DNA of 58,389 nt from a bacterium (GCA_030427125.1 JAUHXF010000004.1:1-58389), one strand, 5' to 3'. Numbered from the stretch's first letter, positions 1-58,389 are shown. Translations and numbers: made by a program. The notes: generated by a model not told the origin, from the sequence alone.

Positions 1-109
1 TAAAAGTGTCATCGGTGGTGTTAAAGCCCGGAGTGGCGATAGCGAGATTGACCTAACCGTCCGAGCTCGCATGAATAAATTTAAAGCAACTATAGTTAGT
101 GGAAAGTAA
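1..109 (+). CDS. atpH: ATP synthase F1 delta subunit, C-terminal end (partial)
   Basis: The open frame entering the window (codons from base 2) encodes 35 residues ending in SGK and a TAA. A VIGGVKARSGDSEIDLTV stretch matches the C-terminus of the F1 delta subunit, which typically has an I-G-G...G-D..ID.S pattern. It lies 9 nt upstream of atpA, the standard H-A order. Delta joins the peripheral stalk (subunit b) to the top of the alpha3beta3 head. Only the tail is visible, so length and start cannot be judged. Confidence 0.85.
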   Translation, partial: KSVIGGVKARSGDSEIDLTVRARMNKFKATIVSGK

Positions 110-118
110 GGAGCATTC

Positions 119-1654
119 ATGAGTACACAAGTATCAACCGCTGAACTCGCCGCAGAAGTACGCGAAGCGATTTCAGCCCTAAAACAGTCCGGCAACGTCG
201 AGAAAGCCGGTATTGTCACCCGAATTGGTGATGGTGTAGCTTGGATATACGGCCTCTCATCTGCGGGCTATTCAGAAATGCTTGAGATCGAAGGCGCTGA
301 TGGTTCTATTGTCAGTGCATTTGCATTGAATCTCATGGAAGACGAAATTGGTGCTGTGCTGCTTGACTCTGATACAGAGGTGAAGGCTGGTGCGAAGGTG
401 AAGCTTTCTGGTCAAGTACTAGAAGTACCAGTTGGTCCAGAACTCCAAGGTCGCGTAGTAGATCCACTCGGTCGACCGCTTGACGACAAAGGACCTATAA
501 AGACGAAGCTGAACGGTCTCGTTGAACGCCCTGCTCCTGGTGTTCTTGACCGAAAATCAGTCCACGAACCAATGATGACTGGTCTCGTTGCGATTGACGC
601 TATGGTGCCAATCGGCCGAGGTCAGCGTGAATTGATTATCGGTGACCGTCAGACTGGTAAGACCGCTGTTGCTGTCGACACAATGATCAACCAGGCTAAG
701 CAAAAAACCGGTGTTATCAACATTTACGTTGCCGTTGGTCAGAAGATGAGCAAGGTTGCGCGTATGGTTGAACGACTTGAGCGTGAAGGCGTCATGGATC
801 AGACAATTGTTGTTGCGACTTCTGCTAGTGACCCTGCCTCACTGCAGTACCTAGCGCCGTACGCTGGTGCAGCAATGGGTGAATTCTATCGAGACAACGG
901 TCAGCACGCATTAATTACCTACGATGATCTTTCAAAGCACGCTGTTGCTTACCGACAAATGTCACTTCTGCTTCGACGCCCACCGGGACGTGAAGCGTAC
1001 CCAGGTGACGTGTTCTATCTTCACTCACGACTTCTTGAGCGTGCAGCCAAGATGTCTGATGAGCAAGGCGGCGGTTCATTGACTGCCCTACCTATCGTTG
1101 AGACACAAGCTGGTGATATCTCAGCATTCGTGCCGACCAACGTGATTTCAATCACCGACGGTCAGATTTTCATGGAAACAAGCTTGTTTAACCAAGGTAT
1201 TCGTCCGGCTATCTCTGTTGGTTTGTCTGTATCACGTGTTGGTGGTTCTGCTCAGTCGAAGGCCTTGCGTCAAGCGTCCGGATCACTCCGAATTAGCCTT
1301 GCCCAGTTCCGTGAACTAGCAGCGTTTTCACAGTTCAGCTCTGATCTTGATGCTGAGACAAAATCACGTATCGAGCGTGGTCAGCGTCTAACAGAACTAT
1401 TGAAGCAGCCACAGTACTCACCACTTTCAGTCTGGGAACAAGTAGCGAGCCTTGTTGCTGCTACGAACGGTGGATTCGACACTGTACCGGTTGAGAAGAT
1501 TAAACCAGCCCAGTCTGCCCTACTCTCTCAGTTGTGGAGCGAGAAGAAGAAAGACATGCAGAAGCTAAACGAAGGTGCGAAATTCGATGACAAGATGGAA
1601 AAACTTATTCTTGATGTCGCTGCTAAAGTTGCAAAGGAATACAAGGAAGATTAA
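119..1654 (+). CDS. atpA: ATP synthase F1 alpha subunit
   Basis: This 511-aa protein is the non-catalytic nucleotide-binding subunit of the F1 head. It has an N-terminal beta-barrel, the Walker A motif [10 protein letters not shown] near residue 175, and the signature region [17 protein letters not shown] containing the conserved arginine that reaches into the beta catalytic site. Length matches the family (about 500-515 aa). The ATG at 119 has AAGGAG about 6 nt upstream. It follows atpH closely and is followed after 3 nt by a small unknown ORF before atpG, so it belongs to one atp operon whose promoter lies outside the window. Confidence 0.98.
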
Positions 1655-1657
1655 TTG

Positions 1658-1834
1658 ATGAAATTAACGACAGGTCTAAGTAGTGTTGATCAAAGGGGTT
1701 CGGATAGAGATTATGATTATTCCCCTGAGAGATCACTGAGCGATATGCTCAACGGGCGTGAATCATTAAGCCCTGAAGAGCTAGAAGCAGCAATTGCTGG
1801 TCTGTCTGTTGATAGGAGTAGCGTTGATGGCTAG
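1658..1834 (+). CDS. Small hypothetical protein inserted between atpA and atpG
   Basis: This 58-aa ORF starts 3 nt after the atpA stop. AAGGAAG inside the end of atpA sits at usable Shine-Dalgarno distance, and the ORF ends 8 nt inside atpG (ATGGCTAG overlap), so it is probably translationally coupled to both neighbours. The protein is acidic with a disordered, Asp/Ser-rich N-half and a short predicted helix (LSPEELEAAIAGLSV) near the C-terminus. I recognise no family. The placement mirrors two other unknown ORFs later in the operon. It could instead be a spacer that merely happens to be open, but the start/stop geometry argues for translation. Confidence 0.6.
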   Translation: MKLTTGLSSVDQRGSDRDYDYSPERSLSDMLNGRESLSPEELEAAIAGLSVDRSSVDG

Positions 1835-2707
1835 TACACAGCAGATTAAAGGACGTATTAAGTCCGTCAAGAACACGAAGCAAATCACCAAGGCTATGGA
1901 ATTGGTGGCCGCTTCGAAAATGCGCCGTGCTCAGGAGACGACAATCGCTTCACGTGATTACGTTCGCACAGCTCGTCAGATCTTGACTCGTTTGCGTGAA
2001 TTAACTGATGTATCGAAACATCCATTGTTCACAGTGCGTGATGTGCAAAGAAGAATCCTCATTGTCATCACATCAGATAGAGGGTTGGCTGGTGCATATA
2101 ATTCAAATGTTCTTCGTCGTCTGACGAAAGAGCTACAGGCTGATCGAGATGCTGGTGTTACTACCGAGATCATTACTATAGGTAAACAGGCAGCGAAATT
2201 CGTAGCTAAAGTTGATGATGTGAACGTAATTGCTAGCTACGACAACATGCCCGAAAAGCCTTCTATCAGCGATCTGTCATCAATATTGATGAGCGTCAAA
2301 GACGCGTTTCGTGGCATCGGTGGCCTAGTCCCAACGACTGACGCAGTAGATATATTGTTCACGGACTTCAAATCGAGCGTCGTGCAAGAAGTAGCGATGC
2401 AGCGTCTGTTGCCTGCAGCGTTCACCGAAGCACATGTGTCAACTGATCTCGGAGCAGCAATATTCGAACCGAGCCCGGAAGTTGTACTCAACACAGTCGC
2501 CGACCGATTGGTTGATGTGCAGCTGTGGCAGGCATATCTAGAGAGCCAAGCATCAGAGCAAAGTTCACGTATGATGGCGATGAAGACCGCTTCTGATAAC
2601 GCTGGTGATCTTATCGACGATTTGACACTCGCGATGAACAGTGCCCGTCAAGCAGCGATTACGCAAGAACTCGCTGAAATTGTCGGCGGCGCGGAGGCGA
2701 TGAAGTA

Positions 2708-2708
<1 letters not shown>
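1827..2708 (+). CDS. atpG: ATP synthase F1 gamma subunit
   Basis: The gamma subunit forms the central rotor shaft of F1. The start is taken at ATG 1827 because the conserved N-terminus STQQIKGRIKSVKNTKQITKAM begins there and ATAGGAGT lies 8-15 nt upstream; a longer frame from 1794 would add 11 non-conserved residues. The 293-aa length is normal. The C-terminal helix MKTASDNAGDLIDDLTLAMNSARQ, with family-typical AR.AAIT.E, completes the coiled coil. The stop overlaps the next ORF's start (TAATG). Confidence 0.97.
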
Positions 2709-4408
<1,700 letters not shown>

Positions 4409-4409
<1 letters not shown>

Positions 4410-4879
4410 TGACTCAGCACGGTACCGTAGACACCAATGTGCAACATCCTGAAGTAAGCCCAGGCGGTTTTCGGGATGCACTCGCTGGTGCTGCGGCAGA
4501 TGGCTTTTTGAGAACCGTAGGTAGTGCAGCTTCCGTACTAGGACGTTTCGCTCATCTACATGTAGCAAATATAGACAATGGATTGAGTGCCGAGCAAGCA
4601 AAGTGGCTACACACACGAAAGCAGGAACTAGTAGGATTGTTCTTACTGCCTGCTGGAGTAGCTAGGCTGGCAGGACAAGCAGTCGGACAAACCGTGAGAG
4701 ACGCTACTTCCGATCGAATTAATGAAATGCGAACCAACGATGCATGTGGAAAAATTGTTTTCACAGCATTACGAGCAGATGGCTATACTCTTAGAAGTAG
4801 TACTTTAATGCATTCACTGACTACTCCATCTGCACGAATGAGGCAAAGAACAGGAACTCTTGGAAAGGACAGTAAATGA
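4409..4879 (+). CDS. Hypothetical protein inserted between atpD and atpC
   Basis: This 156-aa ORF opens with GTG overlapping the atpD stop (TAGTG) and closes with an ATGA overlap into atpC, so it is coupled on both sides. The protein is rich in Ala, Gly and Leu with amphipathic segments (RDALAGAAADGFLRTVGSA; LFLLPAGVARLAGQAVGQTV) that could touch a membrane or a coiled coil, but no clear transmembrane span is present. No recognised motif. Operon position suggests an ATP-synthase-associated accessory factor; this is inference. Confidence 0.75.
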
Positions 4880-5301
4880 TCCATTTTGAACTAGTTACGC
4901 TAACTGGAGTGAAGCTTCGAGACGATGTGTTTGAAGTGAAGCTTCCAACCCCGCAGGGACTCATTGCTGTCTATGAAAACCATGCCCCGCTTGTGTCTAC
5001 TGCCGTGACGGGTATTATTACCGTGCGCAAAAAAGATAACACACCTGATGATTTGCAAGATAACTACGCAATTGACTCAGGGGTTATTGAAATTGCCGAC
5101 AACACGGTTCGTGTGCTCGTGGATGAGGCCGACAAGGACACCGAGGTTAGCGCGAAAGAAGCCGAAGATGCCCTCAAGCGAGCAAAACAACTCCGTGCAG
5201 ATGCGAAAGACCAAGTCTCTCTTGATAAGGCTCAAGCAATTGTTGACCGTCAAGCGACCCGTCTCAAGATAGCTGAACTAAAGCGACGAAACAGAAGATA
5301 G
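4876..5301 (+). CDS. atpC: ATP synthase F1 epsilon subunit
   Basis: At 141 aa the protein matches epsilon length. The N-terminal beta-sandwich (LKLPTPQG-type motif KLPTPQGLIAVYENHAPLV) is followed by a charged two-helix C-terminal domain (AKEAEDALKRAKQ...RLKIAELKRR), the part that can inhibit hydrolysis in other bacteria. Its start overlaps the preceding ORF by 4 nt. It ends the operon: the stop lies 3 nt from the stop of the convergent gene, leaving no separate terminator between them. Confidence 0.95.
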   Translation: MIHFELVTLTGVKLRDDVFEVKLPTPQGLIAVYENHAPLVSTAVTGIITVRKKDNTPDDLQDNYAIDSGVIEIADNTVRVLVDEADKDTEVSAKEAEDALKRAKQLRADAKDQVSLDKAQAIVDRQATRLKIAELKRRNRR

Positions 5302-5304
5302 ATA

Positions 5305-6033
5305 TCAAACTTCAGTAAGCTTTGTAATTGCACCGTTGCTCAGTATTCGCACGGTACTTGTGGCTAGTAGACGAGCTATTATCATAGAGTCTGTCTCATC
5401 AATGCTAAATGTTTCTGCTCGGTTCACTGCGTGGTTAACATCCAGGTTGTAGCTTGGTGCACTCGGTGTTTGTGGATCGTTAGCCTCTGTTGAATCGTAC
5501 GTTTGTCCGTTCGTTGTATCTGCAGTGATTATCGCTGCTTCGTGGTTTTTCTTGTAGGTGACAAGTGATGCGCCTGCATCGACTGCTTTCTCGACGAGCG
5601 CTCCGCCAACAACAGCAAAGTAGTCAGAAGTCAGTAGTGTTCCGATCCCTCGCACTAGCTCTAGGGCTCTTGTTCTGTGCTCTTCGTCTAAATTCGAACC
5701 TGTGAATACTTCATCGAATGTATCGCTGCTAGAAGCATCTTCAGCAATTTCAACTATTCTTGCAGCAAAACCACAACCATCAAATTCACCCCCGTGATCT
5801 GCGGCATTGTGTACAGTATATAAGCCGCCAAGCATAGATACGTCAGCAAGTACTGATTGCTCGAGTGTCTGTGCATGGTCGTTATTATTAGCAGAGGCTA
5901 CGATATCGCGAGCAAAACTAAAGAATATGTCAGCACCCGGAACTTGTTGAAGTTCTCCATTTTCGGCACCAATAAAGGATCTATCTTCAATACAGCCTGT
6001 TTGTTCGGTTATGTTTTGTGTGCGAGTTGTCAT
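5305..6033 (-). CDS. Carbonic-anhydrase-like (beta/CDCA-type) protein, tentative
   Basis: This 242-aa soluble protein starts at 6033 (MTTRTQN), with AAGGAG 14-19 nt upstream; the longer open frame adds a hydrophobic 37-residue extension that crosses the intergenic region and looks spurious. Near the N-terminus a CIEDR motif is followed by VPGADIFF, and further on comes HNAADHGGEFDGCGFAAR. A Cys-x-x-Asp-Arg plus later His/Cys arrangement resembles zinc/cadmium-binding carbonic anhydrases of the beta/CDCA type. Ligand spacing does not match perfectly, so the call is weak. It is divergent from the antiporter gene and could share its regulation. Confidence 0.4.
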   Translation of the reverse strand: MTTRTQNITEQTGCIEDRSFIGAENGELQQVPGADIFFSFARDIVASANNNDHAQTLEQSVLADVSMLGGLYTVHNAADHGGEFDGCGFAARIVEIAEDASSSDTFDEVFTGSNLDEEHRTRALELVRGIGTLLTSDYFAVVGGALVEKAVDAGASLVTYKKNHEAAIITADTTNGQTYDSTEANDPQTPSAPSYNLDVNHAVNRAETFSIDETDSMIIARLLATSTVRILSNGAITKLTEV

Positions 6034-6084
6034 AATGAAATGCTTGCTCCTTAAAAAATCCAGTATACACCTATAATGTGATGA

Positions 6085-6112
6085 TTGACACACAAAAAGT
6101 GTGATATATAAT
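6085..6112 (+). promoter_or_regulatory. Promoter of the antiporter gene with an inverted repeat in the spacer
   Basis: A consensus -35 TTGACA (6085-6090), a 16-nt spacer and a consensus -10 TATAAT (6107-6112) lie 48 nt before the antiporter ATG. The spacer carries CACAC (6089-6093), AAAAA, GTGTG (6099-6103), a perfect 5-bp inverted repeat that could be an operator. The site is also close to the divergent gene starting at 6033. Confidence 0.75.
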
Positions 6113-6159
6113 ACAAATTGAATAATATTTACTACTAAAAACAAGGTTCATATCACATC

Positions 6160-7674
6160 ATGAAGCGTTTCGCTGCTATTTTTGTTCTCTTCTTATCACT
6201 ACTCATCCCTTTCTCTATGACACATGGAGTGCCCGTAGAGGCTGCATCTGAGCAGTCAGCTGCAAACAGTTACGATGCTTCCTATGTCGAGAGCGACACT
6301 TCGTACCATGATGAATCTATTACACATGAAGAATCAGAAGATCACGGTGGTGGAGTTCACCACTTCGGCATTGTGTTTGCTATGTTTGCTTTGGTGTTGG
6401 TTGCTGGTAAGCTTGGTAACTTTGTAGAAAAGTATGGCCAGCCAGCAGTAGTGGGTGAGCTTTTAGCTGGTGTGGCACTCTCGGCACTCGGGTATTTTGG
6501 CTGGAGTTTTATAGATGATGTAGCTGCAAGTGAAGTTATGAGTTATCTTGCGCAATTTGGTGCACTGCTTCTCCTGTTCTCGATTGGACTTGAATCCAAT
6601 ATGAAAGAGATGCGAAAAGTAGGCGTACGGGCGCTGTTAGTTGCACTTATCGGTGTTATATTACCATTCGTTATCGGCGCATTCGTACTGGGGCCGATAT
6701 TCTTCGGTGATGCTACCTCTAATGCTCGTTTATTCCTCGGTGCATCGTTGGTCGCTACAAGTGTCGGAATAACAGCCTCGGTATTCAGATCAATGAGACT
6801 AACAAAGAGTCGTGCTGCGCAGACTGTTTTAGGTGCTGCGGTTATCGATGATGTGCTTGGTTTGATTGTTTTAGCGATAGTATCAGCGCTCGCTTCAGGT
6901 GGTGAACTGAGCGCTGGGTTAGTGCTTGAGCTTACACTAAAATCCTTTGGATTCTTGATTGGAGCTATCGTGCTTGGTTCACTCATTGCAAAGCCACTAT
7001 CTCGTCTATTCAGTGCGATACACACCGGTATTGGCATGAAATTAACGCTGGCCATAGCTTTTGCTTTAGTATTTGGTTATTTAGCCGAATTGTTCGGCCT
7101 AGAACCGATCATTGGTGCCTTTGCAGCAGGCTTATTGCTTGACGCAGTTCACTTTGAGTCATTCTCTGACCCAGAGATTATTGAAGATATAAAACATCTC
7201 GAAGCTGACGAGACTGTCGCATCAGTAATTAAAAAGCACAGACACGCTCATGTCGAAGACCTTATAAACAGTATTGGCTTAGTCTTTATTCCGGTGTTTT
7301 TTGTCTACACCGGTCTGCAGATAGATTTTGGCTCCCTGCTTGAACCGAGCCTGTATGTAACGGCGATTGTAATTGCAGCTGTTGCAGTGGTGGTGAAGTT
7401 CGTCGCAGGATTTGCAGCCCAAGGTACAAGAACCGAGAAAATGCTTGTTGGATTCTCGATGGTGCCCCGCGGTGAAGTAGGTTTGATATTTGCAGCCACT
7501 GGTAGTGCGCTCGGCGTACTCGATAGTGAGCTGTTTAGTACTATTATATTAGTGGTCATAATAACCACATTCATCTCCCCTGCACTAATAAAGAAGTTTG
7601 GCTTGAAGCTAAAGCACGAAGAAAAACTTGTTACGTCAAAAGCTCGGGTTCGTGAACCTGTATCAGCAAAGTAG
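6160..7674 (+). CDS. Cation:proton antiporter (CPA2, Kef/NapA-like)
   Basis: This 504-aa protein has an N-terminal hydrophobic signal-like segment (1-29), a His/Glu-rich extracytoplasmic linker (HDESITHEESEDHGGGVHH), then about 12 transmembrane helices. The paired aspartates in AAVIDDVLGL (Asp230-Asp231) match the ion-binding DD motif of electrogenic Na+/H+ antiporters such as NapA. A second hydrophilic His-rich stretch (IKKHRHAHVEDL) interrupts the helices near residue 360. No RCK/TrkA-N domain follows, so it is shorter than KefB/C. Likely role: exchange of Na+ or K+ for H+ across the membrane, linked to the proton gradient used by F1Fo. Confidence 0.9.
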   Translation: MKRFAAIFVLFLSLLIPFSMTHGVPVEAASEQSAANSYDASYVESDTSYHDESITHEESEDHGGGVHHFGIVFAMFALVLVAGKLGNFVEKYGQPAVVGELLAGVALSALGYFGWSFIDDVAASEVMSYLAQFGALLLLFSIGLESNMKEMRKVGVRALLVALIGVILPFVIGAFVLGPIFFGDATSNARLFLGASLVATSVGITASVFRSMRLTKSRAAQTVLGAAVIDDVLGLIVLAIVSALASGGELSAGLVLELTLKSFGFLIGAIVLGSLIAKPLSRLFSAIHTGIGMKLTLAIAFALVFGYLAELFGLEPIIGAFAAGLLLDAVHFESFSDPEIIEDIKHLEADETVASVIKKHRHAHVEDLINSIGLVFIPVFFVYTGLQIDFGSLLEPSLYVTAIVIAAVAVVVKFVAGFAAQGTRTEKMLVGFSMVPRGEVGLIFAATGSALGVLDSELFSTIILVVIITTFISPALIKKFGLKLKHEEKLVTSKARVREPVSAK

Positions 7675-7741
7675 ACATTGATTTCTCCGTCAATTCTATA
7701 CGGTATATACTGTGTTTGTATATAAATCTTAGGAGGATCAC

Positions 7742-8401
7742 ATGTTAAGTAAAGACAAAGTGGCGATGATAGTCGCGGAGGTGTTAGGCACGTTCGTGCT
7801 AGCATCAGTCGCTATAGCAGCGGGTGTCTATTTTAATGCTACTGCTGCATGGTATGTGTCGTTGTCAGTCGGTTTCACACTAGCTGTGTTAGTAGGCACG
7901 ATCGGGCGCGTATCCGGAGCACACGTTAATCCAGCGGTAACGCTCGGCTTGTGGACGCTACGCAAGATACCGACACCCCAGGCATTAGTCTATATAGGTG
8001 CACAAATACTTGGAGGTGCGCTTGCACTTGCGTATTTCGAGTTTGCTACTGATTCTGACATCATACAGGCCGGATTCTCAACCGTTGATGCGCGTGTCTT
8101 TACGGCTGAGATGGTTGGTGCGGCAATCTTCGGATTTGGTATTGCAGCAGCCGTGACGCAAAAGCTAGATGGCTATATGAAGGCGTTTACGATTGGCATG
8201 TCACTTACCCTCGGAATACTAGTCGCATCAATTGCCGCACCCGGATTTTTGAATCCAGCGGTTGCGCTTGCTAATAACACCTGGGATAAAACTGTGGTAG
8301 TAGCACCGCTACTAGGTGTCGTTGTAGGCATGAATATATACAGTCTATTGCTCGCACCAGCTGAAAAGGCACAAACATCCCGAAGCAAGAAAAAGAAATA
8401 A
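7742..8401 (+). CDS. Aquaporin / MIP-family channel
   Basis: The 219-aa protein has six hydrophobic segments and two NPA boxes, HVNPAVTLG (about residue 60) and LNPAVALAN (about residue 171), the hallmark of aquaporins and glycerol facilitators. AGGAGG at 7731-7736 sets the ATG. It ends in a basic tail (SRSKKKK). It lies 67 nt after the antiporter in the same direction, and a strong hairpin terminator follows, so the two may be co-transcribed for osmotic control. Water versus glycerol selectivity cannot be decided here. Confidence 0.93.
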   Translation: MLSKDKVAMIVAEVLGTFVLASVAIAAGVYFNATAAWYVSLSVGFTLAVLVGTIGRVSGAHVNPAVTLGLWTLRKIPTPQALVYIGAQILGGALALAYFEFATDSDIIQAGFSTVDARVFTAEMVGAAIFGFGIAAAVTQKLDGYMKAFTIGMSLTLGILVASIAAPGFLNPAVALANNTWDKTVVVAPLLGVVVGMNIYSLLLAPAEKAQTSRSKKKK

Positions 8402-8423
8402 TTAACGTAAAAACTCTATCTAT

Positions 8424-8451
8424 AAATACCCTTCTGTGCAGAGGGGTATTT
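8424..8451. terminator. Bidirectional intrinsic terminator
   Basis: AAATACCC (8424-8431) pairs perfectly with GGGTATTT (8444-8451), and the inner bases can extend the stem. A T-rich tail follows on the plus strand and an A-rich one precedes it. It sits between the convergent aquaporin and FecR-like genes. Confidence 0.85.
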
Positions 8452-9909
8452 TTATTCTGAAGGATCCGGGCCTGGGTCTACAGGTACTATTTCGATAGAT
8501 ACAGCGTTACTGTACTGATCGCAAGAATCTGTAGCGGCAATGTATCGGCATACTCTAAAGGTATAGGTGCTTTGCTCGCTGTCGCTTATGGTGTTATCTC
8601 CTGAAGAAGGGTCGATTGTAATTGAATCACCAGATGATATTGGTAAGAAGTCATCATTTGGGTATGCTGGCGTGCTAGACGTGTTGCTATAGACCACGCG
8701 GACACCATCAGGTGTGGTTAACCCGACAAGGCCCCACTGGAGAGATATGATGTTGTTCGCATTTGATGAGCCTGTCAGCACGATCCCCTGCTCTTGTGTG
8801 CCCGTTTGGCGTGAAAAGGTGATAGTGACATTCTGTTTCGTCTCGTTTCCCCGTCGGTCTGTCGCGATGAACTCAAACACCGAATTGCCGAAGGCACCGG
8901 TGAGCTCTGGTGTCTCAAATGATCCGTTGTCATCAACATTCACGTCAACTTGTTTTGAGCCACTCACTGACTTACTTTGCACAGTCAGTTTAGTGCCTTG
9001 TTCAGTTGATCCTTTGAATTTCACCTTAGGCGTTTCTCCTTCAGGGACGTTTACGGTCGACGATGGTTTTGGGTCGGTGATGTTGAGTGAAGGGCCGTCA
9101 AAATCACTTAAGAATCCTAGACTATTCTTAAATAAGTCATTTTCACTATCAAGCTCTTTATTCCACTCTATGAATTCATCGTCTTTCAAGTCTTTGACAT
9201 CAAGGTCCTCTACCTTCGAGCGGATATCCTGACCATCTAGCTCAATAACGAGCTTCTCTCCACTATTGACGGTATTGTTTGATTTTACTTCATTGACTTG
9301 GCCTTGGTAGACTTCTACGGCTTCTTCGTCCCCGGTGGATATCGTTCTAAATGCAGTCCCTACTGCTTCAAACTGTGCGTTTTCTGTCTCGACTATATAA
9401 TCTCTGTCTGGATTCTCAATGATTCGGTTGTATACATATCCATCCGAATGCTTCACGATGACTCGTGATGTCGTTGTGCTCATGAGCTCTATGCTGCTGT
9501 TCGCGTCCATACGCACTTCGCTTTGGTCTTCTAGGGCCAGTACGGCTCGTGAGATTGCTCCAACGGTACGCAGCAATGTCCCCGCTTCGATCGTTTGATC
9601 TACTTCAGCAATTTGCCAATCTGCATCAGTCGTCCTGTACTCCAAAGTCCCTTCTATAAGGGTGACGGTGACGAGCATCTCATCGGCAGTTTCGATTTCT
9701 ACGATTTCTTGTGGCTCTTCAACGACTTCTACTGGTTCGTTTGAGCGTGTGAACAAGAATGAGAGAAATGCAACAAGTATGAGAATTGCTCCCAAAGAAA
9801 TTGCGAGTTTCGTGTTTCGGCTTTGCTTGCGATACCAATTAAAATTAAGCCGTTTTTTGAATTTCTGTAACCTTTTACCCATATACCTCTTTGGCTTTAG
9901 CCAACTCAC
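8452..9909 (-). CDS. FecR-domain membrane-anchored surface protein
   Basis: This 485-aa protein has a basic cytoplasmic N-terminus, one transmembrane segment (about residues 33-53), then a FecR-like domain (about 75-215) with the pattern LEDQSEVRMDANSSIEL...AQFEAVGTAFRT...VEVYQGQV. A linker leads into an Ig-like repeat (TDPKPSSTVNVPEG...) and a C-terminal beta-rich domain with FRVCRYIAATDSCDQYSN, where two cysteines may form a disulfide. No sigma factor or TonB partner is nearby, so a classical FecR anti-sigma role is unlikely; an envelope scaffold is more plausible. A paralogue of the same architecture lies at 48690-50243. Confidence 0.8.
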   Translation of the reverse strand: MSWLKPKRYMGKRLQKFKKRLNFNWYRKQSRNTKLAISLGAILILVAFLSFLFTRSNEPVEVVEEPQEIVEIETADEMLVTVTLIEGTLEYRTTDADWQIAEVDQTIEAGTLLRTVGAISRAVLALEDQSEVRMDANSSIELMSTTTSRVIVKHSDGYVYNRIIENPDRDYIVETENAQFEAVGTAFRTISTGDEEAVEVYQGQVNEVKSNNTVNSGEKLVIELDGQDIRSKVEDLDVKDLKDDEFIEWNKELDSENDLFKNSLGFLSDFDGPSLNITDPKPSSTVNVPEGETPKVKFKGSTEQGTKLTVQSKSVSGSKQVDVNVDDNGSFETPELTGAFGNSVFEFIATDRRGNETKQNVTITFSRQTGTQEQGIVLTGSSNANNIISLQWGLVGLTTPDGVRVVYSNTSSTPAYPNDDFLPISSGDSITIDPSSGDNTISDSEQSTYTFRVCRYIAATDSCDQYSNAVSIEIVPVDPGPDPSE

Positions 9910-9947
9910 ACATAATTATACCTGATTACAAGTACACACACTAGATA

Positions 9948-9974
9948 TTGAATAAAAGACAAAAATAGTATAAA
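9948..9974 (+). promoter_or_regulatory. Putative promoter of the aspartokinase gene
   Basis: TTGAAT (9948-9953), a 15-nt spacer and TATAAA (9969-9974) precede the ATG at 9987 by only 12 nt. With initiation 6-8 nt after the -10, the leader would be about 5 nt and no Shine-Dalgarno is present. The short spacer lowers confidence. Confidence 0.5.
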
Positions 9975-9986
9975 ATATGCTGAATT

Positions 9987-11354
9987 ATGAGTGACATTAT
10001 AGTTTCAAAAGTGGGTGGTACTTCTGTGGCAACGCCTGAAGCTTTTGAGCGTGCTATTGAAATAGGTATGGAGAGTTCAGTACTTGTCACATCAGCCCCT
10101 GGAAAACTGTCAAATGATTTTGAAGGAAGAAAAGTTACTGATCAGCTGCTAGATGCTCATACAGTTGAAACAAAGCCTCAGGAAGAGATAGATGAGCTTG
10201 AGTATCCTGAGAAAACGTTAGATGACTACTTAGCTGCAATTCAAAATAGATTCGATGCGTTAGCATCACGTTCTGATATGCAGCTTCCGTCTGGCTGGAT
10301 AAGTAAAATTCCTGATCGGGTTATATTTGCAATTCAGCACAGTAGAGATGCAGCTTCAATGTTGGGTGAGCAACTTATGAGTGAATTATTTGGTGGTGTT
10401 GGGTTTGATGTTATTGATTACAGAACGGCACCAGCAGGGCTTGGAAAGAATCTCGACTTATGGCGTCAGTGGGCACCTACTGTGTACAAAGAAGGAAGAC
10501 CACAAGCTATTGGTGGCAATATTACTCGTGACGATAACGGACAGAATGTCACGTTTAGTCGTGGTGGCTCTGATACGCTTGCTGGATACTTTTCATACGG
10601 CGTTGGCGCTGCAGAACATTGGAATTGGACTGATGGACAAGCCAAGTCGGCCGATCCGAAAAGGGTCAAAAAAGGAACACCTCTGAGAAACGTGAGCCAT
10701 ATTCTGTATGAAGAGCTCGAGGAGCTTGGGGTAAATGGTACTGGTTTGGTGCATCATGATGCAGGCGTGCCATTATCAATTGGCGATATTCCAACTCGCG
10801 TGAAAAGTACAATGAATCCGGATAGTGGTGAAACAGTAGTTGACAATGATTATGAGCGCGCGGAAAAACGAGCGGGTCAAGCTGTCGCGCTAACTGTATT
10901 ACCGGATGTCAGTATAGTCAGAGTGTATGAGCCTGGGATGTCATCGAACACAGGACGATTGAGCTCATTTAATAGCGGAATCTCCGAAGCCGGCATTACG
11001 TTAATTGATACCGAGGGTGATGGATCGGCAGCTCATCAGTTTATCGTAGGTTCTGATAATGCCGACAAAGTAGAAGCTATTATTAGGGACAGGGTTGTAA
11101 ATAACGGTCGTGTAGAAAGTTCAGATCCTAGTGATATTGTCGCGGTCGTCGGATATCGTATTTCAGATCGACTTGGCCACTCCATAATGCCGTTAATCCT
11201 TGATTCAGGTTTTGATCCAGGTAAAAATCGACAGCGGCATGTGCATTATGCCCCTAGGTCGTCTACACATGTTTTAAGAGCCTGTGTTGATCCTAGAGAT
11301 ACTGATGAAGTTCTCGGAAAACTTCACAGGTCATTTATTACATCTTGTGATTAA
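9987..11354 (+). CDS. Aspartokinase (aspartate kinase)
   Basis: This 455-aa protein phosphorylates L-aspartate, the first step towards lysine/diaminopimelate, threonine and methionine. It begins with the amino-acid-kinase motif SKVGGTSVA. The middle has TFSRGGSDTLAGYFSYGVGAAEHWNWTDG, equivalent to the S-R-G-G-S-D substrate/nucleotide region, followed by ADPKRV. The C-terminal 150 residues contain two ACT-like halves (VSIVRVYEPGMSSNTGR...; VAVVGYRISDR...), the usual feedback-regulatory module. No other pathway gene is visible, so in a reduced genome this may be an orphan step, possibly using host intermediates. Its stop codon overlaps a CRP/FNR-like palindrome. Confidence 0.9.
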   Translation: MSDIIVSKVGGTSVATPEAFERAIEIGMESSVLVTSAPGKLSNDFEGRKVTDQLLDAHTVETKPQEEIDELEYPEKTLDDYLAAIQNRFDALASRSDMQLPSGWISKIPDRVIFAIQHSRDAASMLGEQLMSELFGGVGFDVIDYRTAPAGLGKNLDLWRQWAPTVYKEGRPQAIGGNITRDDNGQNVTFSRGGSDTLAGYFSYGVGAAEHWNWTDGQAKSADPKRVKKGTPLRNVSHILYEELEELGVNGTGLVHHDAGVPLSIGDIPTRVKSTMNPDSGETVVDNDYERAEKRAGQAVALTVLPDVSIVRVYEPGMSSNTGRLSSFNSGISEAGITLIDTEGDGSAAHQFIVGSDNADKVEAIIRDRVVNNGRVESSDPSDIVAVVGYRISDRLGHSIMPLILDSGFDPGKNRQRHVHYAPRSSTHVLRACVDPRDTDEVLGKLHRSFITSCD

Positions 11355-11361
11355 TATCACA
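11346..11361. promoter_or_regulatory. CRP/FNR-like palindrome, site 1
   Basis: TGTGAT-TAAT-ATCACA is a perfect dyad matching the CRP-type TGTGA-N6-TCACA pattern. It overlaps the aspartokinase stop codon and is centred 66 bp upstream of a near-identical copy. Confidence 0.6.
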
Positions 11362-11411
11362 ATTTTACAACATTTTTTTGACGCGAAAATCAATCTGTTT
11401 TTTGCAAAGTA

Positions 11412-11427
11412 TGTGATGAATATCACA
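11412..11427. promoter_or_regulatory. CRP/FNR-like palindrome, site 2
   Basis: TGTGAT-GAAT-ATCACA differs from site 1 at one spacer base. It lies 7 bp upstream of a TTGACA box, as expected for an activator site ahead of the LysM-CHAP gene. Confidence 0.65.
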
Positions 11428-11434
11428 AAAAAGT

Positions 11435-11471
11435 TTGACATGTAGAGGGTGTTTTTCGTAATCTACATGTC
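11435..11471. promoter_or_regulatory. TTGACA box and 10-bp inverted repeat before the LysM-CHAP gene
   Basis: TTGACA (11435-11440) overlaps the left arm of a perfect inverted repeat: GACATGTAGA (11437-11446) and TCTACATGTC (11462-11471), 15 bp apart. A poor -10 (TAATCT, 11459-11464) has an 18-nt spacer. The repeat may be a repressor operator or an RNA hairpin at the 5' end. Confidence 0.55.
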
Positions 11472-11505
11472 CATATCTTTTCAAGCTGTGAGGTGAAGAG
11501 GTTGG

Positions 11506-11542
11506 AGACTGCTAGCGCAATATTTGTCGATAGCTACAGTCT
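11506..11542 (+). promoter_or_regulatory. Stem-loop in the 5' leader of the LysM-CHAP gene
   Basis: AGACTG (11506-11511) pairs with CAGTCT (11537-11542), and after a one-base bulge TAGC (11513-11516) pairs with GCTA (11533-11536). The hairpin ends 10 nt before the Shine-Dalgarno AAAAGGAGA. It could affect mRNA stability or translation. I cannot match it to a known riboswitch. Confidence 0.4.
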
Positions 11543-11571
11543 TTATATAAGTAAAAGGAGACAATCTAACC

Positions 11572-12360
11572 ATGCTTAAGTCCGTATTAACGGGTCTAGT
11601 AGCTGTAGCCGCTTTTTCGGTGGCAAATAGTGCTTCGGCGAGTGCCGCGACACTAGATATACCAACCCCAAACGTCGAGGAATCTGTTACTGTCAAATTA
11701 GCAGCAATCGTTGACGAATCAGCAAACGAAGTCGTAAAACCCAAGAAGACTGAAGAAAAGAAAGAAACTATTCATAAAATTAAAGAGAATGAAACCCTCT
11801 CTGACATTGCCAAAGAATACGATACGACGTGGCAACGTATATACGATAAAAACGAATCGATAGATTCACCAGATATTATTAATCCTGGTGACAAAATTGT
11901 GATTCCAGAACAAGATGAAGAGCTTGAAGCTCGTGAATTACCAGAGCCGCCAGCTCCAGAGCCAGTTGCCCGACAGCAATCTGCTACGCAGACACAAACA
12001 AGGACGGTACAGGCCGCTTCTACATCGGCTCCTGCTACACAACGACGTGGATCATCAGCTGGAAATACCTATTCATACGGGTACTGTACGTGGCATGTAA
12101 AGAATTTGCGCAGTGATTTGCCGAACAACCTAGGAAATGCGAATACATGGGCTGCTCGAGCGCGAGCACAAGGAATGGCAACCGGCTCTACGCCGCGAGT
12201 CGGTGCGGTTGCACAAGCAATAACAGGCTATATGCACGTTGCGTATGTTACTGCAGTGAATGGTGATGGCACCATTACCGTGAGTGAGATGAACTATAAA
12301 GGCTGGGGAGTCGTGAGCTCACGTACTGCACAAGCGAGCGCGTTCACCTACATCTATTAG
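11572..12360 (+). CDS. Secreted LysM-CHAP peptidoglycan hydrolase
   Basis: This 262-aa protein has a signal peptide (1-26, ending SASAAT), a LysM domain (about 64-112: HKIKENETLSDIAKEYDTTW...INPGDKIVIP), a Pro/Gln/Thr-rich linker, and a C-terminal CHAP domain with catalytic Cys172 (GYCTWHV) and His222 (MHVAYV). CHAP enzymes cleave peptidoglycan amide or cross-bridge bonds. AAAAGGAGA precedes the ATG. The long leader with paired palindromes suggests tight regulation. In a surface-living organism it may act on its own wall or the host's. Confidence 0.92.
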   Translation: MLKSVLTGLVAVAAFSVANSASASAATLDIPTPNVEESVTVKLAAIVDESANEVVKPKKTEEKKETIHKIKENETLSDIAKEYDTTWQRIYDKNESIDSPDIINPGDKIVIPEQDEELEARELPEPPAPEPVARQQSATQTQTRTVQAASTSAPATQRRGSSAGNTYSYGYCTWHVKNLRSDLPNNLGNANTWAARARAQGMATGSTPRVGAVAQAITGYMHVAYVTAVNGDGTITVSEMNYKGWGVVSSRTAQASAFTYIY

Positions 12361-12379
12361 TTCCCTAACCGACCAAAAG

Positions 12380-12415
12380 AAGTTCGTGGTCTACTTTGCG
12401 AGAGGCCACGAACTT
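12380..12415. terminator. Intrinsic terminator after the LysM-CHAP gene
   Basis: AAGTTCGTGG (12380-12389) pairs perfectly with CCACGAACTT (12406-12415), with a stem extension inside the loop and TTTAATT after it. It separates the convergent hydrolase and carboxypeptidase genes. Confidence 0.9.
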
Positions 12416-12416
12416 T

Positions 12417-13412
12417 TTAATTGGCGTATATCGATCGCATCTGGTCTAGTATAGATTTAGTGTCTTGATAGAATGTTAGTTTTTTCTGGTGGTTCATGGC
12501 TACAGCTATTACTGACTTTGTTCCGTCGTTAACCGGTACATCTGCACTAAAGAGCAGCGTTGAGCCGGCTTCATCGGTGAAACCGGGTTTTAGACCGGTG
12601 ACATGAGGTTCATCGATGAGTACGTTATAGTTCGGCACGGTGCCTGCTATAGGCATTGATGCTTCTTTTTTCCTCGCGATTTCTGCAATGATTGGATTAC
12701 GCAGCGCGAGCTGGCCGACATGTATAAGCTCACTCGGCGTTGAGACGCTGCCCGGCTCGAATCCAGTTGCATCAACGACAGTAGTCTTTGAGAAGCCTTC
12801 ACGCAGGAGATACGCATTGGCTTGCTCAACATACGCGTCAACCGAGCCAAAGTAATGATCAACGAGTGTGTCACTCATATTATTAGACGATGCGAGTAGC
12901 ATTGTCTGTAATATATCGTACTGGCTCATTTGCTCCCCAGCAGTTACATCTGTAATGGTGCCGAGTAGGCTGGCGTATTTCCAATAATAATCTTCGTCTT
13001 TTTGCTCTAGCGTAATCGTGTCTCCCTGCTCTCCTGGTGTTATCGGCGCTTTATCTAACACAACGAGCGCAGTTATTACCTTCGTAATGCTGGCCATAGG
13101 GATAGGCTCTGGCGATTCATTTGTTTTAATCGTTCCTTCATATAATGAGCCCACCGCATAGACGCCTTCTTCGGGAAATTCGACTTGTTGCAGTGGGTGT
13201 GGCTCATCTACGTTTTGAATGTACTCACCGAGTGGTTGGGGGATGATATCTTCTGTCTGAATTGTTGCTACCTGCTCATTTGAATCTGATTGCATAAACA
13301 CGAACAAGCCACCTATGACAGCGAGTACAGCAACTACAAAAAGACGCTTCCTGTGTCGTTTTTTCTCGCGCTTTTTTCGGGCAAAACTATAGTCATTTGT
13401 GTTTCGATACAT
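12417..13412 (-). CDS. D-alanyl-D-alanine carboxypeptidase, S11 family
   Basis: This 331-aa penicillin-binding protein trims the terminal D-Ala of peptidoglycan stem peptides. It has a basic cytoplasmic tail, one transmembrane anchor (about 23-40), the serine motif S108-I-T-K111, the SSNN motif near residue 173, and HVTGLKPGFTDEAGS at the place of the KTG box. KTG is normally followed by G-F-T; here the threonine is proline (KPG), an unusual change that may alter substrate binding. On the minus strand a TATACT box ends 10 nt before the ATG, with no Shine-Dalgarno. Confidence 0.9.
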   Translation of the reverse strand: MYRNTNDYSFARKKREKKRHRKRLFVVAVLAVIGGLFVFMQSDSNEQVATIQTEDIIPQPLGEYIQNVDEPHPLQQVEFPEEGVYAVGSLYEGTIKTNESPEPIPMASITKVITALVVLDKAPITPGEQGDTITLEQKDEDYYWKYASLLGTITDVTAGEQMSQYDILQTMLLASSNNMSDTLVDHYFGSVDAYVEQANAYLLREGFSKTTVVDATGFEPGSVSTPSELIHVGQLALRNPIIAEIARKKEASMPIAGTVPNYNVLIDEPHVTGLKPGFTDEAGSTLLFSADVPVNDGTKSVIAVAMNHQKKLTFYQDTKSILDQMRSIYAN

Positions 13413-13453
13413 TGGTCACTTCAGTATAACAATCACGCGGTGATTATATCGAT

Positions 13454-13720
13454 TCAAAGTCTATTAAATATGATGAAAAACAGGACAATACCGCCCAGTA
13501 TTCTACGAAACAAATTAACACCTAGAAATACTTCTAATAGCGCCCATATGAGGAGTGATATGGTAGCAATCGTCTGCAATGTGTTGTGCATGGATTCAAG
13601 CAACGAAATACGCGCAAGCACCGTTGCGACTAGCCAAACGAGTATTGGGATGTTTGGCTTTTGTCCGTAAACAAAGGTGCCGTCTTTTGTCAGAAATAAT
13701 GTGCGTTTCAATACATTCAT
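13454..13720 (-). CDS. Small membrane protein, unknown function
   Basis: This 88-aa protein has two to three hydrophobic helices (PILVWLVATVLARISLL, IATISLLIWALLEVFLG, ILGGIVLFFIIF) and a short polar N-terminus. No motif is recognised. It lies in the same direction as the carboxypeptidase, 41 nt upstream of it, so the two could share transcription. No Shine-Dalgarno is visible before the ATG. Confidence 0.65.
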   Translation of the reverse strand: MNVLKRTLFLTKDGTFVYGQKPNIPILVWLVATVLARISLLESMHNTLQTIATISLLIWALLEVFLGVNLFRRILGGIVLFFIIFNRL

Positions 13721-13781
13721 AGGAGGTTTCTTCTTTTTATCCTAGTGCATATAATACGGTACATAAGCAAAAGAGGTACAT

Positions 13782-14564
13782 ATGAATTTTGAAAATAAAG
13801 TTATTCTTGTGACTGGCGCTAACAGTGGCATAGGGTTATCGTTAGTTCATCAATTATTAGAGCGTGGAGCAAAGGTGGTCGGTATCGACTTACATTCCGA
13901 TACGCTTAAAGCGATGAGTGAAGAGGCGTTGTCTTTTTACGACTGTGATATTTCGTCGCGGCAGGCTGTTGAGGCTGTCGTCGAAAAGGTGCTTGATGCG
14001 CACCAGCAAATCGATGGTGTTATCAACTGCGCAGGCATTATTCAGCCGTTTGAGAAGGTGCAAGATCTTTCATATGACAAGATTACCCAAGTCATGGATG
14101 TAAATTTCTACGGGACCCTTTACATGACAAAAGCTTGTCTACCGCATCTGCTAGCTCAACAGGAAGCATGTATTGTGAATGTTTCGAGTATGGGCGGAAT
14201 CGTGCCTGTGCCGGGTCAAGGCGTGTATGGTGCGTCGAAGGCCGCGGTCAAGCTCCTCACTGAATCACTTTACGGCGAGCTGATGAATACGAATGTTGCA
14301 GTTACCGCTGTCTTCCCTGGCGCGACTAATACAAATATCACGAAGAACTCAGCAGTAGCGGCACCCCAGGCTGCTGGTGACCAAAAAAGTATGCCGATTA
14401 TGGATCCAGATGATGTTGCCAAGCAAATAATAAAAGGTGCTCAGAAAAAGAAGCTATACGTGCACACCGGAAAAGATTCAAAATCTATGCAGCTCATGTA
14501 TCGTGTGCGCCCAATCTTTGCGGTAAAGTTCATAGCGCGCAAAATGCAGTCACTACTCTCCTGA
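13782..14564 (+). CDS. Short-chain dehydrogenase/reductase
   Basis: This 260-aa classical SDR has the NAD(P)-binding motif TGANSGIG (residues 11-18), NCAG near 86, the catalytic serine in NVSSMGG, and the Y-x-x-x-K pair in YGASKAAVK. An Asp at the end of beta-2 (VGIDLHSD) suggests NAD(H). The final 35 residues, with MYRVRPIFAVKFIARKM, resemble membrane-associated SDRs acting on lipids or sterol-like substrates. Substrate unknown. TATAAT at about 13750 and AGAGG before the ATG provide expression signals. A twin palindrome follows its stop by 3 bp. Confidence 0.9.
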   Translation: MNFENKVILVTGANSGIGLSLVHQLLERGAKVVGIDLHSDTLKAMSEEALSFYDCDISSRQAVEAVVEKVLDAHQQIDGVINCAGIIQPFEKVQDLSYDKITQVMDVNFYGTLYMTKACLPHLLAQQEACIVNVSSMGGIVPVPGQGVYGASKAAVKLLTESLYGELMNTNVAVTAVFPGATNTNITKNSAVAAPQAAGDQKSMPIMDPDDVAKQIIKGAQKKKLYVHTGKDSKSMQLMYRVRPIFAVKFIARKMQSLLS

Positions 14565-14567
14565 TTT

Positions 14568-14591
14568 GATTACGTAATTGATTATATAATC
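14568..14591. repeat. Twin 12-bp palindrome, copy A
   Basis: Two adjoining dyads, GATTACGTAATT then GATTATATAATC, lie between the convergent SDR and permease genes. Four related copies occur at 20814, 24903, 33933 and 37020, and none was found elsewhere in the window. Confidence 0.75.
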
Positions 14592-14629
14592 TGGTTTTGC
14601 TGCAGCTAGAGATGATGTTCTGGATGCGC

Positions 14630-15856
14630 TCATAGAACATTAAGCCAGCTGGCTATTTGCAGCCCTATCACCACAAGATTCGTAATTATGCCTAGTATCG
14701 GTATGGAACGGCGCAAGTGCGATAGTTCTTTTGTCTTGATGAGTTTTAGCGCGGATATATGGACCATGGTGAACACGATTAGGAGTATAAAGCTAGTTAT
14801 TTGAGCTAAGGTGCCCAGAGGTAATAGCGTTGAGGCAATGGCGATGAGCAAGAGTACAGTGGTTGTTGCAGTGGTTGGTGTATGGGTTCGCGGCGATACT
14901 TGTGCGAACTTTTTTGGTATCCATTTTTCTCTTCCGAGGCCGTATAGAATACGAGATCCAGTTATGATTTGTATGAGTATACCGTTTGTAATGGCAACCA
15001 CTCCAATGATGGTGATGATAGGTATTGAACTGCCTGTTGCGGCTTCAAACACTGCCGCTAACGGCGCACTGCTTTCGGCCAGCTGATTTGATGGTAGCAC
15101 TGATAGTGCACCTACAGCGACGAGAATATAGATGACAGACGCGATTCCGAGAGCCGTTAACATGCCTCGTTTCATGCTTCTCTGTGGATTCTTCACTTCT
15201 TCAGCGACGTTTACCATGTCTTCGAATCAGATAAACGCATAAAACGCTAAAAATCCACCAAGCCCAATGGCGACTGGGCTGATTTCCGTCAATGAAGATA
15301 CTGTTAAATTGATGGCATCAGGGATATTACCGTTGATACCCGCAACTGCAATAATCAGGAGCAAGCCGAATGCTTCTAGGAGGGTGAAAGCGATTGCGAG
15401 CCGTGCTGAATCTTTGATGCCTCGGTACGCAATAATAGCCATACATAGTAATAGCGGCAACGTGAACAAAAAGGCTGGCAAGCGATCGTCTAGGATGCCT
15501 ATTTCGATAAGCAATTCTTGAAAGTAACGATCAAACCCTCGTAATAACGCTGATGACGACACAATGGTCGTGAGGCCGATACTGAGCCCGACAATAGTCG
15601 AGAGAAATGGGTTCTTGAATGCTTTTTCTGTATATACAGCAGCGCCGGCACTTTTTGGATATCGACCCGCCATTATACTGTACGTTATAGCGGTAAGGCT
15701 TGCGACCAACGCGGCGACGAGGAAAGACCACAGTATCGCATCACCAGACTCGGCTGCGACCTCACCAATAAGCACATATATGCCAGCGCCTAATATATTT
15801 CCTAGCCCGTACAGAGCTAGCATTTTCCATGATAGTGTTCGCGTTAGTTTTGCCAT
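14630..15856 (-). pseudogene. APC-family amino-acid permease interrupted by an in-frame UGA
   Basis: One reading frame of 408 codons encodes a full amino-acid/polyamine/organocation permease with about 11-12 membrane helices, starting MAKLTRTLSWKM with the helix-1 unwinding motif GLGNILGAGIYVLIG. It is split by TGA at 15227-15229. The reading is FLAFYAFI, stop, FEDMVNVAEEVKNP; relatives have a glycine at the stop (FIGFEDMVN), so a single GGA to TGA change explains it. Both halves are otherwise intact with no frameshift. It may be a recent pseudogene, a sequencing error or UGA suppression. UGA ends other genes here, so a global code change is unlikely. Confidence 0.8.
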
Positions 15857-15918
15857 ATTTTTTGTTTTATATACCTAAAAACACTATAACAAAACTACAA
15901 GAATATTCGAATTAGTTG

Positions 15919-16332
15919 TTACTGCACAAGTGTTGCGCCGAGCGATTGAATGTCGCTCAATCCACCAAGGTCGACGATATTTGTGTAGCCGGCAGTTTCT
16001 AAAATAGCCGTTGCTTCTGCCGATCGGTTGCCGCTACGACAATAGACATAGAGCTTTGTATTTGGGTCGATATCTGGTAGCTGCCCTGCTTGAAGTTGTT
16101 GGAGACTGAATAGTTCTGCAGCTGCTGCATGTCCTGCTGCAAACTCTTCGGGAGTACGTACATCGAGCATAACAGCTTCACCTGAGTTTACTTCCTGTTC
16201 GATGCGACTGAACTCAGTCGCCTGTTCTGTTTGTGCGCTCGCAACATCATTTTGCTGTGCAGGTTCACTCATAAGTAAAAACCCTCCAACCAACACAAAG
16301 ACCCCCATAAGTACTCCTACTGCTATTTTCAC
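15919..16332 (-). CDS. Membrane-anchored rhodanese-domain protein
   Basis: This 137-aa protein has an N-terminal transmembrane or signal segment (1-22) and a single rhodanese domain (about 42-135) with the active-site loop CRSGNRS (Cys98), outside the membrane. Such enzymes carry sulfane sulfur as a cysteine persulfide. Its ATG overlaps the end of the upstream fur-family gene by 4 nt, so it is co-translated with that regulator. Confidence 0.88.
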   Translation of the reverse strand: MKIAVGVLMGVFVLVGGFLLMSEPAQQNDVASAQTEQATEFSRIEQEVNSGEAVMLDVRTPEEFAAGHAAAAELFSLQQLQAGQLPDIDPNTKLYVYCRSGNRSAEATAILETAGYTNIVDLGGLSDIQSLGATLVQ

Positions 16333-16718
16333 TTCGCTCTCCTTTCATTGCAATGTATGCAAAGACCTTTAATTTCTAATCTGCCATCGACGCCACATCC
16401 TCCAAGCGCTTCTTGCACGATAGGCATTATTTCTTTTGCTATATCAATATCACGTATACCCCGACAGCCGGTACAGATAAAATGATCATGTGGTTCGGTG
16501 TTTGCATCATAGCGAAGGCTCCCGTCTATATCCCGAGGGCCAACACTAATTTGTCCTCGTTCAGCGAGGCGTGTGGTTGCACGGTGAACGGTCGTATCGC
16601 TCACATCAGGATATGACTCGCGCAGTTTTGTCGCGATATCGCTGTTCGTGCCATGACCCAACTCAGCCAATACATCAATAATTGCCTGTGTGTACTTTGT
16701 TTCTCGAACTGCTTGCAT
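16329..16718 (-). CDS. Fur/PerR-family metalloregulator
   Basis: This 129-aa repressor has an N-terminal winged helix (SDTTVHRATTRLAERG as recognition region), a metal-site segment with HDHFIC, and two CxxC pairs (CTGC, CIHC) that would bind structural zinc. The start is set at ATG 16718: the -10 TACAAT lies exactly 6 nt before it, and the longer start (16736) lies inside the operator. It is adjacent to two rhodanese genes, which suggests peroxide, metal or sulfide sensing rather than simple iron uptake control. The exact metal or signal is unknown. Confidence 0.88.
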   Translation of the reverse strand: MQAVRETKYTQAIIDVLAELGHGTNSDIATKLRESYPDVSDTTVHRATTRLAERGQISVGPRDIDGSLRYDANTEPHDHFICTGCRGIRDIDIAKEIMPIVQEALGGCGVDGRLEIKGLCIHCNERRAK

Positions 16719-16726
16719 ACTACTAT

Positions 16727-16741
16727 TGTAAATCATTTACA
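16727..16741. promoter_or_regulatory. Fur-family operator (perfect 7-1-7 palindrome)
   Basis: TGTAAAT-C-ATTTACA is a perfect 7-1-7 inverted repeat of the Fur/PerR/Zur type. It overlaps the -10 (TACAAT, 16725-16730 on the minus strand) of the regulator and the -35 (TTGTAA, 16726-16731; N17; TACAAT, 16749-16754) of the divergent rhodanese gene, so one bound dimer could repress both. Confidence 0.85.
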
Positions 16742-16787
16742 TTAACGATACAATAGATGCAAGGCTTTATAACAAAAAGGAGTAACG

Positions 16788-17048
16788 ATGAGTAGAATGT
16801 TTATAGATGTACGGGAGCCGTCTGAATATGCACGGGGTCATGTTGAAGGTGCTATAAACGTGCCGCCAGCAGACATTATGAATGGTGCTGCGGCACTGTC
16901 AGATGTCGATAGAGATACTGAACTTGTCCTCTACTGCATGAGCGGTGCACGGTCAAATATGAGCATGCAGTTTCTTCGTCAACTCGGCTTTACGAATCTC
17001 GTGAATGGCATAAACCAAGACCACGTTCGTCAAAAATATTCAGTGTAG
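16788..17048 (+). CDS. Single-domain rhodanese
   Basis: This 86-aa cytoplasmic rhodanese domain has the DVREPSEYARGHVEGAINVP signature and active-site loop CMSGARS (Cys50). AAAAAGGAGT precedes the ATG. It faces the fur-family gene across a shared operator and probably responds to the same signal. The second rhodanese of the locus is membrane-anchored, so the pair may shuttle persulfide sulfur between compartments; that is inference. Confidence 0.9.
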   Translation: MSRMFIDVREPSEYARGHVEGAINVPPADIMNGAAALSDVDRDTELVLYCMSGARSNMSMQFLRQLGFTNLVNGINQDHVRQKYSV

Positions 17049-17072
17049 CTAGAAGTACGCTATTATATATTC

Positions 17073-17504
17073 ATGGATAATGAACAAGACACGCGGCAGA
17101 AGATTGTTATTGTCGAGGACAACTTTGCACTTGCGGACATATATAATACTCGGCTCACCGTTATTGGCTACAACTGTCGTATAGCAAACGATGGCGAAGA
17201 AGCGCTGCAAGTCATTGAATACTTCAAGCCTGACCTTGTTCTGCTAGACCTCATGATTCCAAAGATTTCAGGTGGTGATGTACTAAAACAAATGCGCTCC
17301 ACCGAATGGGGTAAGGATATTCGTGTCTACGTTATTTCAAACCTCAACGAAGAACAAGCACCACCAGATTTACGTGAGCTGGGCATCGAAGGCTACACCG
17401 TCAAAGCAAACTTGCATAACGACGACATCGACAATCTTGTCGATAAAATCCTTACCCCGCCAGATCAGGAAGAAAGCATTTCGCTCGAAGAGCCTGCTGT
17501 CTAG
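17073..17504 (+). CDS. Single-domain response regulator (CheY-like)
   Basis: This 143-aa protein is a receiver domain without an output domain: acidic pair Glu15-Asp16, phospho-acceptor Asp59 (LVLLDLMIP), Ser89 and Lys111. The C-terminal acidic tail (PPDQEESISLEEPAV) is unstructured. TATTAT (17061-17066) lies exactly 6 nt before the ATG with no Shine-Dalgarno, so it is probably leaderless. No histidine kinase is in the window. Its target is unknown. Confidence 0.9.
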   Translation: MDNEQDTRQKIVIVEDNFALADIYNTRLTVIGYNCRIANDGEEALQVIEYFKPDLVLLDLMIPKISGGDVLKQMRSTEWGKDIRVYVISNLNEEQAPPDLRELGIEGYTVKANLHNDDIDNLVDKILTPPDQEESISLEEPAV

Positions 17505-17540
17505 TTGCGCCCTGTTGCAACCAGGAGTATAGTTCGAATT

Positions 17541-18431
17541 ATGGAAAATCGCAGGGTATATGCGCGTGGTCTGAAGTACGGTGTTTTCTTTGGTTCGATT
17601 ATTCTTGCTCTCATTCTTTCTTTATCTTCGCTTTGGCTCTCTCGAGTTTTTTTCAGTCAGAATACATTAAGCGATATCACGACAACCGCGCTAGCTGAGC
17701 AATCAAGCCGTGATTCTATCGGGCGTGCAGTCAGTGATCGGGTGTTCGAAGATCGACCTGTGCTCAAGCGCGTTGCCGGCCCGAAGCTTTCTAGTTTGAC
17801 CAGTAGCATACTCGGAACAGATATCGCTTCCTCGGTTGTCGATGATTTCGTTGAGCAAGTACGTGTCGCGCTGACGACCAGTCAGGACGAGACGATTGCT
17901 ATTAATCTTTCTGGGATAAAGTCTACCATCGGTCAGGTGCAGTCAGTTGTTGGCACAAGCGAGGACGAGCGTCAGATAGATATCGATGCAATACCAGACG
18001 AGTTTATTATTGTAGAGTCAGACCAATTACCGAATATTTATCAACTTGGTGTCACAGTATTGTGGCTTGGTCCGGTGTGTCTTATCTATGCGCTTGGAGC
18101 TCTCGCGTTCTGGGCATATCGTGGGCGTCGTGCAGCGTTGTGGCTACGCATTAAATACGCCGGCGTCGTTGTCATTATTGCCAGTGTAATTGGCATGCTT
18201 GTTGGACCGCTGATTGAGCCGGTGGTTGTATCTATCGCACGTGTAGCACCCGCGCAAACACTATTGGGTAATCTCTATAATGGACTTGTTGCTCCATTCC
18301 AATCGTATGCAACTGTCCTCTTTGCGCTTGGTGTACTCGTTATTGCTGCTGGTTATCTACTGCCGCTACTACAGAAAGCTCCTGCCCTACCGGTAAAAAC
18401 AAAGAAGCCTCGAACAAAAAAGAAAAAATAA
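17541..18431 (+). CDS. Membrane protein with extracytoplasmic domain, unknown
   Basis: This 296-aa protein starts at ATG 17541 with AGGAG 13 nt upstream; an upstream TTG in the same frame would add 12 unlikely residues. It has one N-terminal membrane helix (about 12-35), an extracytoplasmic domain of about 130 residues rich in Ser, Asp and Val, then three membrane helices and a strongly basic tail (KTKKPRTKKKK). No family recognised. It follows the response regulator closely in the same direction, so the two may be expressed together. Confidence 0.75.
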   Translation: MENRRVYARGLKYGVFFGSIILALILSLSSLWLSRVFFSQNTLSDITTTALAEQSSRDSIGRAVSDRVFEDRPVLKRVAGPKLSSLTSSILGTDIASSVVDDFVEQVRVALTTSQDETIAINLSGIKSTIGQVQSVVGTSEDERQIDIDAIPDEFIIVESDQLPNIYQLGVTVLWLGPVCLIYALGALAFWAYRGRRAALWLRIKYAGVVVIIASVIGMLVGPLIEPVVVSIARVAPAQTLLGNLYNGLVAPFQSYATVLFALGVLVIAAGYLLPLLQKAPALPVKTKKPRTKKKK

Positions 18432-18434
18432 TCG

Positions 18435-19472
18435 CTACTGATAATAATCTCTAATACCTTCTGCACATTTTTCGAGTAATTTATCTAAGACGTCATTATC
18501 GTTCATACCAGGTTTCAAACGCTGCCATTTCTTGAAAGTTTCTAGGCCGGGATGTGGATTCATCTCAAGCAGGCCGAAAGTTCCGTGTTCTGTTGCTATA
18601 TAATCCAATCCAAGAAATATCCCGACGTGTGCACCTGCTTTTTTACTGGCATCGACAGCATGATCGACGACACTAGCAGGAAGCTCATCGTCTATACCGG
18701 CTTTACGTAGCATTCTTCGTTCTGATCGTGAGAGTTTATGCCCGGATGGTAATTCTCCATTGACCGCAATGGGTAGAGCGGTTCCCCCGGCATCAATGTT
18801 TGAACGGATATCTCGTGACGAGAGGAAAAACTTCGAAGCAGGATCTGCTAATGCCGACCAACCATCACCCTGCTCTCTTAGTATGCCGTCATGAAACTTG
18901 CTTCCGAGTGAACGGGCGACGGCACTAGCACCTAGGATGTTTCCTACTGGTGATGTTATAACGCGAATGCTTATTGCCTTGTTAGCTTGTGCTCCCTCGA
19001 AATAGTCTTGCACGCGCCATTTGCGTCGCTTTTCTTCGCTCAACGTGCCAAGGAATTCACTTGCTACTGCTCGTTGTTGTTCTGTTTCGAGAAGGTATTT
19101 GTCGACTCCGCGCTGTACGGATGTTCTTTTCAGTACTATTGGGTCGGCGGTCTCAATCTCCGCATCTTCAGCTGGTCTCGTGCCAATCTGGGTCACGTCT
19201 TCTCGAGTAAGTATGCCTTCTATTGAGCCCTCATCGGCCATTGCTAAGTAGGTGAATCTTGCTGCTGCAATTCCTAGATTGTCAGGTGTTCTTCGCTCAA
19301 ATGTGTAGTCGATATCATATTTTTCGAATACGGCAGCGTTTCGCGCCGCAGTATACTGTGCGCCGACGATGCGTGCTTCCATTTCTTCTATGGAATATGC
19401 ACCCATTCGAGCTAAATTTCTATATAACTCGATTTCACCAGGGGTTTGGGTATCTATAACACAAGCATTCAT
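18435..19472 (-). CDS. ATP-grasp-like ligase, unknown substrate
   Basis: The C-terminal half of this 345-aa protein ends in HVGIFLGLDYIATE...LLEMNPHPGL, the ATP-grasp Mg-binding pattern (E-x-N-x-x-P-G). IVLKRTSVQRGVDKYLL is a plausible ATP-binding lysine segment. The family ligates carboxylates to amines or thiols via acyl phosphates (for example RimK and D-Ala ligase). Substrate is not deducible. A strong promoter (TTGACT, N18, TATAAT) places the -10 8 nt from the ATG, so the mRNA is leaderless or nearly so. Confidence 0.7.
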   Translation of the reverse strand: MNACVIDTQTPGEIELYRNLARMGAYSIEEMEARIVGAQYTAARNAAVFEKYDIDYTFERRTPDNLGIAAARFTYLAMADEGSIEGILTREDVTQIGTRPAEDAEIETADPIVLKRTSVQRGVDKYLLETEQQRAVASEFLGTLSEEKRRKWRVQDYFEGAQANKAISIRVITSPVGNILGASAVARSLGSKFHDGILREQGDGWSALADPASKFFLSSRDIRSNIDAGGTALPIAVNGELPSGHKLSRSERRMLRKAGIDDELPASVVDHAVDASKKAGAHVGIFLGLDYIATEHGTFGLLEMNPHPGLETFKKWQRLKPGMNDNDVLDKLLEKCAEGIRDYYQ

Positions 19473-19480
19473 AAAACTAT

Positions 19481-19510
19481 ATTATATCATGAATTATACA
19501 TAATAGTCAA
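19481..19510 (-). promoter_or_regulatory. Promoter of the ATP-grasp gene, leaderless geometry
   Basis: Read on the minus strand: -35 TTGACT (19510-19505), 18-nt spacer, -10 TATAAT (19486-19481), then 8 nt to the ATG at 19472. No Shine-Dalgarno is present. Confidence 0.8.
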
Positions 19511-19561
19511 TAGTTAGTAAGGTGTTATCGCTGTAGTTTTGCTAATTAACTTTGCCACCAT

Positions 19562-20494
19562 TCAGAAGGCATATGGGCCGTCAGTATCGTCGTGAGGAGC
19601 ATTGTGCTTTTCTGCCCAAGTTTTAGACATAAAAATTTCTTCAAAATTTGCGCCAGCACCAGCTTGAGCAAACAATGAATCTATTCGGGAGCGGTCTTTC
19701 GTCAACATTGCATGCACAAATGCATCTGATAATTGTCGGCGATTAATGCCGCGCTCTTCCCAAGCCTCTAGGAAGTTGTAGCCTCTGCTCATAAAGGCGT
19801 TCCAGAATCCACGGCTACGCGGGTCATGGGCAAGTTGAGGATTGTGGCGCAACATCTGAGCATCTAAGCAGGCTGAGACAGGTTGTATGCCGAGCTCATC
19901 GACTATATGTCGCTTATATATTTCTGTAAAGAATTCATTAAGAGCTCCCAAATATGGTCTAGCTGCTTCTTGGCCTTCATCTCGACTTTCTGGCGATAGA
20001 TGCACGGCAGTAAAACTTCCGTCGACTGCATCGAATTCGTATGCACGATCAACGAACCCTGCCCTTGTCCATATGGGTGACCCGTCCGGAGCAAACGTAA
20101 TATCTCGAGGAGTCGCTACATGAATCGAGTCGTGCAGCCATGATTGAGTTAATTGATCTTGCAATGTAGTAGTAGGATTGTCTGGGTTTACAGCGAGGTG
20201 CATTGCATTAGATCTGAAATCAAATCCTCTTGTACGTGGGTGATCGAAGAAGCCGCCTTCGCTATCATCAACAAGCTCAATAAAAATCAGCTCTGGCGGT
20301 ATGGGTGTGAAAGGAAGATCTGGAGTTACTTGAGTAGCTTCTTGTGTAAGATCTTCAACTACTGTACACAGTTGGTCTGTCGCCGGTAAATCAGCCGCAG
20401 AAATATGAGCAAGTGCTGGTAGATTCGCCTCTTTTGCTCGCCAATGCAGTGTTTCAGGTGCAGCGGGATATGCTACAGGTACATCTAAGCTCAT
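19562..20494 (-). CDS. Hypothetical protein with HDxxH motif
   Basis: No family is recognised for this 310-aa soluble protein. LTQSWLHDSIHVAT holds an H-D-x-x-H, and about 70 residues later comes LNEFFTEIYKRH, with an N-E-x-x-T-E pattern reminiscent of metallopeptidase third-ligand helices. A zinc-dependent hydrolase is possible, though the usual HExxH glutamate is aspartate here. The N-terminal 60 residues are Pro/Ala-rich. Orientation matches the ATP-grasp gene downstream, 89 nt away. Confidence 0.6.
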   Translation of the reverse strand: MSLDVPVAYPAAPETLHWRAKEANLPALAHISAADLPATDQLCTVVEDLTQEATQVTPDLPFTPIPPELIFIELVDDSEGGFFDHPRTRGFDFRSNAMHLAVNPDNPTTTLQDQLTQSWLHDSIHVATPRDITFAPDGSPIWTRAGFVDRAYEFDAVDGSFTAVHLSPESRDEGQEAARPYLGALNEFFTEIYKRHIVDELGIQPVSACLDAQMLRHNPQLAHDPRSRGFWNAFMSRGYNFLEAWEERGINRRQLSDAFVHAMLTKDRSRIDSLFAQAGAGANFEEIFMSKTWAEKHNAPHDDTDGPYAF

Positions 20495-20612
20495 TAAACA
20501 TAACTATGACATAAAGTATATAACAATGTCAATATTTTACTCTTTACAAAACAGAGGATCGTGTATCAACTGTACCTGTTTCGAGTACTATAGCGTGACT
20601 TTCTAAGCTAAA

Positions 20613-20792
20613 TTATTCCCAGTCGCGGATGACAATGGTGTTGCCGCGGAGGGTGAGGTTGACCTTTTGTGTTTCGCGCCAACCGAGTTTTTTGACGTAG
20701 CCTTTTGGCAGGGTAATCATGTAGCTGCCGTCTTCGCCGCCGGTTTTCATTATTTTTCGTACGTTTTCTTCGCCTGCTGCCCTATCACCCAT
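20613..20792 (-). CDS. AbrB/MazE (SpoVT)-type DNA-binding protein
   Basis: This 59-aa protein is a swapped-hairpin AbrB fold: KIMKTGGEDGSYMITLPKGYVKKLGW...VNLTLRGNTIVIRDWE, with the I-T-L-P-K-x-Y-V-K-K-L-G-W core seen in AbrB family regulators and antitoxins. AGGAG (20801-20805) lies 8 nt before the ATG. A twin palindrome carrying -10-like TATAAT boxes lies just upstream, so autoregulation is plausible. No toxin partner is adjacent; it flanks the nuclease-helicase element and may regulate it. Confidence 0.85.
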   Translation of the reverse strand: MGDRAAGEENVRKIMKTGGEDGSYMITLPKGYVKKLGWRETQKVNLTLRGNTIVIRDWE

Positions 20793-20813
20793 TGTGCCTG
20801 CTCCTAAAGCTTA

Positions 20814-20873
20814 GATTATGTAATCAATTATATAATTTGTACTTTGTGCGACAAAGCAAAAATCGAAAGGGCT
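20814..20873. repeat. Left inverted end of the nuclease-helicase element (includes twin palindrome copy B)
   Basis: Copy B is GATTATGTAATC then AATTATATAATT (20814-20837). It is followed by GTACTTTGTGCGACAAAG, a short hairpin, and AATCG..AGGGCT. The same succession (twin palindrome, GTACTTTGTGC-ACAAAG hairpin, AATCG, GGGCT) occurs in reverse at 24926-24861, so the two ends are imperfect inverted repeats of about 60 bp. Confidence 0.75.
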
Positions 20874-21133
20874 GTTTATACCCTTAGGCCCAGCGGTATT
20901 TTCCTACAAGTGCAAAAGTACCCAAAAACCCCGCATCGGGCGAGAAGAATAACGATTGTCAGGTGCGAACTAACTTACCGTGCCTGCGGAACGCAAGCGG
21001 TCGCAATAGTTTTCTTATTTACTGTATTGCGACTGGTCCTCGGCAATGACTCGGAACTTCCTAGCATTCCCTCCATCGGATTTTCTGTAAAGGCTGAGAA
21101 AGAGTAATTATAGTATTGGAGCATTTTTTATAT
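20874..21133. other. Non-coding stretch inside the left end of the element
   Basis: No convincing gene is seen. It contains GGGC/GCCC short inverted repeats and GC-richer patches, unlike the AT-rich helicase gene beside it. An open frame across 20844-21107 begins with TTG inside the terminal repeat, has no Shine-Dalgarno and reads as unstructured sequence. A structured RNA or 3' untranslated region of the helicase gene is possible. Confidence 0.4.
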
Positions 21134-23836
21134 TCATGAAAGTAAATGGTAGTTTCTTGCCATAAAGATACGTAGATCGTTGTCAGCTAAGTTATTATTG
21201 AAGCTTGATATGATTTTACGCTGTACTTCAGGGCTCCAGTAAATATTTAAATTATTAGTAGTTCGAGTAATGGCTGTATAAAAAATATTTTTTGATACAC
21301 GCTCTTCGCTGTCTTTAGTAACGACAATTTTTACTGACTCATATTCCAGGCCTTGTGCTTTATGAATTGTTGCAGCGTATGCAACTTGGAACGGAACCAC
21401 TGTTCTTGAGTCTTCAGCAGTGTCGTCATTATCGTTATGCTTTCGTTTTTCAATTGTCATCCGGACAGATTTTTCATCTAGGTACTCAAGGCCTGCTAGT
21501 TCGGATTGTATTTGAGATATTTTGGCTCCTATAATCTCAATCGTAAACTGGATGCTGGTTTTACTGATTGCAGCTAGATCTGATATTCTTCCTTTTAAGT
21601 TATTAAATAATATCTGACCATAAGCATCAGATTCGTTGAATACTATAGGATCTCCCTTTTTATAAACAACTCCGTTCCAAACTATTTCACTTTCACTGTT
21701 TTTTGATTGGAGTAGCCTATTAATGTTATTTACACCATAGAGCCCGTCATAATTTAAGCATAATATGATTTCTTCATCAGATAGATTTTCAAATATTGAG
21801 CTGTCTAGTCTGCGTGCATACTTCTGTCTAGAGATAATTTCTTCAGCTAGAGGACCATTTTTCCTAACCTCGTTCCATAGGGCTAATAGATTATAGTCTT
21901 CTGTCCTGAATGCACCTTCAAGTTCAAAAACAGATTTCTCTGATATGAATTTTCTTATTATGTTAAACCAGTTGCCAAACCGGATAGATTGTATTTGGTA
22001 CACGTCACCAACTAAAACAAGATATTCAAAGTCTATATTTTCCAGTATCTCTACCATGTTTTTATTGCTGATGGTACTGCACTCATCTATAAACAGTACC
22101 GAGCACTTAATCTTACCTTGATGTATAGATTTTTCAACAGTCATAAATTCTCCAGAACCATGTAGACGATTCTCTAGATTGCTAACTGCAGTTTTAGTAT
22201 TCGCTAAGTAAAGTCTATCTTTATCAACAAAGTACGAGGTGATGTGTTCAATCATTTTTGTTTTGCCAGTTCCAGCTGCTCCGTAAATTAATGCAACTTT
22301 AGAAGAGTTGAACAGTGATTTTAAGATGTCTATTTTCGCTTTGTCATCAATGCCTCTGTTTTGAAAATTTAACCATCTCTCTACGCTAGATGTGTAGTTT
22401 GTCGAGCCCGTTTTGCATAAAAGTTTAAGGTGTTTAACAATTTGTTTTACATCGTCTTCGTATCCTTTGATAAAATAATGCTTATCATATTTAAGTATTT
22501 TTCTATTTTCGTGAACACCAGGAAGTCTGCTGTTGTACTTATTGACTAAATCATTAAGATTATCGAAGTCTTTTAAGTGATCTTGTGGCGTAAAAAGAGT
22601 GTCGTTTTGCTCTGTGTTTATTAGTACTCGTTTTGCGACTAGTTCATGCTCTCTGCCTGCTGAAGGGATGGCGAGTAGCACATCGTAGATTTTTGGGTTG
22701 TGATTTTTCAGTGAAGTACAATAAGGCATTTTCTCAAAAGGGAATGTTTTTTTGCTGAGATACACACCGCTAAGGCACTCATCAGTATCATAAGGATACT
22801 GTTTTTTAATAGTTTCATTCCGCATATTCAATAAAAGATACCTCAAAACGTTATGACCAATGCGGCAGTTTAAATAATAAGCTCTAAGACTACGAACTAA
22901 GTCTATAATCGTAGATTTATAGCCTGGAATCTTTACTTTATTTACGAAATCTAAGAATTCTTGTTCGTCTAAATCAATAATTTCCACTAAAGACATTTCA
23001 AACTTACTAATATGTTCCATTATAGGTAGGTAATCTTTTTGAGCTCTGTTTGCTTTTACTTCGTAACCCAAAATTCTGCCTAAATTATTAAACTCACAGG
23101 GTCTTATATTTGTTCTCCATGACTGGATTATCTCAATTGGGACGCGAATACCGTCTACCTCAATACGAGACTTCACTAGTCGTAAATCTGTTGCATAGTT
23201 GCTGAAAACTCTTTCGTTGCAAAATGCAATTCTTCTATTAAATTTATTATCTCTATCAATTGCTGGAGAGAAGACGATTTCATAATAGACTTTCGCGTTA
23301 ATGATAAAAGGTTTAACTTTATGAATATAGTAGTTGTCTTTGCTGGGTATTGATTGATTGGAGGCCTCTTTATCTATTTTGTCTGCTATGCTCTCATAGT
23401 ACTTCTGTTGCGAATCATCAGTGTTTAGCGGAAAACTGTGTATATTTTTTAGTATTTCTAGATTGTAGTTATCGTATAAGTAGTCTCTGATTCTTATTAG
23501 GACTTCAATATATTTCAGCATTAGTCTCTCTGCGCCGTCTTCATCCAGCGTGTAGTGTGAAGTAGATGATTGGGTTTGCTTATAAAAAACACGTAAAAAT
23601 GAAAGACTTGCTTGTGAGCTGACTGTGTTCATCGCTGCTTCTATGCCCGCTGGACCCTGATACCTACTATCCGTTTCTAAATCATTTGTGTGTATCAATA
23701 GAGCCACCTGATTGATTAGATTGCGGACGTTATTAATGACATTGACGGACATGAGGCCCCTGTCAGCAGCCAGTTCATCAATGTTTCGAGATATAGCATT
23801 GTCGCATCTTCTTATCTCGTCTATTACTTTGGCCAT
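21134..23836 (-). CDS. SF1 (RecD-like) helicase with large N-terminal domain
   Basis: The C-terminal half of this 900-aa protein is a superfamily-1 helicase: Walker A YGAAGTGKTK (about 515-523), Walker B LFIDECSTI (about 583), LVLVGDVYQIQSI, EGAFRTED, ATIHKAQGLEYESV and FYTAITRTTNNL, closest to RecD/TraA-type helicases. The first 500 residues match nothing I recognise and lack catalytic motifs, so they may sense nucleic acid or protein. The gene is clearly AT-richer than the atp region. It follows the nuclease gene by 58 nt on the same strand, inside inverted terminal repeats. Likely role: DNA translocation in an anti-phage or anti-plasmid system. Confidence 0.85.
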   Translation of the reverse strand: MAKVIDEIRRCDNAISRNIDELAADRGLMSVNVINNVRNLINQVALLIHTNDLETDSRYQGPAGIEAAMNTVSSQASLSFLRVFYKQTQSSTSHYTLDEDGAERLMLKYIEVLIRIRDYLYDNYNLEILKNIHSFPLNTDDSQQKYYESIADKIDKEASNQSIPSKDNYYIHKVKPFIINAKVYYEIVFSPAIDRDNKFNRRIAFCNERVFSNYATDLRLVKSRIEVDGIRVPIEIIQSWRTNIRPCEFNNLGRILGYEVKANRAQKDYLPIMEHISKFEMSLVEIIDLDEQEFLDFVNKVKIPGYKSTIIDLVRSLRAYYLNCRIGHNVLRYLLLNMRNETIKKQYPYDTDECLSGVYLSKKTFPFEKMPYCTSLKNHNPKIYDVLLAIPSAGREHELVAKRVLINTEQNDTLFTPQDHLKDFDNLNDLVNKYNSRLPGVHENRKILKYDKHYFIKGYEDDVKQIVKHLKLLCKTGSTNYTSSVERWLNFQNRGIDDKAKIDILKSLFNSSKVALIYGAAGTGKTKMIEHITSYFVDKDRLYLANTKTAVSNLENRLHGSGEFMTVEKSIHQGKIKCSVLFIDECSTISNKNMVEILENIDFEYLVLVGDVYQIQSIRFGNWFNIIRKFISEKSVFELEGAFRTEDYNLLALWNEVRKNGPLAEEIISRQKYARRLDSSIFENLSDEEIILCLNYDGLYGVNNINRLLQSKNSESEIVWNGVVYKKGDPIVFNESDAYGQILFNNLKGRISDLAAISKTSIQFTIEIIGAKISQIQSELAGLEYLDEKSVRMTIEKRKHNDNDDTAEDSRTVVPFQVAYAATIHKAQGLEYESVKIVVTKDSEERVSKNIFYTAITRTTNNLNIYWSPEVQRKIISSFNNNLADNDLRIFMARNYHLLS

Positions 23837-23894
23837 CTATCTATTAAGTCTTTCTAGTTTATGGCTGTAAGGTGGCGATTCATTATAGTAGCTC

Positions 23895-24590
23895 TTACTT
23901 TTTGGTTCTTAGTCGGGGTTTAGGAAATTCTATTGGTGTTTTAATGATGTCACAAAGTGATTCTGCGACATCTTCAAGTTGAAAATACATTCCCGTTTCT
24001 GCTTTCAGATCGTTGCGAAGTCTTTTTACGACTTCTTCTGAATACAAGAGTTTAGCGAGATGATTAGGCTGGAGTGCATTAGTTCTCTTCCAGAAACTCT
24101 CAAGCTCTCCTCTGCTTACGGCTTTTTTAGTTAAATTCCACAATAATTCTGGCGCTGATTTAAAATCGTCTTTATCCAGCAAATCCAATTTAAAAATCAA
24201 TGAGGTTGTAATAGGTTTTCCGAAGTTCACTCTATAAAGCTGTACCTCTCTACCGTTCAATAGCATTATCCAATCGATACCTTCGTTTGCTGCGTAGCTT
24301 AAACTCTGTCTAAGGTGCTTATCATTTAAGTCCAAATCTATAGATTTCACTTCAACTACAAAGTGTTTTTTCCGATTTAATTGAACCACGTAGTCTGCGT
24401 ATTCAGACCTAATCCTGTATTCCGTCTTAATGTCTTCAAGTTCAGTGTATCCAAGAATGTCAGTCAGAAAACTGTTAGTCATAATTCTTGTTGCTGATTC
24501 GTCTAGCTTTTGAAATTCTTTTTTTAAGTAACGCCTTTTGTACTTTTTTAAATTTTCTTTTATCTCACCAATTTGATTTTGAGTAGGCAT
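23895..24590 (-). CDS. HsdR-N-like PD-(D/E)xK nuclease
   Basis: The start is ATG 24590 (MPTQNQIGEI), preceded by AAGGAGA; a longer frame to 24605 runs through that Shine-Dalgarno. The 231-aa protein has the restriction-type fold: TEYRIRSEYADYVVQL gives Glu57 and Asp66, and FVVEVKS gives Glu80-x-Lys82, followed by the Q-S-x-x-Y-A...WIMLLNGREVQLY strand pattern of type I restriction R-subunit N-domains. No motor or methylase domain is attached. It is paired with the SF1 helicase downstream, and without a methyltransferase self-protection must work another way. Confidence 0.85.
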   Translation of the reverse strand: MPTQNQIGEIKENLKKYKRRYLKKEFQKLDESATRIMTNSFLTDILGYTELEDIKTEYRIRSEYADYVVQLNRKKHFVVEVKSIDLDLNDKHLRQSLSYAANEGIDWIMLLNGREVQLYRVNFGKPITTSLIFKLDLLDKDDFKSAPELLWNLTKKAVSRGELESFWKRTNALQPNHLAKLLYSEEVVKRLRNDLKAETGMYFQLEDVAESLCDIIKTPIEFPKPRLRTKK

Positions 24591-24605
24591 AGTTCTCCTT
24601 AACAA

Positions 24606-24860
24606 TTGTTCATTAACTACATACTACCCCTGTTCGGGGAATTTTGCCAATCTGCAGCTGTGGCCACCCTTCATACAAGCACCTTCGAGCGACCTATGAA
24701 AAATAAACTTCATAACTCTGGGGTTCGGGGCATAAAAAGCATGACGTCCGATTCTGTATGTTAGTACGAATCACAAAAAATGGTGAAAACGAGGAGGAAG
24801 CGTTAGCGCCTTTTGAGCCTTTGTGATTAGTAGCAACTTCAGAGTCGCATCGATATGCTT
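24606..24860. other. Non-coding stretch inside the right end of the element
   Basis: This segment upstream of the nuclease gene has no convincing ORF; a 77-codon frame on the minus strand at 24771-25004 runs through the terminal repeat and looks fortuitous. It contains small inverted repeats (GCGTTAGCGCC) and a GGGGTTCGGGGC patch. It may carry the promoter and leader of the nuclease gene. Confidence 0.4.
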
Positions 24861-24926
24861 AGCCCCGACGATTCGGTACTTTGTAGCACAAAGTACGTAA
24901 GAGATTACATAATCATCTATATAATC
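24861..24926. repeat. Right inverted end of the element (includes twin palindrome copy C)
   Basis: AGCCCC..GATT, then the perfect hairpin GTACTTTGT-AGC-ACAAAGTAC (24876-24896), then copy C: GATTACATAATC followed by ATCTATATAATC (24903-24926). In reverse orientation this matches the left end at 20814-20873. Copy C is identical over 24 bp to copy D at 33933. Confidence 0.75.
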
Positions 24927-25051
24927 AAACAGCGATTGCCTGATTTGGTGTTTCAGACAGTATCTGAGAGATGAATATTCGCGTTGAAGTCTCGCCAACC
25001 TCAATAATGTGTGAGTTAGTTGTTTCGTTCTTGAAAATATCGTAAAAATTG

Positions 25052-25137
25052 TGGTGCAGAGAGAGGGATTCGAACCCCCGAAGGCGAATGCCAGCAGATT
25101 TACAGTCTGCCGTGTTTGACCGCTTCACTATCTCTGC
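25052..25137 (-). tRNA. tRNA-Tyr (GUA)
   Basis: Read on the minus strand, GCAGAGA (25137-25131) pairs with TCTCTGC and is followed by A and an encoded CCA. The anticodon loop CTGTAAA gives GUA. A long variable arm (class II), typical of bacterial tRNA-Tyr, and GGTTCGAATCC T-loop are present. It lies upstream of the prephenate dehydrogenase and TyrRS genes. Confidence 0.96.
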
Positions 25138-25168
25138 AATTGAAGGTAGTATACCGTAACGGTATCAG

Positions 25169-25198
25169 TTTGCAAAATACAGGGATAACGGATATAAT
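25169..25198 (+). promoter_or_regulatory. Promoter with leaderless geometry
   Basis: -35 TTTGCA (25169-25174), 18-nt spacer, consensus -10 TATAAT (25193-25198), then 6 nt to the ATG at 25205. No Shine-Dalgarno precedes the gene. Confidence 0.75.
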
Positions 25199-25204
25199 AA
25201 GTTT

Positions 25205-25618
25205 ATGTTAGATAGAGGTACTTTCCCTGACAGAGATCCTTCAGTCCTAGTTGAAGCAATGCAAGAAGATCAAGCTCGACGTATTTTCGATTCTGGAGTA
25301 TTGGGCCGCATGGCAACTGCTAGCCCAAATTTTGATGAAGCATTAAAGAAAGAAGGCTTTCCAATTGTCTTGTCTTCTGAAACAGATAATCTCAGGTTTA
25401 TATTCTTAGCTATAAGGTCTAAAGACCCAAATGGGGATACTAGATCTCAATTCTTCCAAGTAGGGCAGCTACTCAAGGGTCAAGTAGCAATACCAAATGA
25501 AGCACTCGGTGTGGCAGATGAAGATCTGTCGTTGTTTGGGGAGTTGTTAGCTGAAGCTGAGAGTTTAAGATCAACTGCTGCTCCAGGTTACAGCACCGAA
25601 TACGGGATTCTACTATAA
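25205..25618 (+). CDS. Hypothetical protein upstream of prephenate dehydrogenase
   Basis: This 137-aa acidic soluble protein has no membrane segment or motif I recognise. The middle (FIFLAIRSKDPNGDTRSQFFQVGQLLKGQVAIPNEA) looks like a beta-strand-rich core. It begins on a leaderless promoter and precedes the dehydrogenase by 14 nt, so the two form a transcription unit. A chorismate mutase would be expected beside such an enzyme, but the helical AroQ pattern is not visible. Confidence 0.7.
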   Translation: MLDRGTFPDRDPSVLVEAMQEDQARRIFDSGVLGRMATASPNFDEALKKEGFPIVLSSETDNLRFIFLAIRSKDPNGDTRSQFFQVGQLLKGQVAIPNEALGVADEDLSLFGELLAEAESLRSTAAPGYSTEYGILL

Positions 25619-25632
25619 ATGAGTGAATTAAC

Positions 25633-26514
25633 ATGACCGGCGAACACACAGTTGGAATTATTGGACTTGGACTAATCGGAGGGTCAATCGCAAAGGATCT
25701 GAAAGAATTAGATAATCCACCAAATGTTGTAGCTTACGACCCTAGAGAAAAAACTATTGAAGCAGCGGTTAAAAGTGGCCACATAACAGAAGGACTTCCA
25801 GTAAGTGAAATAGCTAGGGTAGCTACTACTACGGTTATTGCAGCGCCGATAGACAGAGTTGCATCATTAGGGCTTGAGATAAGAGATTCGTTATTGGCAG
25901 GTGCGGATGATACCGATGAAGGCAGAATTGTATTAGACGTGGCTAGTGTAAAAAAACCAATAAGTAACGTTTTTTCTGTACTTACTACTTCGTCAGTGGA
26001 ATTTGTGGCTACTCATCCAATGGCTGGAACAGAATTTAGCGGATTTAGCCATGCACGTAAAGGACTATTTAGGGCCAAACCTTGGGTAATCTGTCCTCAT
26101 GAAAATAACTCTGAGGGCGCAATAGAAAGCGCGGAAGCATTTATTGAGCAGTTCGGCCCGCATATAAGAGTTATGGAAGCAGATGTGCATGATAGACATG
26201 CAGCTGCGGTATCACATAGTGTAATTACCCTATCCAATTTACTATTTGATTTCATAAATGAGAGACATCCCGAAGCACTAGACCTAGCAGGAGATGGCTT
26301 CAACAGTACTACTAGGCTTGCCAGTGGTAACCCGGAAATGCACGCTAGCATTGTTCGTGCGAACAAAGGTTTCGTGTACCAATACCTAGACGAATTTTTA
26401 GAATATATAGGTAGACGTATAGATGATTTACGAGATGGAAAAGATATACTGCCTTTTTTCGAAGGAAATGCTTCAAAACGAGACGAGTGGTTGAGAAATC
26501 GAAAGAATCTATAG
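25633..26514 (+). CDS. Prephenate/arogenate dehydrogenase (TyrA-like)
   Basis: This 293-aa enzyme oxidatively decarboxylates prephenate or arogenate in tyrosine synthesis. It has a Rossmann motif GIIGLGLIGGS (residues 8-18), VIAAPID, LDVASVK, THPMAGTEFSGF and the catalytic-His helix DVHDRHAAAVSHSVITLSN, all in TyrA order. Length is normal for the core domain. No ACT domain follows, so classical feedback is absent. No other shikimate gene is visible, so the substrate may come from the host or the enzyme may act in a specialised pathway with the neighbouring TyrRS island. Confidence 0.9.
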   Translation: MTGEHTVGIIGLGLIGGSIAKDLKELDNPPNVVAYDPREKTIEAAVKSGHITEGLPVSEIARVATTTVIAAPIDRVASLGLEIRDSLLAGADDTDEGRIVLDVASVKKPISNVFSVLTTSSVEFVATHPMAGTEFSGFSHARKGLFRAKPWVICPHENNSEGAIESAEAFIEQFGPHIRVMEADVHDRHAAAVSHSVITLSNLLFDFINERHPEALDLAGDGFNSTTRLASGNPEMHASIVRANKGFVYQYLDEFLEYIGRRIDDLRDGKDILPFFEGNASKRDEWLRNRKNL

Positions 26515-26522
26515 CTGTAGTA

Positions 26523-27782
26523 CTAGTTTTCTTCTGGTATTTGTAGGCTGTAAAATCTTCTTTTACCGACCTGCAGCTTCGCACCAGCTAAATCCACAAC
26601 CTCGTGTTCTTCTTCTGAAATTTTTTCGCCATTAACTCTAACGCCACCCTGCTTTATCAGTCGTCTGGCCTCTGATTTAGATTTTGCAGCACCAATCTCT
26701 ACTAGCAAGTCTACGACTCCTTGGCTGGTTCCGCTCACATCCGCAGTTTCAAAGGCTTTTTCAGCCTCCTTGTTACTTCTGAATTGCTTATTAAAGTAAT
26801 CTTGGGCTTCTTGAGCTGCTTCCTCGTCATGGTACAGCTCTGTTATATTTGCTGCTAAATCCATTTTTACTTCCATGGGGTTTGCCGTGCCGTCCTGCAA
26901 ACCTTCTAGTCGTTCTTCAATTTCTGCCGTTGTGAAGTTGGATGCAAGTCTTAAGTATTCCTCTAAAAGCAAATCAGGAATAGACATAACTTTACCAAAC
27001 ATGTCTCGAGGTTGGTCAGTTAAACCGATGTAATTCCCTAGGGTTTTACTCATTTTCTTCGTACCGTCCAAGCCTCTGAGTAGAGGCATCAGCACCAATG
27101 CTTCCGGGCCTTCTTCTGAGTGCTGTTGTAGAGTTCTAGCTGCTTGAAAGGCATAAAGTTGATCTACACCACCAACTTCGATGTCGGCTTTTACTTCTAC
27201 AGAATCCGTGCCTTGAAGGTAAGGGTAAATGATCTCGTGCAAGCCAATAGGTGATTGGTCATCTAGTCTTTTTCTGAAGTCATCCCTTGAGATAGTTTGC
27301 GCTAAAGAGCCTTGAGCTAAAACCTTAATTAAGTCTGAAACCGACATCCTGTCCAACCATTCTGAGTTACGATGCACCTCTATAGCCGAAGTGTCCAAGA
27401 TTTTACCTAATTGGCCAAGGTATGTTCTCGCGTTTTCTTCCAAGACTTCTGCTTCGACTGTTGGTCTGCTTTTGTTTCTACCCGAAGGATCACCTATTCT
27501 TCCAGTGAAATCACCAATAATTACAACTGGTAGGTGGCCGAGTCTTTGGAACCTTCTTAGTTGCATCATCGAAACAGCGTGACCTAAATGCAGATCAGGA
27601 CTTGTTGGATCAAAACCCATCTTCACCCTAAGCTGTCTACCTTCTTCTTCTGCAACTCGAACCTTCTGCTCAATACCATTCTCTGGAATTAAAATCTGAG
27701 CATTGGTAGTAATTTCCTGAAGCAATGTCTGTCTTGTTTCTGGGTCTATTGGCTCTGGTTGTTTTGGCATGCCTTCTATCAT
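26523..27782 (-). CDS. tyrS: Tyrosyl-tRNA synthetase, TyrZ-like
   Basis: This 419-aa class I synthetase attaches Tyr to tRNA-Tyr. It has the HIGH motif as HLGH (residues 65-68), YPYLQGTDS (tyrosine-pocket Q-x-x-D), VGGVDQLYAF where most relatives have GGTDQxFNLL, and KMSK in KKMSKTLGNYIG. A C-terminal S4 domain (about 355-415) is present. The altered GGVDQ segment near the amino-acid pocket is notable. It is the last gene of a five-gene operon and converges with the dehydrogenase 8 nt away. It may be the sole TyrRS or a specialised copy. Confidence 0.92.
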   Translation of the reverse strand: MIEGMPKQPEPIDPETRQTLLQEITTNAQILIPENGIEQKVRVAEEEGRQLRVKMGFDPTSPDLHLGHAVSMMQLRRFQRLGHLPVVIIGDFTGRIGDPSGRNKSRPTVEAEVLEENARTYLGQLGKILDTSAIEVHRNSEWLDRMSVSDLIKVLAQGSLAQTISRDDFRKRLDDQSPIGLHEIIYPYLQGTDSVEVKADIEVGGVDQLYAFQAARTLQQHSEEGPEALVLMPLLRGLDGTKKMSKTLGNYIGLTDQPRDMFGKVMSIPDLLLEEYLRLASNFTTAEIEERLEGLQDGTANPMEVKMDLAANITELYHDEEAAQEAQDYFNKQFRSNKEAEKAFETADVSGTSQGVVDLLVEIGAAKSKSEARRLIKQGGVRVNGEKISEEEHEVVDLAGAKLQVGKRRFYSLQIPEEN

Positions 27783-27799
27783 ATAACAAAAATCGCTTC

Positions 27800-28747
27800 T
27801 TAACTATCTGCCAAACATCTATCAACTATATGCTGTAGCTTACTCTCAAAGGTTACTCCGTCTCTACCTATCTTACCTAGATTTCCGTATATTCCTTCGT
27901 AAAGTCTAACAATGTTCTGCAAGTGCTTCTTAGCTCCACCCAAATTTGGATCGCTTTGTTGCGCTAACAATTCCTCTACGTCCATACCAGGTCTAAGTAC
28001 AAGTCTTTGTTCGCCATCAATAGATATGTAAGGAGAAGCTTTAGGTCTGCTGGTATCAAAAGTACGTCCTGGTTTAGTGTATACAAATGACATTTGTCCT
28101 GGGTGGAATCTTAGGTATTCTCTGTCGAACCTGCGCTCATCAAATCCCATATCAGTTTCAGATGCCTGTATGATCCAGCCAAGCTTAAGTCTTACATCTT
28201 CACGGCTTCGATACCATTCCATGTCCGCCATTTCACGACGCACATACTCATGCTCATCGGAACTATCAAATGTAGAAACTAGTTCTTGATAGTCGTCGCC
28301 AGTATCAAAACTTGAGGCCCTAACAAACTCAAATGCATCTAGTCCTAGGTTTCTCTTAATTAACTCTAGAGTAGATATTGTGTCGTCTGCAATAGCGTCA
28401 ACTTGCTCATCATCAATCCAGTCATTAGTTTTTGCATGGGTGTCTGCAATATGGTGATAGACTTTATCGAATTCTCCTGCCACTCGTAACTTTTCTGCAG
28501 TTAACATCATTCCAAGGACATCAAAAGGCAGACCAACGGATATTGCATTTGGCGTCGTTAACCCGGTGCCGTAATATATACTACCACCTTCTTCTTCCAG
28601 AGTATCCTTATCGAGTGCGCCAATACTAGGTTCGGCTTCGATAAGCGCTTCATTGCGGATTATTTTTATAAGTCTGTCGTATCTATCTTGAACTGCTGGC
28701 ATTTCACTTCCTGTGTGTATTTCTTGTGGTGTATCTCTTTCAATCAT
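27800..28747 (-). CDS. Class I aminoacyl-tRNA synthetase-like protein, tentative
   Basis: The N-terminal region of this 315-aa protein, GLPFDVLGMMLTAEKLRVAG followed by YHHIADTHAKTND, resembles the Rossmann core of archaeal-type TyrRS/TrpRS (H-x-G-H helix then ADxHAxxN). RLKLGWIIQASETD and TSRPKASPYISIDG sit where the later core and KMSKS loop would be, but both signatures are degenerate. It lacks a clear anticodon-binding domain. It may make an aminoacyl adenylate or bind tRNA without normal charging. It lies 17 nt from tyrS in the same operon. The assignment rests on weak local similarity only. Confidence 0.4.
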   Translation of the reverse strand: MIERDTPQEIHTGSEMPAVQDRYDRLIKIIRNEALIEAEPSIGALDKDTLEEEGGSIYYGTGLTTPNAISVGLPFDVLGMMLTAEKLRVAGEFDKVYHHIADTHAKTNDWIDDEQVDAIADDTISTLELIKRNLGLDAFEFVRASSFDTGDDYQELVSTFDSSDEHEYVRREMADMEWYRSREDVRLKLGWIIQASETDMGFDERRFDREYLRFHPGQMSFVYTKPGRTFDTSRPKASPYISIDGEQRLVLRPGMDVEELLAQQSDPNLGGAKKHLQNIVRLYEGIYGNLGKIGRDGVTFESKLQHIVDRCLADS

Positions 28748-28767
28748 ATTCTATCCTTTTTTCGTCG

Positions 28768-29814
28768 TTATTCCATAGGAAAAACTTCATTCATTTCAGC
28801 TTCACTATATACGTTTGTGATGTAGCCCACATCATCCCACGATTCAAATGTTTTAATTGGTCCGTATTTTGCAACATAATCAGGATCAACATTGCCGTCT
28901 ATATCCAATGACGCTAAATTGTCGCCGTGGCTAACATGCCAGTCCTCGCCTACATATAGGGTTAGCCCGCTAAGGCCAGCAGCTACCTGAAAAATCTGTC
29001 TGTTTTTCCATTGCTCTGCAGTAACATACGGTGTTCGAGGGAATACTAATGCCCCACCGTCAGGATAGTTATGGCCAAAAGTAAGTGAATTTCCATCGGG
29101 GCCTACAAGTGTTGCATCTACTGCCGCTCCACCCTTGTGAGAAGCAAGCCTTGCTATAGCTGCGGTTTTGCTTTTTGCCTCCTGAACAACCCTTTCATCA
29201 CTCCAGTCTGGGTGGTCTTGACGTGTCCAGCCTACTCTTCTCTTGAATAAACCTTCTTGTACTCCAAGAGGCCTGAATGCGTCCTCAAAATGCAGACTTA
29301 TGTCCACACTATTTAGTAATTTGCCAAAAACAGCTAATCTCTCAGTGAAATCCTCTCTAGCCCAGAATAATCTTTCCCGTCCAGCCCAGAAACCACATGC
29401 TTCGTGAAAAGGTTTCGAACTAAATGAAGCACTTGTACCATATCGATCAAAAAAAGTCGGAATATGTCTAAGTTTCTCGTAGCTCTCGGTAATTGGTACT
29501 TCTAGCAATCGCTCTTGCACAGCTGTGCTGAAGTTTGCAACTGCGTCAGTCTCACCTTCATTGATTTCTTTTTTTTGATTGTCAGTTAAAGGTTCCGACA
29601 GCACTACTTCAGGCAAAAACAAAACCGCTCGAGATTCAGGCATGTCGATACCAAGTTGGTCGCACGCTTCGTCGATGTTGCTCGACATAGTGTCTACAGT
29701 CGTATTTAAATCGTCTAATACAGCACCGGGCATTTGCTCGAATGACACCCCATATTTTTCTCTTTGAAGGTCAACATTAACTTCTTCAAGATTTACGACA
29801 TTTACTCTGTTCAT
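28768..29814 (-). CDS. VanX/DdpX-like D,D-dipeptidase (M15 family)
   Basis: This 348-aa protein has the zinc-peptidase signature SHKGGAAVDATL (His226, Asp233), EDWHVSHGDN (Glu290 as base, His293 as third ligand) and an arginine in HFEDAFRPLGV (Arg181), as in VanX. VanX-type enzymes hydrolyse D-Ala-D-Ala. At 348 aa it is longer than VanX (about 200), with an extra helical N-terminal 110 residues. No signal peptide is seen, so it acts in the cytoplasm. AAGGAGA precedes the ATG. In this operon it could release amino acids from imported muropeptides or edit a product. Confidence 0.78.
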   Translation of the reverse strand: MNRVNVVNLEEVNVDLQREKYGVSFEQMPGAVLDDLNTTVDTMSSNIDEACDQLGIDMPESRAVLFLPEVVLSEPLTDNQKKEINEGETDAVANFSTAVQERLLEVPITESYEKLRHIPTFFDRYGTSASFSSKPFHEACGFWAGRERLFWAREDFTERLAVFGKLLNSVDISLHFEDAFRPLGVQEGLFKRRVGWTRQDHPDWSDERVVQEAKSKTAAIARLASHKGGAAVDATLVGPDGNSLTFGHNYPDGGALVFPRTPYVTAEQWKNRQIFQVAAGLSGLTLYVGEDWHVSHGDNLASLDIDGNVDPDYVAKYGPIKTFESWDDVGYITNVYSEAEMNEVFPME

Positions 29815-29826
29815 AGTATCTCCTTT

Positions 29827-30978
29827 CTATACTCCCCAACCATTACCATTGGGTACGAATATCGTACCGTTGTTCGATCTTTTAAGTTGTTTGCCCTCAT
29901 CTACTAAATCGTCCGAGAGCCTCTCTTGAGCTAAAGATAAGTCTCCGGGTATATTGAAGCCTTTTACTAGACAATAGGCACCTAAATGTACAGTCATGCA
30001 GCGTCCTGGTGTCGCCTCAAGCATTCCTCCAACCATAACTTGCTTACCATTGCTTGATGCATAATCTATCAGGTCTAGTGAGCGGACAAACGAGCCAATC
30101 CTGCCCGGTTTAACATTCACAATTGATGCTAAGTCTGTGTCTAATGATTCCAGGCAGTCGTCATAGGTTTCAAGACAATCATCTAAACAAATTGCAGTTT
30201 CTAGATTTGGAAGTTTTTTTCGCATAAGTTTTATTGCTTCTAGTCCCTTTAAGGCTCCTGTTCTGGATACAGGTTCTTCCATCATGATTAAACCTAATTC
30301 GTCCAAAAGTGCAATTGAAGAAATGTCTTCTCTTGTCTCTGGATTAAAGCCGCCGTTAGCGTCTACCATTATTTCTACGCCTGGATGTGTCCTTTGAATT
30401 TCTTCTATTGCTTTAACAACTTCTTGTGTGTTCTCAGGCGAAACTTTTAGTTTAATTTTTCTAGAGCCTTGCGAGATTGAATGTTCAGCTTGTTTAAGCA
30501 TTCCTTCAGAGGTTTGGGATCCAATACTCGTGCCGAAAGGTACTTCAGTTACATCAGATGTCCCTAGATAGCTAGAAACAGACACTCCAGTAGCTTTGCA
30601 ATATGCGTCAATCAAGCTCATTTCTACTGCAAGTCTTGCGGTAGGGTATCTTCCACCATCCCGGAATTCATGTCTTTGTATGTCTTCGATAAACTGAGCA
30701 CACGAATCTTTCTTACCGGTAAACGTTGTAGCTAGCTCTCTCATGTTTGCTGAAATATTATGTCCAGAGTCATCAGTGAAATATGGTTCCGGTAATGTCG
30801 CACCTTCACCTAGTCCGTTTGCACCAACATTTCCTAGCTGAATATCCATTATGGCTACGCCTGATGGACGAGTCCGTATCTCTGCAAATGATAATTGCAT
30901 TGGCTGCCTTAAACCGATATCTGCACAGTAACCCGTGAAGTTTTGTACCTCGACTGATTTTTCTAAACCTAAAGACAT
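29827..30978 (-). CDS. Enolase-superfamily OSBS/NSAR-type enzyme
   Basis: This 383-aa muconate-lactonising subgroup enzyme has K-x-K in KIKLKV (Lys176, Lys178), metal ligands in MVDANGG (Asp207), MEEP (Glu234) and LDDC (Asp266), and the second base in NVKPGRIGS (Lys290). The C-terminal GGMLEATPGR...FNIPGDLSLAQERLSDDL is characteristic of o-succinylbenzoate synthase / N-succinylamino-acid racemase. No other menaquinone gene is near, while a GNAT-like acyltransferase is directly upstream, so N-acylamino-acid racemisation is the better guess. The start at 30978 overlaps the upstream stop (TAATG); a TTG 6 nt earlier is possible. Confidence 0.85.
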   Translation of the reverse strand: MSLGLEKSVEVQNFTGYCADIGLRQPMQLSFAEIRTRPSGVAIMDIQLGNVGANGLGEGATLPEPYFTDDSGHNISANMRELATTFTGKKDSCAQFIEDIQRHEFRDGGRYPTARLAVEMSLIDAYCKATGVSVSSYLGTSDVTEVPFGTSIGSQTSEGMLKQAEHSISQGSRKIKLKVSPENTQEVVKAIEEIQRTHPGVEIMVDANGGFNPETREDISSIALLDELGLIMMEEPVSRTGALKGLEAIKLMRKKLPNLETAICLDDCLETYDDCLESLDTDLASIVNVKPGRIGSFVRSLDLIDYASSNGKQVMVGGMLEATPGRCMTVHLGAYCLVKGFNIPGDLSLAQERLSDDLVDEGKQLKRSNNGTIFVPNGNGWGV

Positions 30979-32171
30979 TACCAATTTCCTGATATATTGC
31001 TTCCGAGTGTTCCGAGATTCGAGTTCCAGAAAGGATTCGGTTTACCTTCAGAGTCCCATGCAGTCTTTACCACGCCAACACCACTTCGTAATCTACCAAA
31101 TAACAAAGCAGCTTCTTCAAAATCTGTAGGCGGTTTGTATCCGTACAATTTGAAGCCGTTTATGATTAGATCTGATTGCATTTGTGTGGTATCGGATTCG
31201 ACAGGTACCTCGACCTGTATGAAAGGTGATCCAACTCGTACGGCTTCTTCAACGCATTCCTCCACGGTTTTCGGGTCGATAGTCGCTTGTGATTGAACAA
31301 TATCTGCATGTACAAATTCGGTTAGGCCTGTTTCTTGTGGAGGGTAGTGTACCTCATACCCTGTAGCGGTAGCTGCAGTTGCTTCGCTGCTTGCCCATCC
31401 TGGCTGGTCTAATTGATACTGTGCGTGCCATTGTTTAACGAATTCCTGGTGTGTCTCATCTTCTACAAAAAGCTCCACAGCACCTCTCATTACTGTCCTG
31501 GCGACAGCCGAATAGCTAAACTGCTCTAGCATTTCTGCCTTCAGGTATAATGGTGCGACTCCATACAAACGTAGACCAGGAAATTTTCTCCAGTGTTCAG
31601 TTACTGCTTGTCCACCTCTCATTACAAAACTAGAACCATCTGCAAGTTCTATCGGTCGGTCTGGAGCACTTCTTAGCGTAGCAAAAAGTGTGTGAAATTT
31701 TAATGCAACGTCATCCCTGTTAAGCCAATTAAGTAACCTTAAATCTTGGATTACTGTGTTTCTTGCTCGTCCTAAGCTCGCTGCACGACCCAACTCAGCA
31801 CGTCCATCTCCGGTATCTACCATACAAGCTGTACCAGTTAGTATCCCGTTAGTTTTCATCAGGTATAGATCAAGTTCGCCGTTTTCAATAGCTGTGGTAT
31901 TAGCCTCAGGGTCTTTGTTGGGAAGAGCATAAGTAGGACCATAAGCTTCGATAATTATGTCGGCATGGAGTTGACCTGCTTCTTCGCTATGACTTCTACA
32001 CCAATCTGCATCGAGCACAACAACTTCATCGCCTGATGCATTCGCATCATCTAGCTTAGCTTTAATGTTTCCAGCAAGGTGGTCCTTTAATGAGTTTAGT
32101 TCGTCGCCATGAACAACGGATAATGGAACATCATGACCAGCTCCGATGACATTGATAATTTCTGGGCTCAT
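30978..32171 (-). CDS. GNAT-like acyltransferase, first gene of the amino-acid operon
   Basis: LYLMKTNGILTGTACMVDTGDGRAELGRAASLGRARNTVIQDLRL in this 397-aa protein shows the strand-helix pattern of a GNAT acyl-CoA site (x-G-R-a/g near R-G), and FIQVEVPVES...INGFKLYGYKPP is like the C-terminal GNAT fold, so it may hold two GNAT-like halves. GNAT acyltransferases move acetyl or succinyl groups from CoA to amines. In characterised systems a GNAT succinyltransferase works with NSAR to convert D- to L-amino acids. GAAGGAGA precedes the ATG. Substrate is inferred from context only. Confidence 0.6.
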   Translation of the reverse strand: MSPEIINVIGAGHDVPLSVVHGDELNSLKDHLAGNIKAKLDDANASGDEVVVLDADWCRSHSEEAGQLHADIIIEAYGPTYALPNKDPEANTTAIENGELDLYLMKTNGILTGTACMVDTGDGRAELGRAASLGRARNTVIQDLRLLNWLNRDDVALKFHTLFATLRSAPDRPIELADGSSFVMRGGQAVTEHWRKFPGLRLYGVAPLYLKAEMLEQFSYSAVARTVMRGAVELFVEDETHQEFVKQWHAQYQLDQPGWASSEATAATATGYEVHYPPQETGLTEFVHADIVQSQATIDPKTVEECVEEAVRVGSPFIQVEVPVESDTTQMQSDLIINGFKLYGYKPPTDFEEAALLFGRLRSGVGVVKTAWDSEGKPNPFWNSNLGTLGSNISGNW

Positions 32172-32206
32172 CCACTAATCTCCTTCACCTAATAAATACT
32201 AAGTAA

Positions 32207-32235
32207 ATAGTAGTATAAAAATGCATAACAGTCAA
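32207..32235 (-). promoter_or_regulatory. Promoter of the five-gene amino-acid operon
   Basis: On the minus strand: -35 TTGACT (32235-32230), 17-nt spacer, -10 TACTAT (32212-32207), followed by GAAGGAGA before the ATG at 32171. Confidence 0.7.
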
Positions 32236-32244
32236 CAATATTGA

Positions 32245-33264
32245 TTATTTAATAAATTCCAAAATATCTCTGTTTTTTGGAATATATTTGCTTGCTCGAT
32301 AAACCTTCGATTTTCCTGCTTTTTTTAGTGATTCCCAGCTACCATACTTAAACGCATCCTCGAAGCTGGCAACTCTTACGCTGTTCGCCTCTAGTTCCTC
32401 GTGTAGTAATAAGGAGCAATCCAATGCGTTACTGTCTTTATGTATCAACCACTGGCCTATACCCAGATGTCCAATAGTGTAAAATATTTTTTGATCATAG
32501 GTGTTTAATATAATCTCGAAAAAGTCAGTGAGTTTTGTCCTAAGTATCGTACTGTCAATGCCAACTGTTTTAAGCTCCTCGTCATTAAAGTCAGACAACT
32601 CCAAAAGTTCTTTAGCATTCAAGTGAATAGTATTAGTTTCTTTGTTAGTTTCTATCAATCTACCGGAAGAAACATTAATTATTTTTATCCAAGGCTTTGC
32701 TCCTATGAGACCGAATTCTTCTATTACCGGCATGTCGTTATCTTCGACCTTATCGATGTCAGGGATTAACCCCTTAGCTGTTTCTTCGTAAAACCTTGTT
32801 ATTATTTTGTTGTTTAAGACATATTGTTTATCGTTTGGGTAGACCCTAGATAGGTGTCTATTTTTTTCAAAAGGTTTTTGAAGAAGCGAGTGATCAAAAT
32901 AAGCAACTTCTTGCTTGAGTATTCTTTCGTCATTTTCGACGTCATGGTCGTCTCGAATGATTTGAAGCAGTACATTACATTCCTTTATTTGGCCGAGAAA
33001 CTCATTACCCAGACCCTTTCCTTCACTTGCTCCCTCAATTAGTCCTGCTATATCCCAAAGTTCAATCTGGCTGTACTTTAAATCTTCAGCTGATATTTTT
33101 TTAGCTAATCTTTCAAAAGGCTCATCTGGTATGTTGAGCATTGCTTTGTTAGTAGCTACTGTAGAAAACGGATAATTAGCTATCAGCGCGGATTGTCCTG
33201 TCAACGCATTAAATAATGTAGACTTTCCAGCATTTGGCAAACCGATTAATCCTATTTTTAGCAT
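32245..33264 (-). CDS. YchF/Obg-family GTPase, diverged
   Basis: This 339-aa translation-factor-class GTPase has G1 GLPNAGKST, switch segment ANYPFSTVATN, and G3 DIAGLIEGASEGKGLGNEFL, with the C-terminal TGS-like end SFEDAFKYGSW...YRASKYIPKNRDILEFIK typical of YchF. It is AT-rich, shorter than YchF (about 365) and diverged in the middle, so it may be a second, specialised copy. The start is set at ATG 33264: -10 TAAAAT (33276-33271) lies exactly 6 nt upstream, giving a leaderless message; ATG 33270 directly abuts the -10. Confidence 0.85.
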   Translation of the reverse strand: MLKIGLIGLPNAGKSTLFNALTGQSALIANYPFSTVATNKAMLNIPDEPFERLAKKISAEDLKYSQIELWDIAGLIEGASEGKGLGNEFLGQIKECNVLLQIIRDDHDVENDERILKQEVAYFDHSLLQKPFEKNRHLSRVYPNDKQYVLNNKIITRFYEETAKGLIPDIDKVEDNDMPVIEEFGLIGAKPWIKIINVSSGRLIETNKETNTIHLNAKELLELSDFNDEELKTVGIDSTILRTKLTDFFEIILNTYDQKIFYTIGHLGIGQWLIHKDSNALDCSLLLHEELEANSVRVASFEDAFKYGSWESLKKAGKSKVYRASKYIPKNRDILEFIK

Positions 33265-33351
33265 AGTCATATTTTACTAGATTTGGATGCCCCTAAAATA
33301 ATATAAAGTTTTAATTTTCTGTTTGTTCACACTTAGCTAGGAAAAATGTTT

Positions 33352-33717
33352 TTAACGACAAGAAATAGTTTGTAATTCTCTGGCATGTCCAAGTAGATCT
33401 TTGTTATTGACTACGCCCCCGAACTCATCGGAATCCAGGAGTGGAAATTTGTTCTCCGTCAAAGTAAGCCAAGGTTCATGTTCGCCACCTGGCGCGGCCA
33501 CTTTTCCGCTACTGGCAAGGGCATTGAAGATAAGACTTGACCCAGACCGTGATGCGCACAAAACCACATAAACATCATCTACTCTTTCATTCCATCCTGT
33601 ATGTTCGGTAATGATAAGATCAGCTAATACTTCAGTGTTTAAGCCCCGATAATAGTCAACCAGATTGCTGGTGTTAGTTCCCGATATAATCGGTGAGATT
33701 TCCTGGCCGTAAGACAT
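33352..33717 (-). pseudogene. Truncated sulfotransferase-like protein
   Basis: Only 121 codons remain of what looks like a larger enzyme: VYVVLCASRSGSSLIFNALASSG matches the 5'-phosphosulfate-binding P-loop of Stf0-like sulfotransferases (S-R-S/T-G-S-S), but the 3'-phosphate-binding serine region and the rest of the fold are missing. The frame stops 82 nt before the GTPase gene with no continuation. AAGGAA precedes the ATG. It may be a remnant at the island edge or a small P-loop protein in its own right. Confidence 0.55.
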
Positions 33718-34045
33718 TTAGTTCCTTACTATTTCAATAACATAAAAATAATATTAACGCAATAGATTGACAGGGTTAGACTATCGTTTGAAATTAGAAA
33801 TTTACAAACGTAACAGGCATCTGCTACAAAAATAAATTGAAAAGTCGAAGCTCACTCTTTGACCCTAGCGTTACTCTATAATAAAAAAGTAAAAGTTAGT
33901 TGTGGATACAGAAAGAAGTCCACCATGTCGTAGATTACATAATCATCTATATAATCCCTGCCTGCTCTCTGGCTACATCTCCATGACAAGGGTAGCGGTG
34001 TTATACTGAAACTGAAATAACAGCGTTAGTACCAAAGGTAAACTT
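33718..34045. other. Intergenic region containing twin palindrome copy D
   Basis: No gene is seen in these 328 bases. It is AT-rich to about 33900, then holds repeat copy D (33933-33956), and TATACT (34002-34007), a likely -10 for the Vps62-like gene, although a good -35 is not evident. Confidence 0.6.
33933..33956. repeat. Twin 12-bp palindrome, copy D
   Basis: GATTACATAATC then ATCTATATAATC, identical over all 24 bp and in the same orientation as copy C at 24903. The two bracket the amino-acid/tRNA island as direct repeats. Confidence 0.8.
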
Positions 34046-35734
34046 TTGAAAATTGATAGTAATTCATTATTGAAAAAACATATGCCCATCCTGCACTTCA
34101 CAAAGGGTGAGAGATTCTTCCCGATGCATGTCGAAGACTATGTGCAGCAGAGCAGACTCATGCGGGTGCCGCAAGACGATTCAGAAAGCGTGGTGCTGCA
34201 GAAAAATGTAGCTATCGAAGCGCTCAATGCAAAGCTACCTAATGGGGCGTATCTCGAGTTCGTATCCAAGGATGATCTAAGAAAAGCACGTCTCAAGCCG
34301 CTCCATGTAAAGCGCACATCATCGAAAAGTCACCGTCTGACGTATGTTGGTTTAGCGGGGAGAGTTGCCGACACGGTATTCCGCTCTGCAAATATATTCC
34401 GCTCACTCGTGCCGGCAGGAGTATCTGACGCAGCAGCTATGAAGGTGCGGCAGCATACGGTTGATAAGCAACCTGTTGTGTACGGTCGTATGGTAGAAGA
34501 TGACAGCTGGGTGGTGCTGCAATACTACTATTTCTATGCGATGAATGACTGGCGTTCGCACTTTGCAGGGGTGAATGATCACGAATCTGACTGGGAGCAA
34601 GTACTCATCTACCTAGACAAGAAGAGTCTCTCTCCTGCGTGGCTGGCCTATGCAACGCATGATCATCATGGCGATGATTTGCGGCGTAGTTGGCATGACG
34701 ATGAAGTGAAGAAAGAAGGATTGCGGCCGGTAGTATATGTCGGCGCGGGTTCACACGCAAGCTATTTTTCTAAGGGCGAATATCTGATGAGCATTCATTT
34801 GTCATTCACGAAGCTTTTCACCACTATACAAAGGCGACTACGTAGAATGGCGCGGTTGCCATACGATCAGAGTGGCTTCGAGCTGCCATTCATTGACCTG
34901 GCGCATGGAAATGGCCGGAAGACAGTAGAAAAAGATGATTTCAAGCTCGTCGAGATAGACAAGTCTATGCGGTGGGTGCACGATTACAGAGGTCTCTGGG
35001 GGCTAGACACACGAGACAATGCAGACGGCGAACGCGCTCCAGCTGGCCCAAAGTTCAATAGGGACGGCAGTATACGCGCATCATGGGCTGATCCAGTTGG
35101 CTGGGCTGGGCTGCACAAAATTGATACCGCATCAGAGCTTGATGAACGCGGTAGAGTAAAGAAAATTGATACATATGTTGACGCGAGTATTGCAGAATTA
35201 TTACAGGAAATTGACCTGTTAAACACCGCAAGAACACCCGAAAGCATCGCGCAGATTGCTGCAATTGAGAAAAAGATAACTGAACTCAAGCAGATGCAGG
35301 TTGCTTTGAAAGATTCAGAGACAGTTCGTAGTAGAGAAAGCGCCGACTCTCATAGCCGAGCACATTTAAAAAATCCGGCAATACCTTTGGAAGAAGATCT
35401 TCCGAGCCGCCGTTTGTTTTTGAATGCATGGGCGTTAGTGAGCGCTCCTGTCGTGTTTGCTCTGTTGAGTATCGCAAGCATATATCCAGCTGACGACAGA
35501 TGGCGTTTTCTATTTTTTGGTGCGGTAACTATCCTCGTTATTGAGCTCTTTGCAAAACGAAACTTGGTGCGCTATCTCATACTCTATGCGTATATTTTTG
35601 TGGTTTTAGTGCTCTTGGCGATGCTCGCAAACATAGTCGTAGCAGAGTTCTTTGTTGGTTTTGCGGCTGTATTTGGGCTGCTGACACTCGTGAGTCTGTA
35701 CTGGAATATAAAAGACAGAATCACGCTACGTTAA
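34046..35734 (+). CDS. Vps62-like protein with C-terminal membrane helices
   Basis: The central region of this 562-aa protein, VLQYYYFYAMNDWRS...VNDHESDWEQVLIYLD...AYATHDHHGDD...VVYVGAGSHASYF, is the Vps62-type signature of acidic and His residues (H-E-S-D-W-E, H-D-H, G-S-H-A). The family's biochemical role is unclear; it occurs in surface and secretion contexts. A charged linker (about 385-440) precedes four membrane helices (about 458-550). Start taken as TTG 34046 with AAAGGT 6 nt upstream; ATG 34082 is the alternative. Confidence 0.75.
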   Translation: MKIDSNSLLKKHMPILHFTKGERFFPMHVEDYVQQSRLMRVPQDDSESVVLQKNVAIEALNAKLPNGAYLEFVSKDDLRKARLKPLHVKRTSSKSHRLTYVGLAGRVADTVFRSANIFRSLVPAGVSDAAAMKVRQHTVDKQPVVYGRMVEDDSWVVLQYYYFYAMNDWRSHFAGVNDHESDWEQVLIYLDKKSLSPAWLAYATHDHHGDDLRRSWHDDEVKKEGLRPVVYVGAGSHASYFSKGEYLMSIHLSFTKLFTTIQRRLRRMARLPYDQSGFELPFIDLAHGNGRKTVEKDDFKLVEIDKSMRWVHDYRGLWGLDTRDNADGERAPAGPKFNRDGSIRASWADPVGWAGLHKIDTASELDERGRVKKIDTYVDASIAELLQEIDLLNTARTPESIAQIAAIEKKITELKQMQVALKDSETVRSRESADSHSRAHLKNPAIPLEEDLPSRRLFLNAWALVSAPVVFALLSIASIYPADDRWRFLFFGAVTILVIELFAKRNLVRYLILYAYIFVVLVLLAMLANIVVAEFFVGFAAVFGLLTLVSLYWNIKDRITLR

Positions 35735-35812
35735 TTTCTACGGTAAGTATATCTTCTATCTCATGGTTGATTACTGCAGGCATTGCCTTGCTGCATAGGT
35801 ATACTGTAAGGC

Positions 35813-36982
35813 ATGGAGCATGTCTACACGCCACTTGCGGAAAAGTTACGACCGACAACATTGCAAGAGGTTATTGGTCAAGAGCACGTTACGAGTGATG
35901 GTGGATTGCTGAATCTATTGGTAAAGAATAAACAGCCGACAAGCCTCATACTATGGGGGCCGCCGGGCACTGGTAAGACGACGATAGCTCGAATACTGAA
36001 AGATGCATGGGATGATGTCGACTTTGTAGAACTAAGCGCAGTTACAGCTGGAGTCAAAGATGTTCGTGCGGTTGTCGAGCGGGCACAGTCTAACCGACGA
36101 CTGGGGCAAAAGACAGTGCTATTTGTAGACGAAGTGCATCGGTTTAATAAGTCACAGCAGGATGCATTCTTGCCGCATATAGAATCAGGCGAGCTCATAT
36201 TGATTGGCGCGACTACTGAAAACCCGAGCTTTGAAGTCAACAATGCGTTGCTCAGTCGAACACGCGTGGTAGTCCTCAATAGCCTCGATGAAAGTGCCAT
36301 GGTAACGCTGATACAAAAAGCAGCAAAGCAAATGAATCGGACGATAACAAAACCTGTTGCGAGTTTGCTGGCGAAGCTATCTGGCGGAGATGCTCGCATC
36401 GCTATTACATCAATCGAAATTGCCGCCCAGCTAACGAAAAAGTCGATTACCAAAGAAGATGTAAAGAACGTCCTACAACGGAACAATTATCAATTCGACA
36501 AAAGCGGCGATGAGCACTACAACCTCGCGTCGGCTTTCATTAAATCTATGCGTGGCAGTGACGAAGAGGCCAGCTTGTATTATCTGCATCGTCTGATTGC
36601 TGGCGGCGAAGACCCACTCTTTATCGCACGCAGAATGGTTGTTTTTGCCAGTGAGGATATCGGTATGGCAGCACCGTACGCACTATCACTGGCGGTCGCG
36701 TGCTTTCAGGCAGTTGAGCGTGTTGGACTACCGGAAGCGGAATATAACCTCAGTCATACCGTCGTTGCACTTGCCCGTTCGCCGAAAAGTCGTGAAACCA
36801 CAGATATGATGTATACAGCGAAGCAACAAGTCGCGCAGTTCCCTGGCGCAAAAGTACCGCTTCATATACGTAACGCCCCGACTGAACTCATGAAAGACCT
36901 CGGGTATTCTAAAGGAACAAAGTGGGAAGCAGGATTCGTCCACCCTGACGGATTCATGCCGAAAGAGCTGCGAAAAAAATAA
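35813..36982 (+). CDS. rarA: Replication-associated recombination protein A (RarA/MgsA)
   Basis: This 389-aa AAA+ ATPase acts at stalled replication forks. It has the N-terminal PLAEKLRPTTLQEVIGQEH, Walker A WGPPGTGKTT, Walker B FVDEVHRFNKSQQD, sensor-1 GATTENPSFEVN and the C-terminal tetramerisation region with SLYYLHRLIAGGEDPLFIARRMV typical of RarA. TATACT (35800-35805) lies 7 nt before the ATG with no Shine-Dalgarno, so the message is probably leaderless. It converges with the UvrD-like gene across repeat copy E. Confidence 0.95.
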   Translation: MEHVYTPLAEKLRPTTLQEVIGQEHVTSDGGLLNLLVKNKQPTSLILWGPPGTGKTTIARILKDAWDDVDFVELSAVTAGVKDVRAVVERAQSNRRLGQKTVLFVDEVHRFNKSQQDAFLPHIESGELILIGATTENPSFEVNNALLSRTRVVVLNSLDESAMVTLIQKAAKQMNRTITKPVASLLAKLSGGDARIAITSIEIAAQLTKKSITKEDVKNVLQRNNYQFDKSGDEHYNLASAFIKSMRGSDEEASLYYLHRLIAGGEDPLFIARRMVVFASEDIGMAAPYALSLAVACFQAVERVGLPEAEYNLSHTVVALARSPKSRETTDMMYTAKQQVAQFPGAKVPLHIRNAPTELMKDLGYSKGTKWEAGFVHPDGFMPKELRKK

Positions 36983-37019
36983 ACATTGTCTTGTAGCTGT
37001 CGGTGCGGTGAAGATGCGG

Positions 37020-37043
37020 GATTATATAATCAATTCAGTAATT
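37020..37043. repeat. Twin 12-bp palindrome, copy E
   Basis: GATTATATAATC (perfect dyad) then AATTCAGTAATT. It lies between the convergent rarA and UvrD-like genes and overlaps the 3' end of the latter, whose stop is at 37030-37032. Confidence 0.65.
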
Positions 37044-40000
37044 CAGAAATGAATTTTTTCGAGCCTGCATCATCGGCTTTGTAGTTGCTAACATCTGGCA
37101 GGTCAAGCTTTTGGATCTTTTCCCATACAACTGCAATCAACTTGCGTATGTCTTTTTCTTCTTGCTCATCGAAATCGAGGTACAGCGGATCTATAATGCT
37201 GCCCTGGTGCGGCTCGACGAATTCAAGCCGTGCTGATTTCACCGTGTAGCTCTTCCAGGTAGTGCTATTTTCAATCAGCAATTTGTACATGTATAGCTGC
37301 TGTTTGTAGGTGATAGATTTGAGATCGTTACCCCACTTTCTCAGCGTCTTGCCCGTCTTATAGTCAACGATAGTAACTGTTTTATTTTCTTCGTCGACTT
37401 CGAGCCGATCGATCTTTCCGCTCAATCGCACGTCGCCGAGCACGACCCCTTCGCTGTAAAAGTTTACTTCGGCTTTGGCAGGAATTTCGAAAATACTGCT
37501 TCGTTTTGCCATGAATTTTTGCAAGGCATCATGTCCTTTTTCCTGTGCGTGAACGTAGTCTGCATCAGATAGATAGCGTTTAGCCAGTTCTCGATCGTAC
37601 CGTTCAAGCAGCTCAGCAACGTTCAGAGTTTTACCTCGGTTTGTTTCGTTCTGATACCACTCGAGTGCATCATGAATTGCAGTACCGAATTCCCCGCTGG
37701 CGCCTGGTGCTTGCGGGAATTTCAGCAAGGTATTCACAAGGAAACTTTCAGGGCCTGCGTATTTGAGGTTGATAAACGAATTGAGATGCGTTGGACTCAT
37801 TTGGTAGCGTTTGAGTCTGTCGGCAAGGAGCGATTTGAAGTCAGCCGGCAAACTCACCTGTCCGGCTAGCCATAATGTCTCGATGTCCTCAGCAAGCTCT
37901 TGGGGTTTCAGTGGGTTAGTAATAATGCTTTGTGACTTTTCTGGCAAGTGCGTGGATGTACCGTCTGTCTCGGCAAGATACTGCAATGGAACGGTTGCTT
38001 TGCCGTCGTCTTTGGCTTTGTGGGACGTGATGTACAAGCCATGCTTGGCGCGTGTGATGGCTACATAGAATAGACGCTTGCGCTCGTCATCACTGCTACC
38101 GACGTAGCGTATATGAGATAGGTTCGGCGGCAGAGAGACCTTGTTGTTGCCGCCAAAACTCGCACTGCCCCACACATCGTTATGCGCATTCAGAATAAAC
38201 ACGTGTTCGTACTCGAGCCCTTTCGCTTTGTAGGCAGTCATGAGCTGTACGGCATTTTCGGCTAAGGCGATCGGGTGTGAGTTAATCAGGGCTTCATCAG
38301 CAGATTCATACATAACGAAGAAATCCAGGAAATCGGTCAGTGTGAGTTTTCGGTCGCTATTGGCTTGGTAGTTGCGTAGTTTGGCACGGATTACACTGAG
38401 ATGTGAAACGGCTTCGTAATACTTGAGGGCGTCGCTGGCGCGTTTTTGTTGGTTGAAGTAATACTCTTTTAGCGGCGCATGTTGTTTATGACCGTTCACT
38501 GATACGGTAGCGGTGCCAATGAGTTTATCGAGAGTGCTCTCGAGCGGTTCATTGGCTGATTCGTTCGCAAGCGCGAGATAGAATTCGACAGCTGGGGCGA
38601 GTTTCTTATTCTCCAGTGCTATCTCTGCCCAAGATCGTTTTTCACTGTGCCCACTATAATGCCAGTTAACCTGCCATATTTCTCGAGCTTCAACTTGCCA
38701 ATAAGGCAGGCTAAGCACGATCGGTAAATGCTGATTGATAGCTGCTGTGTTATTCGTTGCAAGCGCATGCAATAACTTTGCTGCAACGTGCAGTCCGCTA
38801 ATAATCTCTGTTTCGAGAATATTCTCACGCTTCTCATAGGCGAGTGGAATATCAAGATTCTTTAAGAATGGGACGCAGCCTTCGAGAATTCTATGTTTTG
38901 GAGCAAGCACTGCGATTTGTGATGGCTTGGTCGGATTCTTTTTGTCTGATACGAGTTCGTGAATTTTCTTTGCTACCCATGAATATTCGCTGGCACTGGC
39001 CGCAAACTCATGACGTTCGATATTCGCATCAGGTGGGAGTTCTTTATTCTGTGCTGCAAGTATCTTGTCGATGTCATCGAACTTTGTGTGCAGCCTGTCC
39101 TCGATTTGCTTTGAGATATTGTGCGCGACATGGAGTACGTCAGCATGTGAACGGTAGTTGTCTGTCAGGTTAATGACTGACACGTCTTTAAAGCTCTCGA
39201 CGAAATCTTTCATGTTGCCGACGTGTGCGCCCTGGAAGGCAAAAATAGCCTGGTCGTCATCGCCGACTGCCATGATGTTCGGTCGACCTTCGTGCACTGG
39301 ATGATCTGCAATGCGCTTCACTAGTTCAAACTGGGATGGGTTGGTGTCCTGGAACTCATCGAGCAGGATAAATTGATAGCGCTCCTGTAGGTTATAGCGC
39401 AGTTCGTCTGTGTTTTTTAATCCATCGATGGCGCGCAGAATCATATCGTCAAAGTCATATGCAGCTCGTTTACGAAGCTCTTGCTCGTAAGCTTGATAGA
39501 CGTTAGCGAGCTCTAGCATCTTTTCACTACGCAGTCGTTCAGTCAGCGTGAAGTTATCGTGATCATCCTTAATGAGCCAGGTATTCTTCCAGGCTGTTAA
39601 CGGCTTAGATGAATTAGCCTCAGTTGCTTCGTCATATGCCGTCTTAAGCTCCCGATGAGCTTGTGCTATTAAATCACCTGCTAATTCTGACATTCCTGCT
39701 TCAAGCTGTGCGTACTGCTCGAGGTATTCTGCCTTTTTGCGAGATATGCCGCCTTTGCTATTTACCGCGTCGTTTAACAGTTTCTGAGCGCTGTCTATTT
39801 GATCAAGATTGCTTTTGGCGATTTTCCGAAGTTCATCGGGTGAGATCAGATGCTGTTTCAGGTCGCTAATGGTGCTCACCACGTTCTTCACAAAGTAGCG
39901 AGCTGACAGCAATGGACTGTCGAAGCTCAATGACGAGACGATGTTCTCGACAATCTGTATCTGTGTGAGTTCATCAACTGGCGTTTCTAGTCGCACATCA

Positions 40001-40329
40001 TCAGTGCGATCTAGTCCAATCGTCTGGAAATACTCGGCATAATTCTTGATTATGTCGCTACCAAAACTGTGATAGGTGCTAATCGTCACGTCATAGGCTG
40101 CATCGCCGATGAGGCTCACTAGTCGCTCGCGCATGTTTCGCGCACCCGACTCAGTAAAGGTAAGACATAAAATATTACTCGCTGTCACGTCAGTGTTCTG
40201 TAATATGGCAGCAACGCGAGATGATAATAGCTGCGTCTTCCCTGTCCCAGGCCCAGCTAATACAAGCAGTGGCCCATAGATTGTATCAACCGCACGTTTT
40301 TGTGCGTTATTTAATAGAATCTCATTCAT
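37030..40329 (-). CDS. UvrD/AddA-like helicase-nuclease
   Basis: The N-terminal UvrD/PcrA superfamily-1A helicase of this 1099-aa protein has LAGPGTGKTQLL (about 21-32), LDEFQDTNPSQF, VGDDDQAIFAFQGA, and motifs V-VI (AYKAKGLEYEHV; RLFYVAITRAK). The last 230 residues form a RecB-type PD-(D/E)xK nuclease: GTAIHDALEW, SGKIDRLEV (Asp) and VDYKTGKT (D..K). This is the layout of single-chain AddA-like double-strand-break repair enzymes. TATACT lies 6 nt before the ATG, giving leaderless geometry. Confidence 0.93.
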   Translation of the reverse strand: MNEILLNNAQKRAVDTIYGPLLVLAGPGTGKTQLLSSRVAAILQNTDVTASNILCLTFTESGARNMRERLVSLIGDAAYDVTISTYHSFGSDIIKNYAEYFQTIGLDRTDDVRLETPVDELTQIQIVENIVSSLSFDSPLLSARYFVKNVVSTISDLKQHLISPDELRKIAKSNLDQIDSAQKLLNDAVNSKGGISRKKAEYLEQYAQLEAGMSELAGDLIAQAHRELKTAYDEATEANSSKPLTAWKNTWLIKDDHDNFTLTERLRSEKMLELANVYQAYEQELRKRAAYDFDDMILRAIDGLKNTDELRYNLQERYQFILLDEFQDTNPSQFELVKRIADHPVHEGRPNIMAVGDDDQAIFAFQGAHVGNMKDFVESFKDVSVINLTDNYRSHADVLHVAHNISKQIEDRLHTKFDDIDKILAAQNKELPPDANIERHEFAASASEYSWVAKKIHELVSDKKNPTKPSQIAVLAPKHRILEGCVPFLKNLDIPLAYEKRENILETEIISGLHVAAKLLHALATNNTAAINQHLPIVLSLPYWQVEAREIWQVNWHYSGHSEKRSWAEIALENKKLAPAVEFYLALANESANEPLESTLDKLIGTATVSVNGHKQHAPLKEYYFNQQKRASDALKYYEAVSHLSVIRAKLRNYQANSDRKLTLTDFLDFFVMYESADEALINSHPIALAENAVQLMTAYKAKGLEYEHVFILNAHNDVWGSASFGGNNKVSLPPNLSHIRYVGSSDDERKRLFYVAITRAKHGLYITSHKAKDDGKATVPLQYLAETDGTSTHLPEKSQSIITNPLKPQELAEDIETLWLAGQVSLPADFKSLLADRLKRYQMSPTHLNSFINLKYAGPESFLVNTLLKFPQAPGASGEFGTAIHDALEWYQNETNRGKTLNVAELLERYDRELAKRYLSDADYVHAQEKGHDALQKFMAKRSSIFEIPAKAEVNFYSEGVVLGDVRLSGKIDRLEVDEENKTVTIVDYKTGKTLRKWGNDLKSITYKQQLYMYKLLIENSTTWKSYTVKSARLEFVEPHQGSIIDPLYLDFDEQEEKDIRKLIAVVWEKIQKLDLPDVSNYKADDAGSKKFISELLN

Positions 40330-40391
40330 ACAATTAGTATAGTGCTGAATGTATATATTACTAAAGTCTTGTTTACATCAGGAGGAGCATA

Positions 40392-40595
40392 ACGAGCCCA
40401 GAAAAAGAAAAGCCTGAAGATTTGCCATCAGGGATTGCACCAGAGACGGGTAATGGTACTAGATGGGGTGAGATACTTAGTGTTGATGATTGCGGTAACC
40501 CTGTCGTATCACCGCATGAAGAGATCATGGCACGTAACTCGGGTCTAGAGACACCAGGTATTGCACCGCAAACACCTCAAAAACTTATCGGATAG
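40392..40595 (+). CDS. Small ORF with non-canonical start (ACG or AUA), tentative
   Basis: AGGAGG (40380-40385) is a strong Shine-Dalgarno, but the open frame after it has no ATG, GTG or TTG before codon 46; ACG (40392) has ideal spacing and AUA (40389) is the alternative. The 67-codon product is polar with a repeated GIAPxT element (SGIAPETG near the start, PGIAPQTP near the end). It could be a real peptide, a gene that lost its start, or a sequencing error at one base. No function can be proposed. Confidence 0.4.
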   Translation, partial: TSPEKEKPEDLPSGIAPETGNGTRWGEILSVDDCGNPVVSPHEEIMARNSGLETPGIAPQTPQKLIG

Positions 40596-40604
40596 GTACA
40601 ACGA

Positions 40605-41213
40605 TTATAAATATTGCGGTGCTCGGCTAGCTATAGGGCCGGCAACAAGTCCAATCTGTTGTAGCCTCTCGGCTTGGTTGTTTAGCGTATGTGCTACTGC
40701 TTCTGCCTGGTCGCCACTAAAGCATGCTGCAACAGTAATTCCCGCAAAAAAGTTCGAATCAGGCATCTCATAGATTTTCTCAATGGTATCGAGGTCTTGC
40801 TGGACTCGTTGATGACTTTCTGGGCCAGGCCACATAATGACTGCATGTAATACAGAATGAGCAGCAAAACCCGAAAATGTAACAGCCTTCACTCCTCTAG
40901 GTTTTATAATATAGCCCTCATCATTCGGAGTAGAGTTCAGAATTTCTAGTGCTCTACCCATTATTTCACTACTGCCAATTCGACTAACGCGTTTTAATAG
41001 CTCAAACTCTCTGCATAAATCTATCTCAATGTCATTAACCAGCGTGGATTGAAGAGACTTTCGACCTCTTAGCATAGAATCTAATTCAGCAAGCACAAAC
41101 CCACTGTTAGTAACGGGTCTATATAAATCAGCTGCTCTGGTTGCTCGAGTTTTACTGGCTTGAGTTTTTATATCTCTTTTTTGTTGTGCTGTAACTTTTC
41201 TTCGTGTCGACAT
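40605..41213 (-). CDS. Hypothetical protein, unknown
   Basis: This 202-aa soluble protein has a strongly basic first 30 residues (RRKVTAQQKRDIKTQASKTRATRAADLYRP), which may contact nucleic acid, then a mixed helical domain. No motif is recognised. TATACT (minus strand, 41227-41222) lies 8 nt before the ATG without a Shine-Dalgarno. Confidence 0.65.
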   Translation of the reverse strand: MSTRRKVTAQQKRDIKTQASKTRATRAADLYRPVTNSGFVLAELDSMLRGRKSLQSTLVNDIEIDLCREFELLKRVSRIGSSEIMGRALEILNSTPNDEGYIIKPRGVKAVTFSGFAAHSVLHAVIMWPGPESHQRVQQDLDTIEKIYEMPDSNFFAGITVAACFSGDQAEAVAHTLNNQAERLQQIGLVAGPIASRAPQYL

Positions 41214-41262
41214 ACCAAAAAAGTATAAATCGATTAATTTACAAGTAAAGTGCTAATGATTA

Positions 41263-41772
41263 TTACTTTAAATAATCCTTAAATTTTTCCTGGAACTTGG
41301 CGATTTTTGGGTTAATTATGACCTGGCAGTAGCCGGCTTCAGGATTGTTGTTGAAGTAGTTCTGATGGTAATCCTCAGCAGGATAGAAGGTATCGAGCAA
41401 TGTCACTTCAGTAACAACTGGATTGTCCCATAGGTCTTTCACGCCATCGATGACACGGTGCGCAAGCTCGCTCTCAAGATAATCATTACACAAAATAATC
41501 GAACGGTATTGTGGGCCGATGTCATTGCCTTGCCTATTCACTGTTGTCGGGTCGTGGACTGCAAAGAAGATTTCAAATACTTTCTCGAGCGGGATGACAT
41601 CTGGATCATACGTGACCTGTATGACTTCAGCATGCGTACCGTGTTGTTCGTACGTGGGATCTTTAAGGTCTCCGCCAGCATAGCCTGAAACTACCTTATC
41701 AACTCCTCTGACACGCTGAAAAACTGCCTCAATACACCAGAAACATCCTCCTCCAAGCACAATTGTCTTCAT
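41263..41772 (-). CDS. msrA: Peptide methionine-S-sulfoxide reductase A
   Basis: This 169-aa enzyme repairs oxidised methionine. The catalytic motif GGCFWC (Cys10, Cys13) is followed by the family regions GYAGGDLKDPTYEQ, HAEVIQVTYDP and PAEDYHQNYF. The C-terminal resolving segment AGYCQVIINPK retains a cysteine. Full-length MsrA without an MsrB fusion. TACAAT lies exactly 6 nt before the ATG, so it is leaderless. It fits the redox-defence theme with the Fur and rhodanese genes. Confidence 0.96.
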   Translation of the reverse strand: MKTIVLGGGCFWCIEAVFQRVRGVDKVVSGYAGGDLKDPTYEQHGTHAEVIQVTYDPDVIPLEKVFEIFFAVHDPTTVNRQGNDIGPQYRSIILCNDYLESELAHRVIDGVKDLWDNPVVTEVTLLDTFYPAEDYHQNYFNNNPEAGYCQVIINPKIAKFQEKFKDYLK

Positions 41773-41805
41773 ACGTATATTGTAACCTAGTGAGCTAGAC
41801 GTTTA

Positions 41806-42057
41806 CTATCTGTTTGGGGTGATGTGTATGCCGCGATAGCCACTTTCAGGATCTTCATGTTTGTGTCTGGGTGCTGTCGCGTAGTAGCTCGAATTTTTTA
41901 CTGTGTCCAAGAACCATTTCATGAATTCAGCGTTAGTAAGTTCTCTATCGCCCAAAAACACACCACTTGGGTCAAATAGGCCGGAATTATCGTCTGCATG
42001 CTTCGGCATGTCAGCAAAATAGCCGTCTTTTTCAGCTGCGAGAGACTCATTATTCAT
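41806..42057 (-). CDS. Hypothetical small protein
   Basis: This 83-aa hydrophilic protein is rich in Asp, His and Tyr (ATAPRHKHEDPESGYRGIHITPNR at the C-terminus), with no recognised family. A strong promoter (TTGACG, N17, TATTAT) places the -10 8 nt before the ATG. It is divergent from the gene upstream of queA. Confidence 0.65.
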   Translation of the reverse strand: MNNESLAAEKDGYFADMPKHADDNSGLFDPSGVFLGDRELTNAEFMKWFLDTVKNSSYYATAPRHKHEDPESGYRGIHITPNR

Positions 42058-42065
42058 ATCGATTC

Positions 42066-42094
42066 ATAATAACATAAAATTTTAATGTCGTCAA
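42066..42094 (-). promoter_or_regulatory. Strong promoter of the 83-aa gene, leaderless geometry
   Basis: On the minus strand: -35 TTGACG (42094-42089), 17-nt spacer, -10 TATTAT (42071-42066), 8 nt to the ATG at 42057. Confidence 0.8.
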
Positions 42095-42111
42095 TACTGT
42101 TTCTGTGAAGC

Positions 42112-42141
42112 TTGATAAAACGACGTGACTTTTCGTATTCT
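42112..42141 (+). promoter_or_regulatory. Promoter of the gene preceding queA, leaderless geometry
   Basis: -35 TTGATA (42112-42117), 18-nt spacer, -10 TATTCT (42136-42141), then 6 nt to the ATG at 42148. The TTG that an ORF finder would take as a start is part of the -35. Confidence 0.7.
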
Positions 42142-42147
42142 AGGACC

Positions 42148-42801
42148 ATGGCAGGAGAAGTATTAGAGGCTTGTGCAAGATACCAGGATCGGTTAACACA
42201 GTTCACCCACGATAGAATGAGTGAATTTCTGCATGGTACAGAATCCTTTAAGTCGATAACGCACCAGTTGGCTTCGCCAACATGGCACCCTGAGTTTGCA
42301 CAAGATGAAATGACACTTATTACAAGAGGTCTTGATAGGTTTACAGATATTCGGTTACAAGCAATCGGAGAGGCATTGCAACATGGTGTTGGTATTGGGC
42401 TTAATGATGCTATTCCAGAGGATGCGGTGTTTGCGCAAGAGCCCGAAGTCGACAGAGGCGATGCTGCTGATATCTCGGGCGTGCTCAGCATTCCCATTGA
42501 CGTTGATGAGCAGAGATGGTGGCTGTCTATCTGCGGATACTACATGAAGTCTAAGGTTGATGACAAAGAAGTTATTGCTCAGGCTCGAAGTAGACCGGTT
42601 GCGTTTCCTGTTGCCTATGCACTGCGTGAAACTGCTGCATCAAATAAGGGCCTAAAAGAACAGCGGTATTTTCCGTATCGAGGACAGACTCACTATCAAG
42701 GTCGTAGCGAAGCAGCACCGTGGATTCAAGCTGCGAGTATTCCTGCACTCGGGGGTAGTATTTCTGAAGTCGCATGGACAGTTGGTGGGTTTTTTAGGTG
42801 A
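42148..42801 (+). CDS. Hypothetical protein coupled to queA
   Basis: This 217-aa soluble protein starts at ATG 42148 (MAGEVLEAC) from the promoter position. It contains SIPIDVDEQRWWLSICGYYMKSK and a final Gly/Ala-rich segment; no catalytic motif is recognised. Its stop overlaps the queA GTG start by 4 nt, so translation is coupled and a role linked to tRNA modification or its regulation is possible. Confidence 0.7.
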   Translation: MAGEVLEACARYQDRLTQFTHDRMSEFLHGTESFKSITHQLASPTWHPEFAQDEMTLITRGLDRFTDIRLQAIGEALQHGVGIGLNDAIPEDAVFAQEPEVDRGDAADISGVLSIPIDVDEQRWWLSICGYYMKSKVDDKEVIAQARSRPVAFPVAYALRETAASNKGLKEQRYFPYRGQTHYQGRSEAAPWIQAASIPALGGSISEVAWTVGGFFR

Positions 42802-43769
42802 TAGATTTTGATTTACCGAAAGAGTTAATTGCTCAGGAGCCTGTAAGTCCTCGTGACAGTGCGCGATTGCTTGTGTATGAGCGAAAATCGAAGAAAATTA
42901 CTGATGCAATCTTTAAAGATTTACTCGAATTTCTGCCGAAGAATTCAACACTTGTCCTCAATAATTCTAAGGTTGAACATTGTCGCTGGTTGTTTGATGA
43001 AGTTAAGGCTGAGCTATTTGTGCTCGAGAAGCTTGATCAATACACAGTGCGAGCGCTGGTGCGCCCTGGTAAGAAATTTAAGCTAGATATGGAAGCACCA
43101 CTCACGGATTGGCTGACCGCAAAGACTACCGCAATAGATAGTGAAGGCATCAGGACTATTCGACTGAACGTGCAACACGACGATGAACGATTGCAAGAAA
43201 TTGAACATGTGCCACTACCGCCCTACATTGCTCAGAACGATACGTTGGCGAAAGAATACCAGACAGTTTATGCAAAACCACTTGGTTCTAAAGCAGCGCC
43301 TACAGCTGGTCTGCATTTCACCGATGATTTACTAAAAAAAATTGCTCTGCGGCATGGTGTCGAAGAGGTCACACTTCATGTGGGGCTCGGAACATTTGCT
43401 AGTCTGACGGATGAAAACTATAAAACTGGCAAGTTACATAAAGAGTGGTATGAAATCCCCTCAGAGGTAGAGCAAAAGCTTGCAGCGGCAAGCCACATTA
43501 CGACAGTAGGAACGACCACGACACGGACACTTGAGTCATGGAAGAAATCAGGCGAGACGACGGGTAATACAGATATCTTTATCCAGCCTGGTTATGAGTT
43601 TCAGGCTGTGGATGCTCTTATCACTAACTTTCATCTACCTGGGACTTCACTGCTGTTAATGATTGAGGCGTTCATCGGGTCAAAAGCTGAAACGCAGCGC
43701 ATATATGATCACGCAATAGCTGAAAAGTATCGTTTCTATTCCTTTGGCGATGCAATGCTTATTATTTAG
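42798..43769 (+). CDS. queA: S-adenosylmethionine:tRNA ribosyltransferase-isomerase
   Basis: This 323-aa enzyme transfers and isomerises the ribosyl moiety of SAM to make epoxyqueuosine in the anticodon of His, Asn, Asp and Tyr tRNAs. It has the N-terminal FDLPKELIAQEPVSPRDSARLL, GSKAAPTAGLHFT, LHVGLGTFASL and NFHLPGTSLLLMIEAF blocks. It is slightly shorter than usual (about 340-355), missing part of the central insertion. The GTG start overlaps the upstream gene. Tyr-tRNA is one substrate, which links it loosely to the tyrosine genes. Confidence 0.95.
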   Translation: MIDFDLPKELIAQEPVSPRDSARLLVYERKSKKITDAIFKDLLEFLPKNSTLVLNNSKVEHCRWLFDEVKAELFVLEKLDQYTVRALVRPGKKFKLDMEAPLTDWLTAKTTAIDSEGIRTIRLNVQHDDERLQEIEHVPLPPYIAQNDTLAKEYQTVYAKPLGSKAAPTAGLHFTDDLLKKIALRHGVEEVTLHVGLGTFASLTDENYKTGKLHKEWYEIPSEVEQKLAAASHITTVGTTTTRTLESWKKSGETTGNTDIFIQPGYEFQAVDALITNFHLPGTSLLLMIEAFIGSKAETQRIYDHAIAEKYRFYSFGDAMLII

Positions 43770-44578
43770 TCTGAGATCCAGTTAAACTCATTGAAACCAA
43801 TAACTGCCCGCTCGCCTAGAATATCAAGTATTTCAGGTAGTTCTTCACGATATTTTTCGTGTTGTGTGGACGTTAATACAATTTCTGGTAACCAACGCAT
43901 CGCTTCGTTCGGCCCATCAAGACCCATGCCACCGGCCCATGCGTTCGGTAGCCAGAACCCCTGCATCAATAAGTCTGAATCAAAACCACTGTAGTCTGCT
44001 AGTTGTTTGTCACCAAGGACGATGGCTCCTGTCCTAGAAGCAGGTCCTGTTACGCCATCTCCGAGAGAAGTACATTCATTTGGATCAGTGCTTATTCTGG
44101 CCAGCTCCTCAAGTGTTATTCCCTCATCGGTAACGTCATCGGTGAATATGAGTGTTTTACCTTGTATATCGGTCTTTGGGTCTAGTTTTCGTACTATTTC
44201 TAATGCCCCACCCTCTTGAGACAGCCCGTATCTTGTCGCTTGAAGATAGTCCACCTTCGGGTCCATACCGGGCTCAAATCTCGCCATATGACCCATGAAC
44301 GGTACAGTGAACTGAACACCTCCTTTGAGGATACTGGCATAAACAGTATGATCTACATCTCCGTTTCTGAAGTAGTGTTCTAACGCCGCAAGGCTCTCAA
44401 TACGATCAGCAACAGCTTCGGCTGAGAATAGAACTGCCGCTACGCCTTTATCTTTAAGTTCATTGGCTTTGCGAACTTTGAGATTGGTTATTACATGGGA
44501 TTCAGTGTCGAGCGCTCTCCAGTCTATTGGACTTCGCAGCCGCTCAATACCTTTTTGTGTATAGCTACTGATATGCAT
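43766..44578 (-). CDS. Phosphoribosyltransferase-like (HGPRT-type) protein
   Basis: YASILKGGVQFTVPFMGHMARF in this 270-aa protein corresponds to the loop-I region (L-K-G-G) of purine phosphoribosyltransferases. LIFTDDVTDEGITLEEL is the PRPP loop (usually DD.x.TG.T; here TDEGIT). Hypoxanthine/guanine salvage is plausible, but the extra N-terminal 70 and C-terminal 80 residues make it longer than usual HPRT (about 180), so substrate is uncertain. It overlaps queA by 4 nt at the 3' end, convergently. Confidence 0.75.
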   Translation of the reverse strand: MHISSYTQKGIERLRSPIDWRALDTESHVITNLKVRKANELKDKGVAAVLFSAEAVADRIESLAALEHYFRNGDVDHTVYASILKGGVQFTVPFMGHMARFEPGMDPKVDYLQATRYGLSQEGGALEIVRKLDPKTDIQGKTLIFTDDVTDEGITLEELARISTDPNECTSLGDGVTGPASRTGAIVLGDKQLADYSGFDSDLLMQGFWLPNAWAGGMGLDGPNEAMRWLPEIVLTSTQHEKYREELPEILDILGERAVIGFNEFNWISD

Positions 44579-44634
44579 ACATCAAGCCTAAACCTGCTAA
44601 GTTGTTACTTCAAGAAGTTTATTTACAACGTCCT

Positions 44635-45609
44635 TTATGCCGCGCGCATATTTTCTAACTGTGCGACTTTTTCACTGTAATTCTTGTGTGCGTCATTAAC
44701 TCTGTCGGCGAATTGTGTAAGAACATCTGTATTTACCCCACTCTCTTTGCCGCCTAATCTGTAGTATGCGACGAGCGATTGAGTGATAAGCGCTGTCAGC
44801 TCCCTGAATGCGGGGCTGATAGTGCAGTATACATAGTTATTATGTAGATGTACCTTTGGTTCTGCCGTGTGAAAAGCGTCACCATGTTCTTGGCGTGGCT
44901 TTTGTTGGGTTGCACGATACAGAAATGGAATGTCAGCTTCAAATGCTTGTTCTGCAAACTTCGAGAATACAAAATTCGCGAATATAGTCTGAACTGCACT
45001 GGCAATTCTGTAGTCTTCAGTTGCGAGTGGTCTAGAGAAATCTCTCTCGAGTTGCCTAAAGTCTCCATAACCCATGTGAGCTAACGCAGCACGCGCAGTA
45101 TCTAGGACTAACCCTCCATGTTTACGCTGTCTGAGCATCTTGCCGCATTTTTGTTGGTCAATTGGCAAGACTCTTGCACGTACTAAATCATGATCGAAAC
45201 TATACACCTCGCCATCAAGCCCCATTCGTATACGTGCGCGCAACGCACGGTTTGACACATCGGGCCGTAGTGAGAGCTGTTGAGCTAGGCTACGATCAAA
45301 TAGTGGTTGTAGTAGCCTATCTTCTCCGGAGCCTTCTCCATAGTATGATGTTACGTTGCTCGCAGCCGTGTCTATGATGTCAGGAAATTGCCAGAGTTGT
45401 GAACCGTCAACGTATACGCCTTGCAGCTCAATCGTGTCTCCTCTGCCAAGTCGGGTGACCTGATAACTATCTTCCCTGACGACTACTGATTCATGATCTG
45501 TTGCAACGGCAAGAACATCGGTACGTGGCTGGTCCTGTGCGTATGTCTTGAGCAGTTCGCCTCCGTCTTCGAATAACATTGGTAAATGCAATAAAGAAGA
45601 TTGTGACAT
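44635..45609 (-). CDS. RNase II/R (RNB)-like protein lacking nucleic-acid-binding domains
   Basis: The C-terminal half of this 324-aa protein, SKFAEQAFEADIPFLYRATQ followed by YCTISPAFRELTALITQSLVAYYRL, resembles the RNB catalytic domain (iP.lyR... then y.h.TSPiRRy.Dl...). The usual arginines R-R-Y are replaced (SPAFRELT), and no cold-shock or S1 domains are present, so activity is uncertain. GGAGG precedes the ATG. A CRP/FNR-like palindrome lies about 70 bp upstream. Confidence 0.55.
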   Translation of the reverse strand: MSQSSLLHLPMLFEDGGELLKTYAQDQPRTDVLAVATDHESVVVREDSYQVTRLGRGDTIELQGVYVDGSQLWQFPDIIDTAASNVTSYYGEGSGEDRLLQPLFDRSLAQQLSLRPDVSNRALRARIRMGLDGEVYSFDHDLVRARVLPIDQQKCGKMLRQRKHGGLVLDTARAALAHMGYGDFRQLERDFSRPLATEDYRIASAVQTIFANFVFSKFAEQAFEADIPFLYRATQQKPRQEHGDAFHTAEPKVHLHNNYVYCTISPAFRELTALITQSLVAYYRLGGKESGVNTDVLTQFADRVNDAHKNYSEKVAQLENMRAA

Positions 45610-45679
45610 ACGCCCTCCGTGTTTTCGGTCTCTGTTTTATGTACCTAAGTAATTTATAGCAATTAATGAATAAAATGCT

Positions 45680-45695
45680 TGTGATTTATATCACT
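45680..45695. promoter_or_regulatory. CRP/FNR-like palindrome, site 3
   Basis: TGTGAT-TTAT-ATCACT matches the two sites near 11.35-11.43 kb with one arm mismatch. It lies 71 bp upstream of the RNB-like gene start and touches the ABC permease stop codon. Confidence 0.45.
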
Positions 45696-47320
45696 TATTT
45701 CAATTGCAAGTCGCGGCGAGAGAATATGACTATAGAAAGTACTGTCAATATCGCGGCTAAAATCAGCATTACGTACAAAGGTCCATAGTCAATATCGGTT
45801 GCAGGGTACAGAGGTGTGTGGCTGAACGGCGATAGGTTTTGGGTCCATTGGGGCCAACTAAAGATCGAGGCAAATGAGCCAATAAGTGCCACAAAAGCAT
45901 ATGCGAACCAGGCAAATGATTTAAAGAATTTTGTAGAGACACTAAAAACAAGTGTGAGAATCGACAGAAACAGTAGCATCGCTGGGATATTAAAGCCGCT
46001 TGAGATAACAATATCCATAAACTCTGTCTCAGGTGTATCGGCGGCGATATAGTAGCTTATGCCACCGAAAAAACCCATTACAACGAAACAGAGCACAGCC
46101 CCACCTGCAATCAGACTACTGTTGCTCACTAGCCAAGCCGTTCTTGTTTTGGCAGATGCTAGTAGCTGCTCAAGGCGTCCACTTGTTTCTTCCTGAGATA
46201 CCTTAATCATCGTAGCAACAACGTATGCAGACAGCATTGCTGCAATGAGTGGGAACATCGATGCAATGACGGTGTCAGTGAAGCTACCAGATGCTGGTGC
46301 GAGTAGTTCTTGAAATAGCTCTGTCTCCTCAAAAGCTTCACGGTAGTCGTTCGCGACAACAGTAATCATGCTGCCGGCGAGAATAAACGCTGTGAGCCAT
46401 GCGTATAATTGTGAGCGCTGTAGGCGAAATCCAAGGCCCGTAATTGAAAGTAGATAGCTCGGAGCTCTATTTGGTCCGGCTTTGGCCTGAAAGATACTTG
46501 AGCCGATGTCTCGTCGTTTCATAAGAGTATATGAAAGAAGTATGAGCGCAGAGGCCCCGATAAATAACAGCAAAAGCGCTACGTAGTTTTGTTCGCTAAA
46601 TGGAAGCACTTGGTAGCCCCAGCCGAGCGGCGAAAGCCATGATATCCAGCTGGCAGTTACAGAGAGTCCATCAGCAGACAACTCGCCAAGTGCATCTCCG
46701 AATGCACGCACAAGAAAGCTTACCGCAAGAATGGAGATAGCGAGACTATTTGCCCCGCGTCGGTAGTCACTTAACTGTGCAGTTATAGCGCCAATGCTTG
46801 CGAAGAATATGCCGACCAGGGCTATCGAGGCTCCGAACAATGCAGCACCATCAACGCTTAGACCCTCAGCAGGCGCGAGGGTGGCAAAGAGGAGTAATCC
46901 AACAAGTATATTTGCGCAAACTGCGAGGGCCAATGCGGCACTCAGCTGTGCAGAACGACCAGTCACAGAAGAGCCAATCATTTCCCCAGCGCCAATTTCT
47001 TCGTTATACCTGGTGTGTCTGCTGATAATAAAAATGCTCATGATCGCAACGATAATTGCAGTGAAAAAGTATAGTTCAGCCATGACGATTGAACCTAGAT
47101 TCGCCCCCTGCACTGTCCCGGAAAATATTCGCCCGACTGAACTGGTAGCGGCCGAGGCTACGTAGGAAGTTTGTGCTGCAGTGTCTGGATAAGCTTCGTA
47201 TAACGCAGGAATCGAGCCAGCCACCATTATGACTACTAAGAATATAGTTAGTGGCAACACGACTCGATCACGACGCAAAGCGAGGCGAATCAGGCGCGCA
47301 GTACCTTTAAAAACGCGCAC
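45695..47320 (-). CDS. ABC-2 type exporter permease
   Basis: This 541-aa protein has 12 predicted membrane helices in two similar halves, like tetronasin/drug ABC-2 permeases (TnrB3 type): VLPLTIFLVVIM... and SQLYAWLTAFILAGSMI... each start a six-helix unit. The cytoplasmic loop IKVSQEETSGRLEQLLASAKTRT is typical of the family. It opens with GTG 3 nt after the ATPase stop. Substrate unknown; such exporters move antibiotics or lipids. Confidence 0.85.
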   Translation of the reverse strand: MRVFKGTARLIRLALRRDRVVLPLTIFLVVIMVAGSIPALYEAYPDTAAQTSYVASAATSSVGRIFSGTVQGANLGSIVMAELYFFTAIIVAIMSIFIISRHTRYNEEIGAGEMIGSSVTGRSAQLSAALALAVCANILVGLLLFATLAPAEGLSVDGAALFGASIALVGIFFASIGAITAQLSDYRRGANSLAISILAVSFLVRAFGDALGELSADGLSVTASWISWLSPLGWGYQVLPFSEQNYVALLLLFIGASALILLSYTLMKRRDIGSSIFQAKAGPNRAPSYLLSITGLGFRLQRSQLYAWLTAFILAGSMITVVANDYREAFEETELFQELLAPASGSFTDTVIASMFPLIAAMLSAYVVATMIKVSQEETSGRLEQLLASAKTRTAWLVSNSSLIAGGAVLCFVVMGFFGGISYYIAADTPETEFMDIVISSGFNIPAMLLFLSILTLVFSVSTKFFKSFAWFAYAFVALIGSFASIFSWPQWTQNLSPFSHTPLYPATDIDYGPLYVMLILAAILTVLSIVIFSRRDLQLK

Positions 47321-47323
47321 GCT

Positions 47324-48232
47324 TTATGCGTCTTTCCGGGCTTTATTTTTGTCGTAGTACTGCAGGAATAACTCTTCTAGCTTCGGTGGATGTGACACAA
47401 TATGTGTGACATTCAAATCTGACAATTTCTTTGTGACGCTCGTGAGTTTTTTTGGCTCAACCGAGAACGTGACCGTATTTCCTTGTTGGTTAAAGTTGTG
47501 TACACCAGAAAGTTTTTCGAGAGATTTTGCGGATTTCTCTGTTTCAACCTCAAACTGCGTATGTTGTAGACGTTGAATATCACCAAGTGCTCCAGTTTCA
47601 ATTGTTGAGCCATCCCTGATAATAGTGACGCGATCACATAATGCTTCAACTTCTGCCAGTATATGGCTCGATAGCAGGATTGTTTTTCCTTCTGATTTCA
47701 GTCCACGAACGTATTCCTGGAACGTTGCCTCCATGAGTGGGTCGAGCCCAGATGTAGGTTCATCGAGGATGTAGAGGTCTACATTTGATGCAAAGGCGGC
47801 TACGAGCGCAACTTTTTGTTTATTACCTTTTGAGTAGGTACGGAATTTCTTCGTGGGGTCTAGTTTAAATAATTTCAGCAACGTAGCACGTTTCTTCTCG
47901 TCGATGCCACCACGCAAATCAGCCAGTAAATCGATGCATTCGCCACCACTTAAGTTAGGCCATAGATTTACATCACCTGGGACATAGGCGAGGCGTTTGT
48001 GGAGAACAACATTCTTGCCCCATGGCTCTTCATCGAAGAGTTTGATGGAACCACCTGTTTTTCGCATAAGGCCAAGTAGGATTCGGATTGTTGTAGACTT
48101 GCCTGCACCGTTTGGGCCTAGGAAGCCATGTACTTCGCCTTTTTGTACGGTAAGATTGAGCTCATCTAAAGCTTTGAAATCGCCGAATTCCTTTGTGAGG
48201 TTTTTGATTTCGATTACATTTTCTGTTGCCAT
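47324..48232 (-). CDS. ABC transporter ATP-binding protein
   Basis: This 302-aa ATPase has Walker A GPNGAGKST, Q-loop, signature YSKGNKQKV, Walker B LYILDEPTSGLD and H-loop SSHI. The extra C-terminal 80 residues (TQFEVETEKSAKSLEKLSGV...) match the DrrA/CcmA family of drug exporters. GGGAG precedes the ATG. It forms an operon with the ABC-2 permease downstream. Confidence 0.92.
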   Translation of the reverse strand: MATENVIEIKNLTKEFGDFKALDELNLTVQKGEVHGFLGPNGAGKSTTIRILLGLMRKTGGSIKLFDEEPWGKNVVLHKRLAYVPGDVNLWPNLSGGECIDLLADLRGGIDEKKRATLLKLFKLDPTKKFRTYSKGNKQKVALVAAFASNVDLYILDEPTSGLDPLMEATFQEYVRGLKSEGKTILLSSHILAEVEALCDRVTIIRDGSTIETGALGDIQRLQHTQFEVETEKSAKSLEKLSGVHNFNQQGNTVTFSVEPKKLTSVTKKLSDLNVTHIVSHPPKLEELFLQYYDKNKARKDA

Positions 48233-48369
48233 AATGCTCCCCTATTCATAAGCATTGTATAGCGATAGGTAACGCAACTCAACGAAAACAGTATTTTATA
48301 AGTACGTGTACACCCTATTATGCTGAAAAAACACATTATTTTTGGTATAATTTGCAGACGTCGTTAATT

Positions 48370-48397
48370 GGATGTGGCCAAGTGGTAAGGCACCTGG
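48370..48397 (+). pseudogene. Partial tRNA-Gln copy (5' half)
   Basis: These 28 bases are identical to the 5' half of tRNA-Gln at 48492-48519, covering the acceptor 5' strand, D-arm and anticodon 5' stem. The following sequence replaces the anticodon loop and lacks a T-arm, so it cannot fold into a normal tRNA. This looks like a duplication remnant, such as an old attachment-site or recombination scar. Confidence 0.7.
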
Positions 48398-48489
48398 CTG
48401 TATGAGCACCCAGTGCGAGTAAATCAACAAAAGTCCAAGGACCAAAACCTTACTCCTTAGACAACGAAAAATTGTAAGAAACAATGTAA

Positions 48490-48564
48490 TGGGATGTGGC
48501 CAAGTGGTAAGGCACCTGGTTTTGGTCCAGGCATTCGGGGGTTCGAATCCCTCCATCCCAGCCA
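48490..48564 (+). tRNA. tRNA-Gln (UUG)
   Basis: TGGGATG (48490-48496) pairs with CATCCCA (48554-48560), followed by G and an encoded CCA. The anticodon loop TTTTGGT gives UUG, between CCTGG and CCAGG stems. The T-loop GTTCGAATC is intact. Confidence 0.95.
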
Positions 48565-48634
48565 TGTTAATCAGTATTTCAAAACATTCAAATCCTCCCG
48601 GTGCTTTACGAGTAATTTTTTGCCATGAGCACTA

Positions 48635-48663
48635 TTGCTAACTGTTTACTGATTGACTATACT
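48635..48663 (+). promoter_or_regulatory. Promoter of the second FecR-like gene
   Basis: -35 TTGCTA (48635-48640), 17-nt spacer, -10 TATACT (48658-48663). The ATGGAGGGC Shine-Dalgarno and ATG at 48690 follow, so this is a leadered message. Confidence 0.75.
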
Positions 48664-48689
48664 TACAAACGAAATGGAGGGCGCAACCC

Positions 48690-50243
48690 ATGGATGAAGA
48701 TAAAAATCCAACAACTACTCCTGAAGAGCAGCCAGAAGCAGCAAAAAAGGATGATGCAGTGCAAGAAACAGAGGTTCAAGAGACTCAAGAACAAGTGTCT
48801 GAACCAGCTGAAGTTACAGAAGAAACGAGTGTTATCTCTGAAGCAACAGATGAGCAGACCGCTACATCAAGGCCTGCAGAAGTAGTGACGAAAGAAAAAA
48901 AGAAGCCAAAAGTAGTTTGGTATGGCATTATTGCTGCATTCGTAGTGCTTGCTGGAACGCTCGGTATCGTGCTGACGCTCACAGGTGACAAGGATACGCA
49001 AGAGCCTGTTGCATCTCAGACACAACAAGAGCCAGAAGCACGCATCACTACTCTTGGTGCAGAGATTGCTATCGCTGAAGGAGCAGTTGAAATTAGCTCG
49101 GATGGAGGGACCTCTTGGGTTGAAACACCGGGCTCCGAGTCGATTGCTAATTCAGATTACGTTCGTACACTAGATGATAGTCGCGCAGTCATATTGTTTG
49201 ACGATGGTAGTGTCGCTCGCTTGGATAAGAATACTGAAGTGTATTTATCGTCTCTAGAAAGGGACGGACTTGAGATGACGCTTATAAAGGGGCAAGTCTA
49301 TACTCGAGTTGTTGAAAGCGAAACGACACCGTTCACTGTCATTACTGCTAACGAGCGATTTACGTCACTCGGCACTGCGTATAAGACCTCGACCGATGGA
49401 GATAAAGATGTACTAGAAGTCTATCAGAGTAACGTTAAAGTAGCGTCTGAAGATGTAGAAGTCTCAGAAGGAAATAAATACGACACCGAAACTAAAGAGC
49501 AGTCCGCGATAGACCTAGAAGAGCTGCAAGAAGACGAATTTGCACAGTGGAACAAAGAGCAAGACAGTGCAAGCGATGACTTCAAGGATAAACTAGGAGT
49601 TCTGAGTGCAAAGCCTGAAGAAAAAGCAGATGAACCAACAACGAGCAAGCCTGAAACTTCGAACGAATCTACGGGCATCACACTTTCTGCGAGCCAGTTC
49701 GATGGTGGCGTCAGGCTAAGTTGGAATGTGCTCGGAGCCACTTCTGGTAACGGATTTAAGGTGGTGCGGTCTAAGTCACCTGGTCCACGCTATGGGACAG
49801 ATTCCGCACAATATGTCAGCAAGGAGGCTACGTCACACAAGTGGTGGGATGATAACGGTGGCACATACTATTACAAGGTGTGTGTTTATCGAGAGAATGG
49901 CACGTGTGACACGTATAGTAATGAGGTAAAAGCAGCTTCACCAAAGGTGGAGAAAGCAGAGGTAGAGAGCGGAGACATAACATTAGAAATAGATGGGAAC
50001 AAGCTCAGCTGGAGTCTCGTCGGCGGCACTGCGCCGCACGGATTTAAGATAGTGATGTCTTCAGACGAAGACCCAGAATATCCAGCGGACAGTATCCAAT
50101 ATGTGGGCGCTGAAAGTTCATCAGCAAAGCTACCAAATAAAACTGCAGGAACGTATTACGTTCGAGTCTGTAAGTATACGAACGGAACTCAAGATGCTGG
50201 TTGTGTTGACTACTCAAATGTTGTCGAATACGTGCTTCCGTAG
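48690..50243 (+). CDS. FecR-domain membrane-anchored surface protein (paralogue)
   Basis: This 517-aa protein has an acidic cytoplasmic N-terminus (Glu/Gln/Thr-rich, about 1-68), one membrane helix (about 72-95), a FecR-like domain with FDDGSVARLDKNTEVYL...RFTSLGTAYKT...LEVYQSNV, and two C-terminal beta-rich repeats, each ending in a YYYKVCVYRENGTCDTYSN / YYVRVCKYTNGTQ...CVDYSN pattern with paired cysteines. It shares domain order and these motifs with the protein at 8452-9909 but has one more terminal repeat. Probably an envelope protein; no partner sigma factor is near. Confidence 0.82.
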   Translation: MDEDKNPTTTPEEQPEAAKKDDAVQETEVQETQEQVSEPAEVTEETSVISEATDEQTATSRPAEVVTKEKKKPKVVWYGIIAAFVVLAGTLGIVLTLTGDKDTQEPVASQTQQEPEARITTLGAEIAIAEGAVEISSDGGTSWVETPGSESIANSDYVRTLDDSRAVILFDDGSVARLDKNTEVYLSSLERDGLEMTLIKGQVYTRVVESETTPFTVITANERFTSLGTAYKTSTDGDKDVLEVYQSNVKVASEDVEVSEGNKYDTETKEQSAIDLEELQEDEFAQWNKEQDSASDDFKDKLGVLSAKPEEKADEPTTSKPETSNESTGITLSASQFDGGVRLSWNVLGATSGNGFKVVRSKSPGPRYGTDSAQYVSKEATSHKWWDDNGGTYYYKVCVYRENGTCDTYSNEVKAASPKVEKAEVESGDITLEIDGNKLSWSLVGGTAPHGFKIVMSSDEDPEYPADSIQYVGAESSSAKLPNKTAGTYYVRVCKYTNGTQDAGCVDYSNVVEYVLP

Positions 50244-50247
50244 AATC

Positions 50248-50276
50248 TGGACAAAATAATATTCTTGTGCTAAAAT
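50248..50276 (+). promoter_or_regulatory. Promoter of the DEAD-box helicase gene
   Basis: -35 TGGACA (50248-50253), 17-nt spacer, -10 TAAAAT (50271-50276). It would give a leader of roughly 95 nt. Confidence 0.7.
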
Positions 50277-50302
50277 ATACATAATTGTTTTATTCTCAAA
50301 TT

Positions 50303-50364
50303 TTAGATAGTAACGTGGGTTATTTTGGTAAGTTTTGGAGCAAAACATACAAATAACTATCTAA
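50303..50364 (+). promoter_or_regulatory. Long-range stem in the leader of the DEAD-box gene
   Basis: TTAGATAGT (50303-50311) and ACTATCTAA (50356-50364) form a perfect 9-bp inverted repeat with a 44-nt loop, ending 15 nt before the TTG start. Cold-shock helicase leaders often have such structure; here there is no obvious Shine-Dalgarno. Confidence 0.5.
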
Positions 50365-50379
50365 TAGAGAAAGATTATA

Positions 50380-51603
50380 TTGAATTACTCTAGTTCAGCG
50401 CGTCGTTCGCGCAGGCCTTCTAATTTTAGGAAACGGTCGTATCATTCAGGCAGTAGCCGTAGTACAAGCAACAATAGCAAAAGAAAGAACGGTCATGGTC
50501 AGTACATTGATCCTCGACGTTTCGTGAAGCCGGCAAAGCCCGTCGAACAAGAGCCGTACATCCCGATCCATTCGTTTCAAGACTACCCTCTTCACGGCCT
50601 ACTCCAAGCTAACATTCTTGAAAAAGGTTTTGAGCAGCCCTCACAGATTCAAGATCAAGCGATTTTACCTGCTCTAGAAGGAAAAGATGTTGTCGGCATT
50701 GCCAACACGGGTACCGGAAAAACAGCAGCATTCATGCTCCCGTTGCTAACAAAACTACTGAAGAATCGTAATCAAAAAACGCTTATTGTTGCACCGACTC
50801 GTGAGCTCGCTCTACAGATACAAGAAGAAGGTCGTGCTTTCGGCAAAGGTAGTAAGTTATTTGATGCGTTATTGATTGGTGGTGCGCCTATAAAGAAGCA
50901 ACTTAAAGACCTCCAAAAACGTCCAGAAATCATTATTGGAACACCAGGTAGAATAAAAGACCACTTAGACAGAGGCTCATTAAAGCTTGATACCGTAAGT
51001 ACAGTAGTGCTTGATGAGGTTGATCGAATGCTGGACATGGGTTTTGTGAATGATATCCGACAGATACTACACCTAGTCCCTGCTCAGCGCCAGCTGCTCT
51101 TTTTCTCGGCTACGTTGGAGCCAAAAATAAAAGCACTGATAGACACGTTCACAAAAGATCCAATCACCATTATGGCGCGGACCTCGGAGACTAGTGACAA
51201 TGTTGAACAAACGATACAGCACTATTTCGAAAAAACTGACAAAATCGAGAAGCTGCATGAGCTTCTCATTGCAGAAGGAACTGAAAAGACCCTTATATTT
51301 TGCGAGACGAAGCATGGTTCCGACAAACTTACGAAAGAGCTTACCGCGCGAGGCTTCAAGGCAGATGCAATTCACGGAAATAAAAGTCAGAATCAGCGTC
51401 AACGCGCGTTGAAAAAGTTCAAGCAGGCGGAGGTGGACATCCTAGTCGCGACAGATGTAGCTGCCCGCGGCCTGGACATTGATAATGTGTCACATGTTAT
51501 CAATTATGATGTTCCTCATACGTGGGAAGATTACACCCACCGAATTGGTAGAACGGGTCGCGGTGGGAATTTAGGAACCTCTGTTACTTTCGTTACTCAT
51601 TAA
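50380..51603 (+). CDS. DEAD-box ATP-dependent RNA helicase
   Basis: This 407-aa protein has an Arg/Ser-rich unstructured N-terminus (about 1-45), then the Q motif (FEQPSQIQDQ), motif I ANTGTGKTAA, Ia APTRELA, II DEVD (valine replaces alanine of DEAD), III SAT, and motifs V-VI ATDVAARGLD and HRIGRTGRGG. It ends right after motif VI. It unwinds short RNA duplexes, for example during ribosome assembly or cold stress. The start codon is TTG; an internal ATG would lose the basic tail. Confidence 0.94.
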   Translation: MNYSSSARRSRRPSNFRKRSYHSGSSRSTSNNSKRKNGHGQYIDPRRFVKPAKPVEQEPYIPIHSFQDYPLHGLLQANILEKGFEQPSQIQDQAILPALEGKDVVGIANTGTGKTAAFMLPLLTKLLKNRNQKTLIVAPTRELALQIQEEGRAFGKGSKLFDALLIGGAPIKKQLKDLQKRPEIIIGTPGRIKDHLDRGSLKLDTVSTVVLDEVDRMLDMGFVNDIRQILHLVPAQRQLLFFSATLEPKIKALIDTFTKDPITIMARTSETSDNVEQTIQHYFEKTDKIEKLHELLIAEGTEKTLIFCETKHGSDKLTKELTARGFKADAIHGNKSQNQRQRALKKFKQAEVDILVATDVAARGLDIDNVSHVINYDVPHTWEDYTHRIGRTGRGGNLGTSVTFVTH

Positions 51604-51609
51604 GCTGCG

Positions 51610-53055
51610 TTAATTCTCTCGAGTTATGCCTGAGCGTCTTCTTACAGCTTCTTTTATCCCCTCTAGTAGTTTTGCTTGTGTGAGTATGACGGGCCTTGGA
51701 TTCTCTATTCCCTCTTGCTGCTGTTTAATGAGGTGATTCTTGCGAATATTTTTTACGATTTCTATTAAATCACCTGCAGTAAATTCTTTCTCATGTAATA
51801 GCTTTGCAATCATGTCGATGTCAATATCTGAATCATAATTCTCAACAGCAACTTCAAGCTCGACTGATGGTGTATCTACAGCAGTAACAGCATTCTGCAT
51901 GGCTATTTCAGCGAGCACATCTCTGAGCGTCTCTTCGCTAGAACGAGGTATGTCTATCCGTAGAGGTACACGCTTATCATTGAACACGTTCGGATCGAGT
52001 ACTTGGTTAGGGTTGGCGGTAAAAGCAACGAACACATTTGGAATGTCTCTTATTCTGTCCAGACAATCTTTTAAAACAGACGATATGTTTCTTGCCGTTC
52101 CATCGTTACCCGGAGTTAGCAGGCCATCTGCTTCATCAAAGTGGATTAGGATTCGCTTGTTTCCAGTCTCTGCATCTTCAACTGCTGCGTCAAATTTCTT
52201 TTGAATTTTTTTCGCCCACTCACCTACATTGCCACCACTAATATCACCAAACCGAATTGGTCTTTTCTCCGCCCCGAGGCTGATGGCAAGGGAATGAACA
52301 AGGTCTGTTTTACCGACGCCACTCGGCCCTTGCAGTAATACTGCTTGTTCCCTGCTGACGCCGTGTTGAATCAGTGTCGTGTCAGGCGTATTAGCTAGGT
52401 GTACGAATCTCTCTAGTTGGGTAACGACATCATTGATACCAATGTATTTTTCAAATGGAGCTTCCTTTTCTGGGGGAGGTAGTTCGAGCAACGGCTTCAT
52501 ACGTAGGTACAGATTATGTGAAGTCGCTTCTTCGCCTGTAACAGCTAGAAGTCTCCCAGATAATGCAGCTAGAAGTGCATTTGAGATAAAGACATGTTCT
52601 TTGACGATTTCGGGAACACGGGTGGATTCATCAATTGGCTCACCACAAGGTAAAAGAATTGAGCTTCTGACAATCCACGAATCTAACGATTTTACCATTA
52701 CGATTGTCTCGGCATCGTCCGGACCACTTACGAGCTTCACCACCTCAGCGCCTATTTCCTCAGGGCCGAGTGCTCCAATATGTCCTTGTTCAACCCCATG
52801 AAATATGTTTGAACTAAAGCAGGCTGCAAACTCCTCTGCCTCCGTTGCAGATTCACCAGCTTTTATCTCCGTAGAGATGATCACTGTTTCGTCATCATGA
52901 GGACCATCAATAATACTGACGACTGACTCAAGTTGTCTTATGGCGCCTACATCATGAATCTCAAGTAGTGATTGCGCCTCTCCGATATCTAACGTGTCAA
53001 TGTCATCAGCTAATTCGGGACTATTAACTAGTTGTACATGTTGAATATCTCGCAT
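51610..53055 (-). CDS. AAA+ ATPase with unique N-terminal domain
   Basis: The AAA+ module in the C-terminal half of this 481-aa protein has Walker A LQGPSGVGKTD, Walker B ILIHFDEAD, sensor-1 VFVAFTANPNQVLD and an arginine-rich stretch (NDKRVPLRIDIP). The N-terminal 190 residues (acidic, with repeated D-D-E/A-E-T-V/I stretches) are unrecognised and may be a substrate-binding domain. It could be a remodelling chaperone or MoxR-like protein. TTGTGA, N17, TTTTAT and a 6-nt gap before the ATG make it leaderless. Confidence 0.8.
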   Translation of the reverse strand: MRDIQHVQLVNSPELADDIDTLDIGEAQSLLEIHDVGAIRQLESVVSIIDGPHDDETVIISTEIKAGESATEAEEFAACFSSNIFHGVEQGHIGALGPEEIGAEVVKLVSGPDDAETIVMVKSLDSWIVRSSILLPCGEPIDESTRVPEIVKEHVFISNALLAALSGRLLAVTGEEATSHNLYLRMKPLLELPPPEKEAPFEKYIGINDVVTQLERFVHLANTPDTTLIQHGVSREQAVLLQGPSGVGKTDLVHSLAISLGAEKRPIRFGDISGGNVGEWAKKIQKKFDAAVEDAETGNKRILIHFDEADGLLTPGNDGTARNISSVLKDCLDRIRDIPNVFVAFTANPNQVLDPNVFNDKRVPLRIDIPRSSEETLRDVLAEIAMQNAVTAVDTPSVELEVAVENYDSDIDIDMIAKLLHEKEFTAGDLIEIVKNIRKNHLIKQQQEGIENPRPVILTQAKLLEGIKEAVRRRSGITREN

Positions 53056-53061
53056 TCATAT

Positions 53062-53090
53062 ATAAAATCAGTTTACAGGTTAATTCACAA
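53062..53090 (-). promoter_or_regulatory. Promoter of the AAA+ gene, leaderless geometry
   Basis: On the minus strand: -35 TTGTGA (53090-53085), 17-nt spacer, -10 TTTTAT (53067-53062), 6 nt to the ATG at 53055. Confidence 0.65.
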
Positions 53091-53107
53091 GCATAAGTGA
53101 TTAGTGA

Positions 53108-53809
53108 TTACTTCTTTGCCTCGGGCTTTATGAGCGGCAGGACACGAAGTCCCAGTATCAGCGCCAGTATCACTGCAAAACCACACATGATACTCGGCAA
53201 TCCTTTAGCAGCAGGTCCATCGAGTAGCCATATAAATGTCGCTGGAATGATAAACGCAGCGTATCCAATACCCAACCATTTTAGTGACTCATGGTTTACT
53301 GTTGTCCCCTTACGCCACTGCTGCACACTTCCAAACAGCACATAGAGCAACCAAGCATAGTAATAGGCGAAATAGGTGCCACCTAGGTCAGGTTTCATGG
53401 TAAAGATAAGATAGTTCGTGGTGCACTGGTATCCATCGACTGCATTGCCACTAAGAAAAACGACCATCCAAAGTGCTCCCGTTAAATACGCTAATATTTC
53501 AATGGCGCCTGCTTTTTTACCTAACAATGATCGGTAGAGATGAACACCGAGGGGTGGGAGAAGCGTAATTGCTGCAAAACCAATGCGTGACCACGTGTCG
53601 GAGCCAAGAATCGAGCCCTCGCAAATGCTGTACTCAGCAACCTGAAATACAGCGAGCAGTAAAAGAATACTTAAACCGAGCATCGTAGATGTGTTTTTCG
53701 GTACTTTTGCAAGAACGTAGATAGCTAAAAGTAGCTCTGCGACTGCAGTAATTGCCATAACAAAGGGATTAAAGCAGTAAAATGTCCCTGCTCTGTATTT
53801 TTTAATCAT
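53108..53809 (-). CDS. Seven-helix membrane protein, unknown
   Basis: This 233-aa protein is mostly hydrophobic with about seven membrane helices. CEGS and YQCTTNYL cysteines face the outer loops and could form a disulfide. No transporter or receptor motif is recognised. It lies 53 nt from the AAA+ gene's start region in the same direction, but a separate unit is possible. Confidence 0.75.
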   Translation of the reverse strand: MIKKYRAGTFYCFNPFVMAITAVAELLLAIYVLAKVPKNTSTMLGLSILLLLAVFQVAEYSICEGSILGSDTWSRIGFAAITLLPPLGVHLYRSLLGKKAGAIEILAYLTGALWMVVFLSGNAVDGYQCTTNYLIFTMKPDLGGTYFAYYYAWLLYVLFGSVQQWRKGTTVNHESLKWLGIGYAAFIIPATFIWLLDGPAAKGLPSIMCGFAVILALILGLRVLPLIKPEAKK

Positions 53810-53850
53810 CTACTCACAGGATATACTGCTTATGTTAAATTACAAAGTGT

Positions 53851-54192
53851 ATGGCAAAGAAAATGCGAAAAATTTTTCATTTCACTGAAGTACTGCACCA
53901 CCAACATGTGCGAAGACGCATCAACCTGCGAAAATTTGAAGTAACGCTCATTGATCGACTTGTATTTATTGCAGGGCCAATGATTCCGATTGCGATAGCA
54001 CCGACGGCTTATAACGTATGGGTGCATGGTGCTACAGATGGCATCGCACTCTCTACATGGATAATTCTTTCGTGTACTTCTTTTATAATGGCTAACTATG
54101 CAATTCTTCACAAGGATAAGCTCCTTCTCGTGACATATATCCCGCTATTTCTATTGAATGTCTCTGTGGTTATTGGTTACTTTGTTAAGTAG
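53851..54192 (+). CDS. Small PQ-loop/SemiSWEET-like membrane protein, tentative
   Basis: This 113-aa protein has a basic, His-rich N-terminus (KIFHFTEVLHHQHVRRR) and three membrane helices. LVFIAGPMIPIAIAPTAYNVWVHGATDGIALS resembles the P-Q/x-x-K-S layout of SemiSWEET (three-helix bundle for sugars), but the Pro-Gln is not exact. Function is not certain. The end overlaps the convergent metallopeptidase gene by 8 nt. Confidence 0.5.
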   Translation: MAKKMRKIFHFTEVLHHQHVRRRINLRKFEVTLIDRLVFIAGPMIPIAIAPTAYNVWVHGATDGIALSTWIILSCTSFIMANYAILHKDKLLLVTYIPLFLLNVSVVIGYFVK

Positions 54193-54574
54193 ACTTCGCC
54201 CGGTGTATATCTTGATGGTTGAGGCCGAAATAGTGGGCTACCTCGTGCCACACCGTTTCATACACCTGCTCTTTAAGCGGTGTAAGATGTCGATAGATAT
54301 CAACCATTGGGTGCTTGAAGATTGTGATAACGTCAGGAACTTTTAATAATACTGCGCCGTTACGTTGCGTTAATGGTATCCCTTCGTAGAGACCAAACAA
54401 TGAATCACTATTGCGAAGCTTCAGCTTTACGCGTTGCTCGGGGCTGGGCTCATCCTCAACCTTAAACACGACGTTTTCAAGCTTTTCCTTGTACTGTTCT
54501 GGGATGTGCTCAACTGCTTCGGCTACGAGTGCGTCGAAATCAATTTCTTTGATATTAATGGGAACCTGCTTCAT
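54185..54574 (-). CDS. Zincin-type metallopeptidase (DUF1025-like)
   Basis: This 129-aa minimal zinc peptidase has HEVAHYFGLNH (His110, Glu111, His114, third ligand His120). It matches the small 'zincin' family found widely in bacteria, whose substrate is unknown. The start at 54574 is supported by -10 TATACT (54586-54581) exactly 6 nt upstream; an upstream ATG adds ten residues that cover this promoter. Confidence 0.85.
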   Translation of the reverse strand: MKQVPINIKEIDFDALVAEAVEHIPEQYKEKLENVVFKVEDEPSPEQRVKLKLRNSDSLFGLYEGIPLTQRNGAVLLKVPDVITIFKHPMVDIYRHLTPLKEQVYETVWHEVAHYFGLNHQDIHRAKST

Positions 54575-54605
54575 ACAAACAGTATATCGTCTGAGCATAA
54601 ACAAC

Positions 54606-54634
54606 TTGGTACGAATTTTAGTAATTGATAAAAT
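54606..54634 (+). promoter_or_regulatory. Promoter of the DsbA-like gene, leaderless geometry
   Basis: -35 TTGGTA (54606-54611), 17-nt spacer, -10 TAAAAT (54629-54634), then 6 nt to the ATG at 54641. No Shine-Dalgarno. Confidence 0.75.
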
Positions 54635-54640
54635 ACTTAT

Positions 54641-55354
54641 ATGTTGAAGCTAATCCTTGCTACTGCTGCAATTGTCGGTTCTGTTTTTGCACTATTCCTG
54701 CTTACAGCCCCGGAATCAACGCAGGACACTCGTTTTGAAGCATCGGATACTGTTCCGCTTGATGAGACGGATAAAATCGAAGAAAATGCAGATTTTGACA
54801 ATAGACCTGCTTTAATAATTGGCAGTAAAAATGCTCCAGTCACATTAGTTGAATACGGCGACTTTAAATGTCCAGCCTGTAACCAATTTCATCACAGCGT
54901 CGGTGTACAGCTTCGTGATGAGTATGTCGAATCCGGAGATGTAAAGATTGAGTTTCGAAATTATCCATTCTTGGGGCCAGATTCTGGCTTGGCAGCTAGG
55001 GGATCATATTGTGCAAATGACCAGGGTGTTTTTCAGGCGTACCACGACAAAGTGTATGAGTATGTTTGGGAAAAATTCTACTCAAAAGGCAATCTCGGAG
55101 CGGAATTCGAGGATATTCTCACAACGGGAACATTGCAAGAAATTATGAAGGACGATATTTCAGACACAGCCACCTTTGCTTCATGTCTTGCTTCAAAAGA
55201 TTATAATCGTTTCATCGATGCTGATCTGCTACTAGGTGCTGATGATGGCATTACTGGGACGCCCGGGTTTGTTCTAGCTGGCCAGACAATCACTGGACCA
55301 TCGAACTACAATACATTTAAGACGTTGATCGAGCTAGAGTTACGGAAGCTGTAA
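54641..55354 (+). CDS. DsbA-like thiol:disulfide oxidoreductase, membrane-anchored
   Basis: This 237-aa protein has an N-terminal signal/anchor (about 4-22) and a thioredoxin-fold DsbA domain with active site CPAC (Cys77, Cys80) in GDFKCPACNQFH and a cis-proline region GTPGFV. It makes disulfides in exported proteins such as the cysteine-bearing surface proteins in this window. It is followed by a membrane protein with a CxxC, its likely redox partner, 7 nt later. Confidence 0.92.
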   Translation: MLKLILATAAIVGSVFALFLLTAPESTQDTRFEASDTVPLDETDKIEENADFDNRPALIIGSKNAPVTLVEYGDFKCPACNQFHHSVGVQLRDEYVESGDVKIEFRNYPFLGPDSGLAARGSYCANDQGVFQAYHDKVYEYVWEKFYSKGNLGAEFEDILTTGTLQEIMKDDISDTATFASCLASKDYNRFIDADLLLGADDGITGTPGFVLAGQTITGPSNYNTFKTLIELELRKL

Positions 55355-55361
55355 ATAGTAT

Positions 55362-55931
55362 ATGAAAAACAAGATAGAGCTTTTTCTTATCAAGTCGCGG
55401 GTATCTGCTACTGGTATTGGTCGAGTGCTCATAAAACCTCACTATTTTCTCGGGACTATCATCTTTATTTTTCTAGCGGCAAACACGATTATCTGGTCGC
55501 TTAACTTCGAGCTAGCACGATTCATTATTACAGAACCTGCATTAACAGTCGCAGATAAGCTCAACTTTTTTAGTAGTTCGCTGCGAGACATCTTTACCAC
55601 CTATGAAAGCAATCAGGCTTTAGGAATAGCGTTATTCTCTGTATTGTTCGGGATTAATATCTCGGTTTTGATCTATGTCTTAAAAAATATTGGATTAAAG
55701 AAGATTGCAAAACAGTCTGGCGCTAGCGGTGCAGGTTTGATTGTAGCTATACTCGCCGGTGGTTGTGTTGCGTGTGGGACCTCCCTGCTCGCTCCGATTC
55801 TTGTTACGCTTGGTGCAACGAGTAGTATATTCCTGCGCGATGTTTCGTTGTGGCTGCTTTGGGTTAGCAGTGCGCTAATACTTCTATCGTTATTTCAGCT
55901 TGGTCAACTAGCCAGAACCGTACAAGCCTAA
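55362..55931 (+). CDS. Membrane protein with intramembrane CxxC, possible Dsb partner
   Basis: This 189-aa protein has four membrane helices. LAGGCVACGTSLLAPI places Cys135-Val-Ala-Cys138 at the end of the third helix, the kind of redox-active pair expected in a quinone- or thiol-linked partner. It resembles neither DsbB nor VKOR in motif order. Its position directly after the DsbA-like gene (7-nt gap) suggests it reoxidises or reduces that protein, but this is inference. A metal-binding role is an alternative. Confidence 0.6.
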   Translation: MKNKIELFLIKSRVSATGIGRVLIKPHYFLGTIIFIFLAANTIIWSLNFELARFIITEPALTVADKLNFFSSSLRDIFTTYESNQALGIALFSVLFGINISVLIYVLKNIGLKKIAKQSGASGAGLIVAILAGGCVACGTSLLAPILVTLGATSSIFLRDVSLWLLWVSSALILLSLFQLGQLARTVQA

Positions 55932-55969
55932 GAACGGCTACAGTAGTTCATAATTGTCATATTTAGCTT

Positions 55970-55998
55970 TTGATTGCCTTGCATATCTCGTGTACACT
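55970..55998 (+). promoter_or_regulatory. Promoter of the surface-protein unit
   Basis: -35 TTGATT (55970-55975), 17-nt spacer, -10 TACACT (55993-55998). It precedes the short leader ORF and the surface protein. Confidence 0.6.
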
Positions 55999-56031
55999 AA
56001 GATTAAAGAGATTTATCGAAAGGACGTTGCT

Positions 56032-56082
56032 ATGCGAGAAGCAGCTATAAACTATAAAGATACGGGAGTGTATTGTGTATAA
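56032..56082 (+). CDS. 16-codon leader ORF overlapping the surface-protein start
   Basis: ATG at 56032, 8 nt after AAAGGA, encodes MREAAINYKDTGVYCV and stops at 56080-56082, overlapping the next gene's GTG start (56075) by 8 nt. It could couple translation or act as a regulatory upstream peptide. It may also be incidental, since it is too short to test by codon use. Confidence 0.45.
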   Translation: MREAAINYKDTGVYCV

Positions 56083-58389
56083 ATTAGGCGTGAAAAAAAC
56101 ACGGTGGGATTTTAGTAAATTTAATTCTTTAGCTACTGCAGTACTATTTACTGCATCAATATTTGTTTCTGCGAGCATGGTGTTTATTAATAACACGACT
56201 GCCGCCACCGCTTCTGAGGTAGTCTACGACGCCCTACCGTCAGTAACCCCATATAATAATTACCCAAGTTACGGAATGCAGGCGCACAGTATCGAAGAGT
56301 ACGGAGATCATATCGTACTCGGTGGTAGTAATCGAGTTCTCGAAACTGTCACTTTGACGATGACAAACTGGGCGAAATTTTCGAGTCATTCTTCAGATTC
56401 ACGGTACAACTCAGATGCATCTAACTGGACTCATCCCATTACAATCAATGTATATAGCGACTCACTTAACACTGACGGTGAACCCGACACACTACTTGCC
56501 ACAACTACGGAGACAGTAACTATTCCATGGCGACCCGCAGGAGATCCTAGCTGTGGAAGTACGAGCAACGGCGATGGGTGGAAAGACGGTGGAGTTTGTT
56601 ACGACTTCAGTGGTATCGCGTTTAACGCAGAGTTTGACTTCACGGGTAACGAAGCACTATTAACGGATGAGATCATCGTTACTGTTGAGTACAACACACA
56701 GTCACGAGGAGATGCACCGTTGGGTGTCGCTGGCCCTTATAATTCATTAAATTTCACCTTCCCTCCTAGCCAACCAGTGAGTGTTGGTTCGGATGCAGAC
56801 ACTTCAACATCTTTCGCTCGTTCTTCATGGAATACTGGATATTCCAGCTTGACGGAGTTCACCACGATAGCTACCTATGGAAGAACAGCGTTTCAAGTAA
56901 CGGCAACTGGCCAAACAGAAACCGAGGTAGATGTATTTGGAAATAACGCACCTGCTTATGACGCACCGGGATGGTTATTCAACCGTGACACGTCGACAGC
57001 CTCGCCTTTTGAGTTCAATACAGATCAGGCAACGCTTGGTAATGGCGCGCTGTACGTAGAGCCAATTGGTTCAAACCCAAGCGACAAGTTTATTGGTGAG
57101 TTGTTTGTTCAGCAGGAGATTGATGACATCTTTTCAGTCAGCTATGACTATCGACTCGGTGACTCAGTAAGTGCTGGTAAGGCAAATGAGTTCTATGCAA
57201 ATGCGTATGTGAACTTTGATGACAGCAACGATTATGGGCATTGTGTGTACAACATTGTGCCATCAGACGGTTCTGCGGGATGGCATACGGCTACGTTCGA
57301 TCCGAATATGAGCTATTCAGTGCGACAACGCGGAAGCGCTCCAAGCACATGTCCAGCGACTCCATCTGATCTACCGGATACAGCGGTACTTAGGATGCTT
57401 GCAATAAATCTCGGCGATACGTCAACAAGCGACGTTGGTGTGGATGGCTACTTTGATAATGTAGTTGTTAGTACAGTTGATGAGCTGTTAACTTACGACT
57501 TCGAACCAGACACAGAAGCTCCACAAGTAGTGTTTACTAGTCCGGTAAATAATAGTACCGTGAACATAACAAGCGTTAAGGGCAGTATTACTGATAATGC
57601 TAACGTCACGCAATACAGTTTCAACATATCTGGTCCGTATGGTTGGAGTACAAGTAAGTGGTACCCAAATACAGCTTCTGTGATGTTCGACCTTAATCTT
57701 TGTGACGAAGATAGATTAAGTAATTGTGATGAAAGCACGCTACCTGAGGGAGAATACAAGGTTCGCGTTGCTGCTTATGACGGAAATGGTAATAGAGATA
57801 TTTCTACCAATGTTACATTTGTTTACGACAACACCGCCCCAACCATCACGGTTAAAGACAACTTTGCTGGTGATGACTCAGCTGATCTCTTCAGTGAAGT
57901 AAGTTTCAAGCTGTTTGATGAATACAAAGTAGATAAATACACCATCAACGGTATAGAAAAAGACGTTTCAGACAACAAATGGAGCGATGCTAACTTCCAA
58001 AACATCAAGAATCACCTTGTCGAAGGCACGAACACATTCGTTCTCTACGACGTAGCCGGTAACTCAACAACCTATGAGTTTACGTATGATTCAGTCGCCC
58101 CGAATATCAGTTGGCAGAAGCAGCCACTGTCCCACTACCCTACTGGTGCCGGATTCCACGTACGTCCAATCACATCAGAAGTAGGCACAGTGAAGTCTGT
58201 GTACATTGATTCTGTAGACCCAGCCAATCTCTGCTATGAAAAAGACAGTGACCATAAAAACATGGACACGAAGAATACGCACTGTCAGTCTCTATGGGAT
58301 GGTTTATCTGAGGGTACTCACACATTTGTAGCAGTTTTCACTGACTATGCCGGAAACAGTACGACGAGTGAAAGTAACGAGTTCATTAA
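56075..58389 (+). CDS. Large secreted surface protein with Ig-like domains (partial)
   Basis: The GTG start has GGGAG 6 nt upstream, and the frame stays open to the window end (at least 771 residues). The N-terminal hydrophobic segment (about 23-46, ending TTAATASEV) is a signal peptide. Then come beta-sandwich regions and from about residue 485 several Ig-like repeats (TEAPQVVFTSPVNNSTVNITSVKGSITDNA; APTITVKDNFAGDDSADLFSEV; APNISWQKQP). Thr/Ser/Asn-rich with scattered cysteines. Probably an adhesin or surface layer protein. The C-terminal anchor is outside the window. Confidence 0.85.
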   Translation, partial: MYKLGVKKTRWDFSKFNSLATAVLFTASIFVSASMVFINNTTAATASEVVYDALPSVTPYNNYPSYGMQAHSIEEYGDHIVLGGSNRVLETVTLTMTNWAKFSSHSSDSRYNSDASNWTHPITINVYSDSLNTDGEPDTLLATTTETVTIPWRPAGDPSCGSTSNGDGWKDGGVCYDFSGIAFNAEFDFTGNEALLTDEIIVTVEYNTQSRGDAPLGVAGPYNSLNFTFPPSQPVSVGSDADTSTSFARSSWNTGYSSLTEFTTIATYGRTAFQVTATGQTETEVDVFGNNAPAYDAPGWLFNRDTSTASPFEFNTDQATLGNGALYVEPIGSNPSDKFIGELFVQQEIDDIFSVSYDYRLGDSVSAGKANEFYANAYVNFDDSNDYGHCVYNIVPSDGSAGWHTATFDPNMSYSVRQRGSAPSTCPATPSDLPDTAVLRMLAINLGDTSTSDVGVDGYFDNVVVSTVDELLTYDFEPDTEAPQVVFTSPVNNSTVNITSVKGSITDNANVTQYSFNISGPYGWSTSKWYPNTASVMFDLNLCDEDRLSNCDESTLPEGEYKVRVAAYDGNGNRDISTNVTFVYDNTAPTITVKDNFAGDDSADLFSEVSFKLFDEYKVDKYTINGIEKDVSDNKWSDANFQNIKNHLVEGTNTFVLYDVAGNSTTYEFTYDSVAPNISWQKQPLSHYPTGAGFHVRPITSEVGTVKSVYIDSVDPANLCYEKDSDHKNMDTKNTHCQSLWDGLSEGTHTFVAVFTDYAGNSTTSESNEFI

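Follow-up and report, generated by a model that had tools for sequence, protein, structure and literature searches.

In CPR and DPANN genomes, Mukai et al. 2017 (PMC5370408) described operons composed of a tRNA-Trp (A73), an open reading frame of unknown function (ORF1) and an archaeal-type tryptophanyl-tRNA synthetase (TrpRS-A). A tRNA-ORF1-synthetase operon is thus already described in these organisms, for tryptophan. A second related system is that of the cyclodipeptide synthases (CDPSs) AlbC, Rv2275 and YvmC, which have a TyrRS/TrpRS-derived fold, have lost the HIGH motif and hold the aminoacyl group with Y178-x3-E182 (PMC4159871, PMC2922099). Two further systems are the GNAT-NSAR operons, which convert D- to L-amino acids and place an NSAR-type enolase within an amino-acid gene set, and TyrZ of Bacillus subtilis, an L-Tyr-selective synthetase that is the second TyrRS of its genome (PMC9437257). 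Here we compare with them a tyrosine locus in a window of 58,389 nucleotides. The tryptophan operons resemble this locus in their extra tRNA, their extra (archaeal-type) synthetase, a class-I-synthetase-like and apparently homologous ORF1, the kinds of organism that carry them, and avoidance of the cognate amino acid in many members. They differ in that the window uses tyrosine, has a bacterial-type tRNA and TyrRS, and includes an enolase, an M15 dipeptidase and TyrA; accessories of ORF1 are not described in that work. CDPSs differ in having a catalytic serine that is absent here and in lacking the dedicated tRNA and synthetase found here, GNAT-NSAR operons in that the window has no recognisable GNAT and no deacylase, and TyrZ in that the passages on it in PMC9437257 mention no synthetase-like partner protein.

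The window, contig 28, belongs to a genome (G000) of 924 kb and 90% completeness that was placed in the phylum of a Candidatus Beckwithbacteria genome, the Patescibacteria. A sequence-only reading had proposed an island bracketed by identical 24-bp direct repeats. The island is real, with all ORFs at the positions claimed, and the repeats are present and exact, but they measure 25 bp (24902–24926 and 33932–33956); with up to 3 mismatches allowed, the 924-kb genome has no further copy. Within them lie a tRNA-Tyr(GTA) gene (25052–25137, minus strand; G1-C72, long variable arm, CCA encoded) and two plus-strand genes, a 137-aa ORF without family (25205–25618) and a TyrA of the prephenate dehydrogenase family (25633–26514; PDH_N 1e-22, PDH_C 4e-11). 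This unit converges on a minus-strand operon encoding a 397-aa orphan protein (30978–32171), an enolase (29827–30984), an M15 dipeptidase (28768–29814), a 315-aa TyrRS-like protein (27800–28747) and TyrRS (26523–27782), with gaps of 12–20 bp and one overlap of 7 bp between the five genes. The "clear promoter" reported for the operon could not be confirmed: TTGACT-17-TACTAT (32207–32235, minus strand) is a consensus match only, at 9/12 positions, in a region without excess of such matches (18 found, 21.5 +/- 4.8 expected). Also inside the repeats, and absent from the earlier description, are a divergent YchF-like GTPase (168 bits, TIGR00092 cut-off 279) and a Stf0-sulfotransferase-like ORF of 121 aa, probably a fragment (32245–33717).

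Most of the family assignments made from the sequence alone were borne out, including those of TyrA and tRNA-Tyr given above. TyrRS scored 332 bits against TIGR00234 (cut-off 114) and has HLGH, a HIGH-type motif, and KMSKT. The best solved relatives of the enolase are N-acylamino acid racemases (PDB), and alignment with 2zc8, 1wuf and 2ggg indicates that its catalytic residues (KxK, D, E, D and the second K) are kept, placing it by sequence in the NSAR/OSBS subgroup. A menaquinone OSBS role is disfavoured by the best PDB matches being NSARs and by the lack of any men gene among the neighbours; pointing the other way, NSAR and OSBS belong to one subgroup, and TIGR01928, which is the best NCBIfam model (158 bits, under the equivalog cut-off of 200.7), carries the name o-succinylbenzoate synthase. 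The VanX-like M15 dipeptidase (Peptidase_M15 1e-7) carries an extra N-terminal region and keeps its metal and catalytic motifs, HxxxxxxD and ExxH, as SHKGGAAVD and EDWH; against the NCBIfam VanX equivalog it reached 12.5 bits, short of the cut-off of 320. The 397-aa protein had been taken for a GNAT, but it has no Pfam, NCBIfam or PDB match and no similarity to two genuine, plasmid-borne NSAR-linked GNATs, which are about 245 aa long. AF2 modelling of the protein alone gave a pLDDT of 33, and no viral or plasmid relatives were found. With no GNAT recognisable in the 397-aa protein by sequence, neither GNAT-NSAR salvage nor D-to-L conversion via N-succinylation is supported as the organising idea; the NSAR-type enolase stands. 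The window also holds no deacylase, in agreement with the reported lack of a desuccinylase.

The 315-aa protein, in which HIGH and KMSKS are lost, matches no Pfam family. An AF2 model built from four sequences reached a moderate pLDDT of 71, and Foldseek matched it to archaeal TyrRSs (E 8e-9, probability 1.00, TM 0.53). Since sequence-only profile comparison of its family with TyrRS is weak (hhalign 4–13%), the claim of kinship with TyrRS rests on this match, by which the protein is predicted to have an archaeal-TyrRS-like fold. HIGH and KMSKS are missing in all members of the family. Across the Tyr branch and the Trp branch introduced below, 13 positions are near-invariant, including D102, Y168, K188, E204, D208 and R248, and conserved polar positions that are not common to TyrRS suggest that the protein has an activity of its own. 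By alignment position, Y168-x3-E172 would take the place of Y178-x3-E182 in CDPSs. The catalytic serine of CDPSs, located in a G-x-S motif in the loop after strand 1, is absent: the Tyr branch has G60-x-G62 and the Trp branch G-E-T. This gene had been noticed as "aaRS-like" in the sequence-only reading but was not singled out, though it is the most conserved and most novel part of the island.

Relatives of the TyrRS-like protein were found in 17 Patescibacteria/DPANN genomes, one of them labelled Nanoarchaeota, and none were found in viruses, phages or plasmids. A tRNA-Tyr gene adjoins the TyrRS-like gene at 10/17 loci and a TyrRS gene at 14/17, counts in which contig ends cut some loci; in G318 and G433 there is no adjacent TyrRS. 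The window genome has a second tRNA-Tyr (G000:C18) beside tRNA-Thr genes, and since a non-cluster tRNA-Tyr likewise lies beside tRNA-Thr in G354, G221 and G432, the cluster gene is a surplus tRNA-Tyr in each of the four genomes checked. The window genome also holds two TyrRS genes, one in the cluster and one at G000:C10 beside recG, which fall apart in a TyrRS tree; the cluster TyrRS is an extra copy in G431 and G432 as well. The Gottesmanbacteria genome G431 carries an archaeal-type tRNA-Tyr/TyrRS pair together with a YbaK-type protein (locus L015, 612–3216), the tRNA having C1-G72 and no long variable arm, in a genome that also has a bacterial-type TyrRS; the contig that forms this locus is 4.7 kb long and may have been misbinned. 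At another locus (L075, 1201–3212) one tRNA-Tyr is flanked by two different TyrRS-like subfamilies, just upstream of TyrRS.

To examine the tryptophan operons, archaeal-type TrpRS loci were located and their neighbours searched with a Tyr-family HMM, which matched best the proteins in the ORF1 position (E 9e-11, 1e-6, 8e-6, 2e-4 and weaker), with ORF1 assigned by position and lack of Trp rather than by the accessions of Mukai et al., and the Tyr and Trp-type families aligned with an hhalign probability of 95.9%. These comparisons indicate that the TyrRS-like family and ORF1 of the tRNA-Trp/TrpRS-A operons are homologous and that the 315-aa protein is a Tyr-branch relative of ORF1; as in those operons, the window has both the cognate tRNA and the synthetase as extra copies. 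Much of the gene set recurs elsewhere, in the unexpected form of a tryptophan version, which counts against the refuting condition of a set absent from other genomes. In G691, the neighbours of a Trp-type ORF1 and an extra TrpRS-A include an M15 protein and an NSAR-type enolase, so that a full-length M15 protein, an NSAR-type enolase, a synthetase-like protein and an extra synthetase are shared with the window. The M15 protein is 40% identical to that of the window over its full length, extra N-terminal region included (E 1e-75), and keeps the same motifs; for the enolase, E is 2e-20. Because G691 repeats the accessory set, it provides the strongest evidence that the window genes belong together, and it is the only other locus to have both M15 and enolase in common with the window. 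Further neighbours in G691 are an M28 peptidase, an Asp/Glu racemase, a YbaK-type editing protein and a weakly GNAT-like protein.

Elsewhere, recurring neighbours are Asp/Glu racemase genes in G318, G432, G433 and G653 and aminotransferase genes in G432, G545 and G575. TyrA is a neighbour in G432 in addition to the window, PDT and DAHP synthase are neighbours in G432, and chorismate mutase in G734. Minimal modules are without tailoring enzymes. Aminoacyl-tRNA editing domains occur beside or fused to synthetases in both branches (G431, G459, G691 and Trp loci). Examples of fusions are B3/4-TyrRS (L073, 5874–7742) and a Trp-free YbaK-type-TrpRS (L122, 4206–5660), and two more genes resemble YbaK-TrpRS fusions by eye (L118, 2544–4475; L121, 4573–6054). 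Between the TyrRS-like and B3/4-TyrRS genes of L073, a Trp-repressor-family protein (5282–5815) may be a regulator.

As judged by homology, the trio of tRNA, synthetase and TyrRS-like protein thus recurs, a tryptophan branch exists, and M15 and NSAR-type enolase proteins occur with both branches. The reading we favour, to which we assign a probability of roughly 40%, is that the TyrRS-like protein uses Tyr-tRNA outside translation, in a tRNA-dedicated aromatic amino-acid module. The core of this recurring module would be a dedicated tRNA-Tyr, a dedicated TyrRS and the TyrRS-like protein without ATP motifs, and the island would be an expanded, possibly mobile version of it. The extra TyrRS would charge the extra tRNA-Tyr. 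The TyrRS-like protein, which seems to keep the positions that contact tyrosine in TyrRS yet would be incapable of the usual activation, may have Tyr-tRNA, or tyrosine passed on by it, as the substrate of a non-translational reaction. TyrA would supply tyrosine, and an N-acyl or dipeptide compound containing tyrosine would be cleaved, or given its stereochemistry, by the enolase and dipeptidase. This agrees with the earlier hunch that the synthetase-like genes and tRNA-Tyr indicate amino-acid or tRNA-dependent chemistry. Use of Tyr-tRNA is favoured by the TyrRS fold without HIGH or KMSKS in all members, by the recurrence of tRNA-Tyr and TyrRS beside the gene, as extra copies in the genomes checked, by Y-x3-E at the CDPS position together with the 13 near-invariant positions, by the tryptophan version in G691 and the editing domains in both branches, and by the archaeal-type pair in the G431 cluster. 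It is weakened by the absence of the CDPS catalytic serine, by the minimal modules without tailoring enzymes, by M15 and enolase being common to one other locus only, and by the moderate AF2 confidence and weak sequence-only comparison with TyrRS.

Nearly as likely is a tyrosine (or tryptophan) limitation operon, all parts of which would provide and capture a scarce amino acid. TyrA and aminotransferases would make it, racemases and the NSAR-type enolase would salvage its D- or N-acyl forms, dipeptidases would release it, and the extra tRNA and synthetase would charge it, with the TyrRS-like protein as a charging accessory. The neighbouring TyrA, aminotransferase, PDT, DAHP synthase and chorismate mutase genes are in line with such a role. 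A response to limitation also fits better with two other observations, the presence of Trp-repressor-family and Lrp/AsnC proteins near two loci and the amino-acid composition of the modules. In 12 members of the G221 (Microgenomates-type) class, the TyrRS-like proteins contain 2–6 tyrosines (about 1%) against a local background of 2.3–3.9%, with a Fisher-combined p of about 1e-9 that overstates the significance because related sequences are not independent; five Trp-type modules contain zero tryptophan. For the minimal modules at least, such composition speaks for a function when the amino acid is limiting. In the expanded loci, window included, depletion is absent or weak: the TyrRS-like protein of the window is not Tyr-poor (3.8% vs 3.2%), and neither are the other window proteins. 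Limitation also leaves unexplained the constant part of the system, a synthetase-like protein without ATP motifs, as well as the editing domains.

Alternatively, the TyrRS-like protein could have no catalytic role and serve TyrRS as a partner subunit or regulator, the heterodimer of the two tuning how the second tRNA is charged, much as Mukai et al. suggested a partner-subunit role for ORF1 (PMC5370408). TyrRS and TrpRS are dimers and the gene usually adjoins the synthetase gene, as such a partnership would predict, but the loci without adjacent TyrRS in G318 and G433 and the conserved polar positions that TyrRS does not share, which point to an activity of its own, make it unlikely. Chance assembly in an integrated island, with a real trio and the enolase, M15, 397-aa protein and TyrA as unrelated cargo, is highly improbable: although the exact repeats also bracket the YchF-like GTPase and the short sulfotransferase-like ORF, and the enolase and 397-aa genes were found in no sampled relative, G691 has the same M15 protein and an NSAR-type enolase beside its Trp-type ORF1, the operon is tightly spaced, and TyrA appears again in G432.

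Neither a tyrosine branch, nor a common superfamily, nor the racemase/dipeptidase expansion was found in open-licence PMC literature, and a 2022 review of duplicated synthetases (PMC9437257) tabulates no TyrRS-like protein with a function of its own. The data join the tRNA-Trp ORF1 operons and the tyrosine loci into one putative synthetase-derived superfamily with dedicated tRNAs in highly reduced bacteria, and such recurring sets in ultra-small bacteria and an archaeon suggest that amino acids or charged tRNA are used in a way not yet recognised. It is a tentative and somewhat doubtful extension of the Tyr-tRNA reading that this Patescibacteria/DPANN superfamily, distinct from CDPSs, takes tyrosine or tryptophan off dedicated tRNAs for non-ribosomal chemistry; the window would then be a tyrosine cluster equipped with a racemase-type enolase, a dipeptidase and a tyrosine supply of its own. 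Should the TyrRS-like protein use aminoacyl-tRNA, it would join the CDPSs as a further TyrRS-type fold turned to non-translational chemistry. The function lends itself to testing in vitro, given the conserved residues of the protein, the tRNA and synthetase that naturally accompany it and a compact set of accessory enzymes.

To judge by the exact repeats, the unit may have moved. The window contains no recognised integrase, and no empty integration site was found, the locus not being syntenic in relatives and the flanking gene used as a probe (34046–35734) not being conserved. Left of the island, a segment of low GC content (34–37%; 21134–24605) encodes a 900-aa ATPase/helicase-like protein and an HSDR_N-type nuclease-like protein, and looks like a separate acquisition, perhaps defence-related. 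Near the Trp-type clusters of G734 and G691 we observed large serine recombinases (L116, 3–1157; L123, 10895–12181), and both of these clusters have tRNA-Gln and gltX in their vicinity.
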